Shown piece by piece: positions 1-64,000 of a stretch of 64,000 nt of DNA. The notes beneath the pieces are model-generated. The model was not told where the DNA came from. It searched no databases and saw only the letters and a list, made by a program, of their open reading frames with translations. The stretch covers positions 372,001 through 436,000 of the forward strand of contig NZ_JAALJI010000002.1 of assembly GCF_011064595.1 (NCBI RefSeq). The letters are read 5' to 3'. Position 1 is the first letter of the stretch; each line of letters begins with the position of its first letter. The position numbers were made by a program, and so were the translations under genes. The DNA comes from Paludisphaera soli. GTDB taxonomy: Bacteria > Planctomycetota > Planctomycetia > Isosphaerales > Isosphaeraceae.

Positions 1-1
1 C

Positions 2-2671
2 GTCGACGGCCTGCTCGACCGCCTCCCCTCCGGCTACCGCACCCAGGCCGAGGACGCCGGCGCGATGCTGATGGAGTCCAGCCCCGACCGCGACCGGACG
101 ATCCGCGAACTGCAGGATCGGCTCGGCGTGGACGCCCCGGCCGGAGACGCCGCGCTCGACGGCCTCGCCGCCGACTTCCTGGCGCTGGGGATGGTTCGCT
201 GGATGGTCCGCGACCTGGCCTCGGCGATGGGACGGCCGGACGCGATCAACGAGGAAGCCCTGGCCCGCGAGGTCTTCGCCGCGGCCGACGCCTGGTCCGC
301 CGGCGACGCCGAGGCTGTCCCCGGCCGGCTCAAGGCGGCCTTCGAGATCCTGACCCAGGCCCGCGAGCACGTCTACTCGGTCGACGCCTACCTCGTGGAC
401 CTCTGCCTGCTCGACCCGGCCCTCCCCGCCGGGTCGATCGCCCGGGCGCTGGAGTCGAACGTCGCGATCACCTTCCTGGCCCAGGCCCAGGCGATCGAGG
501 CTCAGGCGAAGCTCGACCCCGAGGTCGTCCCGGCGCTCGGCCAGGCGATCACGGACGGCTGGGTCGACGTCATCGGCGGGACCTACGCCGAGGCCGAGGA
601 TCCCCTCCTGCCGATCGAGTCCACCCTCTGGCAGTTCCGTCGCGGCGGCGAGGTGTACCGCGAGTTCCTGGACGACCGCAACGTGGAGACCTACGCCCGC
701 CGCCGGTTCGGGCTCTGGCCCCAGGTCGCCCAGCTGGGCCGGCGGCACGGCTACCGCTTCGCCGTCCACTTCGCGCTCGACGGCGGCCGGTTCCCGGTGA
801 CTCGCGAGCCGAAGAAGCTCTGGGAAAGCCCCGAGGGCTCCAGCCTGGAATCCCTCTTCCGACTGCCGATCGCGGCCGACCGTCCCTCGCAGGGGCTGAT
901 GTTCCCCTGGAAGCTGGCCGCGACGATGCGCACCGACACCATCGCCACGCTGCCGCTCGTCCACTGGCCGTCGCCGACGGCCTCGTGGTATCAGGACCTC
1001 CGACGGGCGGCCAGGCTCTCGCCGGTCTTCGGCCGCTGGGCCACGGTGAACGACTACTTCCAGCTCACCGACCGCCCCTACGAGTCGTTCCGCCCCGAGC
1101 CCGACGCCTACGCCTCCCCCTATCTGGCCCAGGCCGTCGCCGCCCGCGACCCCGAGGCGATCACCCGGTTCCCCCGCCACCACCGCCTCCGCGCCCGGCT
1201 GGAGTCCGTCCACTGGCTGCGCTCCCTGGCGAGGGCCGTCGACGCCTCGCACCCCGACGCGGCCGTCATCGACCCGGACGCCGTCCAGGCCGAACTCTCG
1301 GCGATCGAGCAGGCCGAGGCCGCCATCGAGACGCGGCGATACGACGAGGCCGCGACGGCCCTTGACGGCCTCGAAGCGGAGTGGTCGGCCGCCCTGGGCA
1401 GGAGCATCGGCTTCGGGGCCGAGCCGAAGGCCGAGGCCCGTCGCGGCTACCTCGTCTTCAACCCGCTGGACGTGGCGCGCAAGGTCGCCGTGGTGTTGCC
1501 GGGGGCCTCGCCCGACCTGCGGCCCGAGGGCCCGCTGATCGCCGCGCAGCTCATCGACGAGGGGGTGGCGGCGGTCGTCGACCTGCCGGCCTTCGGCTTC
1601 GCCTGGATCCCCCGCGACACCGACCCGGAGCGGCCGGCGGCCGAACTGGGGAAGGTGTCGGCGAGCGGGAACGTGCTCAAGAACGAGACGCTGGAGGTCG
1701 AATTCGACCCGGAGTCCGGCGGCCTGCGGGGGATCCTGGCGATCGGCGAGCCGACGGCCCGCGTCGCCCAGCAGGTGGTGCTGACCGGCCTCGTCGGCAA
1801 CGACGGCCAGCCGGCCGCCTCGCGGATGAAGCGGCTGTCGTTCGAGGTCGAGTTCGCCGGGCCGGCCGTCGTGCAGGCGGTGGCCTCCTCGCACCTGCTC
1901 GACCCGAAGTCCGGCCAGCCCCTGGCCCGCGTGACCCAGCGCTGCCGACTCTGGACCGGCCGGCCGGTCGTCGAACTGGACGTGACCGTGAGCGACGTCG
2001 ACCCCTCGTGGGCCGCGACCACCGCCGGGTCCGACCCCTGGACGCGCCACCTCGCCTGCCGCTGGGCCTGGCCCGACGCCACGTCGACGCTCCGCCGCCT
2101 GGCCTTCCTCTCCCCCGAGACGACCGACGCCGAGCGGCCCGAGACGCCCGACGCGATCGACGTCTCCATGCGCCGGCAACGCACCGCGATGGTCTTCGGC
2201 GGCCTCCCCTACCACAAGCGGAACGGCGGCCGGATGCTCGACACCCTGCTCGTCGCCGGTTCGGAGACCGGCCGCGAGTTCAGCCTGGCCGTGGTGCTGG
2301 ATTCCGAGCACCCCCACCGGGCCGCCCAGGATTTCGTCACCCCCGCGATCGTCGTCGAGACCGACGCCGGCCCGCCGCCGCTGGGCGATCGCGGCTGGCT
2401 GATGCGCACCGACAGCCAGGCCGTCGCCGTCACCCACGTCGGCTTCCTGCACGAGACGTACGACGAGCGCGGATGGGGCCTCGACGTCCACCTCGTCGAG
2501 ACCGCCGGCTACCACGCCCGCTGCCGACTCCGGTTCTTCCGCAACCCCACCTGGGCCCGCCAGTACGACCTCCAGGGCGAGGCGATCGGCGACCTCTCCG
2601 TCGAGGGCGACGGCGTCTGGGTCGACCTCATGGCCGGCGAACTGTTCCGCCTGGTGATCGCCTTCGGCTGA
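2..2671 (+). CDS. GH38-like glycosidase (alpha-mannosidase family), 5' end outside window
   Basis: The reading frame is open from base 2, so the gene starts upstream of the window; the first in-window ATG at 65 is unlikely to be the start. The N-terminal part has the GH38 layout: a GWVDVIGGTY segment, then an EDPLLPIES segment in place of the usual E-x-D-x-N-x-P-x-G-E-S, then a FGLWPQ segment where the family has its D-x-F-G nucleophile loop. The C-terminal half has GH38C-type beta-sandwich signatures: RGYLVFNPL near 1440, and LKNETLEVEFDPESGGLRG near 1677-1737. The aspartate two residues before F-G (the retaining nucleophile in GH38) is replaced by arginine (RRRFG, near 697-711), so catalysis by the canonical route is doubtful. 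It is followed by a short repeat (see 2691). Confidence 0.65.
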   Translation, partial: VDGLLDRLPSGYRTQAEDAGAMLMESSPDRDRTIRELQDRLGVDAPAGDAALDGLAADFLALGMVRWMVRDLASAMGRPDAINEEALAREVFAAADAWSAGDAEAVPGRLKAAFEILTQAREHVYSVDAYLVDLCLLDPALPAGSIARALESNVAITFLAQAQAIEAQAKLDPEVVPALGQAITDGWVDVIGGTYAEAEDPLLPIESTLWQFRRGGEVYREFLDDRNVETYARRRFGLWPQVAQLGRRHGYRFAVHFALDGGRFPVTREPKKLWESPEGSSLESLFRLPIAADRPSQGLMFPWKLAATMRTDTIATLPLVHWPSPTASWYQDLRRAARLSPVFGRWATVNDYFQLTDRPYESFRPEPDAYASPYLAQAVAARDPEAITRFPRHHRLRARLESVHWLRSLARAVDASHPDAAVIDPDAVQAELSAIEQAEAAIETRRYDEAATALDGLEAEWSAALGRSIGFGAEPKAEARRGYLVFNPLDVARKVAVVLPGASPDLRPEGPLIAAQLIDEGVAAVVDLPAFGFAWIPRDTDPERPAAELGKVSASGNVLKNETLEVEFDPESGGLRGILAIGEPTARVAQQVVLTGLVGNDGQPAASRMKRLSFEVEFAGPAVVQAVASSHLLDPKSGQPLARVTQRCRLWTGRPVVELDVTVSDVDPSWAATTAGSDPWTRHLACRWAWPDATSTLRRLAFLSPETTDAERPETPDAIDVSMRRQRTAMVFGGLPYHKRNGGRMLDTLLVAGSETGREFSLAVVLDSEHPHRAAQDFVTPAIVVETDAGPPPLGDRGWLMRTDSQAVAVTHVGFLHETYDERGWGLDVHLVETAGYHARCRLRFFRNPTWARQYDLQGEAIGDLSVEGDGVWVDLMAGELFRLVIAFG

Positions 2672-2690
2672 CATCGCCGCCCTCCGGCAA

Positions 2691-2795
2691 TTGGCTTCGA
2701 TTGGGTTCGTTCGCGCGCCGATTTTTCTACCCAAGTCGTTACATCACAATATTTTAACCGCGTAGAAGAATTGGCTTCGTTCGGCGCGTTTTCGA
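2691..2795 (+). repeat. Intergenic TTGGGTTCGTTC repeat, copy 1
   Basis: Starts about 20-28 bases after the stop codon of the glycosidase gene. It holds a TTGGGTTCGTTC unit (2701-2712), an ACCCAAGTCG segment (2729-2738), an A/T-rich centre unusual for this genome (2739-2757), and a second TTGGCTTCGTTCGGCGCG unit (2771-2788). The same arrangement lies at 45771-45888 on the other strand, also in sense orientation just after a stop codon. Only these two copies were found by eye. The rest of the gap to 2928 shows nothing recognisable. Confidence 0.6.
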
Positions 2796-2928
2796 TGTCT
2801 CCGTCGGCCCGATCCGCCCGCACCGCCAGGCGTTGCGCCAGGCTCCGCGCGCAGTAACCCCTGGGTAGACGATGGTCGACGTTCGCGGATTGGGAAACGG
2901 CGTCGCCGGATTTCCGGTCTAATCGCCG

Positions 2929-3327
2929 TCAGGCTCGCGAGTCCGGCCAGGCTTGGCCCGGCGGCCCGGTCGATCGATGGTCTTCCGCGCCTAGTTCCAG
3001 CCAGGGGCCGAAGAACCGCCGCCCGTATCGCGACCCGCATCCCGGGCATCGGTGGACGGCCGAAGGTAGAGGGAAGGAAAGCACCACCTGCGAGCAGGTC
3101 AGCCGCCACTTCCCACAGGCCGGGCAGAGGGGCCCTCGGATCGTGAGGTGAGAGTAGGGCACGACCAAGACGAGGACCCAGACGGCCGCCAGCAGGAAGG
3201 CGAAGGCGGGGATAAGCAGGGAAGCGAGGGCGATGTTGTCAAACGGCGAAACGACGGCCGCCACCGTCGCGGCGACAATGTAGATGACGACCATCAGGCA
3301 TCCGATCCGGAATCGTCCCCGTCGCAT
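2929..3327 (-). CDS. Small membrane protein with C-terminal zinc ribbon
   Basis: 132 residues. Two hydrophobic helices at about residues 9-27 and 33-57 are followed by a soluble domain with two Cys-x-x-Cys knuckles, CPACG near residue 68 and CPGCG near 94, as expected for a zinc ribbon. The tail after about residue 110 is polar. It stands alone, convergent with the glycosidase and divergent from the macroglobulin gene. I do not recognise a named family. The hydrophobic pattern and paired knuckles make chance unlikely. Confidence 0.7.
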   Translation of the reverse strand: MRRGRFRIGCLMVVIYIVAATVAAVVSPFDNIALASLLIPAFAFLLAAVWVLVLVVPYSHLTIRGPLCPACGKWRLTCSQVVLSFPLPSAVHRCPGCGSRYGRRFFGPWLELGAEDHRSTGPPGQAWPDSRA

Positions 3328-3536
3328 ATCATCGCCCCGCTTGATTTCGCCACTTCAGTCCAGGGGCCGATGGGTCTTCGCCGGCCGCCCGAAAGGATCG
3401 GCCAGAGACCGTCGAATCAATCGGCGTCCTCCCGATTCGACCCTAAGAAACGCCGGGCTGGATCGTCTATGATAGAGGTGACCTGTCCGGCAAGGAACGC
3501 CGGCCCCGAATCCCGTCCGTCTCGCGCGAGGCCGTC

Positions 3537-6500
3537 ATGAAAATGTTCACCTTCGCTCTGCTCGCCGCCGCGGCGTCCCTGGTCGTGCTCGGAGGCGCGG
3601 TCGTCGGTCTCTCCGGCGCGGAGCCGCCGAAGGCCCGGACCAAGGCCGAGGCGGACGCCCTGATGCAGCAGGGCAACTTCAAGGACGCCTACGACGTCTA
3701 CCGGGCGTTGACGCAGGCCCCCGGGACCGACCCCGCCGAGGTCGAGGAGTCCCTCAAGCGGGGCCTCCTCTGCCTGGCCCGGCTCGGGCGGCCGGACGAG
3801 TCGGACGAGTTCCTGGAGTCGGCACTCGCCGCGCGGAAGGACGACGCCCGGACGGCGGTCGCCGTGGCGACGTGCTACCTGGACTCGGTCACCCACCAGG
3901 GGTTCGTCGTCGCGGGCGAGTTCTCGCGCGGTCGCCAGCGTGGGCAGGACGGCCGCTACGTCGACGCCACCGAGCGCGATCGCGTGCGGGCCCTCCAGCT
4001 CCTGACCGGGTCGATCGAGGCGATGAAGGCCGAACCGGACCGCCCCCGCGCCGGTCGCTTCTTCCAGACCCTGGCCCGCGCCCTGGCCTTCGGCCGATAC
4101 CCCGGCGCGGCCTGGCGGTTCCAGAGCCTGACGGCGATCGACGACCTGCCCGACTTCGACGAAAGCTTCGGAATGATGATGGGAGGCTGGGGCGGATCGC
4201 CGACCGGCGCCCCCGTGGACGCCGAGGGCTCGCCCGTCTATTACCGCGTCCCAGAGAGTTTCGACAAGGCGGCCAACGACGGCGAGCGCTGGCGATGGGC
4301 CCTCGCCCAGTCGGTCGAGGCCGATGCGGATCTGCTGAACACGGCCCGCATGACCCTCGGCGATTTCGCGCTGAGCCAGTTCGGCCCCCAGACACTGGGC
4401 GGCGGCGTCCAGCCGTTCGTCGACGAGGACGGCGACGGCCAGCCCGACGGCCCGACCACCAGCATCTACGCGCTGGAGACCCTCAAGGACGACGAGACCG
4501 TCGCCCGGCTGGCCTCGGGCGTCAAGCGGTTCACGCTCCCCGACGAGTTCAATCCGATCAAGATCTATCAATCGATCCTCGACGACCCGAAGACCGGCAA
4601 GGCCCAGGACGCCACCATCGCCCTCGCCGGGCTGTTCCAGAACCGCCGGCAGTTCGTCCGCGCGGCCGAGTACTGGAAGCTCGCCAAGACCAAGTACGGC
4701 GACCCCGACGGCGTCTACCAGCGGAACATCGACCAGATCGAGGCCCCCTGGGGCCGGTTCGAGCCCGCCTCGACGCACGTCGCCGGCCGGGGCGCGACGG
4801 TCGACTTCTCGTTCCGCAACGGCCGCAAGGTCCGGTTCGAGGCCCACCGCCTCCTCGTCGACAAGCTGCTGAACGACGTGAAGGCGTACATCAAGGGCCG
4901 TCCGGAGCAGGTCGACTGGCAGCGGATCGACGTGAACGAAATCGGCGCCCGGATCGTTTCGCTGAACCAGCGGCAGTATCAGGGCGAGTCCGTCGCCCGC
5001 TGGGAACTGGACCTCGACCCGCCGGCCGACCACTTCGACCGCCGGATCGCCGTCACCACCCCGCTCCAGAAGGCCGGGGCCTACCTGGTCACCGCGCAGA
5101 TGGAGGGGGGCAACGTCGGCCGGATCGTGGCCTGGATCGACGACACGGTGCTCGTCCGCAAGCCGATGGGGAACAGCTCGTTCTACTACGCGGCCGACGC
5201 CCTCACCGGCGCGCCGGTCGCCGGCGCGAACCTGGAGCTGTTCGGCTGGCGGATGCGGCAGATCGACGGCGGCCGGCGGTTTCAGGTCGACGTGAAGCAG
5301 GAAGCCCACCGGGCCGACGCCAAGGGGCAGGTCGTCGCCCCCCTCGCCCCGCCCGACCAGGACGGCGGGATGTACCAGTGGCTCTCCACCGCCCGCACCG
5401 CCGAGGGCCGGCTCGCCTACCTGGGCTTCAATCCCATCTGGCCCCTCGATCGAACCGAGGAGGTCTACGACCAGGTCCGCGTCTTCACCGTCACCGACCG
5501 CCCGGTCTACCGGCCGGGGGGCCCGGTGAAGTTCAAGTTCTGGGTCGCGCGGTCGCGATACGACCGGCCGGGCCCCTCCGAGTTCGCCGACCGCGACTTC
5601 AACGTCGAGATCAACAACCCCAAGGGCGAGAAGGTCTTCACGAAAACCCTCCGCGCCGACGCCTTCGGCGGCCTGGCCGGCGAGTACGAGCTGCCTTCCG
5701 ACGCCGCCCTGGGGATGTACTACCTGAACGTCGTCAACCAGGGCGGCGGGTCGTTCCGGGTCGAGGAGTACAAGAAGCCCGAGTTCGAGGTGAAGGTCGA
5801 GGCCCCCGACAAGCCCGTCGCGCTGGGGGAGAAGGTCAAGGCCACGATCCAGGCCGACTACTACTTCGGCGGCCCCGTCACGCAGGGGACGGTCAAGTAC
5901 AAGATCACGCGAAAGTACGCCGACGACCGCTGGTTCCCGGTCATGCGATGGGACTGGCTGTACGGATCGGGCTACTGGTGGTTCGCCGGCGATTACGCGT
6001 GGTATCCCGGCTGGAACGCCTGGGGGACGCGGGCGCCGGAGCCCTGGTGGTGGCACCGCCCCGAAGGCCCGCCCGAGGTCGTCGCCGACGCCGAGGTCCC
6101 CATCGGGCCCGACGGCAAAGTGGAAATCGAGATCGACACCGCGTTCGCCAAGGCCGCCCACCCCGACCGCGACCACAAGTACGAGGTCGAGGCCCAGGTG
6201 ACCGACGCGTCGCGGCGGACGATCGTCGGCAACGGCGACGTGCTCGTCGCCCGCAAGCCGTTCACCGTCTACACCTGGCTCGACCGCGGCCACTACCGCG
6301 CCGGCGACACCATCCAGGCCGAGGTCCGCGCCCAGACGCTCGATCGCAAGCCGGTCGTCGGCGAGGGGACGCTCAAGCTCCTGAAGGTGACCTACGAGGC
6401 CGACGGCAAGCCGGTGGAGACTCCCCTGGAAAGCTGGCCCTTGAAGCTCGACGCCGACGGCCGAGGCTCGCAGTCCATCAAGGCGGCCGAGCCGGGCCAG

Positions 6501-9500
6501 TATCGGATCTCGGCCACGGTGGACGACGGCCAGGGCCACACGATCGAGGGGGGTTACCTGCTGACGGTCGCCGGACAGGGCTTCAACGGGGCGAGCTTCC
6601 GGTTCGACGACCTGGAGATCATCCCGGACAGGAAGGACTACAAGCCCGGCGAGAAGGTCCGCCTGCTCATCAACACCAATCGCGCGAACTCCACCGTCCT
6701 GCTGTTCGTCCGGCCGACGAACGGGGTGTATCCCGCCCCGTCGACGTTCCAGATGCGCGGGAAGACCGAGACCGTCGAGATCGACGTCGCGGCGGCCGAC
6801 ATGCCCAACCTGTTCCTCGAAGCGATGACGATCTCCAACGGCCAGGTCCACGACCAGGCCCGCGAGATCGCCGTGCCGCCGGAATCGCGGGTGGTGGACG
6901 TGGAGGTGAAGCCTTCGCAGGAGACGTACAAGCCGGGCGAGAAGGCGAAGCTCGCGCTCAAGCTCACCGGCCCGGACGGCAAGCCGTTCGTCGGCTCGAC
7001 CGTGCTGACCGTCTACGACAAGGCCGTCGAGTACATCTCGGGCGGCTCGAACGTCGAACCCATCAAGGACGTCTTCTGGAAGTGGAAGCGGTCGCACGAC
7101 CCCCAGGCCGATTCGAGCCTCTCCCGGCGGTTCTTCAACCTGTTGAAGGAGAAGGAGACGCCGATGGCCGACCTCGGCGTCTTCGGCGGCGGTATGGCCC
7201 CCGGCGGCATGCGGTTCCGAGGGATGGCCGGCGGCATGGGGGGCATGGGCGGGGCGATGCTCGGCATGGCCCCCGCCGCGCCGATGGCGATGGCCGCCCC
7301 CGCCCCCGAAGCCGGCCCCATGATGATGCGGGGCGAGATGGCCATGGATGGGGCCGAGTTCAAAAGCATGGAGAAGGGCAAGGTCGGCGATCGGACGGTG
7401 ATGGACTTCGACGCCGGCGACGGCCCCCAGGCCGGGCCGGCGCCCGCCGTACGCACCAACTTCGCCGACACCGCCTTCTGGTCCGCCGCGGTCGAGACGA
7501 AGGCCGACGGCACGGCCGACCTGGAATTCCCGCTCCCCGACAGCCTGACGACCTGGAAGACCCGCGCCTGGACGATGGGCCTGGGGACCCGCGTGGGCCA
7601 GGCCGAGGCCGAGTTCACGACCTCCAAGGACCTGCTCGTCCGGCTCCAGGCCCCGCGCTTCTTCGTCCAGAAGGACGAGGTCGTGCTGTCGGCCGTCGTC
7701 CACAGCAAGCTCAAGGAGGCGAAGTCGGTCCAGGTCGTCCTGGAGCTGGACGGGAGCGTCCTGGAGCCGATGACGGAGAGCTCGAAGACCATCGAGCTGG
7801 CCGCCGGCGGCGAGGCCCGCGTCGACTGGACGGTGAAGGTCGCGCACGAGGGCCAGGCCGTCGTCCGCATGAAGGCCCTGGCGGATAGCGATTCGGACGC
7901 CGCCCAGATGACCTTCCCGGCCTACGTCCACGGCATGCTCAAGATGGAGGCCGTCGCCGGAGCCATGCGGCCCGACGACACCGAGGCCAAGGTGACCATC
8001 AACGTCCCCGCCGAGCGCCGGCCGGAGCAGACCCGGCTCGAAGTCCGGTATTCGCCGACCCTCGCCGGGGCGCTGGTGGACGCCCTCCCCTACCTCGCCG
8101 ACTACCCCTACGGTTGCACCGAGCAGACCCTCAACCGGTTCCTCCCCACGGTCATCACCCAGCGGACGCTGATCGACATGGGAGTCGACCTGAAGGCGAT
8201 CCAGGCCGCGCACACGAACCTCAACGCCCAGGAACTCGGTCCCAACCGGCCGCGATTCCAGGGGCCGGCGCAGCCGAAGAAGAACCCGGTCTTCGACATG
8301 GACGAGGTCGTCAAGATGTCCCGCGCGGGGCTCGACCGCCTGGCCGAGATGCAGCTCTCCGACGGCGGCTGGGGCTGGTTCTCGGGCTATGGCGAGCGGT
8401 CGTACGCCCACACCACGGCGCAGGTCGTCCACGGCCTCCAGATCGCCCGGAGGAACGACCTGGCCTTGCCCGAAGGCATGCTCGAACGGGGCGTCGCCTG
8501 GCTCACCAATCATCAGGCCGAGCAGGTGAGCCTGCTCAAGAACGGGCTCACGGAGACCAAGCCCTACAAGAAGGCGGCCGACGACCTCGACGCCCTGGTC
8601 TTCCTGGTCCTGGCCGACGCCGACGTCCGCACGCCCGGCATGATCGACTTCCTGGAGCGCGACCGCCCCGGCCTCTCGGTCTACGGCAAGTGCCTCTACG
8701 GCCTGGCCCTGCACAAGTTCGGCGAGGCCGACAAGCTGGCCAAGGTGCTCCAGAACGTCGCCCAGTTCGTCGTCGAGGACGAGGAGAACCAGACCGCCTG
8801 GCTGAAGCTCCCCAACGAGGGCTCCTGGTGGTACTGGTACGGCAGCGAGACCGAGACCGACGCCTTCTATCTCAAGCTCCTCGCCCGGACCGATCCCAAG
8901 GGCCGGCTGGCCTCGCGGCTGGTCAAGTACATCCTCAACAACCGCGAACACGGCGCGTACTGGAAGTCCACCCGCGACACCGCGTACAACGTCGAGGCCC
9001 TGTCCGAGTACCTCAAGGCCAGCGGCGAGGACAAGCCGAACCTGTCGGTCGCCATCGCCGTCGACGGCCAGGTCCGCAAGGAGGTGACCATCACGCCGGC
9101 GAACCTGTTCGGCTTCGACGCGTCCCTCGTCCTCGAAGGGGCGGAGCTGGACTCGGGCGAGCACGCGATCACCTTCACCAAGAAGGGATCGGGGCCGCTT
9201 TACTTCAACACCTACCTGACCAACTTCACGCTCGAAGACCCCATCGCCCGCGCCGGGCTGGAGGTGAAGGTGAACCGCCAGGCCTACCGCCTGATCCGCG
9301 ACGACAAGCAGGTCGACGTGGCCGGCGGCCGGGGCCAGGCGGTCTCGCAGCGCGTCGAGAAGTACCGCCGCGAGCCCCTCGCCGACGGCGCGACCCTCAA
9401 GAGCGGCGAGCTGGTCGAGGTGGAGCTGGAGATCGACAGCAAGAACGACTACGAGTACCTCGTCTTCGAGGACTTCAAGGCCGCCGGCTTCGAGCCCGTC

Positions 9501-9731
9501 GAGGTCCGCAGCGGCTACAACGGCAACGACATGGGGGCCTACGTCGAGTACCGCGACGAGCGCGTCGCGTTCCTCGTCCCCCGCCTCTCGCGCGGCAGGC
9601 ACAGCGTCGCCTACCGCCTCCGCGCCGAGATCCCCGGCAAGTTCCACGCCCTCCCCGCCCGCGGCGAGGCCATGTACGCACCCGAGCTGAAGGGGAACTC
9701 GGACGAGATCCGGCTGGAGGTGGTGGATTGA
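3537..9731 (+). CDS. Bacterial alpha-2-macroglobulin family protein with thioester
   Basis: 2,064 residues, starting with a clear signal peptide (MKMFTFALLAAAASLVVLGG), so it acts outside the cytoplasmic membrane, presumably as a protease trap. Order: a helical, TPR-like N-terminal region (about 35-400), a series of macroglobulin-type beta domains (about 550-1200), a Met/Gly/Ala-rich linker (about 1210-1280) where other macroglobulins carry the bait region, the A2M domain (FWSAAVETKADG... from about 1312), a thioester site C1527-T-E-Q1530 within YPYGCTEQT, then the alpha/alpha toroid with WGWFSGYG, and C-terminal beta domains. The C-x-E-Q motif is intact, so a functional thioester is expected. 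An aromatic-rich stretch (about 797-841, many Trp/Tyr) sits inside one beta domain. There is no nearby pbpC, the frequent partner in proteobacteria. The stop codon overlaps the next start (TGATG). Confidence 0.92.
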   Translation: MKMFTFALLAAAASLVVLGGAVVGLSGAEPPKARTKAEADALMQQGNFKDAYDVYRALTQAPGTDPAEVEESLKRGLLCLARLGRPDESDEFLESALAARKDDARTAVAVATCYLDSVTHQGFVVAGEFSRGRQRGQDGRYVDATERDRVRALQLLTGSIEAMKAEPDRPRAGRFFQTLARALAFGRYPGAAWRFQSLTAIDDLPDFDESFGMMMGGWGGSPTGAPVDAEGSPVYYRVPESFDKAANDGERWRWALAQSVEADADLLNTARMTLGDFALSQFGPQTLGGGVQPFVDEDGDGQPDGPTTSIYALETLKDDETVARLASGVKRFTLPDEFNPIKIYQSILDDPKTGKAQDATIALAGLFQNRRQFVRAAEYWKLAKTKYGDPDGVYQRNIDQIEAPWGRFEPASTHVAGRGATVDFSFRNGRKVRFEAHRLLVDKLLNDVKAYIKGRPEQVDWQRIDVNEIGARIVSLNQRQYQGESVARWELDLDPPADHFDRRIAVTTPLQKAGAYLVTAQMEGGNVGRIVAWIDDTVLVRKPMGNSSFYYAADALTGAPVAGANLELFGWRMRQIDGGRRFQVDVKQEAHRADAKGQVVAPLAPPDQDGGMYQWLSTARTAEGRLAYLGFNPIWPLDRTEEVYDQVRVFTVTDRPVYRPGGPVKFKFWVARSRYDRPGPSEFADRDFNVEINNPKGEKVFTKTLRADAFGGLAGEYELPSDAALGMYYLNVVNQGGGSFRVEEYKKPEFEVKVEAPDKPVALGEKVKATIQADYYFGGPVTQGTVKYKITRKYADDRWFPVMRWDWLYGSGYWWFAGDYAWYPGWNAWGTRAPEPWWWHRPEGPPEVVADAEVPIGPDGKVEIEIDTAFAKAAHPDRDHKYEVEAQVTDASRRTIVGNGDVLVARKPFTVYTWLDRGHYRAGDTIQAEVRAQTLDRKPVVGEGTLKLLKVTYEADGKPVETPLESWPLKLDADGRGSQSIKAAEPGQYRISATVDDGQGHTIEGGYLLTVAGQGFNGASFRFDDLEIIPDRKDYKPGEKVRLLINTNRANSTVLLFVRPTNGVYPAPSTFQMRGKTETVEIDVAAADMPNLFLEAMTISNGQVHDQAREIAVPPESRVVDVEVKPSQETYKPGEKAKLALKLTGPDGKPFVGSTVLTVYDKAVEYISGGSNVEPIKDVFWKWKRSHDPQADSSLSRRFFNLLKEKETPMADLGVFGGGMAPGGMRFRGMAGGMGGMGGAMLGMAPAAPMAMAAPAPEAGPMMMRGEMAMDGAEFKSMEKGKVGDRTVMDFDAGDGPQAGPAPAVRTNFADTAFWSAAVETKADGTADLEFPLPDSLTTWKTRAWTMGLGTRVGQAEAEFTTSKDLLVRLQAPRFFVQKDEVVLSAVVHSKLKEAKSVQVVLELDGSVLEPMTESSKTIELAAGGEARVDWTVKVAHEGQAVVRMKALADSDSDAAQMTFPAYVHGMLKMEAVAGAMRPDDTEAKVTINVPAERRPEQTRLEVRYSPTLAGALVDALPYLADYPYGCTEQTLNRFLPTVITQRTLIDMGVDLKAIQAAHTNLNAQELGPNRPRFQGPAQPKKNPVFDMDEVVKMSRAGLDRLAEMQLSDGGWGWFSGYGERSYAHTTAQVVHGLQIARRNDLALPEGMLERGVAWLTNHQAEQVSLLKNGLTETKPYKKAADDLDALVFLVLADADVRTPGMIDFLERDRPGLSVYGKCLYGLALHKFGEADKLAKVLQNVAQFVVEDEENQTAWLKLPNEGSWWYWYGSETETDAFYLKLLARTDPKGRLASRLVKYILNNREHGAYWKSTRDTAYNVEALSEYLKASGEDKPNLSVAIAVDGQVRKEVTITPANLFGFDASLVLEGAELDSGEHAITFTKKGSGPLYFNTYLTNFTLEDPIARAGLEVKVNRQAYRLIRDDKQVDVAGGRGQAVSQRVEKYRREPLADGATLKSGELVEVELEIDSKNDYEYLVFEDFKAAGFEPVEVRSGYNGNDMGAYVEYRDERVAFLVPRLSRGRHSVAYRLRAEIPGKFHALPARGEAMYAPELKGNSDEIRLEVVD

Positions 9732-10249
9732 TGATTCGTCTGAGGACGACGAAGTACGACCCCGGCCTGAGGGACGGCCGGGGTTGCTTCACCGGCGACG
9801 AGCCGACTTCGTCCTGGGACATCGGCAGGACTTTCGGGACCCGCGTCTTCACCGTTTCGGACTATCTTGCGGTCGAGGACGCCTACGTCGAGACGGTCCG
9901 CCGATTCATGATTGCGGCGAGCATCGATTCGCTCGAAGTTCACCGCCTGGAGGAGCAGCCAGGATTTCGGGACGAACCTGCTCGCTCCCGCATCCAAGAG
10001 TTGCGTCCCGCGATCGTCCCGCGCCTCGCGGAGGGCCTCATCCTGTCGGGACCGGACATCGAGGCGGTGATCCGGACGTGCCTACGCGAGGAAGCCTGGT
10101 GCAAGCTCAGGGGAAGGAGGAGCTTCTACGTTCACTTCGGACGTGATTTCTACATGTACATCGGCGGAATTCTCGACCGCTCCCTCCTCGGCCCGCCGCA
10201 ACCGGGCATCTATCACGAGGATTTCAGCTCGCCCTACGAACAGGAATAG
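9731..10249 (+). CDS. Hypothetical protein coupled to alpha-2-macroglobulin gene
   Basis: 172 residues. The ATG shares one base with the macroglobulin stop (TGATG), which implies coupled translation. There is no signal peptide or membrane helix, so it should be cytoplasmic, unlike its neighbour. The N-terminus (KYDPGLRDGRGCFTGDEPTS, then SDYLAVEDAYV) looks like the small globular proteins often annotated as hypothetical or immunity-like; the C-terminus is aromatic (SFYVHFGRDFYMYIGG). I do not recognise the family. Base composition is slightly less GC-rich than the gene before it, which may mean later arrival. Confidence 0.75.
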   Translation: MIRLRTTKYDPGLRDGRGCFTGDEPTSSWDIGRTFGTRVFTVSDYLAVEDAYVETVRRFMIAASIDSLEVHRLEEQPGFRDEPARSRIQELRPAIVPRLAEGLILSGPDIEAVIRTCLREEAWCKLRGRRSFYVHFGRDFYMYIGGILDRSLLGPPQPGIYHEDFSSPYEQE

Positions 10250-10444
10250 CGGCTTTCGCACTGGGCGATCGGGTCGCGGAGCTGCAGCACAGGCGTCCCC
10301 TCATCGTCTGAACGGTCGAGATGCGTCCCTGACGACGGGACATGGCTTCGAGTCAGATCGACACCTCGCCGGCCTCCGGCGAGGCGCCGTCGCAATCGTC
10401 GCGGAGCCCGCGACGCCTGTTTGAGCGCGAATCGCTCGACCCGC

Positions 10445-11437
10445 TCAGGTCAGCGGGTCGCCGTAGGCCGTCTTCCACTCGGGGGAGGCGGCCAGTTGCA
10501 GGCCCAGCCGGGCGACCTCCTGCTCCTCCTCGGGCGAGAAGGGCTTGTACGAGGCGACGGCGGCGGCGGCCTTCTCCAGCTCGGCGATCCCGTCGACGCC
10601 GATGACGGCGACGGCGAGGCCGGGGATGGAGAGCGCGTAGCGCACGGCGCGGTCGTAGTGGGCGTCGTCCATCTTGAAGCCGGCGTCGGAGCCCTTCGCG
10701 CCGCCGAGGACCTTCATGGCGACGAGGCCCAGGTTCATGTGCCGGGCGCGGGCCCAGACCTTGTGCTCGAAGTCGTAGTTGTGGCGGACGATGAAGTTGA
10801 CGGCGTTCATCAAGACGTCGATCTCGCCCGAGTCCATCGCGACGTGGAAGCGGGTGGGGTGCAGGTGGCCGCTCGCGCCGATGAAGCGGACGAGCCCCTC
10901 CTTCTTGGCCTCGCGCAGGGCGCCCATCGCCCCCTTGTCGCCGAAGACCATCTTGTCGTCGCCCCAGACGTTGGCGTCGCCGAAGTTGTGCAGGTGGACC
11001 AGGTCCACGCGGTCGGTCTGGAGCGTCTTGAGGCTCGCCCGCAGCGACTTCCAGGTCCCCTCGTAGGTGGCGTCGGGCGTCTTGGTGACGAGGAAGACCT
11101 TGTCGCGGACTTCCTTGTCCGAGAGCGCGGGGCCCATCTTCTCCTGGGCCGTGCCGTAGGCGGGCGCGGTGTCGAGATAATTGATCCCCAGATCCAGGGC
11201 GCGGCGGATCGTGGCCTCCACGTCGTCGGCCTTGACCTTGCCTCGGTTGAAGTAGGCGCAGCCGATCCCCATCTTCGACACCTTCGCCCCGGTCCGCCCC
11301 AGGACGACCTGAGGCATGGGGCCGGTCGCCGCGTCGTCGTCGGCCCGAGCGGGCGTCGACAGGGCCGCCGCGCCGCCGAGGGCGGCCCCGGCCCGAACGA
11401 AGTTCCGCCTCGAGATCGTCGATTCCCTGGATTCCAT
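10445..11437 (-). CDS. Tat-exported aldo/keto reductase
   Basis: 330 residues from the ATG at 11437, chosen because it puts a twin-arginine signal (SRRNFVRAGAALGGAAAL) at the N-terminus; longer frames upstream add only low-complexity sequence. An NADP-dependent AKR (beta/alpha)8 barrel follows: NYLDTAPAYG holds the catalytic Asp and Tyr, VFLVTKT the Lys, and VDLVHLHNFG the His. The C-terminus retains the usual cofactor-binding half (AVAVIGVDGIAELEKA). The substrate is unknown. A Tat signal on an AKR is common in planctomycetes. Confidence 0.88.
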   Translation of the reverse strand: MESRESTISRRNFVRAGAALGGAAALSTPARADDDAATGPMPQVVLGRTGAKVSKMGIGCAYFNRGKVKADDVEATIRRALDLGINYLDTAPAYGTAQEKMGPALSDKEVRDKVFLVTKTPDATYEGTWKSLRASLKTLQTDRVDLVHLHNFGDANVWGDDKMVFGDKGAMGALREAKKEGLVRFIGASGHLHPTRFHVAMDSGEIDVLMNAVNFIVRHNYDFEHKVWARARHMNLGLVAMKVLGGAKGSDAGFKMDDAHYDRAVRYALSIPGLAVAVIGVDGIAELEKAAAAVASYKPFSPEEEQEVARLGLQLAASPEWKTAYGDPLT

Positions 11438-11541
11438 GAATGCCTCCGGTTTGGCGATCGTCTGGGCTCGGCCCGCTCCGCGCCCCCCACGCGGGGGGGC
11501 CTCACTCCCGCCCATCCTATCAGGAAATCCCGCGGGTCTCG

Positions 11542-11838
11542 TCAGCCTTCCGGCCAGTCTTCCGGATCGCGGAGCTTCTCCGGGAGACGCTGCGGTTCGA
11601 GGCCGAACCACTGGACCAGCCCGCACCGTTCGCACATCAGGGTCGTCGCCCGCCTGTCGGCCCAGTCGAGATTCGCGAACGACATGCCGGGCGTATTCAT
11701 CAGCGTCCGCCCCTCCGAGAACCGGTCGCCCCCGCAGTGGGGGCAGGCGAGCTTGCGACCGCCCGCCAGGTAGGATCCCGCGCCTCGCCCCTCGACGATC
11801 GACCGCGCGGCTCGCTTCAGGCCTTTCCAGATGCCCAT
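11542..11838 (-). CDS. Small zinc-ribbon protein
   Basis: 98 residues. A basic N-terminus (MGIWKGLKRAARSI) is followed by two Cys-x-x-Cys knuckles, CPHCG near residue 32 and CERCG near 69, separated by a short domain with NTPGMSFANLDWADRRA. This layout is typical of small proteins annotated as zinc-ribbon nucleic-acid-binding, but no function can be assigned. It lies upstream of the aldo/keto reductase on the same strand with a gap of about 100 bases. Confidence 0.75.
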   Translation of the reverse strand: MGIWKGLKRAARSIVEGRGAGSYLAGGRKLACPHCGGDRFSEGRTLMNTPGMSFANLDWADRRATTLMCERCGLVQWFGLEPQRLPEKLRDPEDWPEG

Positions 11839-11991
11839 GTGACCATCCTTCGGATTCGACCCGGCGCCGGCGTCTCGGGGACGGAAAGTCTCCCGACCAG
11901 GACGCGGCGGTCGAGGCGGCGTCGCGAAGGGGGGACGCGGTGAAGTCCCACGTCGCCCGCCCCCGTCGCGACGGACGCGCCCGTTCCGCGA

Positions 11992-12780
11992 TTATTCGCG
12001 AGGGGCCGACCTTTTATTGGCCGCCACCCAGTCGATCCCCTGGAGGACGAGCTTGCCGAATCCGGGGTTCCGCAGCGGGTCGTCCTTGTCGGGGCCGAAG
12101 TCGCGGTGGCCGAAGACGGTGTGGAAGACCCGGCCCTCGCCGTAGGTGCGGGTCCAGGCGACGGGCCAGTCGGCCCCTTCGTACTCGACCACGGCCAGGG
12201 GCTTGAGGTCGGGCTCGGCCTGGAGGTGGTAGTACAGCTCGTCCTTGAGCGTGAAGTCCTGCAAGCCCTTCGCGACCGGGTTCGCCGAGTCGACGATCCG
12301 GACGGTGTACTCCCCCTTGCGGACCTTGCCGTCGGGGAGGCCGAAGTGGGAGAAGACCGCGCCGAGCATCGGCTTCCACTCGGGCTCCCAGTCGGCCGGG
12401 GCGTTGTCGGCGCCGTGGATGGAGACGTAGCCGCCGCCCCCGCGGACGTAGGCGAAGAGGGCCTGCTGCTGGGCCTTCGTCATCTTGAACTCGGGGTCGC
12501 GGCGGTCCGAGAGGCCGATGACCAGGTCGTACTTGGCGAGCGCGGGGGTCTCCAGGACGGCGGCCTCCTCGGTCTGAGTGACTTCGTAGCGGCCGGTGTC
12601 TTCCAGCGCCGCGCTGAGGTAGAATGCCTGATCGCGGTAACCGTGATGCTGCCGCTGGCCGCCGGAGAGCAACAGCACCTTGGCTCCGTCCGGGGCCTTC
12701 TTCTGGGCCGTCGCCGCGGGGCAGAAGCCCGCGGCGAGGATCAGGAACGTGCAGGTCCGGGCGATCGCGATCCGAGTCAT
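11992..12780 (-). CDS. Secreted ThuA-domain protein
   Basis: 262 residues with a signal peptide (MTRIAIARTCTFLILAAGF, then ATAQ). The start at 12780 is supported by an AAGGAG 8-9 bases upstream. The body is a ThuA (trehalose-utilisation-like, glutamine-amidotransferase-fold) domain: KVLLLSGG at the first strand, DLVIGLSDRRDP, a GGGGYVSIHGADNA loop at the position of the class I amidotransferase elbow, and the typical PVAWTRTYGEGRVFHTVFGH near the C-terminus. ThuA domains are abundant in planctomycetes, often near sugar oxidoreductases. The reaction is not known. Confidence 0.88.
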   Translation of the reverse strand: MTRIAIARTCTFLILAAGFCPAATAQKKAPDGAKVLLLSGGQRQHHGYRDQAFYLSAALEDTGRYEVTQTEEAAVLETPALAKYDLVIGLSDRRDPEFKMTKAQQQALFAYVRGGGGYVSIHGADNAPADWEPEWKPMLGAVFSHFGLPDGKVRKGEYTVRIVDSANPVAKGLQDFTLKDELYYHLQAEPDLKPLAVVEYEGADWPVAWTRTYGEGRVFHTVFGHRDFGPDKDDPLRNPGFGKLVLQGIDWVAANKRSAPRE

Positions 12781-12912
12781 GACGGCGCTCCTTGGCGATT
12801 CGGGGGTCGATGAAAGTCGAGGACCGGGGGCCAGGCCAGCGTATTCGCATTCCCGGGGCGTCGCAACCTGCGGAGCCCCCGACAGGCGTGAACCGAACAG
12901 CGAGGCCGAGAC

Positions 12913-13488
12913 ATGAATCACGTACGTTCCGCGGCGTTTCGACGGTGGTCCACCCTGACGGCCGGCCTGGCCGCGGTCGCGCTCCTGCTCGGGGCCGACG
13001 ACCCCAAGCAGACCATCGACGCCCGCGGCCTGACGTTCCAGGCCCCGGCGAGCTGGAAGAAGATGCCCACCTCCTCCCAGATGCGCGCCGCGCAGCTCCG
13101 GGTGGACCCGGTCGAAGGCGACGACTTCCCGGCCGACCTGGTCGTCTACGTCTTCCCCGGCGGCGCCGGCTCGGTCGACGCCAACGTCGAGCGCTGGCAG
13201 AAGCAGTTCAAGGGCGCCGACGGCAAGCCCCCCAAGGTCGAGACGAAGAAGGTCCAGGCCAAGGGCATGGAGGCCTCCCGCGTGGAGATCTCCGGCCACT
13301 ACCACCCCACGGCCTTCCCCGGCATGCCCGCCGAGCCCGACCGCCCGGACGCCCGCCTGCTGGGGGCGATCGTCGTCACCGACAAGTTCGGCTACTTCCT
13401 CAAGATGGTCGGGCCGGACAAGACCATGAAGTCGATCGCCCCCAAGTTCGACGAGCTGATCGGCACGCTCGACGCGGGCGCGAAGTAA
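12913..13488 (+). CDS. Conserved secreted protein of unknown function
   Basis: 191 residues with an N-terminal signal (about 1-28, LAAVALLLGADD at the cut). The mature part opens LTFQAPASWKKMPTSSQMRAA and alternates strands and short helices, reminiscent of PsbP/Mog1-type small alpha/beta folds. That resemblance is only by pattern. No catalytic motif or cysteine is visible. It is divergent from the ThuA gene. Confidence 0.72.
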   Translation: MNHVRSAAFRRWSTLTAGLAAVALLLGADDPKQTIDARGLTFQAPASWKKMPTSSQMRAAQLRVDPVEGDDFPADLVVYVFPGGAGSVDANVERWQKQFKGADGKPPKVETKKVQAKGMEASRVEISGHYHPTAFPGMPAEPDRPDARLLGAIVVTDKFGYFLKMVGPDKTMKSIAPKFDELIGTLDAGAK

Positions 13489-13507
13489 CCCCGAGGGGCC
13501 CCGACCG

Positions 13508-14077
13508 ATGCCGTCCTCCGTCACGATCGTCTGCGCACGCTGCACGTCGGCGAACTTCGGGACGGACCGCTTCTGCGTGGGCTGCGGGCTGCCGATCGGC
13601 GGCGCGCAGCCCGACGCCGACGCGGGGGCCGACGCCCTGGGCCCGTACGAGGCCCCCGAGCCGGCCGACCCCGACGTCGCCCGCGCCATTCATGTGTTCC
13701 TGCACCGCTCCGGGTCCCCCCTGGCCCCCTCGGGCCGGGGCTGGCGGACCACCGTGATCCTCGGCGGCGACCGCCGCCAGGCCGTCTACGTCGGGCCGGC
13801 GGGGATCGACGCCGAGCGCCGCGCGCTCGTCGCCTTCGTCTCCGTCTGCGGCCCGGTCGTCGAGCGCGACTGCCGGATCCTCCTGAAGCTCAACGCCCGG
13901 ATGATCGACGGCTGCTTCGCCATCCGCGTCCTCCGCGGCGAGGAGTACTTCGTCTTCGTCGAGAACCTCCCCGTCGAACTCCTCCCCCACCTCGACGCCG
14001 CCGACGTCCTCCGCCGCATCGCCGCCGCCGCCGACGGCCTCGAAGACCGCCTCTCCCGCGGGCGCGACATCTATTGA
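13508..14077 (+). CDS. Zinc-ribbon protein with YbjN/chaperone-like C-terminal domain
   Basis: 189 residues, 19 bases after the preceding gene and probably co-transcribed with it. An N-terminal zinc ribbon (CARCTSANFG...CVGCG, residues about 10-28) is followed by an acidic linker, then a domain from about residue 55 with the alternating pattern seen in YbjN and type III secretion chaperone-like folds (VSVCGPVVERDCRILLKLN, AIRVLRGEEYFVFVENL). The fold assignment is a guess from strand order; no enzymatic motif is present. Confidence 0.68.
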   Translation: MPSSVTIVCARCTSANFGTDRFCVGCGLPIGGAQPDADAGADALGPYEAPEPADPDVARAIHVFLHRSGSPLAPSGRGWRTTVILGGDRRQAVYVGPAGIDAERRALVAFVSVCGPVVERDCRILLKLNARMIDGCFAIRVLRGEEYFVFVENLPVELLPHLDAADVLRRIAAAADGLEDRLSRGRDIY

Positions 14078-14087
14078 TCTGAGGGCG

Positions 14088-15167
14088 TCAGGCCTTCCCG
14101 GGCGGCCCCCCGTCGCGTCGCACCGCGAGGCACTCGAAGCCGACCGGCAGGCCGACCCGTCGGCGCGTCGCCGCCAACCGGAGGACGTCGCAGCGGAGCC
14201 GGCGCAGCTGCCGCCTCAGCCGGCCGGCCGTCGAGAAGGACCGCCCGCAATGCGACCGGCCCCCGGGCGCGGGCTGGCGACCTGTGAGGCCGAGAAGGCT
14301 CCCATAAGCCGCGTCGACGAGACGGCCGGCCAGCTCCCGAGGCCCCCGGGACCGCGCGATCAGGCCGAGGTCGAAGCCCGGCCCCTCGGTCGTCAGGCAG
14401 AGGACGCCCCCCGGCTCCAGCACCCGCACCATCTCGGCCAGCGCGGTCGCCTGGTGCATGTAGTTCAGGCCGACGCGGCAGATCACGTGACTGAAGCGCG
14501 CGTCCCGGAAAGGCAGCTCGTGGGCCGTCGCGGCGACGAAGCGCACGTCCTCTCCCTCGTCGGAGGCCCAGCGTCGGCCGAAGGCCAGGGTGGTCAGGTC
14601 GAGGTCCAGGCAGACCCGCTCGCCCCCGGGGACGGGCCCCATCCGCCGGAGCGTCTGCCCCGCGCCCCCGCCGACGTCGAGGATGCGCGAGCCCGGGCCG
14701 AGGCCGTTCTCGCGGAGCAGTTCGAGGAGTCGCGCCGGGGCTCCTCCCTCCGCCTGCCGTCGGAATTCGGCGACGTGATACGAGACCGCGCGGCCCATCG
14801 CGGTGAGGGCCCCGGACGCATCGACGATCCTGAACTCCTGTAGCTTGGCGAGGTCTTCGGGAAGCGGCGATTCGCCCGCCCGCAGGGCCTGCACCGCCCG
14901 CACGGCCCGGCCGATCGCGCCGTCCGGCAGCGCGAGGATCGCCGCCGCCGACGCGTCCTCGGCGTCCGTGAAATTCGGCAGGGTGCCCCCGAGGGCCGGG
15001 ACGAATCGCTCGCATCGCGAGCATCGCCCCCGATCGTCCCGCCAGGCCAGGACGAGCCTGCACCGGGGGCATGCCAGGCCGTCGGCCAAGCCCGCGAGCG
15101 TCTCCCGCATCGAGTCCGCATCCTTCTCGACCATGCGAGCCCCCGAATCGGATCGCTTGCCGGCCAT
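14088..15167 (-). CDS. SAM-dependent methyltransferase with N-terminal zinc ribbon
   Basis: 359 residues from the ATG at 15167; an ATG at 15134 preceded by a G-rich stretch is an equally good start. A Trm112-like zinc knuckle pair (CPRCR ... CSRCER, about residues 32-52) precedes a class I Rossmann methyltransferase: ILDVGGGAGQTLRRMG is the SAM-binding glycine motif, VCLDLDLTTLAFG the acidic motif II, and FRDARFSHVICRVGLNYM motif IV. The N-terminal ribbon and ALxxLPNFT spacer recall quinone or small-molecule methyltransferases. It is last of four minus-strand genes; the GT39 gene lies 88 bases upstream. Confidence 0.85.
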   Translation of the reverse strand: MAGKRSDSGARMVEKDADSMRETLAGLADGLACPRCRLVLAWRDDRGRCSRCERFVPALGGTLPNFTDAEDASAAAILALPDGAIGRAVRAVQALRAGESPLPEDLAKLQEFRIVDASGALTAMGRAVSYHVAEFRRQAEGGAPARLLELLRENGLGPGSRILDVGGGAGQTLRRMGPVPGGERVCLDLDLTTLAFGRRWASDEGEDVRFVAATAHELPFRDARFSHVICRVGLNYMHQATALAEMVRVLEPGGVLCLTTEGPGFDLGLIARSRGPRELAGRLVDAAYGSLLGLTGRQPAPGGRSHCGRSFSTAGRLRRQLRRLRCDVLRLAATRRRVGLPVGFECLAVRRDGGPPGKA

Positions 15168-15255
15168 TCCCCGCCGCTCGACGCTATGCCGGCGGCGCGG
15201 CGCGTTCAAGACTTTTCGGTCCGAATTCGCGATTTTCGCACGCCGAGGGCCTATG

Positions 15256-16968
15256 TCAGCCCGGAGGCGCGGCCCGTCGCGCCTCTGCCGCCCGATAGAC
15301 GACGATGGTCGTGTCCTCGGTCCAGGCGGCGGCCTCCGCGCCATCGAGCGACCGGAAGAAATCGTCCGGCCCCCAGGGGCCGTGCTGGAGCGAGGCCGAG
15401 ACGGCGACGTACCGCGTGGTCGCGTCCTCGACGCGAGGCAAGGGGGGCCGGTCCTCGTCGGCGTTGATCACGTGCAGGTCGCCGACGACGCCGTAGAACG
15501 CCGGGTCGACGTCGCCGAAGTAGTAGAGCGTGAGGTCGCGGAACTCGGGCCGCTCGCGCTGGAGGCGGGCCAGCGAGCGCAGGCCCTGGCCCCAGTCGAG
15601 GTTCGAGTCCGCCAGGATGCGCCGGCCGCCGACGCGACCGCCGGCGATCGCGTTGAAGTAGGTCAGCTCGTCGGGATGGACGCTCGCCACGGCGACCGCC
15701 TGGCCGAGCAGGCCGACGACCAGGATCGCCCGCCGGGTTCGGCCGAGTCGGGGAAGCCCGGCCCCCTCGACGCCCTCCGCACGCGCCAGCCGCGAGACCC
15801 AGACGATCGCCAGCGGGGCCATCGGCAGCAGGTAGCGGACGCCGTAGTTCCGCGACGAGCCGGCGGAGGCCACGGCCAGGAACAGCAGCATCGCCTGGAG
15901 GAGCATCCGATCCGGGGCGTTCGCCAGGCAGCCCTTCACGCCGTCGAGCCGCAGCCGGCACGCGACCAGGAGCCAGAAGACGAGCGGAACCTTCACGGCC
16001 GCCGCGATCAGGTAGTACGACCGCCAGCCGCCGAGCTTTCGCTCGCCCAGCAGGTAGCCAGGCCCGCCCGAAGCCTGGTGCCTCACCTGTCCGGCGAAGC
16101 CCACCCAGTCCTGGGGAATCGGCGTCTCGTAAAGCCGGGCGACGAGCGGGCTCAGCGCCCCGAACCTCGCCACGCTGGGATGCTCGCCGGTCGCGGGACT
16201 CAACGGCAGCACGGCGAAGCCCGTCAGGGCGAAGTCACTCGCCAGCAGCACCGCGACGTAACCCGCCATCCCGATCGCGACCCGGCCCGTCCGTCGCAGT
16301 CGAGCGGCGAGGTCCTCGTCGCGCGACATCCCGTCGAGCCACCAGACCAGGCCGAGGATCGGCGGATAGAGGACCACCGTGAACTTGCACGCGAAGGCCA
16401 GCCCGGCGAGCGTCGCCGAGGTCCAGAACCAGCGACGCCGGCCGGTCGTCAGGAAGGCGTGGAAGGCCAGGAACAACGCGACGGTCGCGACCGTGACCGG
16501 CATCTCCATCGTGACGAGCGCCCCGTGCGCGATCAGGTTAGGGCTCAGGGCGTAGAGCCAGACGGCGAAGGCTATGGCCCACGGGCCGTTCAACCGTCGC
16601 GCCCACCAGGCGACGAGGCCGAACCCCGCCAGCCAGATCCACGATGCGCCGATGCGTGCCAGCGGGAGCAGCTCGGCCTGGCGGCGGGGCTGGTCGGCGA
16701 TCAGGTCCCCCTTGCCGAGGAGGTCGAGCGTCGCGAAGGCGGGCGCGAGCTGGATCTTCCAGAAGAGGTTCGGGGAGCCCATGCGGGTGACGCCGACGCG
16801 GTCCCCCTCGCGCCACCATCGCGAGCCGGCGTTCAGGTAGGTGGTCTCGTCATACGTCGCCGACGACGCCAGGGCCGCCTGCCAGACCAGCAGCAGGCCG
16901 ACGACGGCCGCCGCCGCCGTGGCGAGCCTCGGCCGACGATCGCGGGGGGTGTCGATCTCCTTGGGCAC
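15256..16968 (-). CDS. GT39-type membrane glycosyltransferase
   Basis: 570 residues with 9-11 predicted membrane helices. After the first helix comes ATYDETTYLNAG, the Asp-Glu loop typical of PMT/GT39 and related GT-C enzymes that use polyprenyl-phosphate sugars on the outer face of the membrane. The C-terminal soluble part (ILADSNLDWGQGLRSLARLQ, YYFGDVDPAFYGV) matches planctomycete GT39-like proteins. The start is GTG at 16968, ten bases after the stop of the oxidoreductase-like gene, which suggests one transcript. Acceptor and sugar are unknown. Confidence 0.87.
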   Translation of the reverse strand: MPKEIDTPRDRRPRLATAAAAVVGLLLVWQAALASSATYDETTYLNAGSRWWREGDRVGVTRMGSPNLFWKIQLAPAFATLDLLGKGDLIADQPRRQAELLPLARIGASWIWLAGFGLVAWWARRLNGPWAIAFAVWLYALSPNLIAHGALVTMEMPVTVATVALFLAFHAFLTTGRRRWFWTSATLAGLAFACKFTVVLYPPILGLVWWLDGMSRDEDLAARLRRTGRVAIGMAGYVAVLLASDFALTGFAVLPLSPATGEHPSVARFGALSPLVARLYETPIPQDWVGFAGQVRHQASGGPGYLLGERKLGGWRSYYLIAAAVKVPLVFWLLVACRLRLDGVKGCLANAPDRMLLQAMLLFLAVASAGSSRNYGVRYLLPMAPLAIVWVSRLARAEGVEGAGLPRLGRTRRAILVVGLLGQAVAVASVHPDELTYFNAIAGGRVGGRRILADSNLDWGQGLRSLARLQRERPEFRDLTLYYFGDVDPAFYGVVGDLHVINADEDRPPLPRVEDATTRYVAVSASLQHGPWGPDDFFRSLDGAEAAAWTEDTTIVVYRAAEARRAAPPG

Positions 16969-16978
16969 GTCGGGCGTC

Positions 16979-18088
16979 CTAGCTCGAAGGGGCGTGCGGG
17001 GCCTGGGGCCGGCCGCCGCGCTCGACGACGATGCCCGCGGCCTGGCTGCGGTCCAGGTCGTGCACGAGGCGGGCGATCTCCAGGGCGTCGCGGATCGTCG
17101 GGGCCAGCGAGCGGCCCGTGTGCACCAGACGGTGGAACTGCTCGTTGAGCACGTCGCCCACGGAGGGCTCGGCGGCGAGGCGTTCCTCGTGCGCCCCCTC
17201 GGCGTCCCACCACTGGATCCGGTCGGGGGGCTCCAGCCAGGCCGCCCCGCGCTCGGCGAAGACCTGCAGGCCCGCCGGGGGCAGGAACTTGACGGCCTCT
17301 CCCCACTCCTCGCGATGATATCGGCCGTAGGAGATTTGGGCCGTCGCGCCGCCCGGAAAGGCCGCGTGGAAGCTCTCGAAGTCCGGGGCGTCGCCGCGCG
17401 CCGGCAGGACGAGCGCCCGGGACGAGGCGATCGAGGTCGGCAGCCCCCGCAGGATGAACGCGCACCAGTCCAGGAGATAGCTCCCCGGGTCGATCGACAG
17501 CGGGACGGGGACGACCTGCGTCGTCGGGCCCGGCTGGGCGTAGCGGTCGAAGCCGGCGAGGCGGGAATGGCCGACCACCAGCCGGGGCTGCCCCAACTTC
17601 GTCGCCAGCAGTTCCTGGAGCCGGAGCGTGGCCGGATAGCAGCGGCGGGCGAACTCGGGCATGAACACGCCGCCGGTCGCCTCCACCCTCGCCGCGAGAC
17701 GCTCCAACTCCGCCAGGTCGCCCGAGAGCGGCACGGCGCAGTAGACGGGCTTGCCGGCCTCGCAGGCCAGGTGCGCCGGGTGCAGGCCGAACCACTGGGG
17801 GGAGAGGAGGTAGACGACGTCGACGTCGGGCCGCTCGATCAGGCTCGTGAGCCCTTCGGAGGCGGCGCAGCCGAGTTGGGCCGCCTCGATCTCGGCCCGG
17901 CGGGCGACCTGGTCGTAGAGGGCCGTGATCCGGAAGCGGTCGCGGAGGCGCAGCAGCGAGGGCTTGTGGCGACTCTCCCAGAGGCGGCCCAGGCCGACGA
18001 CCCCGACCCGGAGCCGTTGCGGTTTCGACGCGTCTACCAAATCCCGCCTCCTCGACCCTGCCGCAAGATGCCGCCCATCGACGGCCAT
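16979..18088 (-). CDS. Degenerate Gfo/Idh/MocA-family protein
   Basis: 369 residues. A Rossmann N-terminus (RVGVVGLGRLWESRHKP) and the C-terminal Gfo/Idh/MocA sheet domain are recognisable. The family's E-K-P motif, whose Lys is catalytic, reads A-V-P here (GKPVYCAVP, residues 118-120), and the usual D-x-G-x-H-x-x-D reads D200-PGS-Y204-LLD, so the His is lost too. It may bind a nucleotide or sugar without oxidising it. It sits directly upstream of the GT39 gene. The first 25 residues are poorly conserved in type, so the true start may be an internal TTG or GTG. Confidence 0.85.
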   Translation of the reverse strand: MAVDGRHLAAGSRRRDLVDASKPQRLRVGVVGLGRLWESRHKPSLLRLRDRFRITALYDQVARRAEIEAAQLGCAASEGLTSLIERPDVDVVYLLSPQWFGLHPAHLACEAGKPVYCAVPLSGDLAELERLAARVEATGGVFMPEFARRCYPATLRLQELLATKLGQPRLVVGHSRLAGFDRYAQPGPTTQVVPVPLSIDPGSYLLDWCAFILRGLPTSIASSRALVLPARGDAPDFESFHAAFPGGATAQISYGRYHREEWGEAVKFLPPAGLQVFAERGAAWLEPPDRIQWWDAEGAHEERLAAEPSVGDVLNEQFHRLVHTGRSLAPTIRDALEIARLVHDLDRSQAAGIVVERGGRPQAPHAPSS

Positions 18089-18118
18089 CCTCCCGCCCGC
18101 CGCTCCGGAGTGCCGACG

Positions 18119-18787
18119 CTACTCCAACGGGCTGCGGCGCTGCCAGTTTACCGCCACGCCGATCTTCGAGGCGATATCGCCCCCCCAATCGGGCTCGAAT
18201 CCCTCGAACCGCAGGACTTCGCAAACCTCCTGGGCGATGCCGATCGCATTCCGTTGATAGTCCGGCGGGTCGGCCGCGACGCCGTCGGGCGAGATCCAGC
18301 CGTATCCCAGGAACAGGTCGAGGCGGGTGCCTTCGGCCAGGCTCTCGGGGAGGTTCTGGTCGATGAAGAAGGCGAAGCCTCGGACCCCATCGGCGGGTTC
18401 GGGGCGTCGGCGGCCCACCTCGGCGATCCGGTCGAGGATCTCGCTGGAAGTGCAGGAATCGCAGCAGGGGGAGGCCTGCCACAGGAGAACCCCCCGCTCC
18501 CAGAGCTTCGCCTCCACGCGGTCCAGGCGGTCGCAATCCGTCTCGACCGGCCAACCGGCGGCCTCGGCGCTCAACGAGTCCGCGAGCCGATCGAATTCTT
18601 CTTCCGCGAAATCGAGGAACGAATCCCGCTCGTCTTCGGGGCATTCGTCCGGAAGATAGACCTCGCGACACGTCTGGATGATGTCCGATCGTCCGTTCTT
18701 CGCCAGGCGAAGCTCGCCGAGGACGACCGACCGGATCCTCTCGCGAAGCTCATCGCGCGCCTCGTCGTCCCAGATCGGCTCGTCCAT
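18119..18787 (-). CDS. DUF6891-like protein
   Basis: 222 residues from the ATG at 18787 (MDEPIWDDEARDELRERI). Recognisable segments are WPVETDCDRLDRVEAKL, LWQASPCCDSCTSSEI and GFAFFIDQ, which fit my memory of the DUF6891 family (TDCDRLD, CCxxC, FhQDxE). The three clustered cysteines may bind a metal. No export signal is present. It is first of the minus-strand run, 30 bases ahead of the Gfo/Idh/MocA-type gene, but nothing else ties it to sugar metabolism. Confidence 0.75.
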   Translation of the reverse strand: MDEPIWDDEARDELRERIRSVVLGELRLAKNGRSDIIQTCREVYLPDECPEDERDSFLDFAEEEFDRLADSLSAEAAGWPVETDCDRLDRVEAKLWERGVLLWQASPCCDSCTSSEILDRIAEVGRRRPEPADGVRGFAFFIDQNLPESLAEGTRLDLFLGYGWISPDGVAADPPDYQRNAIGIAQEVCEVLRFEGFEPDWGGDIASKIGVAVNWQRRSPLE

Positions 18788-19051
18788 CCGTCCGCCTCTC
18801 GCATCCCGGGCCCGCCTCGGCCCCGCATCGCGTCGAGGATCCTGCGGCCGGAGCGGCTCGCGGCGACGCCCGCCGCCCTGCCGACGCCCCAAAGGTTATC
18901 ACCTCGACGCCCGCCCGGCCACCCGGAACGAGCGGCTCCGGACCGTCGTCCCGGACGATTCCATCCCCCCCGGCCGCACTCCCTACCGCGCGGCCCTGGC
19001 GACGGCTAAGATGTCCGACGTTTGGAAAACGTGCGAAGGAGCCGACGTCGG

Positions 19052-19501
19052 ATGCGAGCCGTCCTGCAACGCGTGTCGCGAGCCTCGGTCGAGGTCGAAG
19101 GGGAAGTCGTCAGCGCGATCGGCCGGGGGTGGCTGGTGCTGCTGGGGGTCGGCAAGGACGACGGCGCCGAGGACGTCGCCCGACTGGCCGACAAGGTCGC
19201 GAACCTCCGGGCCTTCGAAGACGACGCCGGCAAAATGAACCTCAGCGTCCGGGACGTCGGCGGCGGCGTGCTGGTCGTCAGCCAGTTCACCGTCATGGCC
19301 GACTGCCGCGCCGGAAGGCGCCCCGGCTTCTCCGACGCCGCCGACCCCACGACCGCCGAGGCGCTCTACCTGGACTTCGCGAGGCGCGTCGCCGAGGCCG
19401 GCCTGCAGGTCGCCACCGGCGTCTTCCGGGCCGACATGCAGGTCGCCCTGATCAACGACGGCCCCGTGACGTTCCTGCTCGACAGCCGTCGTCAGTTCTG
19501 A
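19052..19501 (+). CDS. dtd: D-aminoacyl-tRNA deacylase
   Basis: 149 residues, the usual DTD length. It hydrolyses D-amino acids mis-attached to tRNA. Start [15 protein letters not shown] with an AAGGAG about 11 bases upstream (19035). Both active-site signatures are present: SQFTV (canonical SQFTL) and NDGPVTF near the C-terminus (the Gly-cisPro motif of the chiral proofreading site). It is followed after 51 bases by the FGGY kinase on the same strand. Confidence 0.95.
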
Positions 19502-19552
19502 TCCCGAATCCCGATCGCCCGTCCCCCCTCCCTCGAGGACGAGACCCCTCCC

Positions 19553-21073
19553 ATGAGCAGCAAGCCACCCATCGTCCTGGGCCTCGACGTCGGCACCCAG
19601 AGCCTGCGGGCCGCCCTGGTGGACCTGAACGGCAAGACCGTCGCCTACGGCGTCGAGCCGATCGAGACGACCTACCCGAAGCCGAGCTGGGCCGAGCAGC
19701 AGCCCCGCGACTGGTGGGCCGCCGCGAGGTCCGCGACCCGCGCCGCGATCGCCAAGGGGGGCGTCGATCCCGACCAGGTCGTCGCGATCGGCCTGGACTG
19801 CACGGCCTGCACGGTCGTCGCCTGCGACCTGGACGGCGAGCCCCTGCGCCCCGCCTTGCTCTGGATGGACCAGCGGTCCTACCGCGAGGCCGACGAGATC
19901 AGCGCGACGGGCGACCCGGTGCTCCGCTACGTCTCCGGCCGGGTCTCGCCCGAATGGATGCTCCCCAAGGCCCTCTGGCTGAAGCGGAACGAGCCCGAGA
20001 CCTTCGACCGCGCCGGGCGGATCGTCGAGTGCACCGACTGGATGATGCACCGCCTGACCGGCGGCTGGACGCTCTCGCTGAACCACCTGGCGGTGAAGTG
20101 GAACTACGCCCGGCCCGACGGCGGCTGGCCGCTCGCCATGATCGCGGCCGTCGGCCTGCACGACCTCCCCGCCAAGTGGCCCGAGGCGATCGTCCCGCTG
20201 GGCAAGGGGGACGCCGTCCTCTCCGCGAAGGCGGCCGAGGAGCTGGGCCTCAAGGCCGGCACGCCCGTCGCGCAGGGGGGGATCGACGCCTACCTGGGCA
20301 TGCTCGGCCTGGGGGCGACGGGCGACGGCGACGTGGCGCTGATCGTCGGCTCCAGCACCTGCCACCTGGCGCAGACCCGCGAGGGGGTCTTCGGCTCGGG
20401 GGCCGGCGGCTGCTACCCCGACGCCACGGTCGAGGGCCTCTACACGATCGAGGCCGGCCAGACCGCCACCGGCTCGATCCTGGACTGGTATCGTCGCCAC
20501 TTCGCCGGCCGCGAGCAGGCCGAGGCCGACGCGAAGGGCGTCAACGTCTACACGATCCTCGATGAGAAGGCCGCCGCCGTCCCCCCCGGCGCCGAAGGGC
20601 TCGTGGTCCGCGAGGACTGGCAGGGGAACCGCTCGCCGTACAAGAATCCGCAGGCCCGCGGCGCGATCGTCGGCCTGTCGCTGGCCCACGGCCCCGGCCA
20701 CGTGTTCCGCGCCCTCTATGAAGCGACCGCGATGGGGACGCGACACATCCTCGACGACGCCTCGGCCCACGGCCTGAACGTCGAGCGCGTCTTCATCGGC
20801 GGCGGCGGCGCCAAGTCCCCGCTCTGGCTCCAGATCCACGCCGACGTCCTCCAGAAGCCCATCCACCTCACCCGCGAGGGGGAATCCTGCGCCCTCGGCT
20901 CCGCCATGACCGCCGCCGTCGCCGCCGGCGTCTACCAGGACTTCGACGAGGCCGCGAAGGCGATGGTCGCCATCGAGAAGGTCGTCGAGCCCAATCCCGA
21001 GAACGCCTCGGCCTATGACGAGCTGTTCGCGCGTTACGTCGACCTCTACGGCCGGCTCAACGACCCAGCGTGA
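19553..21073 (+). CDS. FGGY-family carbohydrate kinase
   Basis: 506 residues, typical of FGGY sugar kinases. The N-terminal actin-like domain starts VLGLDVGTQSLRAALVD (phosphate 1 loop); a catalytic aspartate is expected in GGIDAYLGMLGLGA; the second domain has the adenosine-binding GGGGAKSPLWLQIHAD, with ALGSAMTAAVAAG towards the end. Closest by pattern to the pentulose/ribulokinase-type branch (WMDQRS, TDWMMHRLTG), but the substrate is not decided by sequence alone. Confidence 0.9.
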   Translation: MSSKPPIVLGLDVGTQSLRAALVDLNGKTVAYGVEPIETTYPKPSWAEQQPRDWWAAARSATRAAIAKGGVDPDQVVAIGLDCTACTVVACDLDGEPLRPALLWMDQRSYREADEISATGDPVLRYVSGRVSPEWMLPKALWLKRNEPETFDRAGRIVECTDWMMHRLTGGWTLSLNHLAVKWNYARPDGGWPLAMIAAVGLHDLPAKWPEAIVPLGKGDAVLSAKAAEELGLKAGTPVAQGGIDAYLGMLGLGATGDGDVALIVGSSTCHLAQTREGVFGSGAGGCYPDATVEGLYTIEAGQTATGSILDWYRRHFAGREQAEADAKGVNVYTILDEKAAAVPPGAEGLVVREDWQGNRSPYKNPQARGAIVGLSLAHGPGHVFRALYEATAMGTRHILDDASAHGLNVERVFIGGGGAKSPLWLQIHADVLQKPIHLTREGESCALGSAMTAAVAAGVYQDFDEAAKAMVAIEKVVEPNPENASAYDELFARYVDLYGRLNDPA

Positions 21074-21170
21074 CGGCGCCCGCTCGCTACGCCCGGCACG
21101 ACCTTTGCAACCGCTCAAGCCGGCCGAATCGTCGCCCGCGGCCGTCGGGCCGTCGGCCGGGAGCGGCCCC

Positions 21171-21899
21171 ATGCCCACGAAGACCCCCGCCGTCTCGGAC
21201 GACGTCCGAGCCCTCGCGATGCTCGTCCACGACCGCCTCTGCGCGGAGTACGGGTGCCCGATCCCGTACTTCCACGACTTCGACCCGCTGAGTGAGATGG
21301 TCTCGTCGCTGCTCTCCCACCGGACGCGCAACGCGGACTCGGGCCGGGCGTTCAAGCAGCTGCGGGCCCGGTTCCCGACGTGGGAGCAGGTGCGCGACGC
21401 GCCGACGGCCGAGGTCGAGGCGTGCGTCGCCCCCTGCACCTGGCCGGAGCAGAAGGCGCCGAGGATCCAGCAGGTCCTGCGGGCCATCGCCGTCCGTCGC
21501 GAGGGGGAGCTGTCGCTCGATTTCCTCGCCGACTGGCCGGTGATCGAGGCCCGCGAATGGCTCGAAGACCTCCCCGGCGTCGGCCCCAAGACGAGCGCCG
21601 CGACCTTGCTGTTCAGCCGGTTGCGGATGCCCGCCCTGCCGGTCGACAGCCACCACCATCGCGTCGCCGCGCGGCTCGGCCTGATCCCCGCGAACGTCGC
21701 CGTCGGCCCCGCCCACGCCCTGCTCGAAGCCCAGCTCCCGCCCGACTGGTCGGCCCAGCAGGTCTACGACAACCACGAGGCCCTGATGCTCCACGGCCAG
21801 AAGGTCTGCCTGCACGCAAAGCCGAAGTGCGAGAAGTGCGTGGTCCTCGACCTCTGCCCGTTCGGGCAGGCGAGATTGGTCAAGCCGGCAGAGGGATGA
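21171..21899 (+). CDS. nth: Endonuclease III-like DNA glycosylase/AP lyase
   Basis: 242 residues from the ATG at 21171. It has the helix-hairpin-helix LPGVGPKTSA with the catalytic Lys, the catalytic Asp in VDSHHHRVA, and a complete 4Fe-4S loop C-x6-C-x2-C-x5-C (CLHAKPKCEKC, then C in DLCPFG). It removes oxidised pyrimidines and cleaves the AP site. The last 47 bases of its Fe-S loop (21821-21867) recur at 22591-22637 with two mismatches, beyond a toxin-antitoxin pair. The 3' end overlaps the convergent DUF5615 gene by 20 bases. Confidence 0.9.
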   Translation: MPTKTPAVSDDVRALAMLVHDRLCAEYGCPIPYFHDFDPLSEMVSSLLSHRTRNADSGRAFKQLRARFPTWEQVRDAPTAEVEACVAPCTWPEQKAPRIQQVLRAIAVRREGELSLDFLADWPVIEAREWLEDLPGVGPKTSAATLLFSRLRMPALPVDSHHHRVAARLGLIPANVAVGPAHALLEAQLPPDWSAQQVYDNHEALMLHGQKVCLHAKPKCEKCVVLDLCPFGQARLVKPAEG

Positions 21900-22209
21900 G
21901 CCGCAGGCGGCCTTCCTCGGCGACGGCGAAGTGCCCCTGCCAGGTATGTCCCTGGGCGAGCACGGCCCGAGTGAAGCGAACGAGGTAGTCGGGCGAACGC
22001 AGCCGGGGGCGGAGCAGGATCACGCCGGGGGTCGCCCGCTGGCCTAGACGGAAGGCAAGCTCGCCGAAGTCCTTGTCGAAGGTCAGAACGATCCGGCCTT
22101 CGACGAAGGCTGCGACAACACCTCTCATCAAGGTGACGTCATGTCCGTCCTCATTCAAGGCCGCCACGACAGCTCCTGGCACGTTCTCCTTGGCGAGCAT
22201 CCTGGCCAT
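21880..22209 (-). CDS. DUF5615 PIN-like toxin candidate
   Basis: 109 residues from the ATG at 22209; a TTG at 22221 is possible but would overlap the upstream gene. The sequence follows the DUF5615 pattern: MLAKENVPGAVVAALNEDGHDV, then IVLTFDKDFGELAF (acidic D-K-D-F motif of the Mut7-C/PIN-like fold), then GVILLRPR. This family is thought to be the nuclease half of toxin-antitoxin modules. It lies one base after the DUF433 gene, the standard order. It converges on nth. Confidence 0.88.
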   Translation of the reverse strand: MARMLAKENVPGAVVAALNEDGHDVTLMRGVVAAFVEGRIVLTFDKDFGELAFRLGQRATPGVILLRPRLRSPDYLVRFTRAVLAQGHTWQGHFAVAEEGRLRLIPLPA

Positions 22210-22210
22210 A

Positions 22211-22438
22211 TCAGACCGCAAGCGGGTAGACCCGCTCCCGTTTCAGCGAGTCGGCGGCGTAGTGCAGGGCCGCCCGGAGGTCGTCGGCGGTCAGCTGCGG
22301 GTAGTTGTCGAGGATCTGCTCGACCGGCCACCCTTCGGCCATCAGGTCGAGCAGGAATTCGACCGCCAGCCTGGTGCCCTTGATGACCGGCTTGCCGACC
22401 AGGACGGCCGGGTCGACCGCGATACGCTCTTGCCACAT
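22211..22438 (-). CDS. DUF433 antitoxin candidate
   Basis: 75 residues, complete from ATG at 22438. It is a DUF433 small helix-turn-helix protein: RIAVDPAVLVGKPVIKGTR (family hallmark G-K-P-x-I-x-G-T-R), then LLDLMAEGWPVEQILDNYP and DLRAALHYAAD. DUF433 proteins pair with DUF5615 genes and are thought to be the antitoxin and autoregulator. The two genes form a tight operon. Confidence 0.9.
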   Translation of the reverse strand: MWQERIAVDPAVLVGKPVIKGTRLAVEFLLDLMAEGWPVEQILDNYPQLTADDLRAALHYAADSLKRERVYPLAV

Positions 22439-22577
22439 GGCGACGCCCCCCGGCGGTTGAACGACCGCTCTCACGATCCTCGTCCAGCATAGGAGAAATT
22501 CACACGGTCGGACCAGTGACGATCCCGGCCTGTGACGGACCGGGTTGCTGACAACCGGCTCCGCAACCAGACGGACG

Positions 22578-22660
22578 GCCTCCATCACGGGCCGAAGTGC
22601 GACAGGTGCGTGGTCCTCGACCTCTGCCCGTTCGGGCGGCAGCGTACGGCGAGCAGCTGA
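22578..22660 (+). pseudogene. Orphan 3' end of an nth gene
   Basis: The frame reads HHGPKCDRCVVLDLCPFG and continues RQRTASS to a TGA at 22658-22660. It repeats the last Fe-S cysteines of the endonuclease III gene: 22591-22637 matches 21821-21867 at 45 of 47 bases. Upstream the frame has no start and no further similarity to nth, so this is a detached C-terminus. The rest of the 22439-22675 gap shows nothing else. Confidence 0.8.
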
Positions 22661-22675
22661 CGGGAGCCGGGTCGC

Positions 22676-23938
22676 TCAGGATTCCAGCCGGCGGGCCGGG
22701 ACGCCGACGACGGTCGCGCCGGGGGGGACGTCCTGGTTCTTGGTGACGACGGCCCCGGCGCCGACGACGGCTCCCCGGCCGACCTCGACGGGGGCGATCA
22801 GGACCGCGCCCGAGCCGATGCGGGCGTCGTCGCCGATCGTGGTGGGGTGCTTGACCTCGCCGTCGAAGTTCGCGGTGACGGCGCCGCAGCCGAAGTTGAC
22901 GTTCTCGCCGACGCGGGCGTCGCCCAGGTAGGCCAGGTGGCGGGCGACGGTGCCGGCGCCGAGGGTCGAGCGGTTGACCTCGACGAACGCGCCGACTTCC
23001 ACGCCGTCGGCCAGCTCGGTGCCGGGGCGGAGGTGGGCGAACGGGCCGAGCTTGCAGCCGACGCCCACCATCACCGCGCCGTCGATGACGGTGAACGGCC
23101 GGACGACGGTGTCGCGGCCGAGGACGGCGCGGCCGTCGATGTAGGTGTTGCGGGGGTCGACGATCGAGACCCCCTCGGTCATCCAGTGGTCCTGGATCCG
23201 GGACTGCATGATCTCGGCGGCCTGGGCCAGGTGCTGGCGGGTGTTGACGCCGAGGATGTCGTGGGCCGAGAGGACGTTGAGGGCGACGACCTTGCGGCCC
23301 ATGTGGTTGAGCTGCTCGGGGGCGTCGGTCAGGTAGTATTCGCCCTGGGCGTTGCTGGTGCCGATCTGCTCCAGGGCGTCCCAGAGGACGGGCAGCTCGA
23401 AGACGTAGCAGCTCGGGTTGACCTCGCGGATGGCCTTCTCCTCGGCGGCGCAGTCGCGCTCCTCGACGATGCGGAGGAACCGCCCGGCGGAGTCGCGGAG
23501 TATGCGGCCGAAACCGGTGGGGTCGTCGACCTCGGCGGTCCCCAGCAGGCAGGCGGCCCTCTCGTGGGCCTGGCGGTCGAGGAGGTCGGCCAGCGGCTCG
23601 GGGCGGAGCAACGGCTCGTCGCCGACCAGGACCAGGATCGGCCCCTCGTAGCCTTCCAACAGGGGCCGGCAGACCTTCACCGCGTGGCCCGTGCCGAGCT
23701 GTTCGGCCTGGACGGCGAAGCGGATGTCGGGCTCGCCGTCGAGCGCCTCGTAGAGCTGATCGGCCGCGTAGCCGACGACCACGATGATGGTCTTCGCGCC
23801 GGCGCCGCGGGCCGCGTCGACGACGTAGCTGATCATCGGCCGGCCGCAGACCTCGTGCAGCACCTTCGCCCGCTCGGACTTCATCCGCTTGCCCTGGCCG
23901 GCCGCCAAGATGATCGCCACCGGTCCTTCGATCGCCAT
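22676..23938 (-). CDS. glmU: Bifunctional UDP-N-acetylglucosamine pyrophosphorylase/GlcN-1-P acetyltransferase
   Basis: 420 residues from the ATG at 23938, somewhat shorter than the about 456 of E. coli. The N-terminal uridylyltransferase has AAGQGKRMKSERAKVLHEV; the C-terminal half is a left-handed beta helix with hexapeptide repeats and HLAYLGDARVGENVNFG, which holds the family's catalytic His. It makes UDP-GlcNAc for cell-envelope polymers. The missing residues lie at the extreme C-terminus, where the trimer closes the acetyl-CoA site, so that activity deserves a check. A TTG/ATG extension to 24004 is less likely. Confidence 0.9.
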   Translation of the reverse strand: MAIEGPVAIILAAGQGKRMKSERAKVLHEVCGRPMISYVVDAARGAGAKTIIVVVGYAADQLYEALDGEPDIRFAVQAEQLGTGHAVKVCRPLLEGYEGPILVLVGDEPLLRPEPLADLLDRQAHERAACLLGTAEVDDPTGFGRILRDSAGRFLRIVEERDCAAEEKAIREVNPSCYVFELPVLWDALEQIGTSNAQGEYYLTDAPEQLNHMGRKVVALNVLSAHDILGVNTRQHLAQAAEIMQSRIQDHWMTEGVSIVDPRNTYIDGRAVLGRDTVVRPFTVIDGAVMVGVGCKLGPFAHLRPGTELADGVEVGAFVEVNRSTLGAGTVARHLAYLGDARVGENVNFGCGAVTANFDGEVKHPTTIGDDARIGSGAVLIAPVEVGRGAVVGAGAVVTKNQDVPPGATVVGVPARRLES

Positions 23939-24212
23939 GTATCCGCCCCACCCTCGAAGAGAAGAATCCCGGCCGTCGCTCTGCCGCCTGCGGGCCCGGG
24001 CCATCTTAGAAACTCGCGGGGGCGGGCGTCAAATCGGCGCGGGCGGGCCGCCGGGGAGGATGCCCGGGCCCTTCGGAATCCACCGCAAATGATTGCTTTC
24101 CCACGCCGACCGCCTTAAAATGTCGCGGGCCCGCCCTGCGATCGACGCCCGTCCGGGACGTTTCCGGCGGAGGCTTCGCGAGGGGGGCCGGCCGGATCTC
24201 GGGGGCCCATCG

Positions 24213-25250
24213 ATGAAGCGCATCGTCCTCTGCTTCGACGGAACCTGGAACGTCCCGGCCGACGACGGGGTCGACCCGGCCAGGCGGGTGGAGACGAACG
24301 TCCGCCGGTTCCACGACTCGGTCGCGCCGGCAGGTCCGGACGGCGTTTCGCAGGAGAAGGCGTACTTCCCCGGCGTGGGGACGGGGCGGTGGGACAAGAT
24401 CACCGGCGGCGTGCTGGGCGCCGGGCTCGACGACAACATCCGGGAAGGCTACCGGCGGCTCGTCGACCTGTACGACGACGGCGACGAGGTCTACATCGTC
24501 GGGTTCAGCCGGGGGGCGTACACCGCACGCAGTCTCGTGGGGATGATCCGCAACAGCGGCCTGGTCGGGCGGCGCTTCGCCGGGGCGGCGGCGGCCGCCG
24601 CCTACCTGCTCTATCGGACCCGGGGGGACGGGCCCGATTCGTCGCGAGCCCGACGCTTTCGCGAACGGTTCGCGCGGGAGATCACGATCCGGTTCCTGGG
24701 CGTGTGGGACACCGTCGGCGCGCTGGGGATCCCCCTGGAGCTGGCGAACCGGCTGAACGCGGAGTTCTACCAGTTCCACGACACCGAGCTGAGCGCCATC
24801 GTCCAGCGGGCCTACCACGCCCTGGCGCTCGACGAGCATCGGCGGGACTACGACGCGGCCCTCTGGGACCCGAAGGAGAAGCCGGGCCAGGAGGTCGAGC
24901 AGCGCTGGTTCGCCGGGGCCCATTCCGACGTGGGGGGCGGCTACGAGGACCGCAGGCTCTCCGACATCGCCCTGCGCTGGATGCAGGACCGCGCGGCCGA
25001 CGCCGGGCTGGGGCTCTCCCGGGTGGCCGTCGGCGCCGAGAACTTCAAGGGGACGGCCACGGACTCCTACGCGAGGTTCCTCCTGGGCGTCTACGCCCGC
25101 CACCACGCCCGGCACTTCCGACGGGTGCTTTCGACCCACGGCAACGAGGCGATCGACAGCTCCGTGGACCTCCGCCGCGGCGACCCGACTCTGGCCTACA
25201 CCCCGCGGAATCAGGGGCTGCCGGAGCGATCGGCGACGGCGATCGCCTGA
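24213..25250 (+). CDS. DUF2235 alpha/beta hydrolase (Tle1-like)
   Basis: 345 residues from the ATG at 24213 (MKRIVLCFDGTWNVP, the DUF2235 opening). The G-x-S-x-G nucleophile elbow is GFSRGAYTARS, and AGAHSDVGGGYEDRRLSD carries the Asp/His part of the site. In proteobacteria this family includes T6SS phospholipase effectors (Tle1), but many members stand alone; no VgrG, Hcp or immunity gene is seen nearby. No signal peptide. A lipase or esterase role is likely; the target is unknown. Confidence 0.88.
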   Translation: MKRIVLCFDGTWNVPADDGVDPARRVETNVRRFHDSVAPAGPDGVSQEKAYFPGVGTGRWDKITGGVLGAGLDDNIREGYRRLVDLYDDGDEVYIVGFSRGAYTARSLVGMIRNSGLVGRRFAGAAAAAAYLLYRTRGDGPDSSRARRFRERFAREITIRFLGVWDTVGALGIPLELANRLNAEFYQFHDTELSAIVQRAYHALALDEHRRDYDAALWDPKEKPGQEVEQRWFAGAHSDVGGGYEDRRLSDIALRWMQDRAADAGLGLSRVAVGAENFKGTATDSYARFLLGVYARHHARHFRRVLSTHGNEAIDSSVDLRRGDPTLAYTPRNQGLPERSATAIA

Positions 25251-25256
25251 CCGTCG

Positions 25257-27104
25257 TCACTCGCCCAGCGGGTTCTCGCGACGGGCCGAGGTCATCTCGG
25301 GGGCGCCCTCGACGGGACCGGCGGCCGGCGTCGGGTCGGGGCTCGCGGCCTCGCCCGCCGCGGGCGGCCGGGACTCGTCGCCGGGGTCGGTCATGGCGGA
25401 GAACTCGGCGTGGACGCGGGCTCGCTCGCGGTCGACCTGGTCGGGCGTGGCGCCGAGGCGGTGGAGGAGCGACTCGGTCATCGCCAGGGCCACTTCGCCC
25501 TCGCCCGAGAAGACGCTGTCGGCCCCCGCCTCCCGCATCTCGGCGACCTCGCGGAGGTAGGTGGTGCGGGCGAGGATGAAGACGTCGGGGTTGATGTCGC
25601 GGGCGAGCCGGATCGTCTCCTTGCCGCCGTGCATGGTCGAGCTGCTGAGGATCAGGCCCACGGCCTTGTCGACCCCGGCGTGCTCGAGAACCTCGCGATG
25701 CATGGCGTCGCCGTAGAGCGCCCGCACGCCGTCGTCCTCCAGGCGGCGGACGGTGTCCATGTTCAGCTCGACGACCACGGGGTCGATCCGGTTGTCGCGC
25801 AGCAGCCGCGAGAGGGTCTTGCCCACCGGCCCGTAGCCGATCACGACGACCCGATGGCGACCCGACGCTTCCGGGTCCTCCTCGTCGTGATGCACGCGGT
25901 TCTCGATCGGTTCCGGGTCCTTCATGAAGCGCTTGAGGAGCCCCTCCACCGGGCCGATCAGGCGATAGAGGATGGGATTGAGCGTGATCGTGATGATCGC
26001 GGCGGCGATCAGCACGTTCGTCGCCTGATCGTCGATGATCCCCAGGGCCTTGCCGCCCGAGGCCAGGATGAACGAGAATTCGCCAATCTGCGCCAGCACG
26101 GTGCCGACCGAGACCGCCGCCCGCAGCGGATAGCCCATGAAATGGACGATCATCCAGGCCGCGAGCGGCTTGCCCACCAGGATCACCCCCAACGTCGCGA
26201 GGATCAGGCCGGGGGTCTCCAGCAGTGAGTGGGGGTTGAACAGCATGCCGACCGACACGAAGAAGAGGACCGCGAAGGCGTCCCGCATGGGCAGGGCCTC
26301 GGTCGCCGCGCGGAGCGAGAACTGCGAACGCCCCACCACCATGCCGGCGAGGAACGCGCCGAGGGCCATGGAGACGTCGAACAGCTTGGCCGCCGCCACC
26401 GCGATGCCCAGCGCCGTCACCAGCACGGTGAGCGTGAAAAGCTCGCGGGAGCGGGTCGCCGCCGCCTTGTCGAGCACCCAGGGGATCACACGCTCCCCGA
26501 CGATGAACGTCAGCGCGATCATCACCCCGACCTTGACCGTCGCGATCCCCACGGCGGCCGCGATCGCCCCCGCGCCGGTCGCCCCGGGGCCGAAGAGGAC
26601 CGGGAGCATGACCAGGACGAACACCGTGAACAGGTCTTCCACCACCAGCCAGCCCACGGCGATGTGCCCCGTCTGGGTGTGGAGGTCGCCGTTGTCGGCC
26701 AGGACCCGCACCAGGACGACGGTGCTCGCGACCGAGATCGCCATGCCGAAGACCAGGCCCGCCGACCACCCCCATCCGTAGAAATGGCCCAGCAGCGTCC
26801 CCAGCAGGGTCGCGACCAGGCTCTGGCCGATCGCCCCGGGAATCGCCACGCGCTTGACGGCCAGCAGCTCCTTGAGGTGGAACTGGAGCCCGACGCCGAA
26901 CATCAGCAGAATTACGCCGATCTCGGCGAGCTGGTCCGCCATCCCCTGGTCGGCGTGGAAACCCGGCGTCGACGGCCCTAGGACGATCCCCGCCAGGAGG
27001 TAACCGACGATCGGCGAGAGCCGGAGCCTGAAGGTGATGTAGCCGAGCACCAGCGCGACGGCCAGGCCCGCGGTCAGGGTCAGGATCAGGTCGATGTCGT
27101 GCAT
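25257..27104 (-). CDS. Kef-type cation/proton antiporter with RCK domain
   Basis: 615 residues from the ATG at 27104. About 12 membrane helices form a CPA2 Na+/H+-exchanger domain (LRLSPIVGYLLAGIVLGPST; AEIGVILLMFGVGLQF). From about residue 410 a cytoplasmic TrkA-N/RCK domain follows with the nucleotide-binding glycines VVVIGYGPVGKTLSRL. The C-terminal 60 residues are Pro/Ala/Glu-rich. It resembles E. coli YbaL or KefB/C and should exchange K+ or Na+ for protons under nucleotide control. It is convergent with the DUF2235 gene, six bases apart. Confidence 0.92.
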   Translation of the reverse strand: MHDIDLILTLTAGLAVALVLGYITFRLRLSPIVGYLLAGIVLGPSTPGFHADQGMADQLAEIGVILLMFGVGLQFHLKELLAVKRVAIPGAIGQSLVATLLGTLLGHFYGWGWSAGLVFGMAISVASTVVLVRVLADNGDLHTQTGHIAVGWLVVEDLFTVFVLVMLPVLFGPGATGAGAIAAAVGIATVKVGVMIALTFIVGERVIPWVLDKAAATRSRELFTLTVLVTALGIAVAAAKLFDVSMALGAFLAGMVVGRSQFSLRAATEALPMRDAFAVLFFVSVGMLFNPHSLLETPGLILATLGVILVGKPLAAWMIVHFMGYPLRAAVSVGTVLAQIGEFSFILASGGKALGIIDDQATNVLIAAAIITITLNPILYRLIGPVEGLLKRFMKDPEPIENRVHHDEEDPEASGRHRVVVIGYGPVGKTLSRLLRDNRIDPVVVELNMDTVRRLEDDGVRALYGDAMHREVLEHAGVDKAVGLILSSSTMHGGKETIRLARDINPDVFILARTTYLREVAEMREAGADSVFSGEGEVALAMTESLLHRLGATPDQVDRERARVHAEFSAMTDPGDESRPPAAGEAASPDPTPAAGPVEGAPEMTSARRENPLGE

Positions 27105-27431
27105 GGCGCGCGTGCTTTCCCGCTGATGGCGGTCCCGGTCTTCCTCCTGGCCCTCACCCTCGCGAGAAACGAACGGTTCGGCGCCCCCTTTCGACGGCCC
27201 ATTATGGGGGATCGGAGCGGCCGGCACCACCCCGGTCGGGGCGACGCAGGCCGCCGGACGCCGAATGCCTCGGCCGCGGGCCCGCCGGGATTCCGGGCGG
27301 ACCGCCCCGGCCGCGCGGCGGCGTCCCCGCGCCTTGAAGGCCGGAGCCGGATCTGTCAGACTGGCCCGGTGCGCCGGCCCCCTGGCGGGCCCGGCCGCGT
27401 ACGAACGTCGGAACGAGGAGTGATCCGGACG
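27105..27431. other. Intergenic gap between divergent antiporter and gat operon
   Basis: 327 bases with no convincing gene on either strand; open frames here lack coding character. It must hold the divergent promoters of the antiporter gene and of gatC, but I could not pick out clear -10/-35 pairs. Confidence 0.6.
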
Positions 27432-27719
27432 ATGTCGCTGTCCACCGAAGAAGTGGCGAAGGTCGCCGTGCTGGCGCGGCTGCGCCTGAGCCCCGAGGAG
27501 CTGCAGACGTTCACCGGCCAGCTCAACGCGATCGTCGACTACGTCGCCCAGCTCCAGGAGCCCGACACCACGGGCGTCGAGCCGCTGGCCCACGGCGTCG
27601 AGGTCCGCAACGTCTTCCGCGACGACGTCCGCGGCGAAGCCCTCCCCCGCGAGGCCGCGCTCGCCAACGCCCCCAAGCGGAACGCCGAGAGCTTCCTCGT
27701 CCCCGCCGTCCTCGACTGA
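27432..27719 (+). CDS. gatC: Asp-tRNA(Asn)/Glu-tRNA(Gln) amidotransferase subunit C
   Basis: 95 residues, typical of GatC. It starts MSLSTEEVAKVAVLARLRLSPEE and contains LNAIVDYVAQLQEPDTTGVEP and NVFRDDV, both family hallmarks. GatC wraps around GatA and GatB and stabilises the complex that amidates mischarged Glu-tRNA(Gln) or Asp-tRNA(Asn). It is first in the gatC-gatA-(two inserted genes)-gatB operon. Confidence 0.95.
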   Translation: MSLSTEEVAKVAVLARLRLSPEELQTFTGQLNAIVDYVAQLQEPDTTGVEPLAHGVEVRNVFRDDVRGEALPREAALANAPKRNAESFLVPAVLD

Positions 27720-27763
27720 CCTGACCGACCCGAACGCCCGAGCCGATCCGAGATCCCGCCCCC

Positions 27764-29266
27764 ATGAACGCCGACCTGCTGAAAGACGCCACCGCCGCGA
27801 CCCTGCTCGCCCAGCTGAACGCCGGGGAGGTCCGCAGCGAGGAACTCGTCCGGGGGTACCTCGACCGGGCCGACGCCCTCAAGCGGCTCAACGTGTTCGT
27901 CCACCTCGACCCCGACCACGTCCTCGACCAGGCCCGCGCCGTGGACGCCCGGCGCGCCGCCGGCGAGCCGGTGGGCCCGCTCGCCGGCGTCCCCGTGGCG
28001 ATCAAGGACGTGCTCTGCGTCGAGAAGGAGCCGACCACCTGCGGCAGCCGGATGCTCAAGGACTTCCGGCCCCCGTACGACGCCACCGCGATCGTCAAGC
28101 TCCGCGAGGCCGGCGCGATCCTCTTCGGCAAGACGAACATGGACGAGTTCGCCATGGGCTCGTCCACCGAGAACAGCGCGTATGGGCCGACCCTGAACCC
28201 GTGGGACGAGGAGCGGATCCCCGGCGGGTCCTCGGGCGGCTCGGCCGCGGCCGTCGCCGCCGACCTCGCCCCGCTGTCGCTCGGCACCGACACCGGCGGC
28301 TCGATCCGCCAACCGGCCGCCGTCTGCGGGCTGGTCGGGCTCAAGCCCACCTACGGCCGCGTCAGCCGCTACGGCCTCATCGCCTTCGCCAGCTCGCTCG
28401 ACCAGATCGGCCCGTTCGCCCACGACCTGGCCGACGCCGCGCTTCTGCTCCGGGTCATCTCGGGCCGCGACGAGCGCGACGCCACCAGCGTCGACCGCCC
28501 GGTCCCCGACTACGTCGCGACGCTGGACCGGAAGCCCGAGTCGCTGCGGATCGGCGTCGCCCGCGAGTTCTTCGGCGAGGGGCTCGACCCCGAGGTCGAG
28601 GCCGCCGTCCGCGAGGCGATCCGGGTCTACGAGAAGGCCGGCGCGACGATCAAGGATGTGTCGCTGCCGAACTCCAAGTACGGCGTGCCGGCGTACTACA
28701 TCGTCGCCCCCGCCGAGTGCTCCAGCAACCTCTCTCGCTACGACGGCACCATCTTCGGCCACCGCGCCGAGGACTGGTCCCCCAAATACCCCGGCGAGGA
28801 CGCCCTGCACCCGCTCGTCCGCATGATGATGGCCAGCCGCGCCGAGGGGTTCGGCGCCGAGGTCAAGCGGCGGATCATGCTGGGGACGTTCTGCCTCTCG
28901 GCCGGCTACGCCGACCAGTATTACAACCAGGCGCTCAAGGTCCGCCGCCTCATCCGCAACGACTTCGACGCGGCGTTCCAGGACGTCGACGTGATCCTCG
29001 GCCCCACGTCCCCCTCGCCGGCCTTCAAGCTGGGCGAGCGCACGGCCGACCCGCTGGCGATGTACCTGTCGGACATCTACACGATCACGGCGAACCTCGC
29101 CGGCATCCCCGGCCTGAGCCTTCCCTGCGGCCTCACGAAGTCGAACCTGCCGATCGGCCTGCAGCTTTTGGCGCCCGCGTTCGCCGAGGAGAACCTCCTC
29201 CGCACCGCCCGCGTCTTCGAGCGCGCGACCGACTGGCACACGAAGCGGCCGGCGATCGGGGCATGA
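27764..29266 (+). CDS. gatA: Asp-tRNA(Asn)/Glu-tRNA(Gln) amidotransferase subunit A
   Basis: 500 residues, amidase-signature family. The catalytic Lys is in [12 protein letters not shown], and the Ser/cis-Ser pair in [13 protein letters not shown] and [13 protein letters not shown]. It releases ammonia from glutamine for the GatB active site. Its stop overlaps the next start as ATGA, so the inserted HEPN gene is translationally coupled to gatA. Confidence 0.97.
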
Positions 29267-29718
29267 GCGGTCCCAGGGGACGGGCCCCGCACGGCCTGAT
29301 CGAGACGACCCTCGTCCATCTGCAAACGGCGTGGGTCGAACGGGAGCAGGAGGCGAAGGCGATGCGGGACCTGGGCTTCCACTCGACGGCAGCCGCGCTC
29401 CGGCTCTATTCGCTGGAGATCCTGGTCAAGGTCGTGATCTGCAAGCGCCTCAATCTCCCGAGCCTGCCGGCCGCCTGCAAGTCGCACAACCTCGCCGAAC
29501 TCCTGGTCTTCACGGGAGCGTGGCTTGAGATGCAAGACCCTTCAAGCTCGCTCGTCAGGCTGAATTGGGATACCCTCGTGGAGGCCAGCCGCGAAGGATT
29601 GAACGACCTGCGGTACCAGCCCAGGGAGGAACTCTCCCTGGAAGCCGCGGCGGAGATCGATGAGGCGCTCGACGAACCCGAGAACGGAGTGCTGGCGTGG
29701 CTGTTAAAACATATATGA
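29263..29718 (+). CDS. HEPN-domain-like protein inserted in the gat operon
   Basis: 151 residues. Its ATG overlaps the gatA stop (ATGA). The helical pattern [20 protein letters not shown], followed by [13 protein letters not shown] and LNDLRYQP, fits the HEPN fold: a helix pair, an H-D/N-L-x-x-L turn and a terminal L-R-Y. The R-x4-6-H motif of RNase-active HEPN toxins is not evident at the fourth helix; an R-x4-H occurs only at the extreme N-terminus. With the next gene it makes a compact two-gene unit. A role as toxin, or as accessory to the amidotransferase, is open. Confidence 0.75.
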
Positions 29719-30107
29719 GACCGACGCTCCGGAGGATCGCCCGAGAGATCGCGGCGTACCTCGCATCCCAGGGTCTGGAACGGACGGATTTCGCCCTGGT
29801 CGGCGCCTGGAACGAGCGCACCGGCCGGATCAGCCTGATCCTCGGAACGACCAGGAAGTTCGACGACTCTCGCTGGTACTCGGACATCCTGGACCGGCTT
29901 CGCGCGAGCTTCACCGAGGCCGGCGACCCTTACGCGACCTGGCACGTCGGCCTGGTCATCCGGAGCATCGAGGACGAGGATCAGCTCTACTCCAACTTCC
30001 GCGTCAACGACGACGAGGAAGACGTCACCGAGACGCTGGAGACGACGATCGACGCCGCATGGGCCGAGCGGAAGCCTCCCGCGGCCGCGGCGAGCGACCC
30101 CGATTGA
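29715..30107 (+). CDS. Partner of the HEPN-like protein, unknown family
   Basis: 130 residues from the ATG at 29715, which overlaps the HEPN stop as ATGA; a GTG at 29697 is an alternative. A small alpha/beta protein: an N-terminal helix (LRRIAREIAAYLASQGL), strands FALVGAW and ISLILGT, then a helix and GLVIRSI, and an acidic C-terminal region (NDDEEDVTETLETT) ending in Pro/Ala. No G-S-x-x-x nucleotidyltransferase motif is visible, so it is not an obvious MNT antitoxin. Acidic composition and position would suit a neutralising partner. Confidence 0.72.
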   Translation: MRPTLRRIAREIAAYLASQGLERTDFALVGAWNERTGRISLILGTTRKFDDSRWYSDILDRLRASFTEAGDPYATWHVGLVIRSIEDEDQLYSNFRVNDDEEDVTETLETTIDAAWAERKPPAAAASDPD

Positions 30108-30180
30108 TCGTCCAGCACAAATCATTCGCCTCGCACGAACGCCTTATCCGCATCGAGAAAGCCCGGCGGGTCCCCCTTCC

Positions 30181-31662
30181 ATGAGCCATCCCTACGACGT
30201 CGTCATCGGCCTCGAAATCCACGTCCAGCTGCAGACCGAGAGCAAGATGTTCTCGTGGTGCGGCACCGAGTTCGGCCTGCCGCCGAACACGCAGACGGAC
30301 CCGGTCTCGCTCGGCATGCCCGGGACCCTGCCGGTCATGAACCGGAAGGCGTTCGAGCTGGCCCTCAAGACGGCCGTGGCGCTCGGCGCCGAGATCACGC
30401 CGTTCACGAAGTGGGACCGCAAGAACTACTACTACCCCGACCTCCCCAAGAACTACCAGATCAGCCAGTACGACCTGCCGTTCTCCACCGGCGGCTGGCT
30501 CGACATCCCCGCGCGCAAGGACGGCGGCGGCGGCTCCCGATGCGCGCTGACCCGCGTCCACCTGGAAGAGGACACGGGGAAGCTCACGCACGGCGTCGGC
30601 GACTACTCCGAGGTCGACCTCAACCGCGCCGGCATCCCGCTGATGGAGATCGTCGGCGAGCCCGAGATCCGCTCGGCGGCCGACGCCCGCGGCTGCCTGG
30701 AGGAGTTGAAGCTGACCCTCCGCTCCCTCGGCGTCTCCGACTGCGAGATGCAGGAAGGCTCGCTCCGCTGCGACGCCAACGTCAACCTGCACATCCACAA
30801 GGACGGAAAGACGATCGCCACGCCGATCGTCGAGATCAAGAACCTCAACAGCTTCCGCGCCGTCGAGAAGGCCCTCAACTACGAGACCGAGCGCCAGTAC
30901 AAGAAGTGGCTGGAGGACGGCCTCACCATCAAGGACTCGCCCAAGACCACGCGGGGCTGGAACGACGCCGAGGAGGTCACCAAGCCCCAGCGCGAGAAGG
31001 AGACGGCGGCCGACTACCGCTACTTCCCCGAGCCCGACCTCGTCCCCGTCGTCGTCGACGAGGAGTGGCTGGCCCGCGTCCGCGCGTCCATCGGCGAACT
31101 CCCCGGGGCGCGTCGCGAGCGATTCCAGACCGCCTACGGCCTCTCGCCGTACGACGCCAACGTGCTCGTCGAACAGGGCGACGACGTGGCCGACTACTTC
31201 GACGCCGTCGCCAGGGACACCAGCGAGTACAAGCTGGCCAGCAACTGGATCCAGCAGGACGTGCTGCGGTCGATCAAGGACAAGAAGCAGGCGATCGCCG
31301 ACTTCCCCGTCCGCCCCGACGCCCTGGCCGACCTGATCAACCGCGTCAAGCGCGGCGAGCTGAACACCAACCAGGGCCGCGAGGTCCTGGGCCGGATGAT
31401 CGAGACCGGCGACCCGGCCGAGACGGTCATCGAGCTGGGGGGCTACAAGATGGTCTCCGACAGCGGGGCCATCGCCGCCGCCGTCGACGCGGCCCTCGCC
31501 GCCAACCCCCAGGCGATCGAGGACATCAAGAAGGGCAAGAAGAAGCCCGAGGCCGTCAAGGGCTTCCTCCGCGGCCAGGTGATGAAGCAGACCGGCGGCA
31601 AGGCCAACCCGGCGCTCGTGGGCGAGTTGCTGGAGGCGAAGCTCGCCGAACTCCTCGCGTGA
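30181..31662 (+). CDS. gatB: Asp-tRNA(Asn)/Glu-tRNA(Gln) amidotransferase subunit B
   Basis: 493 residues. It starts MSHPYDVVIGLEIHVQLQTE, the GatB hallmark, with GMPGTLPVMN, KNYYYPDLPKNYQISQYD and the Mg/kinase-region RAGIPLMEIVGEPEIRS. The C-terminal YqeY-like tRNA-binding domain ends KGFLRGQVMKQTGGKANP. It phosphorylates and amidates the mischarged tRNA. It is separated from gatA by the two-gene HEPN unit and a 73-base gap. Confidence 0.97.
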   Translation: MSHPYDVVIGLEIHVQLQTESKMFSWCGTEFGLPPNTQTDPVSLGMPGTLPVMNRKAFELALKTAVALGAEITPFTKWDRKNYYYPDLPKNYQISQYDLPFSTGGWLDIPARKDGGGGSRCALTRVHLEEDTGKLTHGVGDYSEVDLNRAGIPLMEIVGEPEIRSAADARGCLEELKLTLRSLGVSDCEMQEGSLRCDANVNLHIHKDGKTIATPIVEIKNLNSFRAVEKALNYETERQYKKWLEDGLTIKDSPKTTRGWNDAEEVTKPQREKETAADYRYFPEPDLVPVVVDEEWLARVRASIGELPGARRERFQTAYGLSPYDANVLVEQGDDVADYFDAVARDTSEYKLASNWIQQDVLRSIKDKKQAIADFPVRPDALADLINRVKRGELNTNQGREVLGRMIETGDPAETVIELGGYKMVSDSGAIAAAVDAALAANPQAIEDIKKGKKKPEAVKGFLRGQVMKQTGGKANPALVGELLEAKLAELLA

Positions 31663-31676
31663 CGAAAGGCTCATCG

Positions 31677-32534
31677 ATGCGGATGCGGAAGATCGACCGG
31701 AGGGGATTCCTGGCGGCGGCCGGCGGCCTCGCCGCGGCCTCGGCCCTGGCGGCCGACGCCCCCAAATGGAAGCGAGCCTTCATGCTCGGCGGGCTCACTA
31801 AGGGCCCCGCGCTGCCGACGTTCAAGATGCTCAAGGAGGCCGGGTTCGAGGGGGTCGAGCTGATCAGCCCCAACGAGATGGACATGAAGGAGGTCCTCGC
31901 CGCGCGCGACGAGACCGGCCTGATCATCCACGGCGTCTCCGGCGCGGCGCACTGGCAGAAGCCCCTCTCCGACCCCGACCCGGCCGTCGTGGCGGAAGGC
32001 ATGGCCGCCATCAAGCAGGAGTTCCTCGACTGCAAGGCCTACGGCGGCGACACCGTCCTGGTGGTCCCGGCCGTCGTCAACAAGAAGGTCTCGTACCGCG
32101 AGGCCTGGGAGCGCTCACAGGCCCGCATCCGCGAGCTGATCCCTTTCGCCGAGGAGGCCGGGGTGAAGATCGCGGTCGAGGAGGTCTGGAACAAGTTCCT
32201 CCTCAGCCCGATCGAGTTCGCCCGCTACATCGACGAGTTCGAGAGCCCGACCGTCGGCGCCTACTTCGACGTCGGCAACATCGTCGAGTACGCCTACCCC
32301 CAGGAGTGGATCCGCGAGCTGGGCAAGCGCATCCTCAAGATCCACATCAAGGAGTACGCCAAGCCCAAGCGATTCGGCTACCCGCTCGGCGAGGGCGAGA
32401 TCGACTGGGCCGAGGTCAAGCAGGCCCTGATCGACGTCGGCTACGAAGGCTGGATCACCGCCGAGGTCGGCCTGGGCGACCTCGACGCCATGAAGGACGT
32501 CGTCGCCCGCATGAACAAGCTCCTGTTCAGCTGA
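31677..32534 (+). CDS. Tat-exported sugar-phosphate isomerase/epimerase-like protein
   Basis: 285 residues. A twin-arginine signal (DRRGFLAAAGGLAAASALAA) precedes a xylose isomerase-like TIM barrel: MLKEAGFEGVELISPNEMD, VKIAVEEVWNKFLLSP, TVGAYFDVGNI and ILKIHIKEYAKPKR supply the Glu, Asp, His and Glu metal ligands typical of the fold. The start at 31677 has GAAAGG seven bases upstream; an ATG six bases later is possible. It follows gatB by 14 bases and may share its transcript. The substrate is unknown. Confidence 0.9.
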   Translation: MRMRKIDRRGFLAAAGGLAAASALAADAPKWKRAFMLGGLTKGPALPTFKMLKEAGFEGVELISPNEMDMKEVLAARDETGLIIHGVSGAAHWQKPLSDPDPAVVAEGMAAIKQEFLDCKAYGGDTVLVVPAVVNKKVSYREAWERSQARIRELIPFAEEAGVKIAVEEVWNKFLLSPIEFARYIDEFESPTVGAYFDVGNIVEYAYPQEWIRELGKRILKIHIKEYAKPKRFGYPLGEGEIDWAEVKQALIDVGYEGWITAEVGLGDLDAMKDVVARMNKLLFS

Positions 32535-32713
32535 CGAGGGGACGACCGCGAAATCGCGACGACGCCGGCCGCCTCGCCCCTCGGGACCGGGCGGTCGGCG
32601 TCTTGCTTCGCGCGAATCGGGGACTTTCGGCGAGAAATCCGCATTCGTCCGGGGCCGGATCCGCATAATACACAGGAGCACCTGATCCCGACGGGACGAG
32701 GGCCGGAGTCGCG

Positions 32714-33700
32714 ATGATCGAGCGGGCCACGGACGCGATCTTGCTGAAGCGATTCGCGGAGGAGCGGGAGGAATCCGCCTTCGCGGAGATCGTGGAACGC
32801 CACGGCCCGCGCGTCCGGCGCGTCTGTCGGCGACTCCTCCGGTGCGAGCACGACGTCGAGGACGTCTTCCAGGCCACCTTCCTGACCCTGGCCATGCGAG
32901 CTTCCGACGTCGCCTGGCGACCCTCCGTCGGCGGCTGGGTGCATGAGGTCGCCCGACGCCTCGCCCTGAGCGCCCGCGGCGAGATCGCCCGCCGCCGACG
33001 CCGCGAGACGCCCGTCTCGAACCTCCTGCCGGGCTTGCACTTCGGCGAATCGGGGATGCTCCCCGACCCGACCTGCCCGCTCTCGCGGTTCACCGACGAG
33101 GTCGAAAGCCGCGAGGTCCGCCTGGCGATCGACGGAGCGGTCGAGGATCTGCCGCCGAAATATCGCGACCCGGTCGTGCTCTGCTACCTGGAAGGCCACA
33201 CCAGCCAGCAGGCCGCGGCCCGGCTCGGCTACCCCGCCGGCTCGATGTCGCGACGGCTGGAGAAGGCCCGGGGCCTGCTCCGCAAGCGGCTGGTCGGACG
33301 GGGCGTGACGCTCGGCCTGCTGCTGGCGACGGCCGCCTGGCTCGCATCCGCGTCGCGGGGGCCGAACGAGGGCCCGCTTCCTCGAACGATCGTCGCCCCG
33401 CCCCGCCCCGCTTCTCCCCAAACTGTTTCGTCCGACCGAACCGAACTCGGCGAACTTCTCGCGGCCCTCGAACGTAACGAAGGAGCGGGCGTGGATCGGC
33501 TTCGCCTCCGCCTGGCGGTCGAGCACGCTGACGAGGCCGCCGACCGGGCCCCGGCGGACCGGCGGGCGGCGCTCCTGGGCCTCGCGGGTGAGACGAGGTT
33601 GGCGGCGCTCGACTGGCCGGGCGACGCCTCCGGCGCCGTCTCGACCGAAGTCTCGCGGCTGCACGGGACCTGCGTCCGCTGCCACGTCGTGCTCCACTGA
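32714..33700 (+). CDS. ECF sigma factor with membrane anchor and C-terminal CXXCH motif
   Basis: 328 residues. Sigma region 2 is at about 20-65 (SAFAEIVERHGPRVRRVCRR, DVFQATFLTLAMRA) and region 4 at about 140-192 (LPPKYRDPVVLCYLEGHTSQ, RRLEKARGLLRKRL). The basic end of region 4 runs into one hydrophobic helix (about 198-214, GVTLGLLLATAAWLA), then about 110 helical residues ending in C320-V-R-C323-H324 four residues from the C-terminus. By the positive-inside rule that tail faces outward, where heme is attached to C-x-x-C-H. The layout of a helical region with terminal heme motif recalls cytochrome c'. The next genes are the cytochrome c assembly proteins ResB and CcsA. A weak TAATAC -10 lies at 32666. 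Confidence 0.88.
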   Translation: MIERATDAILLKRFAEEREESAFAEIVERHGPRVRRVCRRLLRCEHDVEDVFQATFLTLAMRASDVAWRPSVGGWVHEVARRLALSARGEIARRRRRETPVSNLLPGLHFGESGMLPDPTCPLSRFTDEVESREVRLAIDGAVEDLPPKYRDPVVLCYLEGHTSQQAAARLGYPAGSMSRRLEKARGLLRKRLVGRGVTLGLLLATAAWLASASRGPNEGPLPRTIVAPPRPASPQTVSSDRTELGELLAALERNEGAGVDRLRLRLAVEHADEAADRAPADRRAALLGLAGETRLAALDWPGDASGAVSTEVSRLHGTCVRCHVVLH

Positions 33701-33734
33701 CGGGGCGCGGCGGCCCCCGCCCCCGACGAGGCTG

Positions 33735-33762
33735 TTCGCCCGCGGGGGCCCTGGTTTAGAAT
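33735..33762 (+). promoter_or_regulatory. Candidate promoter for the ResB-CcsA operon
   Basis: TTCGCC (33735-33740), a 16-base spacer and TAGAAT (33757-33762), about 100 bases before the ResB start. The -10 is good, the -35 poor; called from sequence alone. Confidence 0.35.
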
Positions 33763-33860
33763 CGACGTGATCTCGGGGCGGCCGGCGACGGCGCGTCTCG
33801 GCCCGCCCGGCTCCCCCCCGACCTCGACCCCGATCCTCCCTCCTCGGCAGGTGCGACACC

Positions 33861-36026
33861 ATGGCGACGGCCACCAAGAAGCCCCCCGGCCCCTCCCCCT
33901 CGGCGCCCGGCCCCGGGCGATCGAGCGGCGGGCGGATCCTGGGCGTGATCGACGAGATCTACAAGTTCCTCGCGTCGCTCAAGCTGGCCGTGCTCTCGCT
34001 GTCCAGCCTGGCCGCCGCGCTCGCGTTCGCCACCTGGTTCGAATCCAGCTACGGCACCCGCGCCGCCCAATCGCTGGTCTACAAGAGCGCCGGGTTCGCG
34101 GTCCTGCTCGCGTTCCTGGGGATCAACATCCTCTGCGCGGCGACGATCCGGTTCCCCTGGAAGAAGCGGCAGACGGGGTTCGTGGTGACGCACGCCGGGT
34201 TGCTCGTGCTGATCGTCGGCTCGTACATCCACTTCAAGTCGGGCGACGAGGGGATGGTGGGGATGCTGGAAGGCGAGTCGCGGAGCGAGATGCTCCGGAC
34301 CGACGCGCCGATGTTCCGGGTCCGCGAGATCGACCCGCACACCCAGCAGCCCTCGGCCAACTACGAGCTGGCTTTCGACGAGTCGGGCCCGTTCCCCTGG
34401 GGGGACGGCCAGCCCCGGATCCGCAACCTGTTCGACCTGGCCGTGAACCGGCTCAGCGGGGGCCGGCTGCCGGCCGCCCGCGACGAGTCCGAGGTCCTCA
34501 GCAAGTCGGGCGACCCGTTCCGGTTCGTCGTCAAGCAATACCTGCCGGCCGCCGCACCGGCGACCGTCCGGCTCGAAGACCCCGCCGGGCAGCCGATGGC
34601 CCGGATGCTCCTCCAGTTCAAGGCCCCGGGCATGCCCGAGGCGCGGCTGGCGAACGCCGAGGACGCCGCCCAGTGGTTCCAGCTCGACCGCCGTTTCTAC
34701 CGCACGGGGCGGTCGGACGGCATGCCGGCGTTGGTCTCGTTCGCCTCGGTCGACCGCCCCGAATACGTCGAGGACTTCCTCAAGCCCCCGCTCGACGCCA
34801 GCGCGGTGGGGGTCGCGCGGTTCCGCTACACGGATAAGGCCGGGAAGGAGCGGAGCCACGACTTCCCGCTCCAGACGCCGGCCGACCAGCCGATCCCGCT
34901 CCCCGACAGCGACCTGACCGTCTCCCTCCAGAAGCTCGCCAGCTTCCCGACCGCCGAGGCCGGCCTGGCCCGCGTGGTGGGCGAGGACGCCATCCCGATC
35001 GCCGTGTTCGACGTCCACAAGGGGGACGGCCCCGTGGTGGAGCACGTCGCGATGGGCTCGATGCCGATGTTCCCCAACATCATCCCCCGCCCGGCCGCCG
35101 ACGGCGGCAAGCCCCCCGAGGCCCTCGTCCGCATCAACCTGATGCTCACGCCCGACCTCGCCCCCCAGTCCAACGGCCGGTTCGGGCAGGTCGACGTTCT
35201 GGCCGGGCCCGACAAGGCGCTCTACTACCGCGTCTTCGGCCGCGGCAAGGACGGCAAGCCCGAGCTGAGGACCGCCGGCCCCATCGAGGCCGGCAAGTGG
35301 GTCGACGCCTTCGGCGGCGGGGACGCCGCCATGTCGATCAAATTCCAGGTCGCCGAGTACCTGCCGGCGGCCGTCGAGAAGCGGATCTTCCGCCCCGTCT
35401 TCCTCCCCGGCAACCAGATGGACCAGGCCATCCCCGCCTGCCTGGTCGAGCTGAAGGTGGGCGACAAGGCCGAGGAGGTCTGGATCCAGCGCAGCGAGGC
35501 CCTCGACGCGCCGGTCTTCCGCCCCGTGCCGATCGCCGGCCGCCGCTTCGAGATCGCCTACGACGCCGACCGCCGCCCCCTGGGGTTCGACCTCAAGCTC
35601 GAGGATTTCGAGGTCGGCTTCGAGCCGGGGACCGAGCAGGCCACCAAGTTCGTCAGCCAGGTGAAGGTCGACGACCCGGCGAAGGGGGTCCGCGACCAGC
35701 AGCACACGATCTCGATGAACGAGCCGATGACGCACCGCGGCTATACCTTCTACCAGATGCGCTACTCGCCGATCGTCGACCCCCGCACCAACCAGCGCAC
35801 CGGGCAGTTCCAGTCGGTCTTCCAGGTGGGGAGCAACCCCGGCCGGCCGATCATCTACGCCGGCAGCCTCCTGATCGTGCTGGGGACGCTCCTGCAATTC
35901 ACCATGCGGGCCGGCCTCTTCTCGGACGGCGGCAAGCGGGAGCGCGAGCGGGCCGCCAAGAAGGCCGGCCTGCCCACGCCCGTCGAGCCGACGCGGCCGG
36001 CGCAGGCCGATGAGGACATCCTGTGA
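33861..36026 (+). CDS. resB: ResB-like cytochrome c biogenesis protein
   Basis: 721 residues. Three N-terminal membrane helices (LKLAVLSLSSLAAALAFATW; AGFAVLLAFLGINILCAA; VVTHAGLLVLIVGSYIHF), a large outward domain (about 115-650) and one C-terminal helix (IIYAGSLLIVLGTLLQF) match ResB/Ccs1 of system II. ResB with CcsA exports heme and attaches it to apocytochromes. FETWFESSYGT-type sequence after helix one and NEPMTHRGYTFYQMRY before the last helix are family signatures. The stop overlaps the CcsA start (TGATG). Confidence 0.9.
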   Translation: MATATKKPPGPSPSAPGPGRSSGGRILGVIDEIYKFLASLKLAVLSLSSLAAALAFATWFESSYGTRAAQSLVYKSAGFAVLLAFLGINILCAATIRFPWKKRQTGFVVTHAGLLVLIVGSYIHFKSGDEGMVGMLEGESRSEMLRTDAPMFRVREIDPHTQQPSANYELAFDESGPFPWGDGQPRIRNLFDLAVNRLSGGRLPAARDESEVLSKSGDPFRFVVKQYLPAAAPATVRLEDPAGQPMARMLLQFKAPGMPEARLANAEDAAQWFQLDRRFYRTGRSDGMPALVSFASVDRPEYVEDFLKPPLDASAVGVARFRYTDKAGKERSHDFPLQTPADQPIPLPDSDLTVSLQKLASFPTAEAGLARVVGEDAIPIAVFDVHKGDGPVVEHVAMGSMPMFPNIIPRPAADGGKPPEALVRINLMLTPDLAPQSNGRFGQVDVLAGPDKALYYRVFGRGKDGKPELRTAGPIEAGKWVDAFGGGDAAMSIKFQVAEYLPAAVEKRIFRPVFLPGNQMDQAIPACLVELKVGDKAEEVWIQRSEALDAPVFRPVPIAGRRFEIAYDADRRPLGFDLKLEDFEVGFEPGTEQATKFVSQVKVDDPAKGVRDQQHTISMNEPMTHRGYTFYQMRYSPIVDPRTNQRTGQFQSVFQVGSNPGRPIIYAGSLLIVLGTLLQFTMRAGLFSDGGKRERERAAKKAGLPTPVEPTRPAQADEDIL

Positions 36027-38701
36027 TGAAGACGCCCCCCGACCGGTCCGCCCCGAACCGACCGACAGCCTTCCCCGGGAGATCCGCGATGAGACGACAC
36101 GGACGACTGCTCTTTGGACTGGGCGTCTTCGCGCTCGTGGGGGCCGCGACCGCCGCCGTCACCCCCTCGGCGGGGGACGGTTCGAACGGCGGCAAGCTGG
36201 GCGTGGGCCCGGCTTATGACCGCGTCGGCCGCGTGGCCGTCATGCACGAGGGGCGCGTCAAGCCGCTCGACACCGTCGCCCGCGAGGAGGTCAAGCAGGT
36301 CTTCGGCCGCGAGTCGATCAAGCTCCTCGACGACCGCAACGAGGTCGTCGAGACCTGGGGACCCGTCGGCGCGTTCGTCGACTGGATCGCCCGGCCGGAG
36401 TTCTGGGACTCGCAGCCGTTCATCCTCGTCGACTACCTGCCGCTCAAGCGACAGATCCTCCTCGGCTCCGCCCGGGCCAAGTTCGCGGCCATCGCCGCCC
36501 GGCCCGAGACGCCGGCCCAGGATAAGGAACGGCTCGCGATCCTGGCCGACGACGACAAGCTCGACGCCGCCGTGCTGCTGAAGTACCTGGAGGCCTCGAA
36601 GATCGAGGAGGTCGACCGCAAGGCCCTTCAGGAGGTCGCCGCCAAGCTCCACGAGGACCACAAGTGGCTCTCGCCCGACGAGCTGGACGAGGCCAAGATC
36701 CGCCACGGCGACCACGACGAGGCGTTCATGGAGTGGGTCTCCCAGCTCGACGAACAGCGGCGCAAGTTCGACGAGAACCCGATGTCGGCCGCCCGGCTCA
36801 CCGAGGTCGAGCGCCGGGCGATCGACGTCGGCAAGCGGCTGGCGAGCTACAAGGCCTATTCCGGCGACGAGATGCGGTCCGCCGGCCTGATCCGCATCAT
36901 GCCCCGTCCGTTCAGCCGCCAGGCGCTCGATTTCTACAAGGAGGTCATCCCCAAGGCGCGCACCGCCGCCAACCTCCGCGACCTCGCGCCGGTCGAGTTC
37001 GACACCCTCAAGGCGCTCGACACCTACTGGAACGACGTCCCCAGCGACGACCGCCACGACCCGGGCGAGGACGCCGCGTTCGACAAGAAGTTCGCCGCCT
37101 GGCTCGCCGAGAACTCGGTCTGGGTCCCGCTCAAGGTGCTCCTGAAGGCCGAGCCCGAATCGCTCGTGAAGGCCGGCTACCCGGAGGCGCAGGCCCGCGC
37201 CTTCCTGGACGCCTACAAGGCGTTCGAGAAGGCCGAGAACGAGAAGCCGGGGGCGGTGCCCATCGAGGCGGCCGAGGCCCTGCTGGCCGCGTCGCGCGCC
37301 CTGGGCGAGGCCGTGAACCCCGAGTACTACCCCAGCGCCGCGGCCGTCGATCGCGAATCGCACTTCAACGCCGTCAACCCGTTCTACCAGGCCCCGTTCG
37401 CCTACGGCGCGTCCCTGATCCTGCTGGCGATCGCCCTGGGCTTCTCCGGCGGCCGCGTCCGTGAGATGGGGACCGCCGGGAAGACGCTCTACTCCCTCGG
37501 CATGCTCGGCCTCGTCGCCGGCATCGCCCTGGAATGCTACGGCTTCTACCTGCGGATCCTGATCACGGGCTGGGCGCCGGTCACGAACATGTACGAGACC
37601 GTCATCTGGGTCGCCCTGGTGGCCGCGGTGCTGGCCCTCGCCTTCGAGCTGATCTACCGGCGCACCTTCACCGCGCTGGCCGGGGCGGGCGTCGCGCTCC
37701 TGGGGACGATCACCGCGGCCAACGTGCCGCTCCTGGACCCCAGCATCAAGAGCCTCCAGCCGGTGCTGCGGAGCAACCTCTGGCTGACGATCCACGTCCT
37801 GACGGAGGTCTCCAGCTACGCCGCGTTCGGCCTGGCCTGGGCGCTCGGCCTGATCGCGACGATCTACTACCTGACCGCCACCTACCGCCGCTCGCCGTCC
37901 TACGGCGAGCTGGCCTCGCCACTCGTCCCGGCGATGCCGCTGCTCTCCATCGGCGTCGGCGGGGTGGCCGCGTCGTACGGGGCGTTCGGGCCGGAATGGA
38001 CCATGAGCGACGCCCTCTTCTACGTCTTCGACGTCATGGCGGTCGTCGGCGGCGTCGTCGCCGCGTCCGCCCTGCTGGCCCTCACCGGCGAGGCGGTCAA
38101 CCGCCTGACCCACCGCGACATCGACGGCCCGAAGGTCGACCCGTTCGCCGACCCCGCGCCGGCTTCCGCAGCCGCATCCTCACGGCCGAGGCCGACGGTC
38201 GAGGAGATCCGCGCGATGGCCGCGCCGGCGACCCTCGACGCCCGCGGCCAGGCCATGCAGGAGACGGCGGCGATGATCAAGCCGCTGTCGAACTTCATCT
38301 ACCGCGCCATGCAAGTCGGCGTCCTCCTGATCGCCGCCGGGACGATCCTCGGCGGCGTCTGGGCCGATTATTCGTGGGGCCGGTTCTGGGGCTGGGACCC
38401 GAAGGAGGTCTGGGCGCTCATCACGCTCCTGATCTACCTCGTGCCGCTCCACGGCCGATTCGCCGGCTGGGTCAGCACCTTCGGCCTGGTCTTCGCCTCG
38501 GTCGTGTGCTTCCTCTCGGTCGTCATGGCCTGGTACGGCGTGAACTTCGTCCTCGGCGTGGGCCTGCACAGCTACGGCTTCGTCGAGGGGGGCTCGCAAG
38601 GCGCGATGAGCCTCATCCTGTCGGGGATGATGGCCCTGCCGATCGGCGCCGCCTGGCGTCGCCACCTGGGCCGGGCCCGCCCGGTCGAAGTTCAGGCGTG
38701 A
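36026..38701 (+). CDS. ccsA: CcsA/ResC-type cytochrome c biogenesis protein
   Basis: 891 residues from the ATG that overlaps the ResB stop; an ATG at 36089 with GGGAGA before it, which puts a signal-like helix first, is a good alternative. The N-terminal about 430 residues form an extra soluble domain between a first helix and the membrane core. The C-terminal half has 8 or more helices with the heme-handling tryptophan-rich motif WGRFWGWDPKEVWALI (about residue 785-800) and flanking histidines (TIHVLTEVSSYAAFG; PLHGRF). With ResB it forms the system II synthetase. The last 89 bases overlap the convergent DUF309 gene. Confidence 0.92.
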   Translation: MKTPPDRSAPNRPTAFPGRSAMRRHGRLLFGLGVFALVGAATAAVTPSAGDGSNGGKLGVGPAYDRVGRVAVMHEGRVKPLDTVAREEVKQVFGRESIKLLDDRNEVVETWGPVGAFVDWIARPEFWDSQPFILVDYLPLKRQILLGSARAKFAAIAARPETPAQDKERLAILADDDKLDAAVLLKYLEASKIEEVDRKALQEVAAKLHEDHKWLSPDELDEAKIRHGDHDEAFMEWVSQLDEQRRKFDENPMSAARLTEVERRAIDVGKRLASYKAYSGDEMRSAGLIRIMPRPFSRQALDFYKEVIPKARTAANLRDLAPVEFDTLKALDTYWNDVPSDDRHDPGEDAAFDKKFAAWLAENSVWVPLKVLLKAEPESLVKAGYPEAQARAFLDAYKAFEKAENEKPGAVPIEAAEALLAASRALGEAVNPEYYPSAAAVDRESHFNAVNPFYQAPFAYGASLILLAIALGFSGGRVREMGTAGKTLYSLGMLGLVAGIALECYGFYLRILITGWAPVTNMYETVIWVALVAAVLALAFELIYRRTFTALAGAGVALLGTITAANVPLLDPSIKSLQPVLRSNLWLTIHVLTEVSSYAAFGLAWALGLIATIYYLTATYRRSPSYGELASPLVPAMPLLSIGVGGVAASYGAFGPEWTMSDALFYVFDVMAVVGGVVAASALLALTGEAVNRLTHRDIDGPKVDPFADPAPASAAASSRPRPTVEEIRAMAAPATLDARGQAMQETAAMIKPLSNFIYRAMQVGVLLIAAGTILGGVWADYSWGRFWGWDPKEVWALITLLIYLVPLHGRFAGWVSTFGLVFASVVCFLSVVMAWYGVNFVLGVGLHSYGFVEGGSQGAMSLILSGMMALPIGAAWRRHLGRARPVEVQA

Positions 38702-39188
38702 AGACGCGAACGGCCGAGCCCTCGGGTACGACGGGCTCGGCCGGCGGATCGTCGGCCACCGACCGGGCGAAGGCGATCCAGGCGTCGAGGTCGAGCCCCA
38801 AAAGCGACGGGCCGACCTCGGCGCGGGCCTCCGCGAAGTGGTCGGCCGCCCGCCTCGCGTGGGATCGCACGCCTCCCGGCCGCCCCTGCCGGACCTTCAC
38901 GCCGGCCGCCGCGAGCTTGATCAGGCCCTTCAACACCAGGGCCGTCGGGCCGCGACGACCGTGCGCCAGCCAGAGCGCCTCCCAGGCCTCGTGCGCCTCC
39001 CAGTAGCATCCCGCGTTGAACAGGTCGACCCCGCGCAGGTAGGCCGGCGACTCGGCCCAGGCGTCGGCCTCGACGGGCGCCACGGCCGGGGCGGGCTCGT
39101 CGCGGCGGGGCCGGGCCACGCCTCGCCCGGGGACGTACGTCTGCGACGGCGGCTCCGCGTCGTGATAGAATCGGGGCGTCTCGCCCAT
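38613..39188 (-). CDS. DUF309 protein
   Basis: 191 residues from the ATG at 39188 (MGETPRFYHDAEPPSQ). The core AYLRGVDLFNAGCYWEAHEA and LVLKGLIKLAAAGVKVRQG is the DUF309 signature, a short helical domain. The function is unknown. The Pro/Gly/Arg-rich tail overlaps the ccsA 3' end by 89 bases on the other strand and probably has no structure. A longer frame to 39746 is only the shadow of the next gene. Confidence 0.85.
   Translation of the reverse strand: MGETPRFYHDAEPPSQTYVPGRGVARPRRDEPAPAVAPVEADAWAESPAYLRGVDLFNAGCYWEAHEAWEALWLAHGRRGPTALVLKGLIKLAAAGVKVRQGRPGGVRSHARRAADHFAEARAEVGPSLLGLDLDAWIAFARSVADDPPAEPVVPEGSAVRVFTPELRPGGPGPGGDARRRRSAGPSSPTG
39166..39171 (+). promoter_or_regulatory. Candidate -10 element for the phosphodiesterase-sulfatase pair
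   Basis: TAGAAT about 55-60 bases before the start at 39226, inside the first codons of the divergent DUF309 gene. No convincing -35 at 16-18 bases; it resembles the -10 boxes at 33757 and 54808. Confidence 0.25.
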
Positions 39189-39225
39189 CGTCACCCGCCT
39201 ATCCTGGATGGAGCCGGCCCCCGCG

Positions 39226-40614
39226 ATGTCCGCCACGCCCGTCGTCGTCGTCAACGCCGTGGGGCTCACCCGGCGTCTCCTCGCCCACGCCCCGCGCCTG
39301 AAGGCCCTGGCCGACGCCGGCTGGGTCCGGTCGCTGGACGAGGCGTCCCCCGCCGTGACCTGCACGGCCCAGGCCAGCCTGCTCACCGGCGAGGCCCCGC
39401 AAGGGCACGGCATCGTCGCCAACGGCTGGCTCTTCCGCGACACCCGCGAGGTCCGATTCTGGCAGCAGTCCAGCGCCCTGGTCCAGGCCGAAACGGTCGA
39501 GACCACGCTCCGCCGCCGGGCCCGCGAGCAGGGCCGCGAGTTCCGCATCGCCAAGCTCTTCTGGTGGTTCAACCAGGGCGCCGACGTCGACCTGAGCGTC
39601 ACGCCCAAGCCCTGGTACGGGGCCGACGGCAACAAGGTCTTCGGCATCTCCGGCACGCCCGACGGCCTCTGCGAGAGGCTCGAATCCGGCCTGGGCAAGT
39701 TCCCGTTCCACACCTTCTGGGGCCCGAACGCCGGACTCCCCTGCACCGACTGGATCGCCCGGGCCGCCGCCGACGTCCTCGCGAAAGACCGCCCCGACCT
39801 GACCTTCGTGTACCTGCCGCACCTGGACTACGAGCCCCAGCGCCACGGACCTTCCGGCTGCGACATGCCGAAGCTCGTCCGCGAGCTGGACGACGCGGCT
39901 GCCCCCCTGCTCGACCGCGCGAAGGCCGAGGACGCCCGCGTCTGGGTCGTCAGCGAGTACGGCCACTGCGACGTCTCCCGCCCCGTCCTCCTGAATCGCG
40001 CCCTGCGTCGCGCGGGCCTGCTGACCGTCCGCGACGGGCCGTTCGGAGAGACGATCGATACCTTCGGCAGCCGCGCGATGGCCGTCTGCGACCACCAGCT
40101 CGCCCACGTCTACGTATCCCGAAGTGAAGACATCTCGATGGTTCGCGAACTGCTCGCGTCCCAGCCGGGCGTCGCGCGGACGCTCGCGGGCGAGGAGCGG
40201 GCCGAGATCGGCCTGGACCACGAGCGCTCGGGCGAGGTCGTCGCCCTGTCCGAGCCCGACGCCTGGTTCGCCTACCCCTACTGGCTCGACGACGCCAGGG
40301 CCCCGGACTTCGCCCGGACGATCGACATCCACCGCAAGCCGGGCTTCGACCCCTGCGAGATGTTCTTCGACCCCGCGCTCATCTGGCCGATGGGCCGCGC
40401 GGTCCGCCGGCTGGTCCAGAAGAAGCTCGGCTTCCGCACCCTGTTCGACGTCGTCCCGCTCGACCCGAACCTCGTCCGGGGCAGCCACGGACTCCCCGCC
40501 GCCGACCCGCTGGACAAGCCCCTGCTCCTCGCCGACGGCCCCGCGCCGGGCGGGGATCGGCTCAAGACCATGGACTTCCGCAACCTGCTCCTCGACGCTT
40601 TCTCGCAGGGATGA
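39226..40614 (+). CDS. Alkaline-phosphatase-superfamily phosphodiesterase
   Basis: 462 residues from the ATG at 39226 (MSATPVVVVNAVGLTRRLL); an ATG at 39208 adds six residues. Fits the type I phosphodiesterase/nucleotide pyrophosphatase group: SPAVTCTAQASLLTGEAPQ contains the Thr nucleophile, LPHLDYEPQRHGP the Asp and His ligands, and VSEYGHCDV the second metal site. It should hydrolyse a phosphodiester or pyrophosphate, possibly of a nucleotide sugar; no signal peptide is seen. Its stop overlaps the sulfatase start (ATGA). Confidence 0.88.
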   Translation: MSATPVVVVNAVGLTRRLLAHAPRLKALADAGWVRSLDEASPAVTCTAQASLLTGEAPQGHGIVANGWLFRDTREVRFWQQSSALVQAETVETTLRRRAREQGREFRIAKLFWWFNQGADVDLSVTPKPWYGADGNKVFGISGTPDGLCERLESGLGKFPFHTFWGPNAGLPCTDWIARAAADVLAKDRPDLTFVYLPHLDYEPQRHGPSGCDMPKLVRELDDAAAPLLDRAKAEDARVWVVSEYGHCDVSRPVLLNRALRRAGLLTVRDGPFGETIDTFGSRAMAVCDHQLAHVYVSRSEDISMVRELLASQPGVARTLAGEERAEIGLDHERSGEVVALSEPDAWFAYPYWLDDARAPDFARTIDIHRKPGFDPCEMFFDPALIWPMGRAVRRLVQKKLGFRTLFDVVPLDPNLVRGSHGLPAADPLDKPLLLADGPAPGGDRLKTMDFRNLLLDAFSQG

Positions 40615-42050
40615 TCATGAAATCACCTTCGATCCTGATGATCTCGGCGATCCTCGGCCTGGCCGCGAACGCGAACGGGGAGGAGCCCCGGAAGGCCGAC
40701 CGGCCCAACGTCGTCCTGATCTTCTGCGACGACATGGGGTACGGCGACCTCGGCTGCTTCGGGCAGGCGAAGTACGCGACGCCGAACCTCGACCGCATGG
40801 CCGCCGAGGGCGCGCGGTTCACCGACTTCTACGTCGCCAGCGCGGTCTGCTCGGCCTCGCGCGCGGCGCTGCTGACGGGGGCGTACCACGAGCGCGTCGG
40901 CATCCGGGGGGCGCTCGGGCCGATGACGGACCTGGGGCTGTCGCACGACGAGACGACGATGGCCGAGATGTTCCGGTCGGCCGGATACGCCACGGGGATG
41001 GCCGGCAAGTGGCACCTGGGCCGCCGGCCGTCGCAGGCGCCCGTCCACCACGGCTTCGACGAGTTCCTGGGCCTGCCCTACTCCGGCGACATGTGGCCGC
41101 ACCACCCCGAGCGGCCCGAGGGATATCCGGCGCTGCCGCTGATCGAGGGGGACCGGCCCTCGATCGCCGACGTCACGGCCGAGGTCCAGAAGACGCTGAC
41201 CACCCGGTTCGCCGATCGCGCCGTGGACTTCATCAAGCGGAACAAGGATCGCCCGTTCTTCTTCTACCTCGCCCCCAACATGCCCCACGTCCCGCTGTTC
41301 GTCCGCGACGAGCACGCCGGCCGGAGCGGCGCCGGCCTCTACGGCGACGTGATCCGCGAGATCGACGACGCCGTGGGAGCCATCCTCGACACGCTCAAAG
41401 CCGAGGGGATCGACGAGCGGACGCTGGTCGTCTTCACGTCCGACAACGGCCCCTGGCTCAGCTACGGCGACCACGGCGGCTCGGCCGGCCCGCTCCGCGA
41501 GGGCAAGGGGACGAGCTACGAAGGGGGCGTCCGGGTGCCGTTCGTCGCGCGAAGGCCGGGCCACGTCCCCGCCGGCCTCGTCCAGCGCCAGCCGGCGGCG
41601 ACCATCGACCTGCTCCCCACGTTCGCCGCCCTGAGCGGGGCCGCCCCGCCCCCCCTGCCGATCGACGGCCTCGACGTCCGCCCGCTCCTCCTCGGCGAGC
41701 CCGACGCGAAAAGCCCCCACGAGGCCCTCTTCTTCTACTACGCCGACGGCCAGCTCCAGGCGATGCGCTCCGGCCCGTGGAAGCTCCTCTTCCCCCACGT
41801 CACCCGCACCATGAACGGCCAGGCACCCGGCGGGGGCGGCGTCCCCGGCAAGTACCGCAACCAGGCCGTCGGCCTGGAGCTGTACGACCTCGGCGCCGAC
41901 GTCGGCGAGACCCGCAACCTCGCATCCGACAGGCCCGAGGTCGTCGAGCGGCTCCAGGCGATGGCCGACGCGATGCGGGGACGACTCGGCGACAAGCTCA
42001 TGAATCGAGAAGGCCCGGAGATCCGGCCCGCCGCGACGGCCGTCGATTGA
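40611..42050 (+). CDS. Secreted type I sulfatase
   Basis: 479 residues with a signal peptide (MIMKSPSILMISAILGLAANA). Metal ligands in NVVLIFCDDMGYGDLG. The formylglycine motif is C-S-A-S-R in SAVCSASRAALLTG, the Ala form of C-x-P/A-x-R, so activation by a formylglycine-generating enzyme elsewhere is needed. GMAGKWHLG and FTSDNGPWLS complete the site. Sulfatases of this kind strip sulfate from algal or animal polysaccharides and are very numerous in planctomycetes. It is coupled to the preceding phosphodiesterase gene. Confidence 0.95.
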   Translation: MIMKSPSILMISAILGLAANANGEEPRKADRPNVVLIFCDDMGYGDLGCFGQAKYATPNLDRMAAEGARFTDFYVASAVCSASRAALLTGAYHERVGIRGALGPMTDLGLSHDETTMAEMFRSAGYATGMAGKWHLGRRPSQAPVHHGFDEFLGLPYSGDMWPHHPERPEGYPALPLIEGDRPSIADVTAEVQKTLTTRFADRAVDFIKRNKDRPFFFYLAPNMPHVPLFVRDEHAGRSGAGLYGDVIREIDDAVGAILDTLKAEGIDERTLVVFTSDNGPWLSYGDHGGSAGPLREGKGTSYEGGVRVPFVARRPGHVPAGLVQRQPAATIDLLPTFAALSGAAPPPLPIDGLDVRPLLLGEPDAKSPHEALFFYYADGQLQAMRSGPWKLLFPHVTRTMNGQAPGGGGVPGKYRNQAVGLELYDLGADVGETRNLASDRPEVVERLQAMADAMRGRLGDKLMNREGPEIRPAATAVD

Positions 42051-42063
42051 CCGCGAACGTCGA

Positions 42064-42477
42064 TCACGCCTCGGCTCGGGACTCGCTAAGACTGCGTGCG
42101 TAAGCGATGACCGCGGCCGCGAAGGACGCGAGCACGGCCTCGAAATCGGCACCCGATCGCATCCCGTGGAGCGGTGCCTCCGCGATGGTCCGCAGTTCGT
42201 CGCCTCCGGCCGAGACGTGCACCGCGACGAGGCGGACCCAGTCCCAACCTCGCTCATAGGAGATCGAAACGAGTTCGCCGGCTCGGCCCCACTCGAGGAA
42301 CTGCGGCACCCTGGCCCGACGAGGACTCCTGCCGACGAGGTGGAAGTCGACGTTTCGGAGGGCGGGGTCGACGGCCTTCCGAACGTCGGCCAGCAGCAAG
42401 CCCACGCCGATCCCCTTGTATCGATTCGGGTCTCCTCGGCGGCCGCGATCGCTCCCCGTGGACGTCTCTCGGTCCAT
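42064..42477 (-). CDS. Hypothetical protein
   Basis: 137 residues from the ATG at 42477, which has GGGAGG six bases upstream; this rules out the longer GTG frame at 42501. A mixed alpha/beta protein with LLLADVRKAVDPALRNVDFH, VPQFLEWGRAGELVSISYER and WDWVRLVAVHVSAGGDEL. No family recognised, no export signal. It is convergent with the sulfatase gene. Confidence 0.6.
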   Translation of the reverse strand: MDRETSTGSDRGRRGDPNRYKGIGVGLLLADVRKAVDPALRNVDFHLVGRSPRRARVPQFLEWGRAGELVSISYERGWDWVRLVAVHVSAGGDELRTIAEAPLHGMRSGADFEAVLASFAAAVIAYARSLSESRAEA

Positions 42478-42574
42478 CGCGCCCTCCCAACTCGAAGCCA
42501 CAGAGCAAAACTCGAAGGCATCCCGCCGCGATCGTTGCGTCGGCGCCCCCTCCCGTTAGACCGACGAGGTCCTC

Positions 42575-42603
42575 TTGAGTTCGCGAGGGAGTGCCGCTAC
42601 TCT
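42575..42603 (+). promoter_or_regulatory. Promoter of the cobalamin riboswitch leader
   Basis: TTGAGT (42575-42580), an exact 17-base spacer and TACTCT (42598-42603). A start of transcription near 42610 falls at the first base of the riboswitch P1 stem (42611), which independently supports the call. Confidence 0.6.
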
Positions 42604-42610
42604 GGGGCTG

Positions 42611-42791
42611 CTCGACAGGTGCCCCCGGCCGAGAATGCTCGGGGGGGAGAATAGGGAAGCCGGTGAGAATCCGGCGCGGGGCCGCCGCTGTAATCGGTGA
42701 GGCTTCGGACCACAGGGCCACTGCCCCCCACGGGGCGGGAAGGCCGTCCGAGGCCGCTATCAGCCGAGAGCCAGAAGACCTGCCCGTCGAG
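42611..42791 (+). ncRNA. Cobalamin (B12) riboswitch
   Basis: The aptamer is recognisable end to end. The P1 stem is CTCGAC (42611-42616) paired with GTCGAG (42786-42791). Then come ACAGGTGCC, AGAATAGGGAAGCCGGTGAG and AATCCGG, the B12-box core GCCGCCGCTGTAATCGGTGA (about 42689-42708), CCACAGGGCCACTGCC, a GGGAAGG-type segment, and GCCAGAAGACCTGCC (to about 42784). It faces the DUF4465/PEP-CTERM gene 356 bases downstream, with no other gene between. In this class, adenosylcobalamin binding normally lowers expression. Confidence 0.95.
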
Positions 42792-43146
42792 TGCTGTTGG
42801 GATGCCGTCGCCGCATCCCCGGCGGACGTCCGCGCGGATCGGCCGCGAGGAGTGCGCCCGGGACGGTTGCACGCGTCCCCCCCTGCCCGACCCGGCGGAA
42901 AGGCCTTCCTGATCTCCGACGCGTGGCGCCCCCGCTCACCTCTCGCGAGCTGATCGGTCGCCGCATCTCGTCTTGATCCGCGGATTGACGCGATCGACCG
43001 GACGGCCTGGCCGTCCCGGCTCGCATCCTCACGCCCCGATCGACCGTACCACCCGCCCGACGACCGAGCGACGCCCCGGCCCGGCCCCGCCGCGCGTCGC
43101 CGCAGAATTCGCGGCCCACCCCGAAACGTCCACTCACCACACGGTA
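42792..43146 (+). other. Long leader between riboswitch and DUF4465 gene
   Basis: 355 bases without a convincing gene. It contains a GGGACG/CGTCCC hairpin (42860-42865 with 42874-42879, loop of 8) followed by a run of C rather than T, which might serve as a Rho-type or sequestering element of the expression platform. The immediate upstream of the start lacks an obvious Shine-Dalgarno sequence. Confidence 0.4.
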
Positions 43147-44061
43147 ATGATCATGAACCGCAAGACGTACATTTCATTGGCCTGCCTGATCCTTTCGGCG
43201 CCCGCCCACCTCGGCGCGACGGCCCGGGCGGGCGACGTCCAGGTTTCGTTCGACGACCTGTCCCTGGCGCCGAATTCCTCCTGGTACGGTCCCGACCCGA
43301 ACGGCACGATCGTCGACGGGGCGTACGGCGACGTGAACCGGGGGTCGTTCACCTCCGAGGGCGTCGCCTTCGGCAACAGCTACGACCTGACCTACGGGAG
43401 CTGGGGCGGTTTCGCCTACTCCAACACCACCGACTCGACGACGGCGGGATGGACGAATCAGTTCTCGGCCTACACCGGGGCGGCCCGCACCGGCGAGAAC
43501 TACGGCGTCGCCTCCGGATACCGCGACCCCTCCCGGTTCGACCCGACGAACGCCGACCACCTGCGGAGCCTCCCCTCGTTGACCCTGCCGGCCGGCGCGG
43601 GCGTCGCGGGGATGTTCGTGACCAACACGACCTACACGGCCCTCTCGATGCTCGACGGCGACGGCTGGGCCAAGAAGTTCGGCGGCGACACGGGGAACGA
43701 CGCCGACTGGTTCAAGCTGACGGCCTATGGCACGGGCGCGACCGGCCAGGTCGTCGCCGCCTCCGCCGAAATCTACCTCGCCGATTACCGCTTCGCCGAC
43801 AACTCGCTGGACTACATCCTCGACTCCTGGGCCTACCTGGACCTCTCGGCGCTGGCGGCGGCCGGGGCCCAGAGCCTCCACTTCAACGTCTCCTCGTCCG
43901 ACGTCGGCGTGTACGGGATGAACACCCCGGCCTACTTCGCGATGGACGACCTGACCTACACGCTCGCCGCCCCCGCCGTGCCCGAGCCGGCGTCCCTGGC
44001 GATGGCGGGTGCGGCCCTCGCCCTCGTCGGGCTGGCCCTCCGGTCGCGGCGGACCTCCTGA
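43147..44061 (+). CDS. DUF4465 surface protein with PEP-CTERM anchor, under B12 riboswitch
   Basis: 304 residues from ATG 43147 (a second ATG six bases on). A signal peptide (to about residue 28, ATARA) precedes a DUF4465 domain: VSFDDLSLAPNSSWYGPD, GVAFGNSYDLTYGSWGGFAY, YADYRFADNS-type and VGVYGMNTPAYFAMDDL. The C-terminus is a PEP-CTERM sorting signal: VPEPAS, a hydrophobic helix and RSRR. It is therefore exported and processed at the membrane. The riboswitch upstream points to a role in capturing cobalamin or a related corrinoid. Bacteroidetes DUF4465 lipoproteins have been linked to B12 binding, as I recall; the planctomycete role is inferred. Confidence 0.9.
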   Translation: MIMNRKTYISLACLILSAPAHLGATARAGDVQVSFDDLSLAPNSSWYGPDPNGTIVDGAYGDVNRGSFTSEGVAFGNSYDLTYGSWGGFAYSNTTDSTTAGWTNQFSAYTGAARTGENYGVASGYRDPSRFDPTNADHLRSLPSLTLPAGAGVAGMFVTNTTYTALSMLDGDGWAKKFGGDTGNDADWFKLTAYGTGATGQVVAASAEIYLADYRFADNSLDYILDSWAYLDLSALAAAGAQSLHFNVSSSDVGVYGMNTPAYFAMDDLTYTLAAPAVPEPASLAMAGAALALVGLALRSRRTS

Positions 44062-44110
44062 TCCCAGGGTCCCGAACCTTCCGGCCGGCCGCGCGACGCG
44101 CGGCCGGCCT

Positions 44111-45514
44111 TCAGTACCACAGGATGGTGGCTTCCAGGAAGAGGCGATCGGGAGGCGACGGCAGCGGCGCGAGCAGCGACTCCGAGGCGGCCATGTCGCG
44201 GAGGAAGAGATTCTCGTCGATCTCGCGGACGATCTCCGGACCGCGGACGGTCAGCGCGACCTCGCGGTTGTTCCGCATGCTCAGGTCGTCGAAGTTGCCG
44301 CTGCCGATGTACGCCAGGGCCCCGTCGACCGACATCGCCTTGACGTGGGTCATCCCCGGATAGAGGTACACCCGCGCCCCGGCCTTCAGCAGCCGGTTGG
44401 CGGTCATGGCGCTGTACTTGTTCATCACGCGCACGTCGCCTCGCACGGTGAGGACCGCACGGACGTCCACGCCCCGCCCCCGCGCCGCGACCAGCTTCTT
44501 GACCAGGATCGGGTCGCTGAAATACGGGTTCTCCAGATAAATATGATGTTTCGCCGCATCGACGGCCCCGTACACGGCCTCCTTGAGCGACCGTTCGCCG
44601 AGGTCGGTGCGGACCATGCGGACCTCGGCGTTGGGGGCCCCCGCGCCGCCGGCCGCGAAGGCCTCCGGACGGCTCGGGGCGGCGCAGCCCCCCTGCGACC
44701 GCCAGCTGCTGGCGAAGAGTTCGGCGTACTGGGGGACGATCGGCCCCTCGGCCAGGAACGCGAAGTTGTGCCAGTCGCGCAGCGAGGCCCGGGTCAGGAT
44801 CATCCCGCCGGACCAGACGACGCGGTCGTCGATCACGGCGACCTTGCGATGGTCGTACCGGAAGAACGGATCGGGCGTCTCGATGACGTGGACGTTCGGC
44901 TCGGCCCGGAGCCGATCGAGATACGTGGGGATCCCGCGCGTCACCCTGAGGTTGCCCACCCCGATGACGTAGCCGCCCCGGTCGACAATCAGGCGGACGA
45001 GGACGCCGGCGCGCGCCCTCGCGATCAGCGCGTCGGCGACGCTCCGCCCCGCCTCGTCGTCGTCCCAGCCGAAGATCATGAGGTCGATCCGACCTTGGGC
45101 CGAGGCGATCAGGGAGATGAGGGCTTCGTACGCCGAGGCGCTGTCGTACAGCGGCGTGATCCGGGCCGGGGTGCAAGGCCCGCCGGCCTCCGGCGACTGG
45201 TGGAAGAGCGGCCCCATCCCCGGCGGGAACGCCCGAGCGGCCGTGACGGCCATCCGCTCCCCGAGGCGGACCAGGGCCATCGAGCTCGCCAGGACGGGCC
45301 GATGGAGCATCAAGGAGGCCGTCGCCCGAAGCCCGTCTTGGACGAGCAAGGCCTTCTGACCCCGACCGACCGTGGGGTGGCCCCCGTGGTGCCGCGACGG
45401 GTCCGCGACGGCCGGGCGGCCCCCCTCGGCGAGTTCCCCGCCCAAGGCCGTCGCGGCGAGCGCGGACGCCGTCAGGACGGCCGCGACCGCGGCCCACCTC
45501 GTCTCTCGCACCAT
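44111..45514 (-). CDS. Exported phospholipase D/cardiolipin synthase-like protein
   Basis: 467 residues with a signal peptide or single N-terminal helix (AAVAAVLTASALAATALGG). Two HKD motifs: HRKVAVIDD in the first half and HVKAMSVDG in the second, each followed by the G-S/G-G-N/M segment (VWSGGMILT; YIGSGNFDDLSMRNN). Both are intact, so a phosphatidyl-transferase or phospholipase activity is expected. The paired halves and YLENPYFSDP match cardiolipin synthases. Position outside the cytoplasm is inferred from the N-terminus. Confidence 0.9.
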   Translation of the reverse strand: MVRETRWAAVAAVLTASALAATALGGELAEGGRPAVADPSRHHGGHPTVGRGQKALLVQDGLRATASLMLHRPVLASSMALVRLGERMAVTAARAFPPGMGPLFHQSPEAGGPCTPARITPLYDSASAYEALISLIASAQGRIDLMIFGWDDDEAGRSVADALIARARAGVLVRLIVDRGGYVIGVGNLRVTRGIPTYLDRLRAEPNVHVIETPDPFFRYDHRKVAVIDDRVVWSGGMILTRASLRDWHNFAFLAEGPIVPQYAELFASSWRSQGGCAAPSRPEAFAAGGAGAPNAEVRMVRTDLGERSLKEAVYGAVDAAKHHIYLENPYFSDPILVKKLVAARGRGVDVRAVLTVRGDVRVMNKYSAMTANRLLKAGARVYLYPGMTHVKAMSVDGALAYIGSGNFDDLSMRNNREVALTVRGPEIVREIDENLFLRDMAASESLLAPLPSPPDRLFLEATILWY

Positions 45515-45770
45515 CGGCGTCCCGCCCCCGGCTCCACGAATCCGTTCGTCCTCACCGACCTTTCATCGTCCAGGAGCGGGGACTGGTCTGAGCGCGTCCG
45601 GCCGGACGCCGGCCCCCGCGTCGTCAGGACCGGCGCGGTCCTCCCGTCGCGAACTCGCCTTCGAGGGCCGGCGTCGTCCGCATTTCGCCGGAATGTGGCA
45701 TGGTGAGTCCGGGGTGCGCGCCGAATCCGGCCGGGATCGTTCGACCCACCGTCGTCGTCCGAGCGGAAGA

Positions 45771-45888
45771 CGAAAAGCGCGCCGAACGAACCCAATCCAC
45801 GAACCCGCGATCCGATGCCAATCTGTTTTATGAGAAAGCTTTACGTCGACTGGGTTCGTTCCCGCGCCGGCGGGAACGAACCCAATCG
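45771..45888 (-). repeat. Intergenic TTGGGTTCGTTC repeat, copy 2
   Basis: Read on the minus strand it starts 17 bases after the asparagine synthetase stop: GATTGGGTTCGTTC, an ACCCAGTCGACGTAAAG segment, an A/T-rich centre, and a final TTGGGTTCGTTCGGCGCG unit. The order matches copy 1 at 2691. The remaining bases 45515-45770 hold the upstream region of the phospholipase gene and no clear gene. Confidence 0.6.
45851..45884 (-). terminator. Perfect 15-bp hairpin after asnB
   Basis: TGGGTTCGTTCCCGC, a 4-base GCCG loop and the exact complement, 20 bases beyond the asnB stop codon. Such a stem would fold strongly, but no T tract follows, so factor-independent termination is uncertain; mRNA 3'-end protection is as likely. 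It is part of repeat copy 2. Confidence 0.5.
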
Positions 45889-45904
45889 CGGGATCGCGCC
45901 GGGG

Positions 45905-47857
45905 TCAGTCGGTGGGGACGACCGGGGGGGCCCAGGGGGGGAGGTCGCAGAGGCCGCCGCCGCAGAAGGTGTGGTGCCAGAGCTGGGTGGTGACGACGCA
46001 GGTCAGGCCCACGTCGTAGACGAATCGGGGGATGGTCATGCGGGGCATGCGGACCTGGATCGCCCGCTGGCGGCGGACCGCCTCGGGGTCGAAGTAGCCG
46101 GTCCTCGCCAGCGATTCGGGGCTCAAGAGCTGGTCGACCCAGGGGGGCCGGTGGGGGCCCAGGAACGTGCCGGACATGCTGGTGCGGAACATCGTCTTGG
46201 GCCGGTCGGCGATCGGCTTGGGGAGGATCCGCCGGGCGACCTGGCGGAGGAGCCACTTCTCGGTCCGGCCGCGAAGCTTGTACTCGGGGGCGATCCCGGA
46301 GGCGAACGCCACCACGTCGTCGTCGAGGAACGGGTAGCGGGCCTCGACGGAGGAGTTCATGGCGATGCGATCCCCCTTCGAGATCATCAGGAGGCCCGCG
46401 AGCATCACCTTGTAGCCGACGTAGAGCGACTGGTTCAGCGGGTCCCAGCGAGACATCCGCTCGTTGGGCACGTCGAGGTCCGCATACGGGTCGTGCCCGC
46501 CGAGCCTCGCCTGCATCGACCCCGAGTAGAGGATCGGCTTGCACTGCGAGATCATTTCGTACATGTCCTGCTGGGCCGTGCGGACGCCGTGGATGGCCCC
46601 CTCGGGGGGGACGGCGAAGCGCCGGCCGCTGATGGACCGGCCGGCCAGGTTCCGGGCCATGCGGGGGATGGTCCGGCCGACGACCCGGTAGGCGGCGTCG
46701 CGGACCTTCTGCGTCTTGTACCAGACGTAGCCGGCGAGCGCCTCGTCGGCCCCCTCGCCCGTGAGCGTGACCTTGTAGCCCTGGGCGTGGACGGCCTGGG
46801 CCAGCCGCAGCAGGGCCGCGCACGACGTGTCGACGATCGGCCCCTCGGCCGCGCGGACCAGCTCGGGGAAGGCCTCGGCCACCCGCGAGCGGTCCATCAC
46901 GACCGTGGTCAGGGGCGAGCCCAGGGTCTGAGCGGCCTCGGTCGCGTGGGCCCGCTCGTCGGGGCCGGCGCGGTCCAGGCCGATGGTGAACGCGGGGATC
47001 GGATCTTTCCGCAGGCGGCTGCAAAGCCCGAGGACCACGGTCGAGTCCAGCCCGCCGCTGATGTAGGTGACGACCGGCACGTCGCTGCGGAGCCGCCGCT
47101 CGACGGCCGTTTCCAGACGCCCTTGCAGCTCGTCGACCAGCGGCGTCGGGTCGGCCAGGCGGGTCTCGTCGCCGGCGTCGGGGAAGTCCAGGTCCCAGTA
47201 GACCTTCTTCTCGACGCGGTCGCCCCGGACCCTCAGGAAGTTGCCGGGGGCGATCGAGGTCACGCCGTGGAAGAAGGTCCTCGTGGTGCCGGAGCAGAAG
47301 AACGTGAACAGGTGATCGATCCCGCGCACGTCGGCCTCGGCGCGGACCATGCCGGAGGCGAGGATCGCCTTGATCTCGGAGCCCCAGAGGAGCCAGCCGT
47401 CGGCCTCGGCGTAGTAGAGCGGGCAGATGCCGATCCGGTCGCGGCCGAGGATCAAGGTCCGGGTCTTGCGATCCCACAAGGAGACGGCGAACTGGCCGCG
47501 GGCCTCCTCGAACATCCGCTCGCCGAGGTCCTCGTACAGGTGGACCCAGGCCTCGGTGTCGCAGCGGGTGGCCAGGGTGTGGTCGCGTTCGAGGAGCTTC
47601 TTGCGGATCTCCGGATACTCGAACAGCTCGCCGTTGAAGGCGACCCAGACCGAGCCGTCCTCATTGGAGAGCGGCTGCCGGCCGCCGGCGAGGTCGATGA
47701 TCGCCAGCCGGCGGGCCCCCAGCGCGACCCCCGGCTCGATGTGGACCTGCTCGTCGTCCGGCCCGCGATGCTCGATCGCGGCGGTCATGGCCAGCAGCCG
47801 CCGCGCGGGGAATTCCCTCTGGCCGGTCAGGTCGAACGCTCCGGCGATGCCGCACAT
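45905..47857 (-). CDS. asnB: Glutamine-hydrolysing asparagine synthetase
   Basis: 650 residues. The start MCGIAGAFDL exposes Cys2 as the glutaminase nucleophile after Met removal. The N-terminal class II amidotransferase has RRLAIIDLAGGRQPLSNEDG and FNGELFEYPEIR; the C-terminal synthetase has the pyrophosphate loop YISGGLDSTVVLGL and GEGADEALAGYVWY. The last 40 residues include clustered cysteines (CVVTTQLWHHTFCGGGLC), an unusual tail. It makes asparagine or amidates a related acceptor; planctomycete paralogs of this type also occur in exopolysaccharide loci. Confidence 0.9.
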   Translation of the reverse strand: MCGIAGAFDLTGQREFPARRLLAMTAAIEHRGPDDEQVHIEPGVALGARRLAIIDLAGGRQPLSNEDGSVWVAFNGELFEYPEIRKKLLERDHTLATRCDTEAWVHLYEDLGERMFEEARGQFAVSLWDRKTRTLILGRDRIGICPLYYAEADGWLLWGSEIKAILASGMVRAEADVRGIDHLFTFFCSGTTRTFFHGVTSIAPGNFLRVRGDRVEKKVYWDLDFPDAGDETRLADPTPLVDELQGRLETAVERRLRSDVPVVTYISGGLDSTVVLGLCSRLRKDPIPAFTIGLDRAGPDERAHATEAAQTLGSPLTTVVMDRSRVAEAFPELVRAAEGPIVDTSCAALLRLAQAVHAQGYKVTLTGEGADEALAGYVWYKTQKVRDAAYRVVGRTIPRMARNLAGRSISGRRFAVPPEGAIHGVRTAQQDMYEMISQCKPILYSGSMQARLGGHDPYADLDVPNERMSRWDPLNQSLYVGYKVMLAGLLMISKGDRIAMNSSVEARYPFLDDDVVAFASGIAPEYKLRGRTEKWLLRQVARRILPKPIADRPKTMFRTSMSGTFLGPHRPPWVDQLLSPESLARTGYFDPEAVRRQRAIQVRMPRMTIPRFVYDVGLTCVVTTQLWHHTFCGGGLCDLPPWAPPVVPTD

Positions 47858-47982
47858 TCCAGGTCTCCGAATCGTGGCCTCGCCTCCGCGAGGCCGGCGG
47901 CGGGCCGTCATGGCCCGATCCTGTCCAACGGACGCCGAGCCGATCGCATCTCGCGGCGCGACCGGCGGGCGTGCTCCCGGCG

Positions 47983-49518
47983 TCATTCCGAGGGGCCCGC
48001 CGCCGAGCCATCCGACGCCGGCTCGCCCTCGATCCGATGGATCGCGGTCAGCACGGTCGGCCGCTCCCACCTGCCCTGTTCGGCCGGCCCCGCGAGGTCG
48101 CGCAGGCGGGGCAGCGCGGATTTCGCGCGGGGGCCGAACGCCCCCAGCGCCTCGGCCGCGGCGAGCCGCGTATCGTCGTCCTTCGAATCGAGCGAGGAGG
48201 TCAGCGCCGCGAGGACGTCGTCCGCCAGCGGGGAACGCGGCGCGAGTCGTCCCAGCGCGAGGCAGACCGCGGGGGCCGGCGGGCCCGACTTGGCCCGGCC
48301 CGCGGCCTCGCGGAGGATCTCCAGCAGGATCGGCACCGCCGGCCCGCCGAGCTCGGGGCCGAATTCGGCCAGCCCCTGGGCGAACGCCGCCCTCCGGAGA
48401 TCGGACTTCTCCTCGCGGAGCGCGGCGAGCAAGGCGGCGGCGGCCTCCTCCTCGCTCGACGTCCCCGGCGCGATCCGGCCCAACGCTCGGGCGGCGTTGC
48501 TCACGGGCTCCCAGCGGATCCAGCCGCCTGGCCCGTAGCTCATCGTCCCCCGCTCCGGCTCCGGCTCATTCAGCATCGCGACAAGGGCGGGGAGGCCGGG
48601 TTCGGCCGCCGCGCCGATCTCGCCGAGCACCGCGGCGGCCTGGCAGCGGACCTCGGGCTCGGCGTCGGACAGGGCCTCGACCAGTTGCGGGACGATCGCC
48701 TCCGACCGACGGCGACTGGGATCCTCGAGGATCAGGGAGAGCGACCCGGCGCACGCGTCGCGGACCTCGCCGTGGTTCGTCCGAAGGGCTCGAATCAGGA
48801 CCAACGTCACGCGATCGAAGTCCGTCCGGCACGAGCCCAGGGCCCGGGCCGACTCGACGCGGACTCGCTCGGAAGCGTCCGAGCCCAGGGTCGCCTCCAG
48901 CGCCGCGAGCCCGATTCCCCCGCACTGGACCTGCCCGAGGGCCTTGGCGGCCGAGAGCCGCACGGTCTCATCGGGATCGCCGAGCGCGGCGATCAGGGGA
49001 TCGGTCCAGGCCGAGGCCCCCTCGGCCCCGAGTTGGCCCGCGCCCGAACCGGCGATCCCCAGGGCCGCCCAGGTCCGGATCTCGGGCCTGGGGTCCCCCA
49101 GCGCGACGGCCAGGGCCTCGACCGCTCGTCGGCTCGAGGCCGGGTCTCCCGACCGGAGCGCCGCCAACGAGGCCTGGGTCAGGGCCTGGGACGCCATGGC
49201 CGCCACGCGGTCGTTGCCGTCGCGGACCGCCGCGGAGAGGGCCGGGAGCGCGGTCGGGACGTGGGGACCGTCGATCGTGGCGAGCCCCGCAACGGCCTCA
49301 AGCCGCTGATCGACGTCGCCGTCCCGGAGCATCCTCGACCAGCCGTGGACCGGCGCGAGGCTGTCGCGCACGACCCGGACGGCCCAGAATGTCAGGCCGC
49401 AGGTGGCGACCACCCCCATCAGCACCAGCACGCTGAAGCCCGGCTTGCGGGCGCCTCCCGCATCCTCCGCCGGGGGCGGCCGAAGTCGCCGTGTGAACCG
49501 CACTCGGGGGAATCTCAT
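47983..49518 (-). CDS. Membrane-anchored HEAT-repeat protein, paralog 1
   Basis: 511 residues. A basic N-terminus (about 1-27) and one membrane helix (FSVLVLMGVVATCGLTFWAV) precede about 12 HEAT/PBS-lyase-type repeats, seen as recurring ALGDPDETVRLSAAKALG-like units. The SD sequence GGAG and the context of the start are conserved with paralog 2. No catalytic motif. Outward-facing repeats would serve as a scaffold for protein contacts. Its neighbours upstream are two paralogs in the same orientation. Confidence 0.88.
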   Translation of the reverse strand: MRFPRVRFTRRLRPPPAEDAGGARKPGFSVLVLMGVVATCGLTFWAVRVVRDSLAPVHGWSRMLRDGDVDQRLEAVAGLATIDGPHVPTALPALSAAVRDGNDRVAAMASQALTQASLAALRSGDPASSRRAVEALAVALGDPRPEIRTWAALGIAGSGAGQLGAEGASAWTDPLIAALGDPDETVRLSAAKALGQVQCGGIGLAALEATLGSDASERVRVESARALGSCRTDFDRVTLVLIRALRTNHGEVRDACAGSLSLILEDPSRRRSEAIVPQLVEALSDAEPEVRCQAAAVLGEIGAAAEPGLPALVAMLNEPEPERGTMSYGPGGWIRWEPVSNAARALGRIAPGTSSEEEAAAALLAALREEKSDLRRAAFAQGLAEFGPELGGPAVPILLEILREAAGRAKSGPPAPAVCLALGRLAPRSPLADDVLAALTSSLDSKDDDTRLAAAEALGAFGPRAKSALPRLRDLAGPAEQGRWERPTVLTAIHRIEGEPASDGSAAGPSE

Positions 49519-49699
49519 GGCGAATCTCCTGACGGCCGGCCCTGGCCCCCGGACGCCCGATAAACGCGGACATTCCCCAGCTTACCGCGACGTATGGACG
49601 CCTGCCATGAAGAGCCCGTGCCGAGGTGGAGACCGGGCGGGCGATCTGCGAACGGAAGCCGAGTCGGCCGAGTCTCGTCGTGGAGAGCGATCCTCAGCC

Positions 49700-51202
49700 C
49701 TACGGACCGACCGAGGACGCGGCGTCGATCCGGCGGACGGCCGACCCGGCGGCCTCGACGACCCGGTGATCCTCGCCCCCCGAGCCCGCGAGGGCTCGAA
49801 GCCGGGGCAGTGAGGGGCTCGCTCGGGGCCCGAACGCCCCCAGCGCCTCGGCGGCCTTGAGCCGCGTGTCGGAGTCTGCCGAATCGAGCGCGGCGGTGAG
49901 CGCCTTGATCGCGTCGACGGCGAGCGGCGAGCCGGGGGCGATCCGGCCGAGGGCGAAGCAGATCGAAGGGGCCGGGGGCATCGGCGGGGGATTGCCCACG
50001 GTCGCTTTCAAGACGTCCAGCAGGAGAGGCACGGCCGGCGTGGTGAGGTCGGCGCCGAAATCGGCGAGCGCCTCGGCGGCCGACGCCCGCGCGTCCTCGT
50101 CCTTTCCCTCGCGTAGTAGGGCGATGAGGGCCGACGTCGCCTCCTTCGCCCTGGGGGTCTCGGGTGCGATCCGTCCGAGCGCCAGGGCGGCCTGAGAGGC
50201 GGCCTGCCATCGGATCGGAACATTCACGGAAGGTCTCCACGTCTCGGGGCTGGACGGCTCGTGCAGCATGGCGACGAGCGGGGCCACGCTCGACTCGGCG
50301 GCGGGGCCGATCTCGCCCAGGGTGGCGACGGCGTGGCAACGGACCCGAGGATCGGGGTCCGCCAGCGCCTCGGTCAGCCTCGGCACGATGGCCGCGGACC
50401 TCCGCCGCGTGGGGTCGACGTGCATGCTGAAGAGGGCCGAATCGCAGGCTTCGCGGACCGGGGCCTCGTCCTTCCCGAGTGCGTGGAGCAGGGCGATCGT
50501 GACGCGATCGAAGTCCGTCCGGGACGAGCCCAGGGCGAGGGCCGCCTCGCTCCGGACTCGGGTTGAGGCGTCCGAGGCCAGGATCGCCTCCAGCGCCGCG
50601 AGGCCGGCTTCCCCGCAAGGGACCCGGGCGAGAGCCCTGGTGGCGGCGACCCGCACGTTCTCGTCGGGATCGCCCAGCGCGGCGAGCAGCGGGTCGGTCC
50701 AGGCCGAGGCCCCCTCGGGCCCGAGTTGAGCCGCGGCCGAATTGGCGAGGACCAGGGCTGTCCAGGCCCGGATCTGGGGCCTGGCGTCCCCCAGCCCGAC
50801 GGCCAAGGCCTCGACCGCCCGTCGGCCGAGGTCGGGATCGCCCGCAACCCGCGAGGCCTGACCCAGGGCCTGGATGGCCTGGGTCGCCACGCGAGCGTCC
50901 GGATCGAGGACCGCCGCGGAAAGGGCCGGGAGCGCGATCGGGACCTGGGGCGCCTCGATCGCCGCGAGCGCCGCGGCCGCTTCCTGACGCTGATCGACCT
51001 CGCCGTCCCGGAGCATCCTCGACCAGGTGTGGACCGGCGCGAGGTCGTCGCGCACGACCCGGGCGGCCCAGAAGGTCAGGCCGCAGGTGGCGACGATCGC
51101 CATCAGCGCCATGACGCTGATGGAGGGCTTGCGGGCGCCACCCGGATCCTCCGACGGGGCTATCGAGCCTTGCCTGGTGAACCACGCGCGGGGACGTCTC
51201 AT
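49700..51202 (-). CDS. Membrane-anchored HEAT-repeat protein, paralog 2
   Basis: 500 residues from the ATG at 51202 (MRRPRAWFTRQGSI); the ATG at 51217 is rejected because paralog 1 starts at the equivalent position with the same GGAG-n9-ATG arrangement. The membrane helix is ISVMALMAIVATCGLTFWAA. The repeat region is closely similar to paralog 1 (shared EGASAWTDPL, SSRTDFDRVT, DPTRRRSAAIVP), so the two are a recent duplication. Confidence 0.88.
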   Translation of the reverse strand: MRRPRAWFTRQGSIAPSEDPGGARKPSISVMALMAIVATCGLTFWAARVVRDDLAPVHTWSRMLRDGEVDQRQEAAAALAAIEAPQVPIALPALSAAVLDPDARVATQAIQALGQASRVAGDPDLGRRAVEALAVGLGDARPQIRAWTALVLANSAAAQLGPEGASAWTDPLLAALGDPDENVRVAATRALARVPCGEAGLAALEAILASDASTRVRSEAALALGSSRTDFDRVTIALLHALGKDEAPVREACDSALFSMHVDPTRRRSAAIVPRLTEALADPDPRVRCHAVATLGEIGPAAESSVAPLVAMLHEPSSPETWRPSVNVPIRWQAASQAALALGRIAPETPRAKEATSALIALLREGKDEDARASAAEALADFGADLTTPAVPLLLDVLKATVGNPPPMPPAPSICFALGRIAPGSPLAVDAIKALTAALDSADSDTRLKAAEALGAFGPRASPSLPRLRALAGSGGEDHRVVEAAGSAVRRIDAASSVGP

Positions 51203-51365
51203 GGCGAATCGCTCCATCGGCCGAACCTGGTCCCCGGATTCTCTATGAGGCCGGACGCCCCACAGCTTACCGCGACCTCCCGGCCCCCGGCATGAGCCGT
51301 GCGTCCGGCCGACGAGGCCGGTCGGAGGCGGCGGGCCACGTGGGCGCGAACGCCTGGGACGACTC

Positions 51366-52955
51366 TCAAGGGTCGGGCTCCGCTTCCGACGGGCCCTCCG
51401 GCGTGATTCCCTCGATCCAACGAATCGCAGAAAGTGCGGCGGATCGACCGCTCGATTTCAGCGAGGAGGCCGCGAGTTCCCGCAGGCGGGGCAGCGCGGA
51501 TTTCGCCGACGGGCCGAAGCTTGCGAGGGCCCTGGAGGCGTTGGCGACCTTGGCCGGTCGGTCGCCGTCGAGCGCGTCGATCAGCCCGGCGATCGCCTCG
51601 TCGGCCTGCGGGGTGCCGGGGGCGATCCGCCCCAGAGCCTCGCAGACCGCCCCGACCAAGAGGTCGCCCTGCGGCGCTTCTCGACGAAGGGCACCGAGAA
51701 GCATCGGCACGGCGCGTTCCGCATCCTCGGGGCCGAATCGCGCGAGGGCCTCGGTGGTCTTCAAGGGCCTGGCCCCGTACATGCCCCTTTCGAGGATGGA
51801 GATCAGCACCGGGATGGCCTCCACGGTCCGGGGGGACACGTCGACGAGATCGCCCAGGGCCTGGGCGCCCTGGACGATCGGATCCCAGAGCGAGAGGTCG
51901 CCGGTCGGCCTGGCCGGGTCGTAGGAGTCGACCTCTCGCCGCAACATGTCGATCAGGGCCGGGACGCTCGACTCGGCCTCGGGGCCGCTCTCGCGGAGGA
52001 TCGCGGCGGCGTGGCTGCGGGCCCGAGGCTCAGGGCTGGCCAGCGTCTTGATCATCTCGGGGACGAGCGCCGCAGTCCGCGGCGGGAAGTCTCGAATCGC
52101 GGCCTCGATCGCGGCCCGCGACGAGAACAGCGGATCGCGCAGGCCGGCTTGCCGGACGAGCGACTTGTGGCAGGCGTCGCGGACCTCCGGTTCGTCCGTC
52201 CCCAGGGCGCGGACGAGTCGCACGGCGATCGCGTCGCGTCCCGCCCGAAAGCTCCCCAGCGAAAGGGCCGCCGCGGCCCGAACGGGAGCGGAGGGGTCCC
52301 GCTCCAGGGCCGCCGTCAGGCCTTCGGGCGCGAGTGTGGGAGCCAGTCCGGCGAGGACGCCGAGGGACCTGGCGGCCGCGGCCCTGACCCCATCCGACTC
52401 GTCCCCCAGCGTCGCCAGGAGCGCCCCCGCGTTGCGATCCAGGTCCGCGACGCCGAGGATCGGCGTCAGGGCGTGGCCGAGCCCGTCCGCCGCGGCTTCG
52501 CGGACGGCGGGCCTGGGATCTCTCATGGCTTCGATCAACGTCGCCAGCGTCTCGCGCGCGGCGTCGGCCGCCTGGGGATCCTGGGAGGGTTTGGCCCCGT
52601 GCTGTAGCTTGACGAGCGCCCAGGCCGCCGCCACCGCGACGCGCTCGTCCGGGTCGCCGAGGGCCGCGGCCAGCGACGGGAAGGCCGCTTTCGCGTCTCC
52701 CCCCAGCATCGCGAGGTCCCAGGCCGCCGCGAGCCGCTCGTCGGCGGCGCCGTTTCGGAGCCGTCTCGCCCAGAGATGGACCGGGGCCATCGCCTCGCGC
52801 ACCGTCATGCCGGCCCAGATGACCGCGCCCGAGGCGGCCACGAGGATCATCATGGTGCGGACGCCGAACGACCTCCCCCCGCCCGGCGCTTCGCCGGGGA
52901 GGAGGTTCGCCTCGGACGACGTGCGCCGCCGGAGGACTCGGATCGGGAACTTCAT
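51366..52955 (-). CDS. Membrane-anchored HEAT-repeat protein, paralog 3
   Basis: 529 residues from the ATG at 52955 (MKFPIRVLRRRTSSEANLLP). Same plan as the two downstream genes: basic start, one helix (TMMILVAASGAVIWAGM), REAMAPVHLWARRLRNG after it, then HEAT repeats (ALGDPDERVAVAAAWALVKL). It is more diverged than paralogs 1 and 2 are from each other, so it is probably the oldest copy or the outgroup. A frame extension to 52991 adds only Gly/Pro. Confidence 0.87.
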   Translation of the reverse strand: MKFPIRVLRRRTSSEANLLPGEAPGGGRSFGVRTMMILVAASGAVIWAGMTVREAMAPVHLWARRLRNGAADERLAAAWDLAMLGGDAKAAFPSLAAALGDPDERVAVAAAWALVKLQHGAKPSQDPQAADAARETLATLIEAMRDPRPAVREAAADGLGHALTPILGVADLDRNAGALLATLGDESDGVRAAAARSLGVLAGLAPTLAPEGLTAALERDPSAPVRAAAALSLGSFRAGRDAIAVRLVRALGTDEPEVRDACHKSLVRQAGLRDPLFSSRAAIEAAIRDFPPRTAALVPEMIKTLASPEPRARSHAAAILRESGPEAESSVPALIDMLRREVDSYDPARPTGDLSLWDPIVQGAQALGDLVDVSPRTVEAIPVLISILERGMYGARPLKTTEALARFGPEDAERAVPMLLGALRREAPQGDLLVGAVCEALGRIAPGTPQADEAIAGLIDALDGDRPAKVANASRALASFGPSAKSALPRLRELAASSLKSSGRSAALSAIRWIEGITPEGPSEAEPDP

Positions 52956-53081
52956 GCCGCCGCCCCCGCCCGGACCCTGGATCGGCCGCACCCGCGCGAC
53001 CTCGATTCCCCGAAGCTCAAGCTAACCGGGGTGCGTCGAGACCGCCAAGGAATTCGGGGCCGGGCGAGCCTTCCGGTCGCT

Positions 53082-53255
53082 TCACTCGACGTGGAGCGAG
53101 TCGAGCGAGGAGCAGGTCGGCAGCGTGGGGTTGAGGAAGGTCTCCTCGCGGCGGCGGTAGGCCTTGCGATAGATGACCACGCCCATGATGCCGATCAGGA
53201 CGGTGCCGAGGCGGAAGAGGCCGCCGCGGGGGCCGAGTGGGACGTAAAATGCCAC
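53082..53255 (-). CDS. Small single-helix membrane protein, overlapping the nitrilase gene
   Basis: 57 residues from a GTG at 53255 with GAGGA eight bases upstream. One hydrophobic helix (FRLGTVLIGIMGVVIYRKAY) and a basic R-R-R-E turn are followed by a polar tail (FLNPTLPTCSSLDSLHVE). It overlaps the last 61 bases of the nitrilase frame in another frame. It could be a separate gene or the true nitrilase C-terminus displaced by a frameshift. Confidence 0.5.
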   Translation of the reverse strand: MAFYVPLGPRGGLFRLGTVLIGIMGVVIYRKAYRRREETFLNPTLPTCSSLDSLHVE

Positions 53256-54055
53256 GACTTCATTCCTCGCTTCATGTGGACGGTGACGGGCTTCAACAAG
53301 AGGTCGGGGCCGACGCCGGCGCGGAGCGGCTCGCCGTGGCGGCCGTCGCAGATGCTGCTGAGCCCGGCGAAGCGATCGCGGATCGTGGTGTGCAAGAGCG
53401 GGATCCGGGTCTGGGTCTCGCCGCACTGGTTGGCGAAGACGACCGGGATGCCCAGGTCCTCGGCGACCCGCCCGGGGATGTCGCTGCAGAGGGGGCCGAC
53501 CCGGCCCAAAAGCCAGTGCCGGCGGCCGGTGCCGCGGTCGGCGAACTCGGGCCAGGCGGCCGAGACCACCGCCAGGTCGATCCGGTCGCGATACTCCTGC
53601 CAGACCCGGTCGTAGATCATGTCGGCGCAGACGGCGAAGCCCACGCGGCCCCAGGGGGTCGGCACGATCAGGGGGCTGCGGCCGGGGTGGAACCGGAACC
53701 GTTCCCAGAAGACGAGGTTCCGCTTGCGGTAGACGTGCAGGTCGCCGCCGGGGGTGCAGAAGGCGAGCGAGTCGTACAGGTGCCGCCCCTCGCGCTCGAC
53801 GTAGCCGGCGGCGATGTGGAGGTTCCACTGCCGGGCGCGTCGGAGGAGGTAGGTCATCGTCGGCCCTTCCGGCGTCTCGCCGTAGGGCCCGAAGTCGGGG
53901 CAGAGGCTGTAGCCCGTGTTGAACAGCTCGGGCAGGACGACGAGTTCGGCCCCGGCGTCGCGGGCCTGCCGGAGCAGGCCGTCGGCGCGCTGGAGGTTGG
54001 CCGAGAGGTCGAGCAGGTCGCTCGGCATTTGTACGGCGGCGGCCATCAACTTCAC
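53195..54055 (-). CDS. Carbon-nitrogen hydrolase (nitrilase superfamily)
   Basis: 286 residues from a GTG at 54055 (VKLMAAAVQMPSDLLD) with GGAGG nine bases upstream; an ATG at 54073 adds six residues. The Glu-Lys-Cys triad is intact: LPELFNTGY, YRKRNLVFW and GFAVCADMIYD. The substrate is an amide or carbamoyl compound not decidable here. The C-terminal 20 residues (SWHFTSHSAPAAASSASAP) look like non-coding sequence, and the other frame at this point encodes a plausible membrane helix, so a frameshift near 53260 is possible. Confidence 0.85.
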   Translation of the reverse strand: MKLMAAAVQMPSDLLDLSANLQRADGLLRQARDAGAELVVLPELFNTGYSLCPDFGPYGETPEGPTMTYLLRRARQWNLHIAAGYVEREGRHLYDSLAFCTPGGDLHVYRKRNLVFWERFRFHPGRSPLIVPTPWGRVGFAVCADMIYDRVWQEYRDRIDLAVVSAAWPEFADRGTGRRHWLLGRVGPLCSDIPGRVAEDLGIPVVFANQCGETQTRIPLLHTTIRDRFAGLSSICDGRHGEPLRAGVGPDLLLKPVTVHMKRGMKSWHFTSHSAPAAASSASAPS

Positions 54056-54242
54056 TTCAGTCCACCTCCACATCCCTGAGGACGGCGAACGCGATGTCGG
54101 GTCTCGGTTCGCGGGGGAGCGATTCCCCCGGTTGGGACCGGCCCCGCCGATTTTCCTCGATCATCGGAATCGGCGGGCCGGCGTCTTGAGCCGGACGATC
54201 CTGTCCGGCCCGGTTCGAGGCTCATCGATCAGGCTGCGTGCA

Positions 54243-54713
54243 TCAATCGAAGCCCAGCCAGGCGAGGAACCCGCGCCGCCGGGGCGTCGGGGGAGCCTGG
54301 GACTCGGCCCGGAGGTTGTTGGCCCGGTCGTACAGGTCGTTGGCCGCGGGGGACTGCGCCGGCTGGAGGTCGTAGGTGAACTCGCGCTCGTCCCGCAGGG
54401 TGAACGGCACCACGTTCTCGGCGAAGAACTCGGTGAGCAGGTTGTCCCACCAGGGGGCGGGGACCGGCTGGATGACGGTCTTGGTCTCGAAGCCGTCCTT
54501 GATGAGGGTGACCTCGCGGTCGCCGTAGAAGGTGAACTGCTTCGAGACCGGCGTCGGCCCGATCTCCTCGTCGTTGACGATCACCTGCGCGCCGGGGGGC
54601 TCGCTCCGGATCGTGTAGCGACGGATCACGCAGCCGGTGTTCAGGCACAGGCAGGCGACCGCCAGCGCGAGGCTCGCCGCCGCGCGACGGCCCACCTTCG
54701 GGGAACTCACCAT
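54243..54713 (-). CDS. PEGA-domain lipoprotein
   Basis: 156 residues from the ATG at 54713 (GGGAG 8 bases upstream). A signal with a lipobox-like LNTGC (about residues 24-28, non-ideal Asn at -3) precedes a PEGA domain: YTIRSEPPGAQVIVNDEEIG, PTPVSKQFTFYGDREVTLIK, DGFETKT. PEGA domains are surface modules thought to bind protein or envelope polymers. The C-terminus is Pro/Arg-rich with GFLAWLGFD. A good promoter lies upstream. Confidence 0.85.
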   Translation of the reverse strand: MVSSPKVGRRAAASLALAVACLCLNTGCVIRRYTIRSEPPGAQVIVNDEEIGPTPVSKQFTFYGDREVTLIKDGFETKTVIQPVPAPWWDNLLTEFFAENVVPFTLRDEREFTYDLQPAQSPAANDLYDRANNLRAESQAPPTPRRRGFLAWLGFD

Positions 54714-54807
54714 CCTTGGCTCTCCCATCTCGCCGGCCGGACCCGGCCAATCCCGAGGACGTCCCCGTCGGGGCGCGTCGGCGCTCCGCGGGGCGAGGGC
54801 GGCCGGG

Positions 54808-54836
54808 ATTCTAACCTTGACGCCCTAACCCGGCAA
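54808..54836 (-). promoter_or_regulatory. Sigma70-like promoter of the PEGA lipoprotein gene
   Basis: On the minus strand, TTGCCG (54831-54836), exactly 17 bases and TAGAAT (54808-54813), about 95 bases before the start codon. Confidence 0.5.
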
Positions 54837-54867
54837 GGCGGCTTGAGCCGCGAAATCGGCGTCCCCG

Positions 54868-55323
54868 TCAGGCCCCGGAATCCTCCCCCTCGCCCCGCGT
54901 CATGTGCAGGAGCGGGAACGGGTTCCCCTGCCCGTCGCGCGGCGATCGGCCCGCCACGCGGAACCCCATCCGCCGGTAAAAGCCGACGGCCTGGGGGTTT
55001 TGCTCGTTGACGTCTACCTCATCGCACCCCAGCCGATCGACGGCGTGGTCGACCAGCATCCGGCCCACGCCCTCGCCTCGGCGTTCCGGGGCCACGAACA
55101 GCATCTCGATCTTCCGGCCGGAGGTCCCCAGGAATCCGACCAGCGCCCCGGAATCGTCGCGGACGGCGGCCAGCTCGACGGCGTCCAGGTACTGGTCGAG
55201 GATCAGCGGCTTCATGACCTGGATGTCGACCTCGGTCAGGAAGTCGTGCGTGGCGCGCACGGAAGCCTCCCAGATCCGAACCAGGTGGGGATAGTCGGGC
55301 TTCGAGACGGGGACGATCGTCAT
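54868..55323 (-). CDS. GNAT-family N-acetyltransferase
   Basis: 151 residues. The acetyl-CoA loop is APERRGEGVGRMLVDHA (R-x-x-G-x-G/A), and NEQNPQAVGFYRRMGF is the typical GNAT end, as in the YjaB-type small acetyltransferases. The substrate is unknown. It is divergent from the leucyl aminopeptidase gene. Confidence 0.9.
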   Translation of the reverse strand: MTIVPVSKPDYPHLVRIWEASVRATHDFLTEVDIQVMKPLILDQYLDAVELAAVRDDSGALVGFLGTSGRKIEMLFVAPERRGEGVGRMLVDHAVDRLGCDEVDVNEQNPQAVGFYRRMGFRVAGRSPRDGQGNPFPLLHMTRGEGEDSGA

Positions 55324-55472
55324 GGCCGCTCCTTCGCCACATCTTGCCGCACCCGCCCCGCCGCCGCAAAGGGAAACGCCTTGGCGCGTCCGGGACGCCC
55401 TGCGATCATCGGTTTCCGGGCTCGGGCCGAGCCCCTCGCCATCCTCCCTTCGCCAGGACAGAGCCCGCCATC

Positions 55473-56963
55473 ATGACGATCCGGATCATCCGCCAGCCGC
55501 TGACGACCGTGGACGCGCCCTGGATCGCCGTGGGGATCTTCGAGAAGAACGGCGGGCCCGCGTCCGACCTGACCGGGACCTCGATCGAGGCCCTCGCCGC
55601 CAGGCTGTTGGAGGAGAAGGAGATCAAGGGGTCGGTCGGGGAGACGACGGCCCTGCACGAGCCGGTCGGCTTCCTGACCAGGGGGGTGCTGCTGGCGGGC
55701 CTCGGTCCGAGGGCCAAGTTCGACGCCCGCAACGCCTACGCGGCCGGCGTGGCGCTGGCGAAGCGGCTGGCCGGCAAGCCCCGCGAGAAGGTCGCGGTGA
55801 GCCTGGCCGCCGTCCTCGAAGCGGGCGACGCCGCGCCCGTCTCGGCGCTCGTCGAGGGCCTGATCGTCGGCATGCAGGGGCCCGGCCTGCACAAGACCGA
55901 GCCCAACCGGCACCCGTTCGAGGTCGTCTTCGTCGCCCCCGACGGCACTTCGGACGAGCGGCTCGTGGGGTTGGAGCGGCTCGCGGCCCGGGGCGAGGTC
56001 GTCGGCCAGGCGGTGAACCTGGCGCGGACGCTGGCCAACACGCCCCCCTCGGAGAAGCCGCCCAAGGTGCTGGCCGAGGTGATCCGCAAGGCGGCCGAGG
56101 AGCACGGCGTCGCGGTCGAGGTCTGGGACCCGGCGCGGATCCGGGCCGAGCGATTCGGCGGGCTTTTGGCCGTGGCCGCCGGCTCCGACGAGCCGCCGGC
56201 CTTCGTGACCCTCGACTACCTCAACGGGGGCGACGCCCCGACCCTGGCCCTGGTCGGCAAGGGGGTGACGTTCGACTCCGGCGGCCTCAGCCTCAAGCCG
56301 AGCGCCTCGATGGAGGACATGAAGGCCGACATGACCGGCGCGGCGGTGGTCGTCGCGGCGATCCTGGCGGCGGCCCGGCTGGAGCTTCCGATCAACGTCA
56401 AGGGATACGTCGCCCTGACCGAGAACATGACCGGCGGCCGGGCCATGAAGCTGGGCGACGTCCTCACGATGCGCAACGGCAAGACCGTCGAGGTGATGAA
56501 CACCGACGCCGAAGGACGGCTGATCCTGGCCGACGCCCTCAGCTACGCGGCCGAGGCGCAGCCCGCGCGGATGATCGACCTGGCCACGCTGACGGGGGCC
56601 TGCCTGGTCGCCCTGGGGACGAAGATCGCCGGCCTGTTCGGCAACGAGGAGGCGTTCGCGAAGGAGCTGGCCGAGGCGAGCCAGGCGGCCGGCGAGCGGG
56701 TCTGGGCCCTGCCCCTCGACGACGACTTCAAGGACTCGCTCAAGAGCAGCGTCGCCGACATGAAGAACGTCGGGGCCCGCTGGGGGGGCGCGGTCACCGC
56801 CGCCAAGTTCCTCCAGGAGTTCGTCGCCGACGTCCCCTGGATCCACCTGGACATCGCCGGCCCGAGCTGGGCGGACTCCGAGTCCGCGAGCCGCGACGCC
56901 GGTGGGACCGGCTGCTTCGTCCGGACGCTGACGGTCCTCATGGAGGCTGCGGCCCGGTCATGA
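55473..56963 (+). CDS. pepA: Leucyl aminopeptidase (M17)
   Basis: 496 residues from the ATG at 55473 (MTIRIIRQPLTTVDAP). The C-terminal catalytic domain holds the two-zinc site: VGKGVTFDSGGLSLKPS (Lys and Asp), DMTGAAVV and NTDAEGRLILADALSY, the M17 signature. N-terminal macro-like domain present. It removes N-terminal residues from peptides as a hexamer in the cytoplasm. Confidence 0.95.
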   Translation: MTIRIIRQPLTTVDAPWIAVGIFEKNGGPASDLTGTSIEALAARLLEEKEIKGSVGETTALHEPVGFLTRGVLLAGLGPRAKFDARNAYAAGVALAKRLAGKPREKVAVSLAAVLEAGDAAPVSALVEGLIVGMQGPGLHKTEPNRHPFEVVFVAPDGTSDERLVGLERLAARGEVVGQAVNLARTLANTPPSEKPPKVLAEVIRKAAEEHGVAVEVWDPARIRAERFGGLLAVAAGSDEPPAFVTLDYLNGGDAPTLALVGKGVTFDSGGLSLKPSASMEDMKADMTGAAVVVAAILAAARLELPINVKGYVALTENMTGGRAMKLGDVLTMRNGKTVEVMNTDAEGRLILADALSYAAEAQPARMIDLATLTGACLVALGTKIAGLFGNEEAFAKELAEASQAAGERVWALPLDDDFKDSLKSSVADMKNVGARWGGAVTAAKFLQEFVADVPWIHLDIAGPSWADSESASRDAGGTGCFVRTLTVLMEAAARS

Positions 56964-57001
56964 CCCCCGGGATCGGGGCTCGGAGGAGGGAGAGGCCCGA
57001 T

Positions 57002-57469
57002 TCAGCCCGCCGCGTGGCGAAAGCGTGGGCGGGCGGGGTCGAACCGGCAGGGGATCCGCGAGCTGTTGACGTCGAGGGCGGTCAGGATCGCGCGGATCTC
57101 ATCCATCGGCTGGTCGGCGTCCATCGCCCACTGGATGATGTGGAGGTTCTCCTCGCCCCACTTGAAATGCTCGAGGATCGTGTCGACGAGCGGGGAGTCG
57201 GCCAGGCCGGGGCGTTTCACCACGCCGTAGGCCTTGGCGTCGAACTCGACCCAGTAGGTCTCGCCGTGGAGGTGTTCCAGCCACCGCTGGCGGACGAAGC
57301 GGTTCCAGAAGCGACAGATCCAGGCCCGGATCGCCATCTCCCCGAGGTCGTGGCCCGCCTTCTCGCTCTCGATCCACTTGAACCGAAGGGCCTCCAGCTC
57401 GGCGCGCTCCTGAAGACTCGATCGGACCTTCGGCTCGATCTCGGCTTCGGCCATGGACAGAGGCACCAT
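57002..57469 (-). CDS. Hypothetical protein
   Basis: 155 residues from the ATG at 57469 (GGAGGGG just upstream); the TTG at 57481 is unlikely. Mostly helical (LQERAELEALRFKWIESEKA, MAIRAWICRFWNRFVRQRW), with YWVEFDAKAYGVVKRPGL in the middle. No family recognised; no export signal. It is convergent with the leucyl aminopeptidase gene. Confidence 0.7.
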   Translation of the reverse strand: MVPLSMAEAEIEPKVRSSLQERAELEALRFKWIESEKAGHDLGEMAIRAWICRFWNRFVRQRWLEHLHGETYWVEFDAKAYGVVKRPGLADSPLVDTILEHFKWGEENLHIIQWAMDADQPMDEIRAILTALDVNSSRIPCRFDPARPRFRHAAG

Positions 57470-57556
57470 CGACCCCTCCAAACAAGGACACGATCCGATC
57501 CCCGGCCTTTCTCACTCGGCCGGGAAGGCGGGCGAATGCAGACGGATCGGTCGGCC

Positions 57557-57576
57557 TTACCTGTATCTACTGGTAA
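57557..57576. promoter_or_regulatory. Imperfect 20-bp palindrome, possible operator
   Basis: TTACC-t-GTA-t ctac-t-GGTAA, with two mismatched pairs per half, 88 bases upstream of the 57469 start in a 308-base gap (57470-57777) that otherwise shows nothing. It has the size of a dimeric repressor site, but one copy only. Confidence 0.25.
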
Positions 57577-57777
57577 AGCCCCGGAAACGTGGGCGAGCCC
57601 GGATCGATTTTTCGCCGAGATTGGACTGGAGTCGAAGTTACGCCCTTTTTCGCGCCCCGGCAAGTCTCTTCTCGAAAGGCCCCCGTCGCGCCGGGGCGGA
57701 TCCTCGGGAGCCTCCTCGACGAGGTCGGGCCGGTGTCGTTTTGCAGCAACATGGCCGACCCAGGGGAGATTTCGGGA

Positions 57778-59781
57778 TCATCGAGCCGACGAGCTGGAGA
57801 ACCAAGCAAGCTTCGTGCCGAACATGACGGCGACCCCCGCTCGGCCCGCCGCGCAGGGCCCCACGGGCTGCGGCGCCACGGCCCGCCAGCGGACGCGGCC
57901 GTCGAGCCCGGCGCAGAGGACGTGGACGTCCTTGCGGGCGATGCGGAGCGGCCGGCCTTCGGGGTCGAGCGCGTAGACGTCGTTGGCACCGCCGCCGGGG
58001 GCCCCTTCGTACCGGACGTCGCCGGCGCCGTCGAACGCCAGGGCGCGGCCGTCGGCCGAAGCGATCACGGCGAACGGCCCGAGCCGGGCGAGCGACCAGG
58101 CCTCGAAGGGGAGCCGGCGGCTCCAGGCCACGCCCCCCCGGAGGTCGTGCCCCTTCAGCTCCTGGGCCCGCCGGGCCAGCGTGATCCAGGCGAGCCCCGG
58201 CGGCGAGCCCTCGGGGGCCTCGATGAGGAACGGCGGGTCGGCCGCGTCGAAGCCGCCGCTCGGCGTGATCTCGCCCGCCGGGTCGAAGACCAGGAGCCGG
58301 CCGTCGTTGGTGGTCGCCGCGGCGAAGCCCTCGACGCCGATCGCCACGTCCTCGATCGCCGAGGGCAGCTCGTGCTTCCAGACCCAGCGCCCCGCCGGGG
58401 TCGCGCGGCCGATCCGGTCGCGCTCCTGGACGATCGCCAGTCCGAAGGAGTCGGGCTTGATCGCCAGGTGGGTCAGCTCGACCAGCCGGAGGTCCACCCG
58501 CCGACTCTCCCCGCGCCTCAGGTCGCAGAGGGCCACCTGGCGGTCGGTGGCCGCCGCCAGCCACCCCGGCGCGGTGCGGAGGATCCGGCCGACCCCCGTC
58601 GTCTCCGGCCCCGCCCCGAGCTTGCGGCCGTCCGTGCCGTAGAGTTCCAGCCGGTTCGGGCTGGAGAAGACGGCGATGCACGGCGGGTCGTCGCAGACGA
58701 TCGACACCACGGTCTCGGCCTGGTCCTCGGTCTGCACCGCCTGCACCGCCCAGTCGGGGTTGCGGACCGATCCGGTCCCCCCACGCCCCCGGGCGGCCCC
58801 GCCGGCCGGGGCGGGCGCCGTCGCCGAGGCGCGGGCCGGCTTCGCCGCCTCGCGGCCGGCCGGGGGCCCGAAGAAGTCCAGCCGGGTGATCTCGCCGGTG
58901 GCCCGGCCGTGGATGGCGAACCGGCCGAGGGGGTCGATCTCCAGCGCGATGACGGGGCGGTCCAGGCGGGTCCGCCAGCGGACGTTCCCCGCCGAGTTCA
59001 TGATCGCCAGCTCCCCCTCGATCGTCGCCGCGGCGATCGTCCGGCCGGGGAAGTCGGGGACGGCGTGCGAGACGGTCCCCCCTAGGTGGTACGAGCCGGC
59101 GTTGCGGCCATCGAGCCCGAAGCGCTGGACGCCGTGCGTGAAGCAGCTCGCCAGGATCATCGAGCCGTCGCCGCTGCAGGTCAGCCGGCCCACGTTCGAC
59201 ATCAGGCGGTCCTGCCAGGCGACCTCGGGCTCCAGCCGGCCCGGCGTGCGCGAAGCCTCCAGGTCCACCCCCGCGAGCATCCCGAACGCCGCGGCCCCGA
59301 CCACGAACGGCCGGTCGGGGACGAAGCAGAGGTGCGCGATCGGCTGGATCGTCTCGATCCGCCCCGCCGCCCGGCCGTGGCGGTTCACGAGCTGAACCGC
59401 CCCCAGCCGGCTCCCCACGGCGACGTAGCGGCCGAACGGGTCGGTCGCCACGAACGACGCCTCGCCCGGCGCGGCGCGCTCGGCCTGGATCTCCAGGTCG
59501 CCGCTGAGGATCAAGAGGCCGGCGTCGTCGTTGTCGCAGAGGATCGCGACCAGCGAGCCGTCGTCGCTGATCGTCCCGGCCAGGACCCGGTTCGGCGACC
59601 GCGTGGACGAGGTCATCTCGCCGTGGACGTTCAGCAGGTAGAGCTGGTTCCCCTCGTCCCAGGCGAGGATCCGGCCCGCCTCGCGCGCGAACGCCAGCCC
59701 CTTCAACGGCGACTCGGTGACGACCGTCCAGGACTCCTCGGGCTCCAGCCGCGTGTTGCTGCGGGCGCTCATCTCGGACAT
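57778..59781 (-). CDS. Beta-propeller-like WD40-type protein
   Basis: 667 residues from the ATG at 59781 (MSEMSARSNTRLEPEESW); the frame extends to 59946 but that part is low-complexity. Repeated blades of about 40 residues: GLAFAREAGRILAWDEGNQL, VLAGTISDDGSLVAILCDND and VAIGVEGFAAATTNDGRLLV show the aspartate/glycine turns of propellers. A Pro/Ala-rich linker near the middle (ATAPAPAGGAARGRGGTG) suggests two propellers. No signal peptide and no enzymatic motif. Confidence 0.85.
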   Translation of the reverse strand: MSEMSARSNTRLEPEESWTVVTESPLKGLAFAREAGRILAWDEGNQLYLLNVHGEMTSSTRSPNRVLAGTISDDGSLVAILCDNDDAGLLILSGDLEIQAERAAPGEASFVATDPFGRYVAVGSRLGAVQLVNRHGRAAGRIETIQPIAHLCFVPDRPFVVGAAAFGMLAGVDLEASRTPGRLEPEVAWQDRLMSNVGRLTCSGDGSMILASCFTHGVQRFGLDGRNAGSYHLGGTVSHAVPDFPGRTIAAATIEGELAIMNSAGNVRWRTRLDRPVIALEIDPLGRFAIHGRATGEITRLDFFGPPAGREAAKPARASATAPAPAGGAARGRGGTGSVRNPDWAVQAVQTEDQAETVVSIVCDDPPCIAVFSSPNRLELYGTDGRKLGAGPETTGVGRILRTAPGWLAAATDRQVALCDLRRGESRRVDLRLVELTHLAIKPDSFGLAIVQERDRIGRATPAGRWVWKHELPSAIEDVAIGVEGFAAATTNDGRLLVFDPAGEITPSGGFDAADPPFLIEAPEGSPPGLAWITLARRAQELKGHDLRGGVAWSRRLPFEAWSLARLGPFAVIASADGRALAFDGAGDVRYEGAPGGGANDVYALDPEGRPLRIARKDVHVLCAGLDGRVRWRAVAPQPVGPCAAGRAGVAVMFGTKLAWFSSSSAR

Positions 59782-59972
59782 GGGGAGCGTCTTCACCCTC
59801 GTCGAAGTTCCCTGGGCGGCCGGTCCCGACGAGCGTCGGAGCCTCGCCGTCGATCGTCGCCTGCGGGGCGGGGAAAGGCAACCCCTGCCCGCGATCGTCG
59901 GGTTGACAGGATCGGGCTTCGGGGTATGAACAGGCTCGTCCCCCACGCGGGAAGTCCGAATGGAGTCGAGGC

Positions 59973-61370
59973 TTGAACGATCCGACCTCCCCGATCCCTC
60001 GGCGCCGAAGACTCGCCCGGCTGCTCATCGCGGCCGGCTGGTGGGGGCTCGTCGGCTGGTTCGTGCGCGAGACGCTGCGGACCCGCGACGCGGGCGCGGA
60101 GCACCTGATCGCGGCCGCGGCCCTGGCGTATCTCGCCGCCTGGTGCCCGATCCTGGCCCTCGCGCGATGGAGCCCGCCGGGGAAGCTCGCGCGGTTCGGG
60201 GCGTGCACGGCGTCGATCGCGGCGGCCTTCCTGGCGGTCGAGATCCCGGCGGCCCTCGGCGTCGTGGACTACCGCGAGGTCTTCCACACGCCGACGCCCC
60301 CCTGGAGGCGTTCCGGCAACCTCCCCGACCCGGACCTGCTCTACGCCCGGAAGCCCGACCAGCGGCTGCGGCTGCGGTTCGAGGGTTCGGACCGCCACGG
60401 CCTCCGCGACGCCCCCCCGGCGACCCCCTACACCTGCGACGTGACGCTCGACGGCCTGGGCTTCCGCAATCCGCCCGGCCTGGAGGCGGCGGACGTCGTC
60501 CTGGTCGGCGACTCGTTCGTCGAGGGGCTGCAGGTGGGCGACGACGAGCTGATCTCCACGAAGCTCGCCGAGCGGATGGGCGCCCCGGTGGCCAACCTGG
60601 GAAGGACCGGCTACGGACCCCGGCAGGAGCTGGCCGTGCTGGACCGCCACGCGGCGGGGTTCAGGCCCCGGGCGTGCGTCTGGTTCTTCTACGAGGGGAA
60701 CGACCTGCAAGACCTGGCGGCCTACGAGTCCGACCGCGAGCGGGTGAAGGCCCTGCGGCCCGAGTCCCCTCGCCGGGCCTGGTACGGCCGGTCGTTCGTC
60801 CGCAACGCCGCGGGCTGGCTGACCCGATCGTCGGCCCGCGACGCCACGGTCCCTGCCCGCGAGCGGGCCGGCGCGTTCCGAGACGACCAGGGCGCTTCGA
60901 CCCCGATCTACTTCTCCTGCGGCGTCCACGAGGGAGACGCCGAAGCCGTCCCCGGCCGCGCCAAGCCCGAGACGATGGCGCGATTGAAAGAGGTCTTCGC
61001 CGAGGCCGAGGCCCTCTGTCGGGCGCGCGGGATCGAGCTGGTCGTGGCCTTCGTGCCGTCGAAGTTCCGAGTCTACCGAGACCTCTGCGCGTTCGAGGCC
61101 GGCTCCCCCTGCCCCGGCTGGCCGGTCGACGACCTGCCGAACGCGGTCGCGAAGGCGGCGCGGGAAGCCTCGCCGGCGATCGAGTTCGTCGACCTGACCC
61201 CCCGGCTCCACGCCGAGGCGGAGGCCGGGAAGTTGGTCTACCTGCCGGACGACACCCACTGGTCGGCCGACGGCCACCAGGTCGCGGCCCTCGCGATCGC
61301 CGAGCGTCTCGACGACCGCGAGCGGGCCTCGACGGATTCAGCTCACTTGGGGGCCGTCGCCGCGCCCTGA
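59973..61370 (+). CDS. Membrane-anchored SGNH/GDSL hydrolase-like protein
   Basis: 465 residues from a TTG at 59973; no in-frame ATG or GTG lies upstream before a stop, and GGAG sits 7 bases before the TTG, so the rare start is well supported. Three N-terminal membrane helices (to about residue 90), then an SGNH domain: block I VVLVGDSFVEGLQVG with the Ser, an N in FYEGNDLQD and the Asp-x-x-His pair in DDTHWSADGH, the AlgX/AlgJ-like form. A role in acetylation or deacetylation of an envelope polymer is plausible. It is divergent from the propeller gene and overlaps the next gene by 28 bases. Confidence 0.85.
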   Translation: MNDPTSPIPRRRRLARLLIAAGWWGLVGWFVRETLRTRDAGAEHLIAAAALAYLAAWCPILALARWSPPGKLARFGACTASIAAAFLAVEIPAALGVVDYREVFHTPTPPWRRSGNLPDPDLLYARKPDQRLRLRFEGSDRHGLRDAPPATPYTCDVTLDGLGFRNPPGLEAADVVLVGDSFVEGLQVGDDELISTKLAERMGAPVANLGRTGYGPRQELAVLDRHAAGFRPRACVWFFYEGNDLQDLAAYESDRERVKALRPESPRRAWYGRSFVRNAAGWLTRSSARDATVPARERAGAFRDDQGASTPIYFSCGVHEGDAEAVPGRAKPETMARLKEVFAEAEALCRARGIELVVAFVPSKFRVYRDLCAFEAGSPCPGWPVDDLPNAVAKAAREASPAIEFVDLTPRLHAEAEAGKLVYLPDDTHWSADGHQVAALAIAERLDDRERASTDSAHLGAVAAP

Positions 61371-64000
61371 GCCGGGGCTGGACTGGCGGACTGGATCGAC
61401 CGGATGAAGGCGATCAAATCCTTCAGGTCGGCCGGCTTCAGGTCGGCTTCGAGCCCTTCGGGCATGAGCGAGATGCCCGTGGAGGCGATCTGCTCGATCT
61501 GGTCGCGGGGGACGACCTCGGACACCCCCTCGGCCCGCTTCAGGACCAGCGCGGCGGTCGATTCCGAGGCGATGATGCCCGAGATCACCCGGCCGTCGGC
61601 GGTCGCCACGTTGTAGTTCAGGTAGTTGGCCGCGACCTCGCGGTTGGGGTCCAGGACGTGGGTGAGGATGTCCTCCGGCGACCGCCCGGCGACGGTCGCC
61701 AGGTCGGGGCCGACCTCGACCCCCTGGCCCTCGGCGCGGTGGCAGGTGGCGCAGGCCTTGAGGTAGACGGCCCGGCCCTTCTCGCGATCCCCCTCGCCGT
61801 CGAGCGCCGGCTTGAACGCCGCGATGACGGCCGAGCGCTCGCGGGGGGCGTCGGCCGAGCCGAACGACTTGAGGGCGCGGGCTCGGATCGACGAGTCGGG
61901 ATGCTCGCGGAGCTGCTTGAGCCGGAGCGGGTCGATCTCCGCCGTGGCGAGCTTCTTGGACTCGATCGCCTCCAGTAGGGCGCTGATCCCCTCGACACGG
62001 CTGAACAGGACCTCGGCGGCCTCGCGACGAGCCGCGGGGCTCATCGCCTTCCACTGGCCGAGGACCCCTTCGGCGACCGCCGGCCCGGCCTGCTCGCCCA
62101 GCGCCCGCAGCGCGGCGAGCTGGACCTCGGCGGGCTGACGGGCGTCGAGCAACGGAGGCAGGACCTCCAGCGCTCGCTCGGGGCCGCTCAGGCCGACCAG
62201 GGCGATCGCGACGGCGCGGCGGCCGGCGGGCTGGTCCGAGTCGGCGGCCTCGGCGGCCGAGTCGAACAGGGCGTCGAGCCGCTTCCAGGTGGCGTCGGAG
62301 AGCGTCTCCTGGAGCGAGCCCCGGGCCCGCTTGAGCCCCGCGCCGACGGCCAGGACCACGCGGCCCCGCAGGTCGTCGGGCAGCTCCTTGGCGTACAGGT
62401 CGGCGACGACCTTCTCGATGGCCCCGGCGTCCTTCGCCTGGCCGATCATCGTCGCCAGGTCGTCGAGCCAGGGGCGGCCCTGGGCTTCGACCAGGAAATC
62501 GTCGTCGGCGAGCCGGGCGAGCAGGTCGGGGGCGTGGCCGGCGATCGAGGTCAGGACCGCGGCTCGGGTCCAGCGGTCCCCGGCGTCGCGGCGGGCGAGG
62601 GCGGCCAGCGCGTCGAGCGCGCGGGGGTCGTCGTTCACGTCGCCCAGGGTGAGGGCGGCCTGGAAGCGGACCATGGGGTCGGCGTCGTCGGCCAGGGGGA
62701 GGACGTTGGAGATCAAGGCGCGGTCGGCCTTCACGCGGCCCTCGGCGAGCTTCGCGGCCCGCTCGCGGACGCGGGGCTCGGGGTCGGCCAGGGCCATGGC
62801 GACGTCGGCGTCGTCGAGGACGCCGAGGGCGTCCATCGTCCAGAGGGCGTGGAGCCGGCCGAGGGGCGTGGGCCGGTCGGCCGCCAGCTTGCGGAGCGCG
62901 GGGGCGGCGGCGACCTCCTTGCGCTCGATCAGGAGCCGCTGGGCGGTCTCGCGCCACCAGGCGTCGGGGTCGGCCAGGAGGGCGACCAGCTCGGCGGCGG
63001 GGGCCTTGCTCAGGCGGGGGGCGCGGAGCGGCCGGGGGCCGTCGGCGAGCAGCTCGTAGAGCCGCCCTCGGTCCTTGCCGCTGGTCAGGTCCAGGTGCTT
63101 CTTGATCGGCTCGGGGATGGAGATTGGGTGCTCGATCGTCTCGCGGTACATGTCGACGATCAGGAGCGTGCCGTTGGGGGTGTTGGCGAAGTTCACCGGG
63201 CGGAACCAGTTGTCCTTCGAGGCCAGGAACTCGACACCCTCGTCGGCCCGCTCGGCCACGCAGACGGCCCCGGCGATCCCCATCGTCTTGCGATGCACGA
63301 GGTTCCCCCCCACGTCGCCGACGAAGGCGTTGCCGCGGTAGGCCTCGGGATAGGCCGACCCCCGATAGATCGTGACTCCGGTGGCCGACGTGAAGTAGCC
63401 GAAGGCGAACTGCTCGGAGTGCGAGAGCTTCTTGAGCATCGCCGGGTCGGCGACGCGCTGGCGGGTGCGGACGACCCGCCAGGGCTCGGGCTCGCTGATG
63501 CGGAAGACCGGGGCCGAGGCGCCGTCGGTGGGGATGTCCAGGATCACGGCCGGCGGGACGTAGGCCGGGTTGCGCTCCACGTCGCGCGAGGGGAGGACGA
63601 TCTGGCGGATGTGGTTGCTGTTGCCGCAGGTGAACTCGTGGCCCCAGTCGTCGGTCGAGAAGCCGAACTGGCCGCCGCCCGAGACGGCCTCGAACGCCAG
63701 GGTGTCGGGCTTGAACCGGAAGTCGCGGCCCCGGACGGAGACGGCCGGGCGGTCGGCGTGCTCGACGGTCCGGATCAGGCCGCCGTTGCTGCTGGTGACG
63801 CCGTGGATCCAGCCGTCGTCGCCCCAGTGCAGGCTGTTGAGCAGCCCCTGGACGTTGCCGGTCTCGAAGCCGGTGAAGACGACCTTGCGGACGTCGGCCT
63901 TGCCGTCGCCGTCCGTGTCCTTGGCGTAGAGGATCTCGGGCGCGACGGCGATGAAGACGCCGCCGTCGTAGGGGACGACGCCGGTGGGCCACGTGAGGCC
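61343..64000 (-). CDS. PVC-type c-type cytochrome / membrane-bound dehydrogenase, 5' end outside window
   Basis: The frame is open to the right edge, so the N-terminus is missing; the first 885 codons of the window read through. Order from the N-side: a propeller-type dehydrogenase domain (FIAVAPEILYAKDTDGDGKA, GFSTDDWGHEFTCGNSNHIR), HEAT repeats through the middle, and a C-terminal cytochrome c domain with CATCH (near 61750), SLMPEGLEADLK and a final LIAFIRS helix, the PVC-type heme module. Such proteins are numerous in planctomycetes and probably oxidise sugars or similar compounds in the periplasm. It needs the ResB/CcsA system for heme attachment. Confidence 0.93.
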   Translation of the reverse strand, partial: GLTWPTGVVPYDGGVFIAVAPEILYAKDTDGDGKADVRKVVFTGFETGNVQGLLNSLHWGDDGWIHGVTSSNGGLIRTVEHADRPAVSVRGRDFRFKPDTLAFEAVSGGGQFGFSTDDWGHEFTCGNSNHIRQIVLPSRDVERNPAYVPPAVILDIPTDGASAPVFRISEPEPWRVVRTRQRVADPAMLKKLSHSEQFAFGYFTSATGVTIYRGSAYPEAYRGNAFVGDVGGNLVHRKTMGIAGAVCVAERADEGVEFLASKDNWFRPVNFANTPNGTLLIVDMYRETIEHPISIPEPIKKHLDLTSGKDRGRLYELLADGPRPLRAPRLSKAPAAELVALLADPDAWWRETAQRLLIERKEVAAAPALRKLAADRPTPLGRLHALWTMDALGVLDDADVAMALADPEPRVRERAAKLAEGRVKADRALISNVLPLADDADPMVRFQAALTLGDVNDDPRALDALAALARRDAGDRWTRAAVLTSIAGHAPDLLARLADDDFLVEAQGRPWLDDLATMIGQAKDAGAIEKVVADLYAKELPDDLRGRVVLAVGAGLKRARGSLQETLSDATWKRLDALFDSAAEAADSDQPAGRRAVAIALVGLSGPERALEVLPPLLDARQPAEVQLAALRALGEQAGPAVAEGVLGQWKAMSPAARREAAEVLFSRVEGISALLEAIESKKLATAEIDPLRLKQLREHPDSSIRARALKSFGSADAPRERSAVIAAFKPALDGEGDREKGRAVYLKACATCHRAEGQGVEVGPDLATVAGRSPEDILTHVLDPNREVAANYLNYNVATADGRVISGIIASESTAALVLKRAEGVSEVVPRDQIEQIASTGISLMPEGLEADLKPADLKDLIAFIRSIQSASPAPAQGAATAPK

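Follow-up and report, generated by a model that had tools for sequence, protein, structure and literature searches.

To our knowledge, little is understood of how cells gauge their capacity for cytochrome c maturation. In the window analysed here, a 64,000-nucleotide stretch of the Paludisphaera soli genome, the gene of an ECF sigma factor that ends in a heme-attachment motif lies directly before the genes for system II cytochrome c assembly. The question raised by this locus is whether the sigma factor itself reports heme attachment. Our preferred reading, to which we give a probability just short of one half, is that the protein is a membrane-tethered sigma factor which is itself a cytochrome c and which reports cytochrome c maturation.

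The sigma gene (32714..33700, + strand) is an open reading frame of 328 codons for amino acids, with an ATG start and no internal stops. Sigma-70 region 2 (residues 26–87; 32789..32974, + strand) scores 43 bits against Pfam PF04542 (cut-off 24), and region 4 (residues 137–191; 33122..33286, + strand) scores 41.1 bits against PF08281 and 28.9 bits against PF04545. Both regions exceed the Pfam curated cut-offs, identifying the protein as an ECF sigma factor, and TIGR02937 is matched with 75.6 bits (cut-off 42.9). Region 4 is followed by a hydrophobic helix (residues 197–213; 33302..33352, + strand) that is alike in 18/18 orthologs. It is the most hydrophobic 17-residue stretch after residue 150, with a mean KD value of 1.66, which is the lowest among 18 orthologs (maximum 2.63) and would be borderline taken alone. 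Six K/R residues precede the helix, compared to one D/E, and 4–7 basic residues precede the hydrophobic stretch in all 18 orthologs. From hydropathy and flanking charges, an N-in/C-out orientation is predicted, which would place the C-terminal domain outside the cytoplasm, in keeping with the outward-facing region proposed in the initial annotation.

Approximately 115 residues follow the helix, and the protein closes with C320-V-R-C323-H324-V-V-L-H. The CVRCH heme-attachment motif (residues 320–324; 33671..33685, + strand) therefore lies four residues from the end. An AlphaFold2 model of the full protein (mean pLDDT 68.9, pTM 0.33) has, at moderate confidence, four helices after the membrane helix (residues 235–254, 262–277, 281–299 and 311–326); the membrane stretch is part of a modelled helix spanning residues 175–213. 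Residues 235–328 (33416..33697, + strand) are assigned as a putative cytochrome c'-like four-helix domain, predicted to lie outside, based on this model and on kinship through orthologs. The next two genes are resB (33861..36026, + strand; PF05140, 66.8 bits) and ccsA/resC (36023..38701, + strand; PF01578, 97 bits), both over the Pfam cut-off, and the upstream neighbour encodes a xylose-isomerase-like TIM-barrel protein (AP_endonuc_2). No anti-sigma gene occupies either position beside the sigma gene; such a neighbour is frequent among ECF sigma factors, though some lack one. Reading frame, Pfam regions and hydropathy thus agree with the initial description of an ECF sigma factor that continues into a helix and a C-terminal CXXCH domain, encoded before ResB and CcsA and lacking a separate anti-sigma factor at the adjoining positions.

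The sigma-helix-cytochrome architecture was found in 19 genomes, 18/45 of the window's family (f1) and 1/95 of family f3. A search of 59 related genomes yielded 14 orthologs, all in f1, one of which (G004) contains a stretch of N. A C-terminal profile run against all 45 f1 genomes found 17 carriers, four of them new, and missed G004. Among 297 genomes of the class, one carrier outside f1 was added (G290, family f3), and a search of the 95 f3 genomes gave, besides G290, no match spanning region 4, helix and domain. In a search of the phylum, with nine candidates scored per genome and misses possible, the fusion was detected in 2/392 genomes, both of f1; three further genomes had short frames of 179–183 aa. 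Sixteen stretches with partial matches (ten in f3, six in f1) were considered as hidden fusions, and all proved to be cytochromes c' without a sigma part. No fusion was found in 27/45 f1 genomes, some of them incomplete (the G060 contig begins inside resB), which suggests that the sigma-cytochrome gene is dispensable. A second kind of sigma-cytochrome fusion was seen in a Planctomycetia MAG (L139:739-5262, + strand; contig JAEUIF010000927.1), where two CXXCH motifs accompany a hydrazine-synthase-alpha-like domain (PF18582, 46 bits) in an ECF frame of 1508 residues.

Conservation of C320, C323 and H324 had been put forward as a check on the heme-attachment motif, and CXXCH is kept in 19/19 orthologs, which rules out a chance occurrence. 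By comparison, it is found in the extension of 1/89 other ECF proteins. In an alignment of 17 sequences that runs from region 4 to the C terminus, the two cysteines and the histidine are the only invariant residues past the helix, and the C-terminal domains of 16 other fused sequences are 16–54% identical to that of the window. An assembly chimera is also ruled out, since the fusion is seen in many genomes at graded levels of divergence. In a tree with 88 other ECF proteins, which leaves out G004 and whose bootstrap had not settled, the sigma parts of 18 orthologs group as one clade (support 100/98). In 5/18 orthologs measured (L006, L010, L012, L163 and L170, from G021, G034, G009, G061 and G062), the frame extends approximately 100 residues beyond CXXCH, as a putative tail.

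A promoter-like motif, GCATTCG-N15-GCATAAT (32641..32669, + strand), starts 73 nt before the sigma ATG. A variant of GCATTYG-N15/16-RCATNA, usually after A-rich sequence, is present at −65 to −89 in 18/18 orthologs with a readable start, a count that is partly by construction because the pattern was drawn from the ortholog sequences after viewing. With the G004 copy (L083), where the motif is at −78, the total is 19/19, and the presence of this motif upstream of the sigma gene in all carriers is new here. Dinucleotide shuffles gave a mean of 0.08 matches out of 18, and the motif was found in 0 of about 97 paralogs tested. Two further observations depend less on how the pattern was drawn. The full form seen in the window's genus, GCATTCG-N15/16-RCATAAT, recurs unchanged in G290, although it is found in none of the 12 other orthologs outside the genus. 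Scanning of 104 ECF upstream regions returned six strict matches, all of them ortholog copies (L079–L081 and L083–L085), ruling out a general ECF promoter motif; the single additional hit, to a looser form, is at −377 in L089. No copy of the motif occurs in the 300 nt downstream of the sigma gene (0/18) or in the 500 nt before resB in the two Singulisphaera genomes.

The strict pattern, GCATTYG-N15/16-RCATNAT, has one match, the sigma gene's own, in 5/6 congeneric genomes and three matches in the sixth; in the window's genome (7.97 Mb), no strict match other than the sigma gene's site occurs. A conserved motif present as a single copy in 5/6 congeneric genomes suggests that the sigma gene is autoregulated, with a probably small regulon and with predicted binding of the sigma factor to the motif. 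It should also be noted that the strict pattern recovers the sigma gene's own site in only 7/18 f1 carriers, and that some strict match occurs, at a chance-like level, in 24/45 f1 genomes, non-carriers included. Therefore, the strict pattern is no marker of the system, and from its occurrence as one copy in the genus little can be concluded about target sites that are weaker. A relaxed pattern occurs at 26 places in the six congeneric genomes, six of which are the sigma gene. Rough gene calling downstream of these places, in which L321 was not readable and weaker sites would be missed, gave no recurring target but the sigma gene.

By sequence, the outer domain is a relative of cytochrome c'; the kinship is carried by profiles, and the fold agrees. 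This relation had been suggested from the window alone, and Pfam, profile comparison and Foldseek on an ortholog domain all lend it support. In the G290 ortholog (L171), a single open reading frame exceeds the Pfam cut-offs for the sigma-70 regions and for PF01322 (27.5 vs 26.5 bits). At E up to 10, PF01322 is matched by 6/10 C-terminal domains, with L008 scoring highest (26.4 bits vs a cut-off of 26.5); the window's own protein gives no match up to E = 1. Profiles of the fused and stand-alone domains match each other with an E-value of 7.9e-11 over 108 columns, and in 19/19 orthologs CXXCH lies in the last helix near the C terminus, as in cytochrome c'. Stand-alone relatives encoded in genomes of the window's family carry the same CXXCH motif, and 11/11 of those aligned (from L066–L076; L077 and L078 were unused) match PF01322 at E up to 0.1.

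The stand-alone cytochromes c' (L066–L076 and L332–L347) have apparent signal peptides and often Gly/Pro-rich segments. L069 consists of two tandem cytochrome c' domains, and contig C730 of G290 has three stand-alone cytochrome c' genes in a row. Five carriers (G009, G021, G059, G061 and G062) also encode stand-alone cytochromes c', and two PF01322 matches over the cut-off are found elsewhere in the window's genome.

The C-terminal fold was taken from the domain of the Singulisphaera GP187 ortholog (L008), which is 22% identical to that of the window and which, aligned with 28 relatives, gave a model with a pLDDT of 82.7; the four-helix bundle is thus a predicted fold. Foldseek with the model placed Thermochromatium cytochrome c' first and Kuenenia Kusta0087/0088 second; further top rows were more cytochromes c' and engineered b562 (E 0.02–0.1, probability 1.00), with no match under E 0.001. 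The best VIA-align match was 6r6o, which is Kusta0087/0088 (Z 12.6), with cytochrome c' 2ccy at 10.6 and unrelated helical bundles at similar values (e.g. p130Cas, Z 11.3). Given the similar scores of unrelated bundles and the E-values above 0.001, the fold alone is not proof of kinship. A PDB profile search, weak when taken alone, returned a designed helical protein first, engineered cytochrome b562 at E 4e-4 and cytochrome c' at E 0.24. When the full-length window model was used in a PDB search, the best 50 rows were sigma factors and transcription complexes. Kuenenia is a planctomycete, and its Kusta0087/0088 is presumably NaxLS. NaxLS is described as a cytochrome complex (PMC8388095).

In classical cytochromes c', the heme is bound covalently and is five-coordinate. 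A methionine occupies the distal position in 12/12 stand-alone rows compared to 9/17 fused rows. In the stand-alone cytochromes c' it sits in helix 1 (12/12 aligned rows). Among congeneric rows it is found in 1/5 (G003), and the window's domain is without it; L171 carries a methionine near the distal position, displaced by the alignment. Since the distal methionine is variable while CXXCH is invariant, heme attachment, rather than distal-ligand chemistry, appears to be what evolution fixes. The window's own domain is a reduced cytochrome c': it is shortened between helices 3 and 4, has no methionine and no PF01322 match, and follows the weakest membrane helix.

These features bear on whether the domain is instead a gas or redox sensor, with a constitutive heme that senses NO, CO, O2 or redox state and a sigma factor that controls respiratory genes, its position beside resB-ccsA only securing heme loading. 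Cytochromes c' bind NO and CO, several of the cytochrome c' structures among the Foldseek matches are NO or CO complexes, and the best VIA-align match is a cytochrome complex. The distal methionine of 9/17 fused rows suggests a redox-type heme in those proteins, but this position is not conserved, being without methionine in 4/5 congeneric rows including the window, and CXXCH persists even though the domain of the window's genus is reduced. Furthermore, the relaxed motif search, which would miss weaker sites, gave no second recurring target in the genus. We consider a sensor of this kind unlikely, although it is a serious candidate.

The degenerate state of the window's domain also raises the possibility that CXXCH is not a heme site in vivo, and is instead a disulfide or metal switch, or the leftover of a decaying cytochrome that merely tethers the sigma factor. 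In two pairs that include the window, dN/dS is 0.44–0.50 for helix, linker and domain compared to 0.20–0.30 for the sigma part, i.e. approximately 1.5- to 2.5-fold higher, as would fit such decay. However, dN/dS is below 0.51 in all seven pairs, the histidine is as invariant as the cysteines across 19 genomes, and the stand-alone relatives with the same motif match PF01322 without exception. A role without heme is therefore improbable.

The sigma gene lies directly before resB on the same strand in 16/19 carriers (the window, 11/13 flanking loci, G059, G061, G062 and G063). The sigma-resB gap is 132–261 nt in the last four and approximately 460 nt in G004. In G290, the sigma gene is followed by a lipoprotein gene and then resB, all on the same strand; this contig ends inside the ResB frame, before the place of a possible ccsA. 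The lipoprotein gene-resB order is common to 20 other f3 genomes read, and the sigma gene is absent beside this operon in 18/18 other judgeable loci. The contigs of G653 and G264 end within approximately 400 nt before the lipoprotein gene and allow no verdict, and in G056 an ECF gene lies approximately 5.6 kb away on the other strand. In two families whose operons are built differently, the sigma gene is thus found beside a ccs locus. The two Singulisphaera genomes are exceptions: there, it is far from resB, among oxidoreductase-like genes (by reading). Therefore, the expectation that orthologs always neighbour resB/ccsA is false as worded, holding directly for 16/19 carriers and, with a single gene between, for one more. 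In G011, the isomerase gene and resB adjoin, with the sigma gene missing between them.

Upstream of resB is a probable −10 element, TAGAAT (33757..33762, + strand). A sigma-70 consensus scan found no promoter, so the call rests on conservation: TA[GAC][AC]AT occurs within 300 nt after the sigma gene in 14/15 loci with resB adjoining (shuffled mean 0.98). As a −10-like element also precedes resB in G011, which lacks the sigma gene, resB can evidently be transcribed without the sigma factor, whose gene resembles a cassette placed ahead of an existing resB promoter. Between the sigma gene and resB, the + strand showed no terminator-like site, and Rfam gave nothing at gathering thresholds for 32400–34000. 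That the sigma gene is an independent autoregulated cassette and a chance neighbour of resB, with targets elsewhere and cytochrome assembly uninvolved, would fit its variable occurrence in the interval from the isomerase gene to resB (G011), the Singulisphaera sigma genes away from resB and the −10-like element of resB itself. This is highly doubtful, given that the gene is found in two families at ccs loci that differ in composition, itself carries a cytochrome domain, and was the only target to recur in six congeneric genomes.

How, then, might a membrane-tethered sigma factor report cytochrome c maturation? The C-terminal domain, outside the membrane, would be a substrate of the neighbouring ResB-CcsA (system II) ligase and would receive covalent heme. 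Attachment would alter the folding or stability of the domain, and the attachment state would decide between a sigma part retained at the membrane and one that is available. The simplest route may be that the apo domain is unfolded and that this leads to proteolytic release of the sigma part, for which the regulated proteolysis of RseA offers an analogy (PMC8103513). Free sigma factor would recognise the motif at 32641–32669 and raise its own transcription, and transcripts from this promoter would add to those of resB-ccsA by read-through. Through such a feedback loop, the capacity for cytochrome c assembly would be matched to demand, and a separate anti-sigma factor would not be needed. Its sign could be either way, with the apo or the holo form active.

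That transcription responds to heme attachment is something we infer: the motif at the sigma gene's own promoter and the variable distal methionine with invariant CXXCH make such a response likelier, and the sigma-70-like −10 element of resB makes it less certain. It is quite possible, if tentative, that the sigma factor is a c-type cytochrome and a substrate of the very ligase encoded in the operon that it controls, with a regulon of essentially one transcription unit. If true, the cell would count successful heme attachments outside the membrane and turn them straight into transcription, without recourse to an anti-sigma factor. As a single protein that joins a sigma factor to a heme-attachment domain predicted to lie outside, it is a directly testable candidate; carriers are probably available in culture (Aquisphaera insulae and Singulisphaera acidiphila), and the clade-specific promoter motif simplifies a reporter assay. 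For ECF factors extended at the C terminus, few of whose signals are known in Planctomycetes, cytochrome maturation would be a novel type of input.

A search of titles and abstract openings, without subscription papers, returned no ECF sigma factor-cytochrome fusion. ECF factors with C-terminal extensions are known; the cytochrome input proposed here would be unusual and new among them. The known kinds include SnoaL_2, TPR and the metal-responsive CorE extensions (PMC8103513). As in those proteins, a domain on the sigma factor's own C terminus takes the place of a neighbouring anti-sigma factor. Unlike those proteins, whose extensions are cytoplasmic, the factor described here has a membrane helix, its domain is predicted to lie outside, and this domain is a cytochrome.

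In the planctomycete Tuwongella, ECF factors, most of them with WD40 repeats, were recovered in detergent-soluble fractions (PMC8567305). These WD40 factors belong to the same phylum and have sister sigma sequences; the nearest paralog in our tree, L094, is of the WD40-extended kind (by reading). However, the domain fused here is a cytochrome c' of approximately 95 residues, its helix comes straight after region 4, and a promoter motif of its own precedes the gene, which lies mostly at a cytochrome assembly locus. The domain shares with the cytochrome c' family (PF01322) and with Kusta0087/0088 a predicted four-helix bundle whose last helix, close to the C terminus, holds CXXCH. It differs from that family in being joined to a sigma factor through a membrane helix, in its unconserved distal residue and in its reduction in the window's genus. 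Finally, control of system II (ResB-CcsA) biogenesis in Bacillus is exerted by ResD-ResE. The same ligase operon is concerned here but, unlike ResD-ResE, the candidate regulator would be among the proteins to which this ligase attaches heme.
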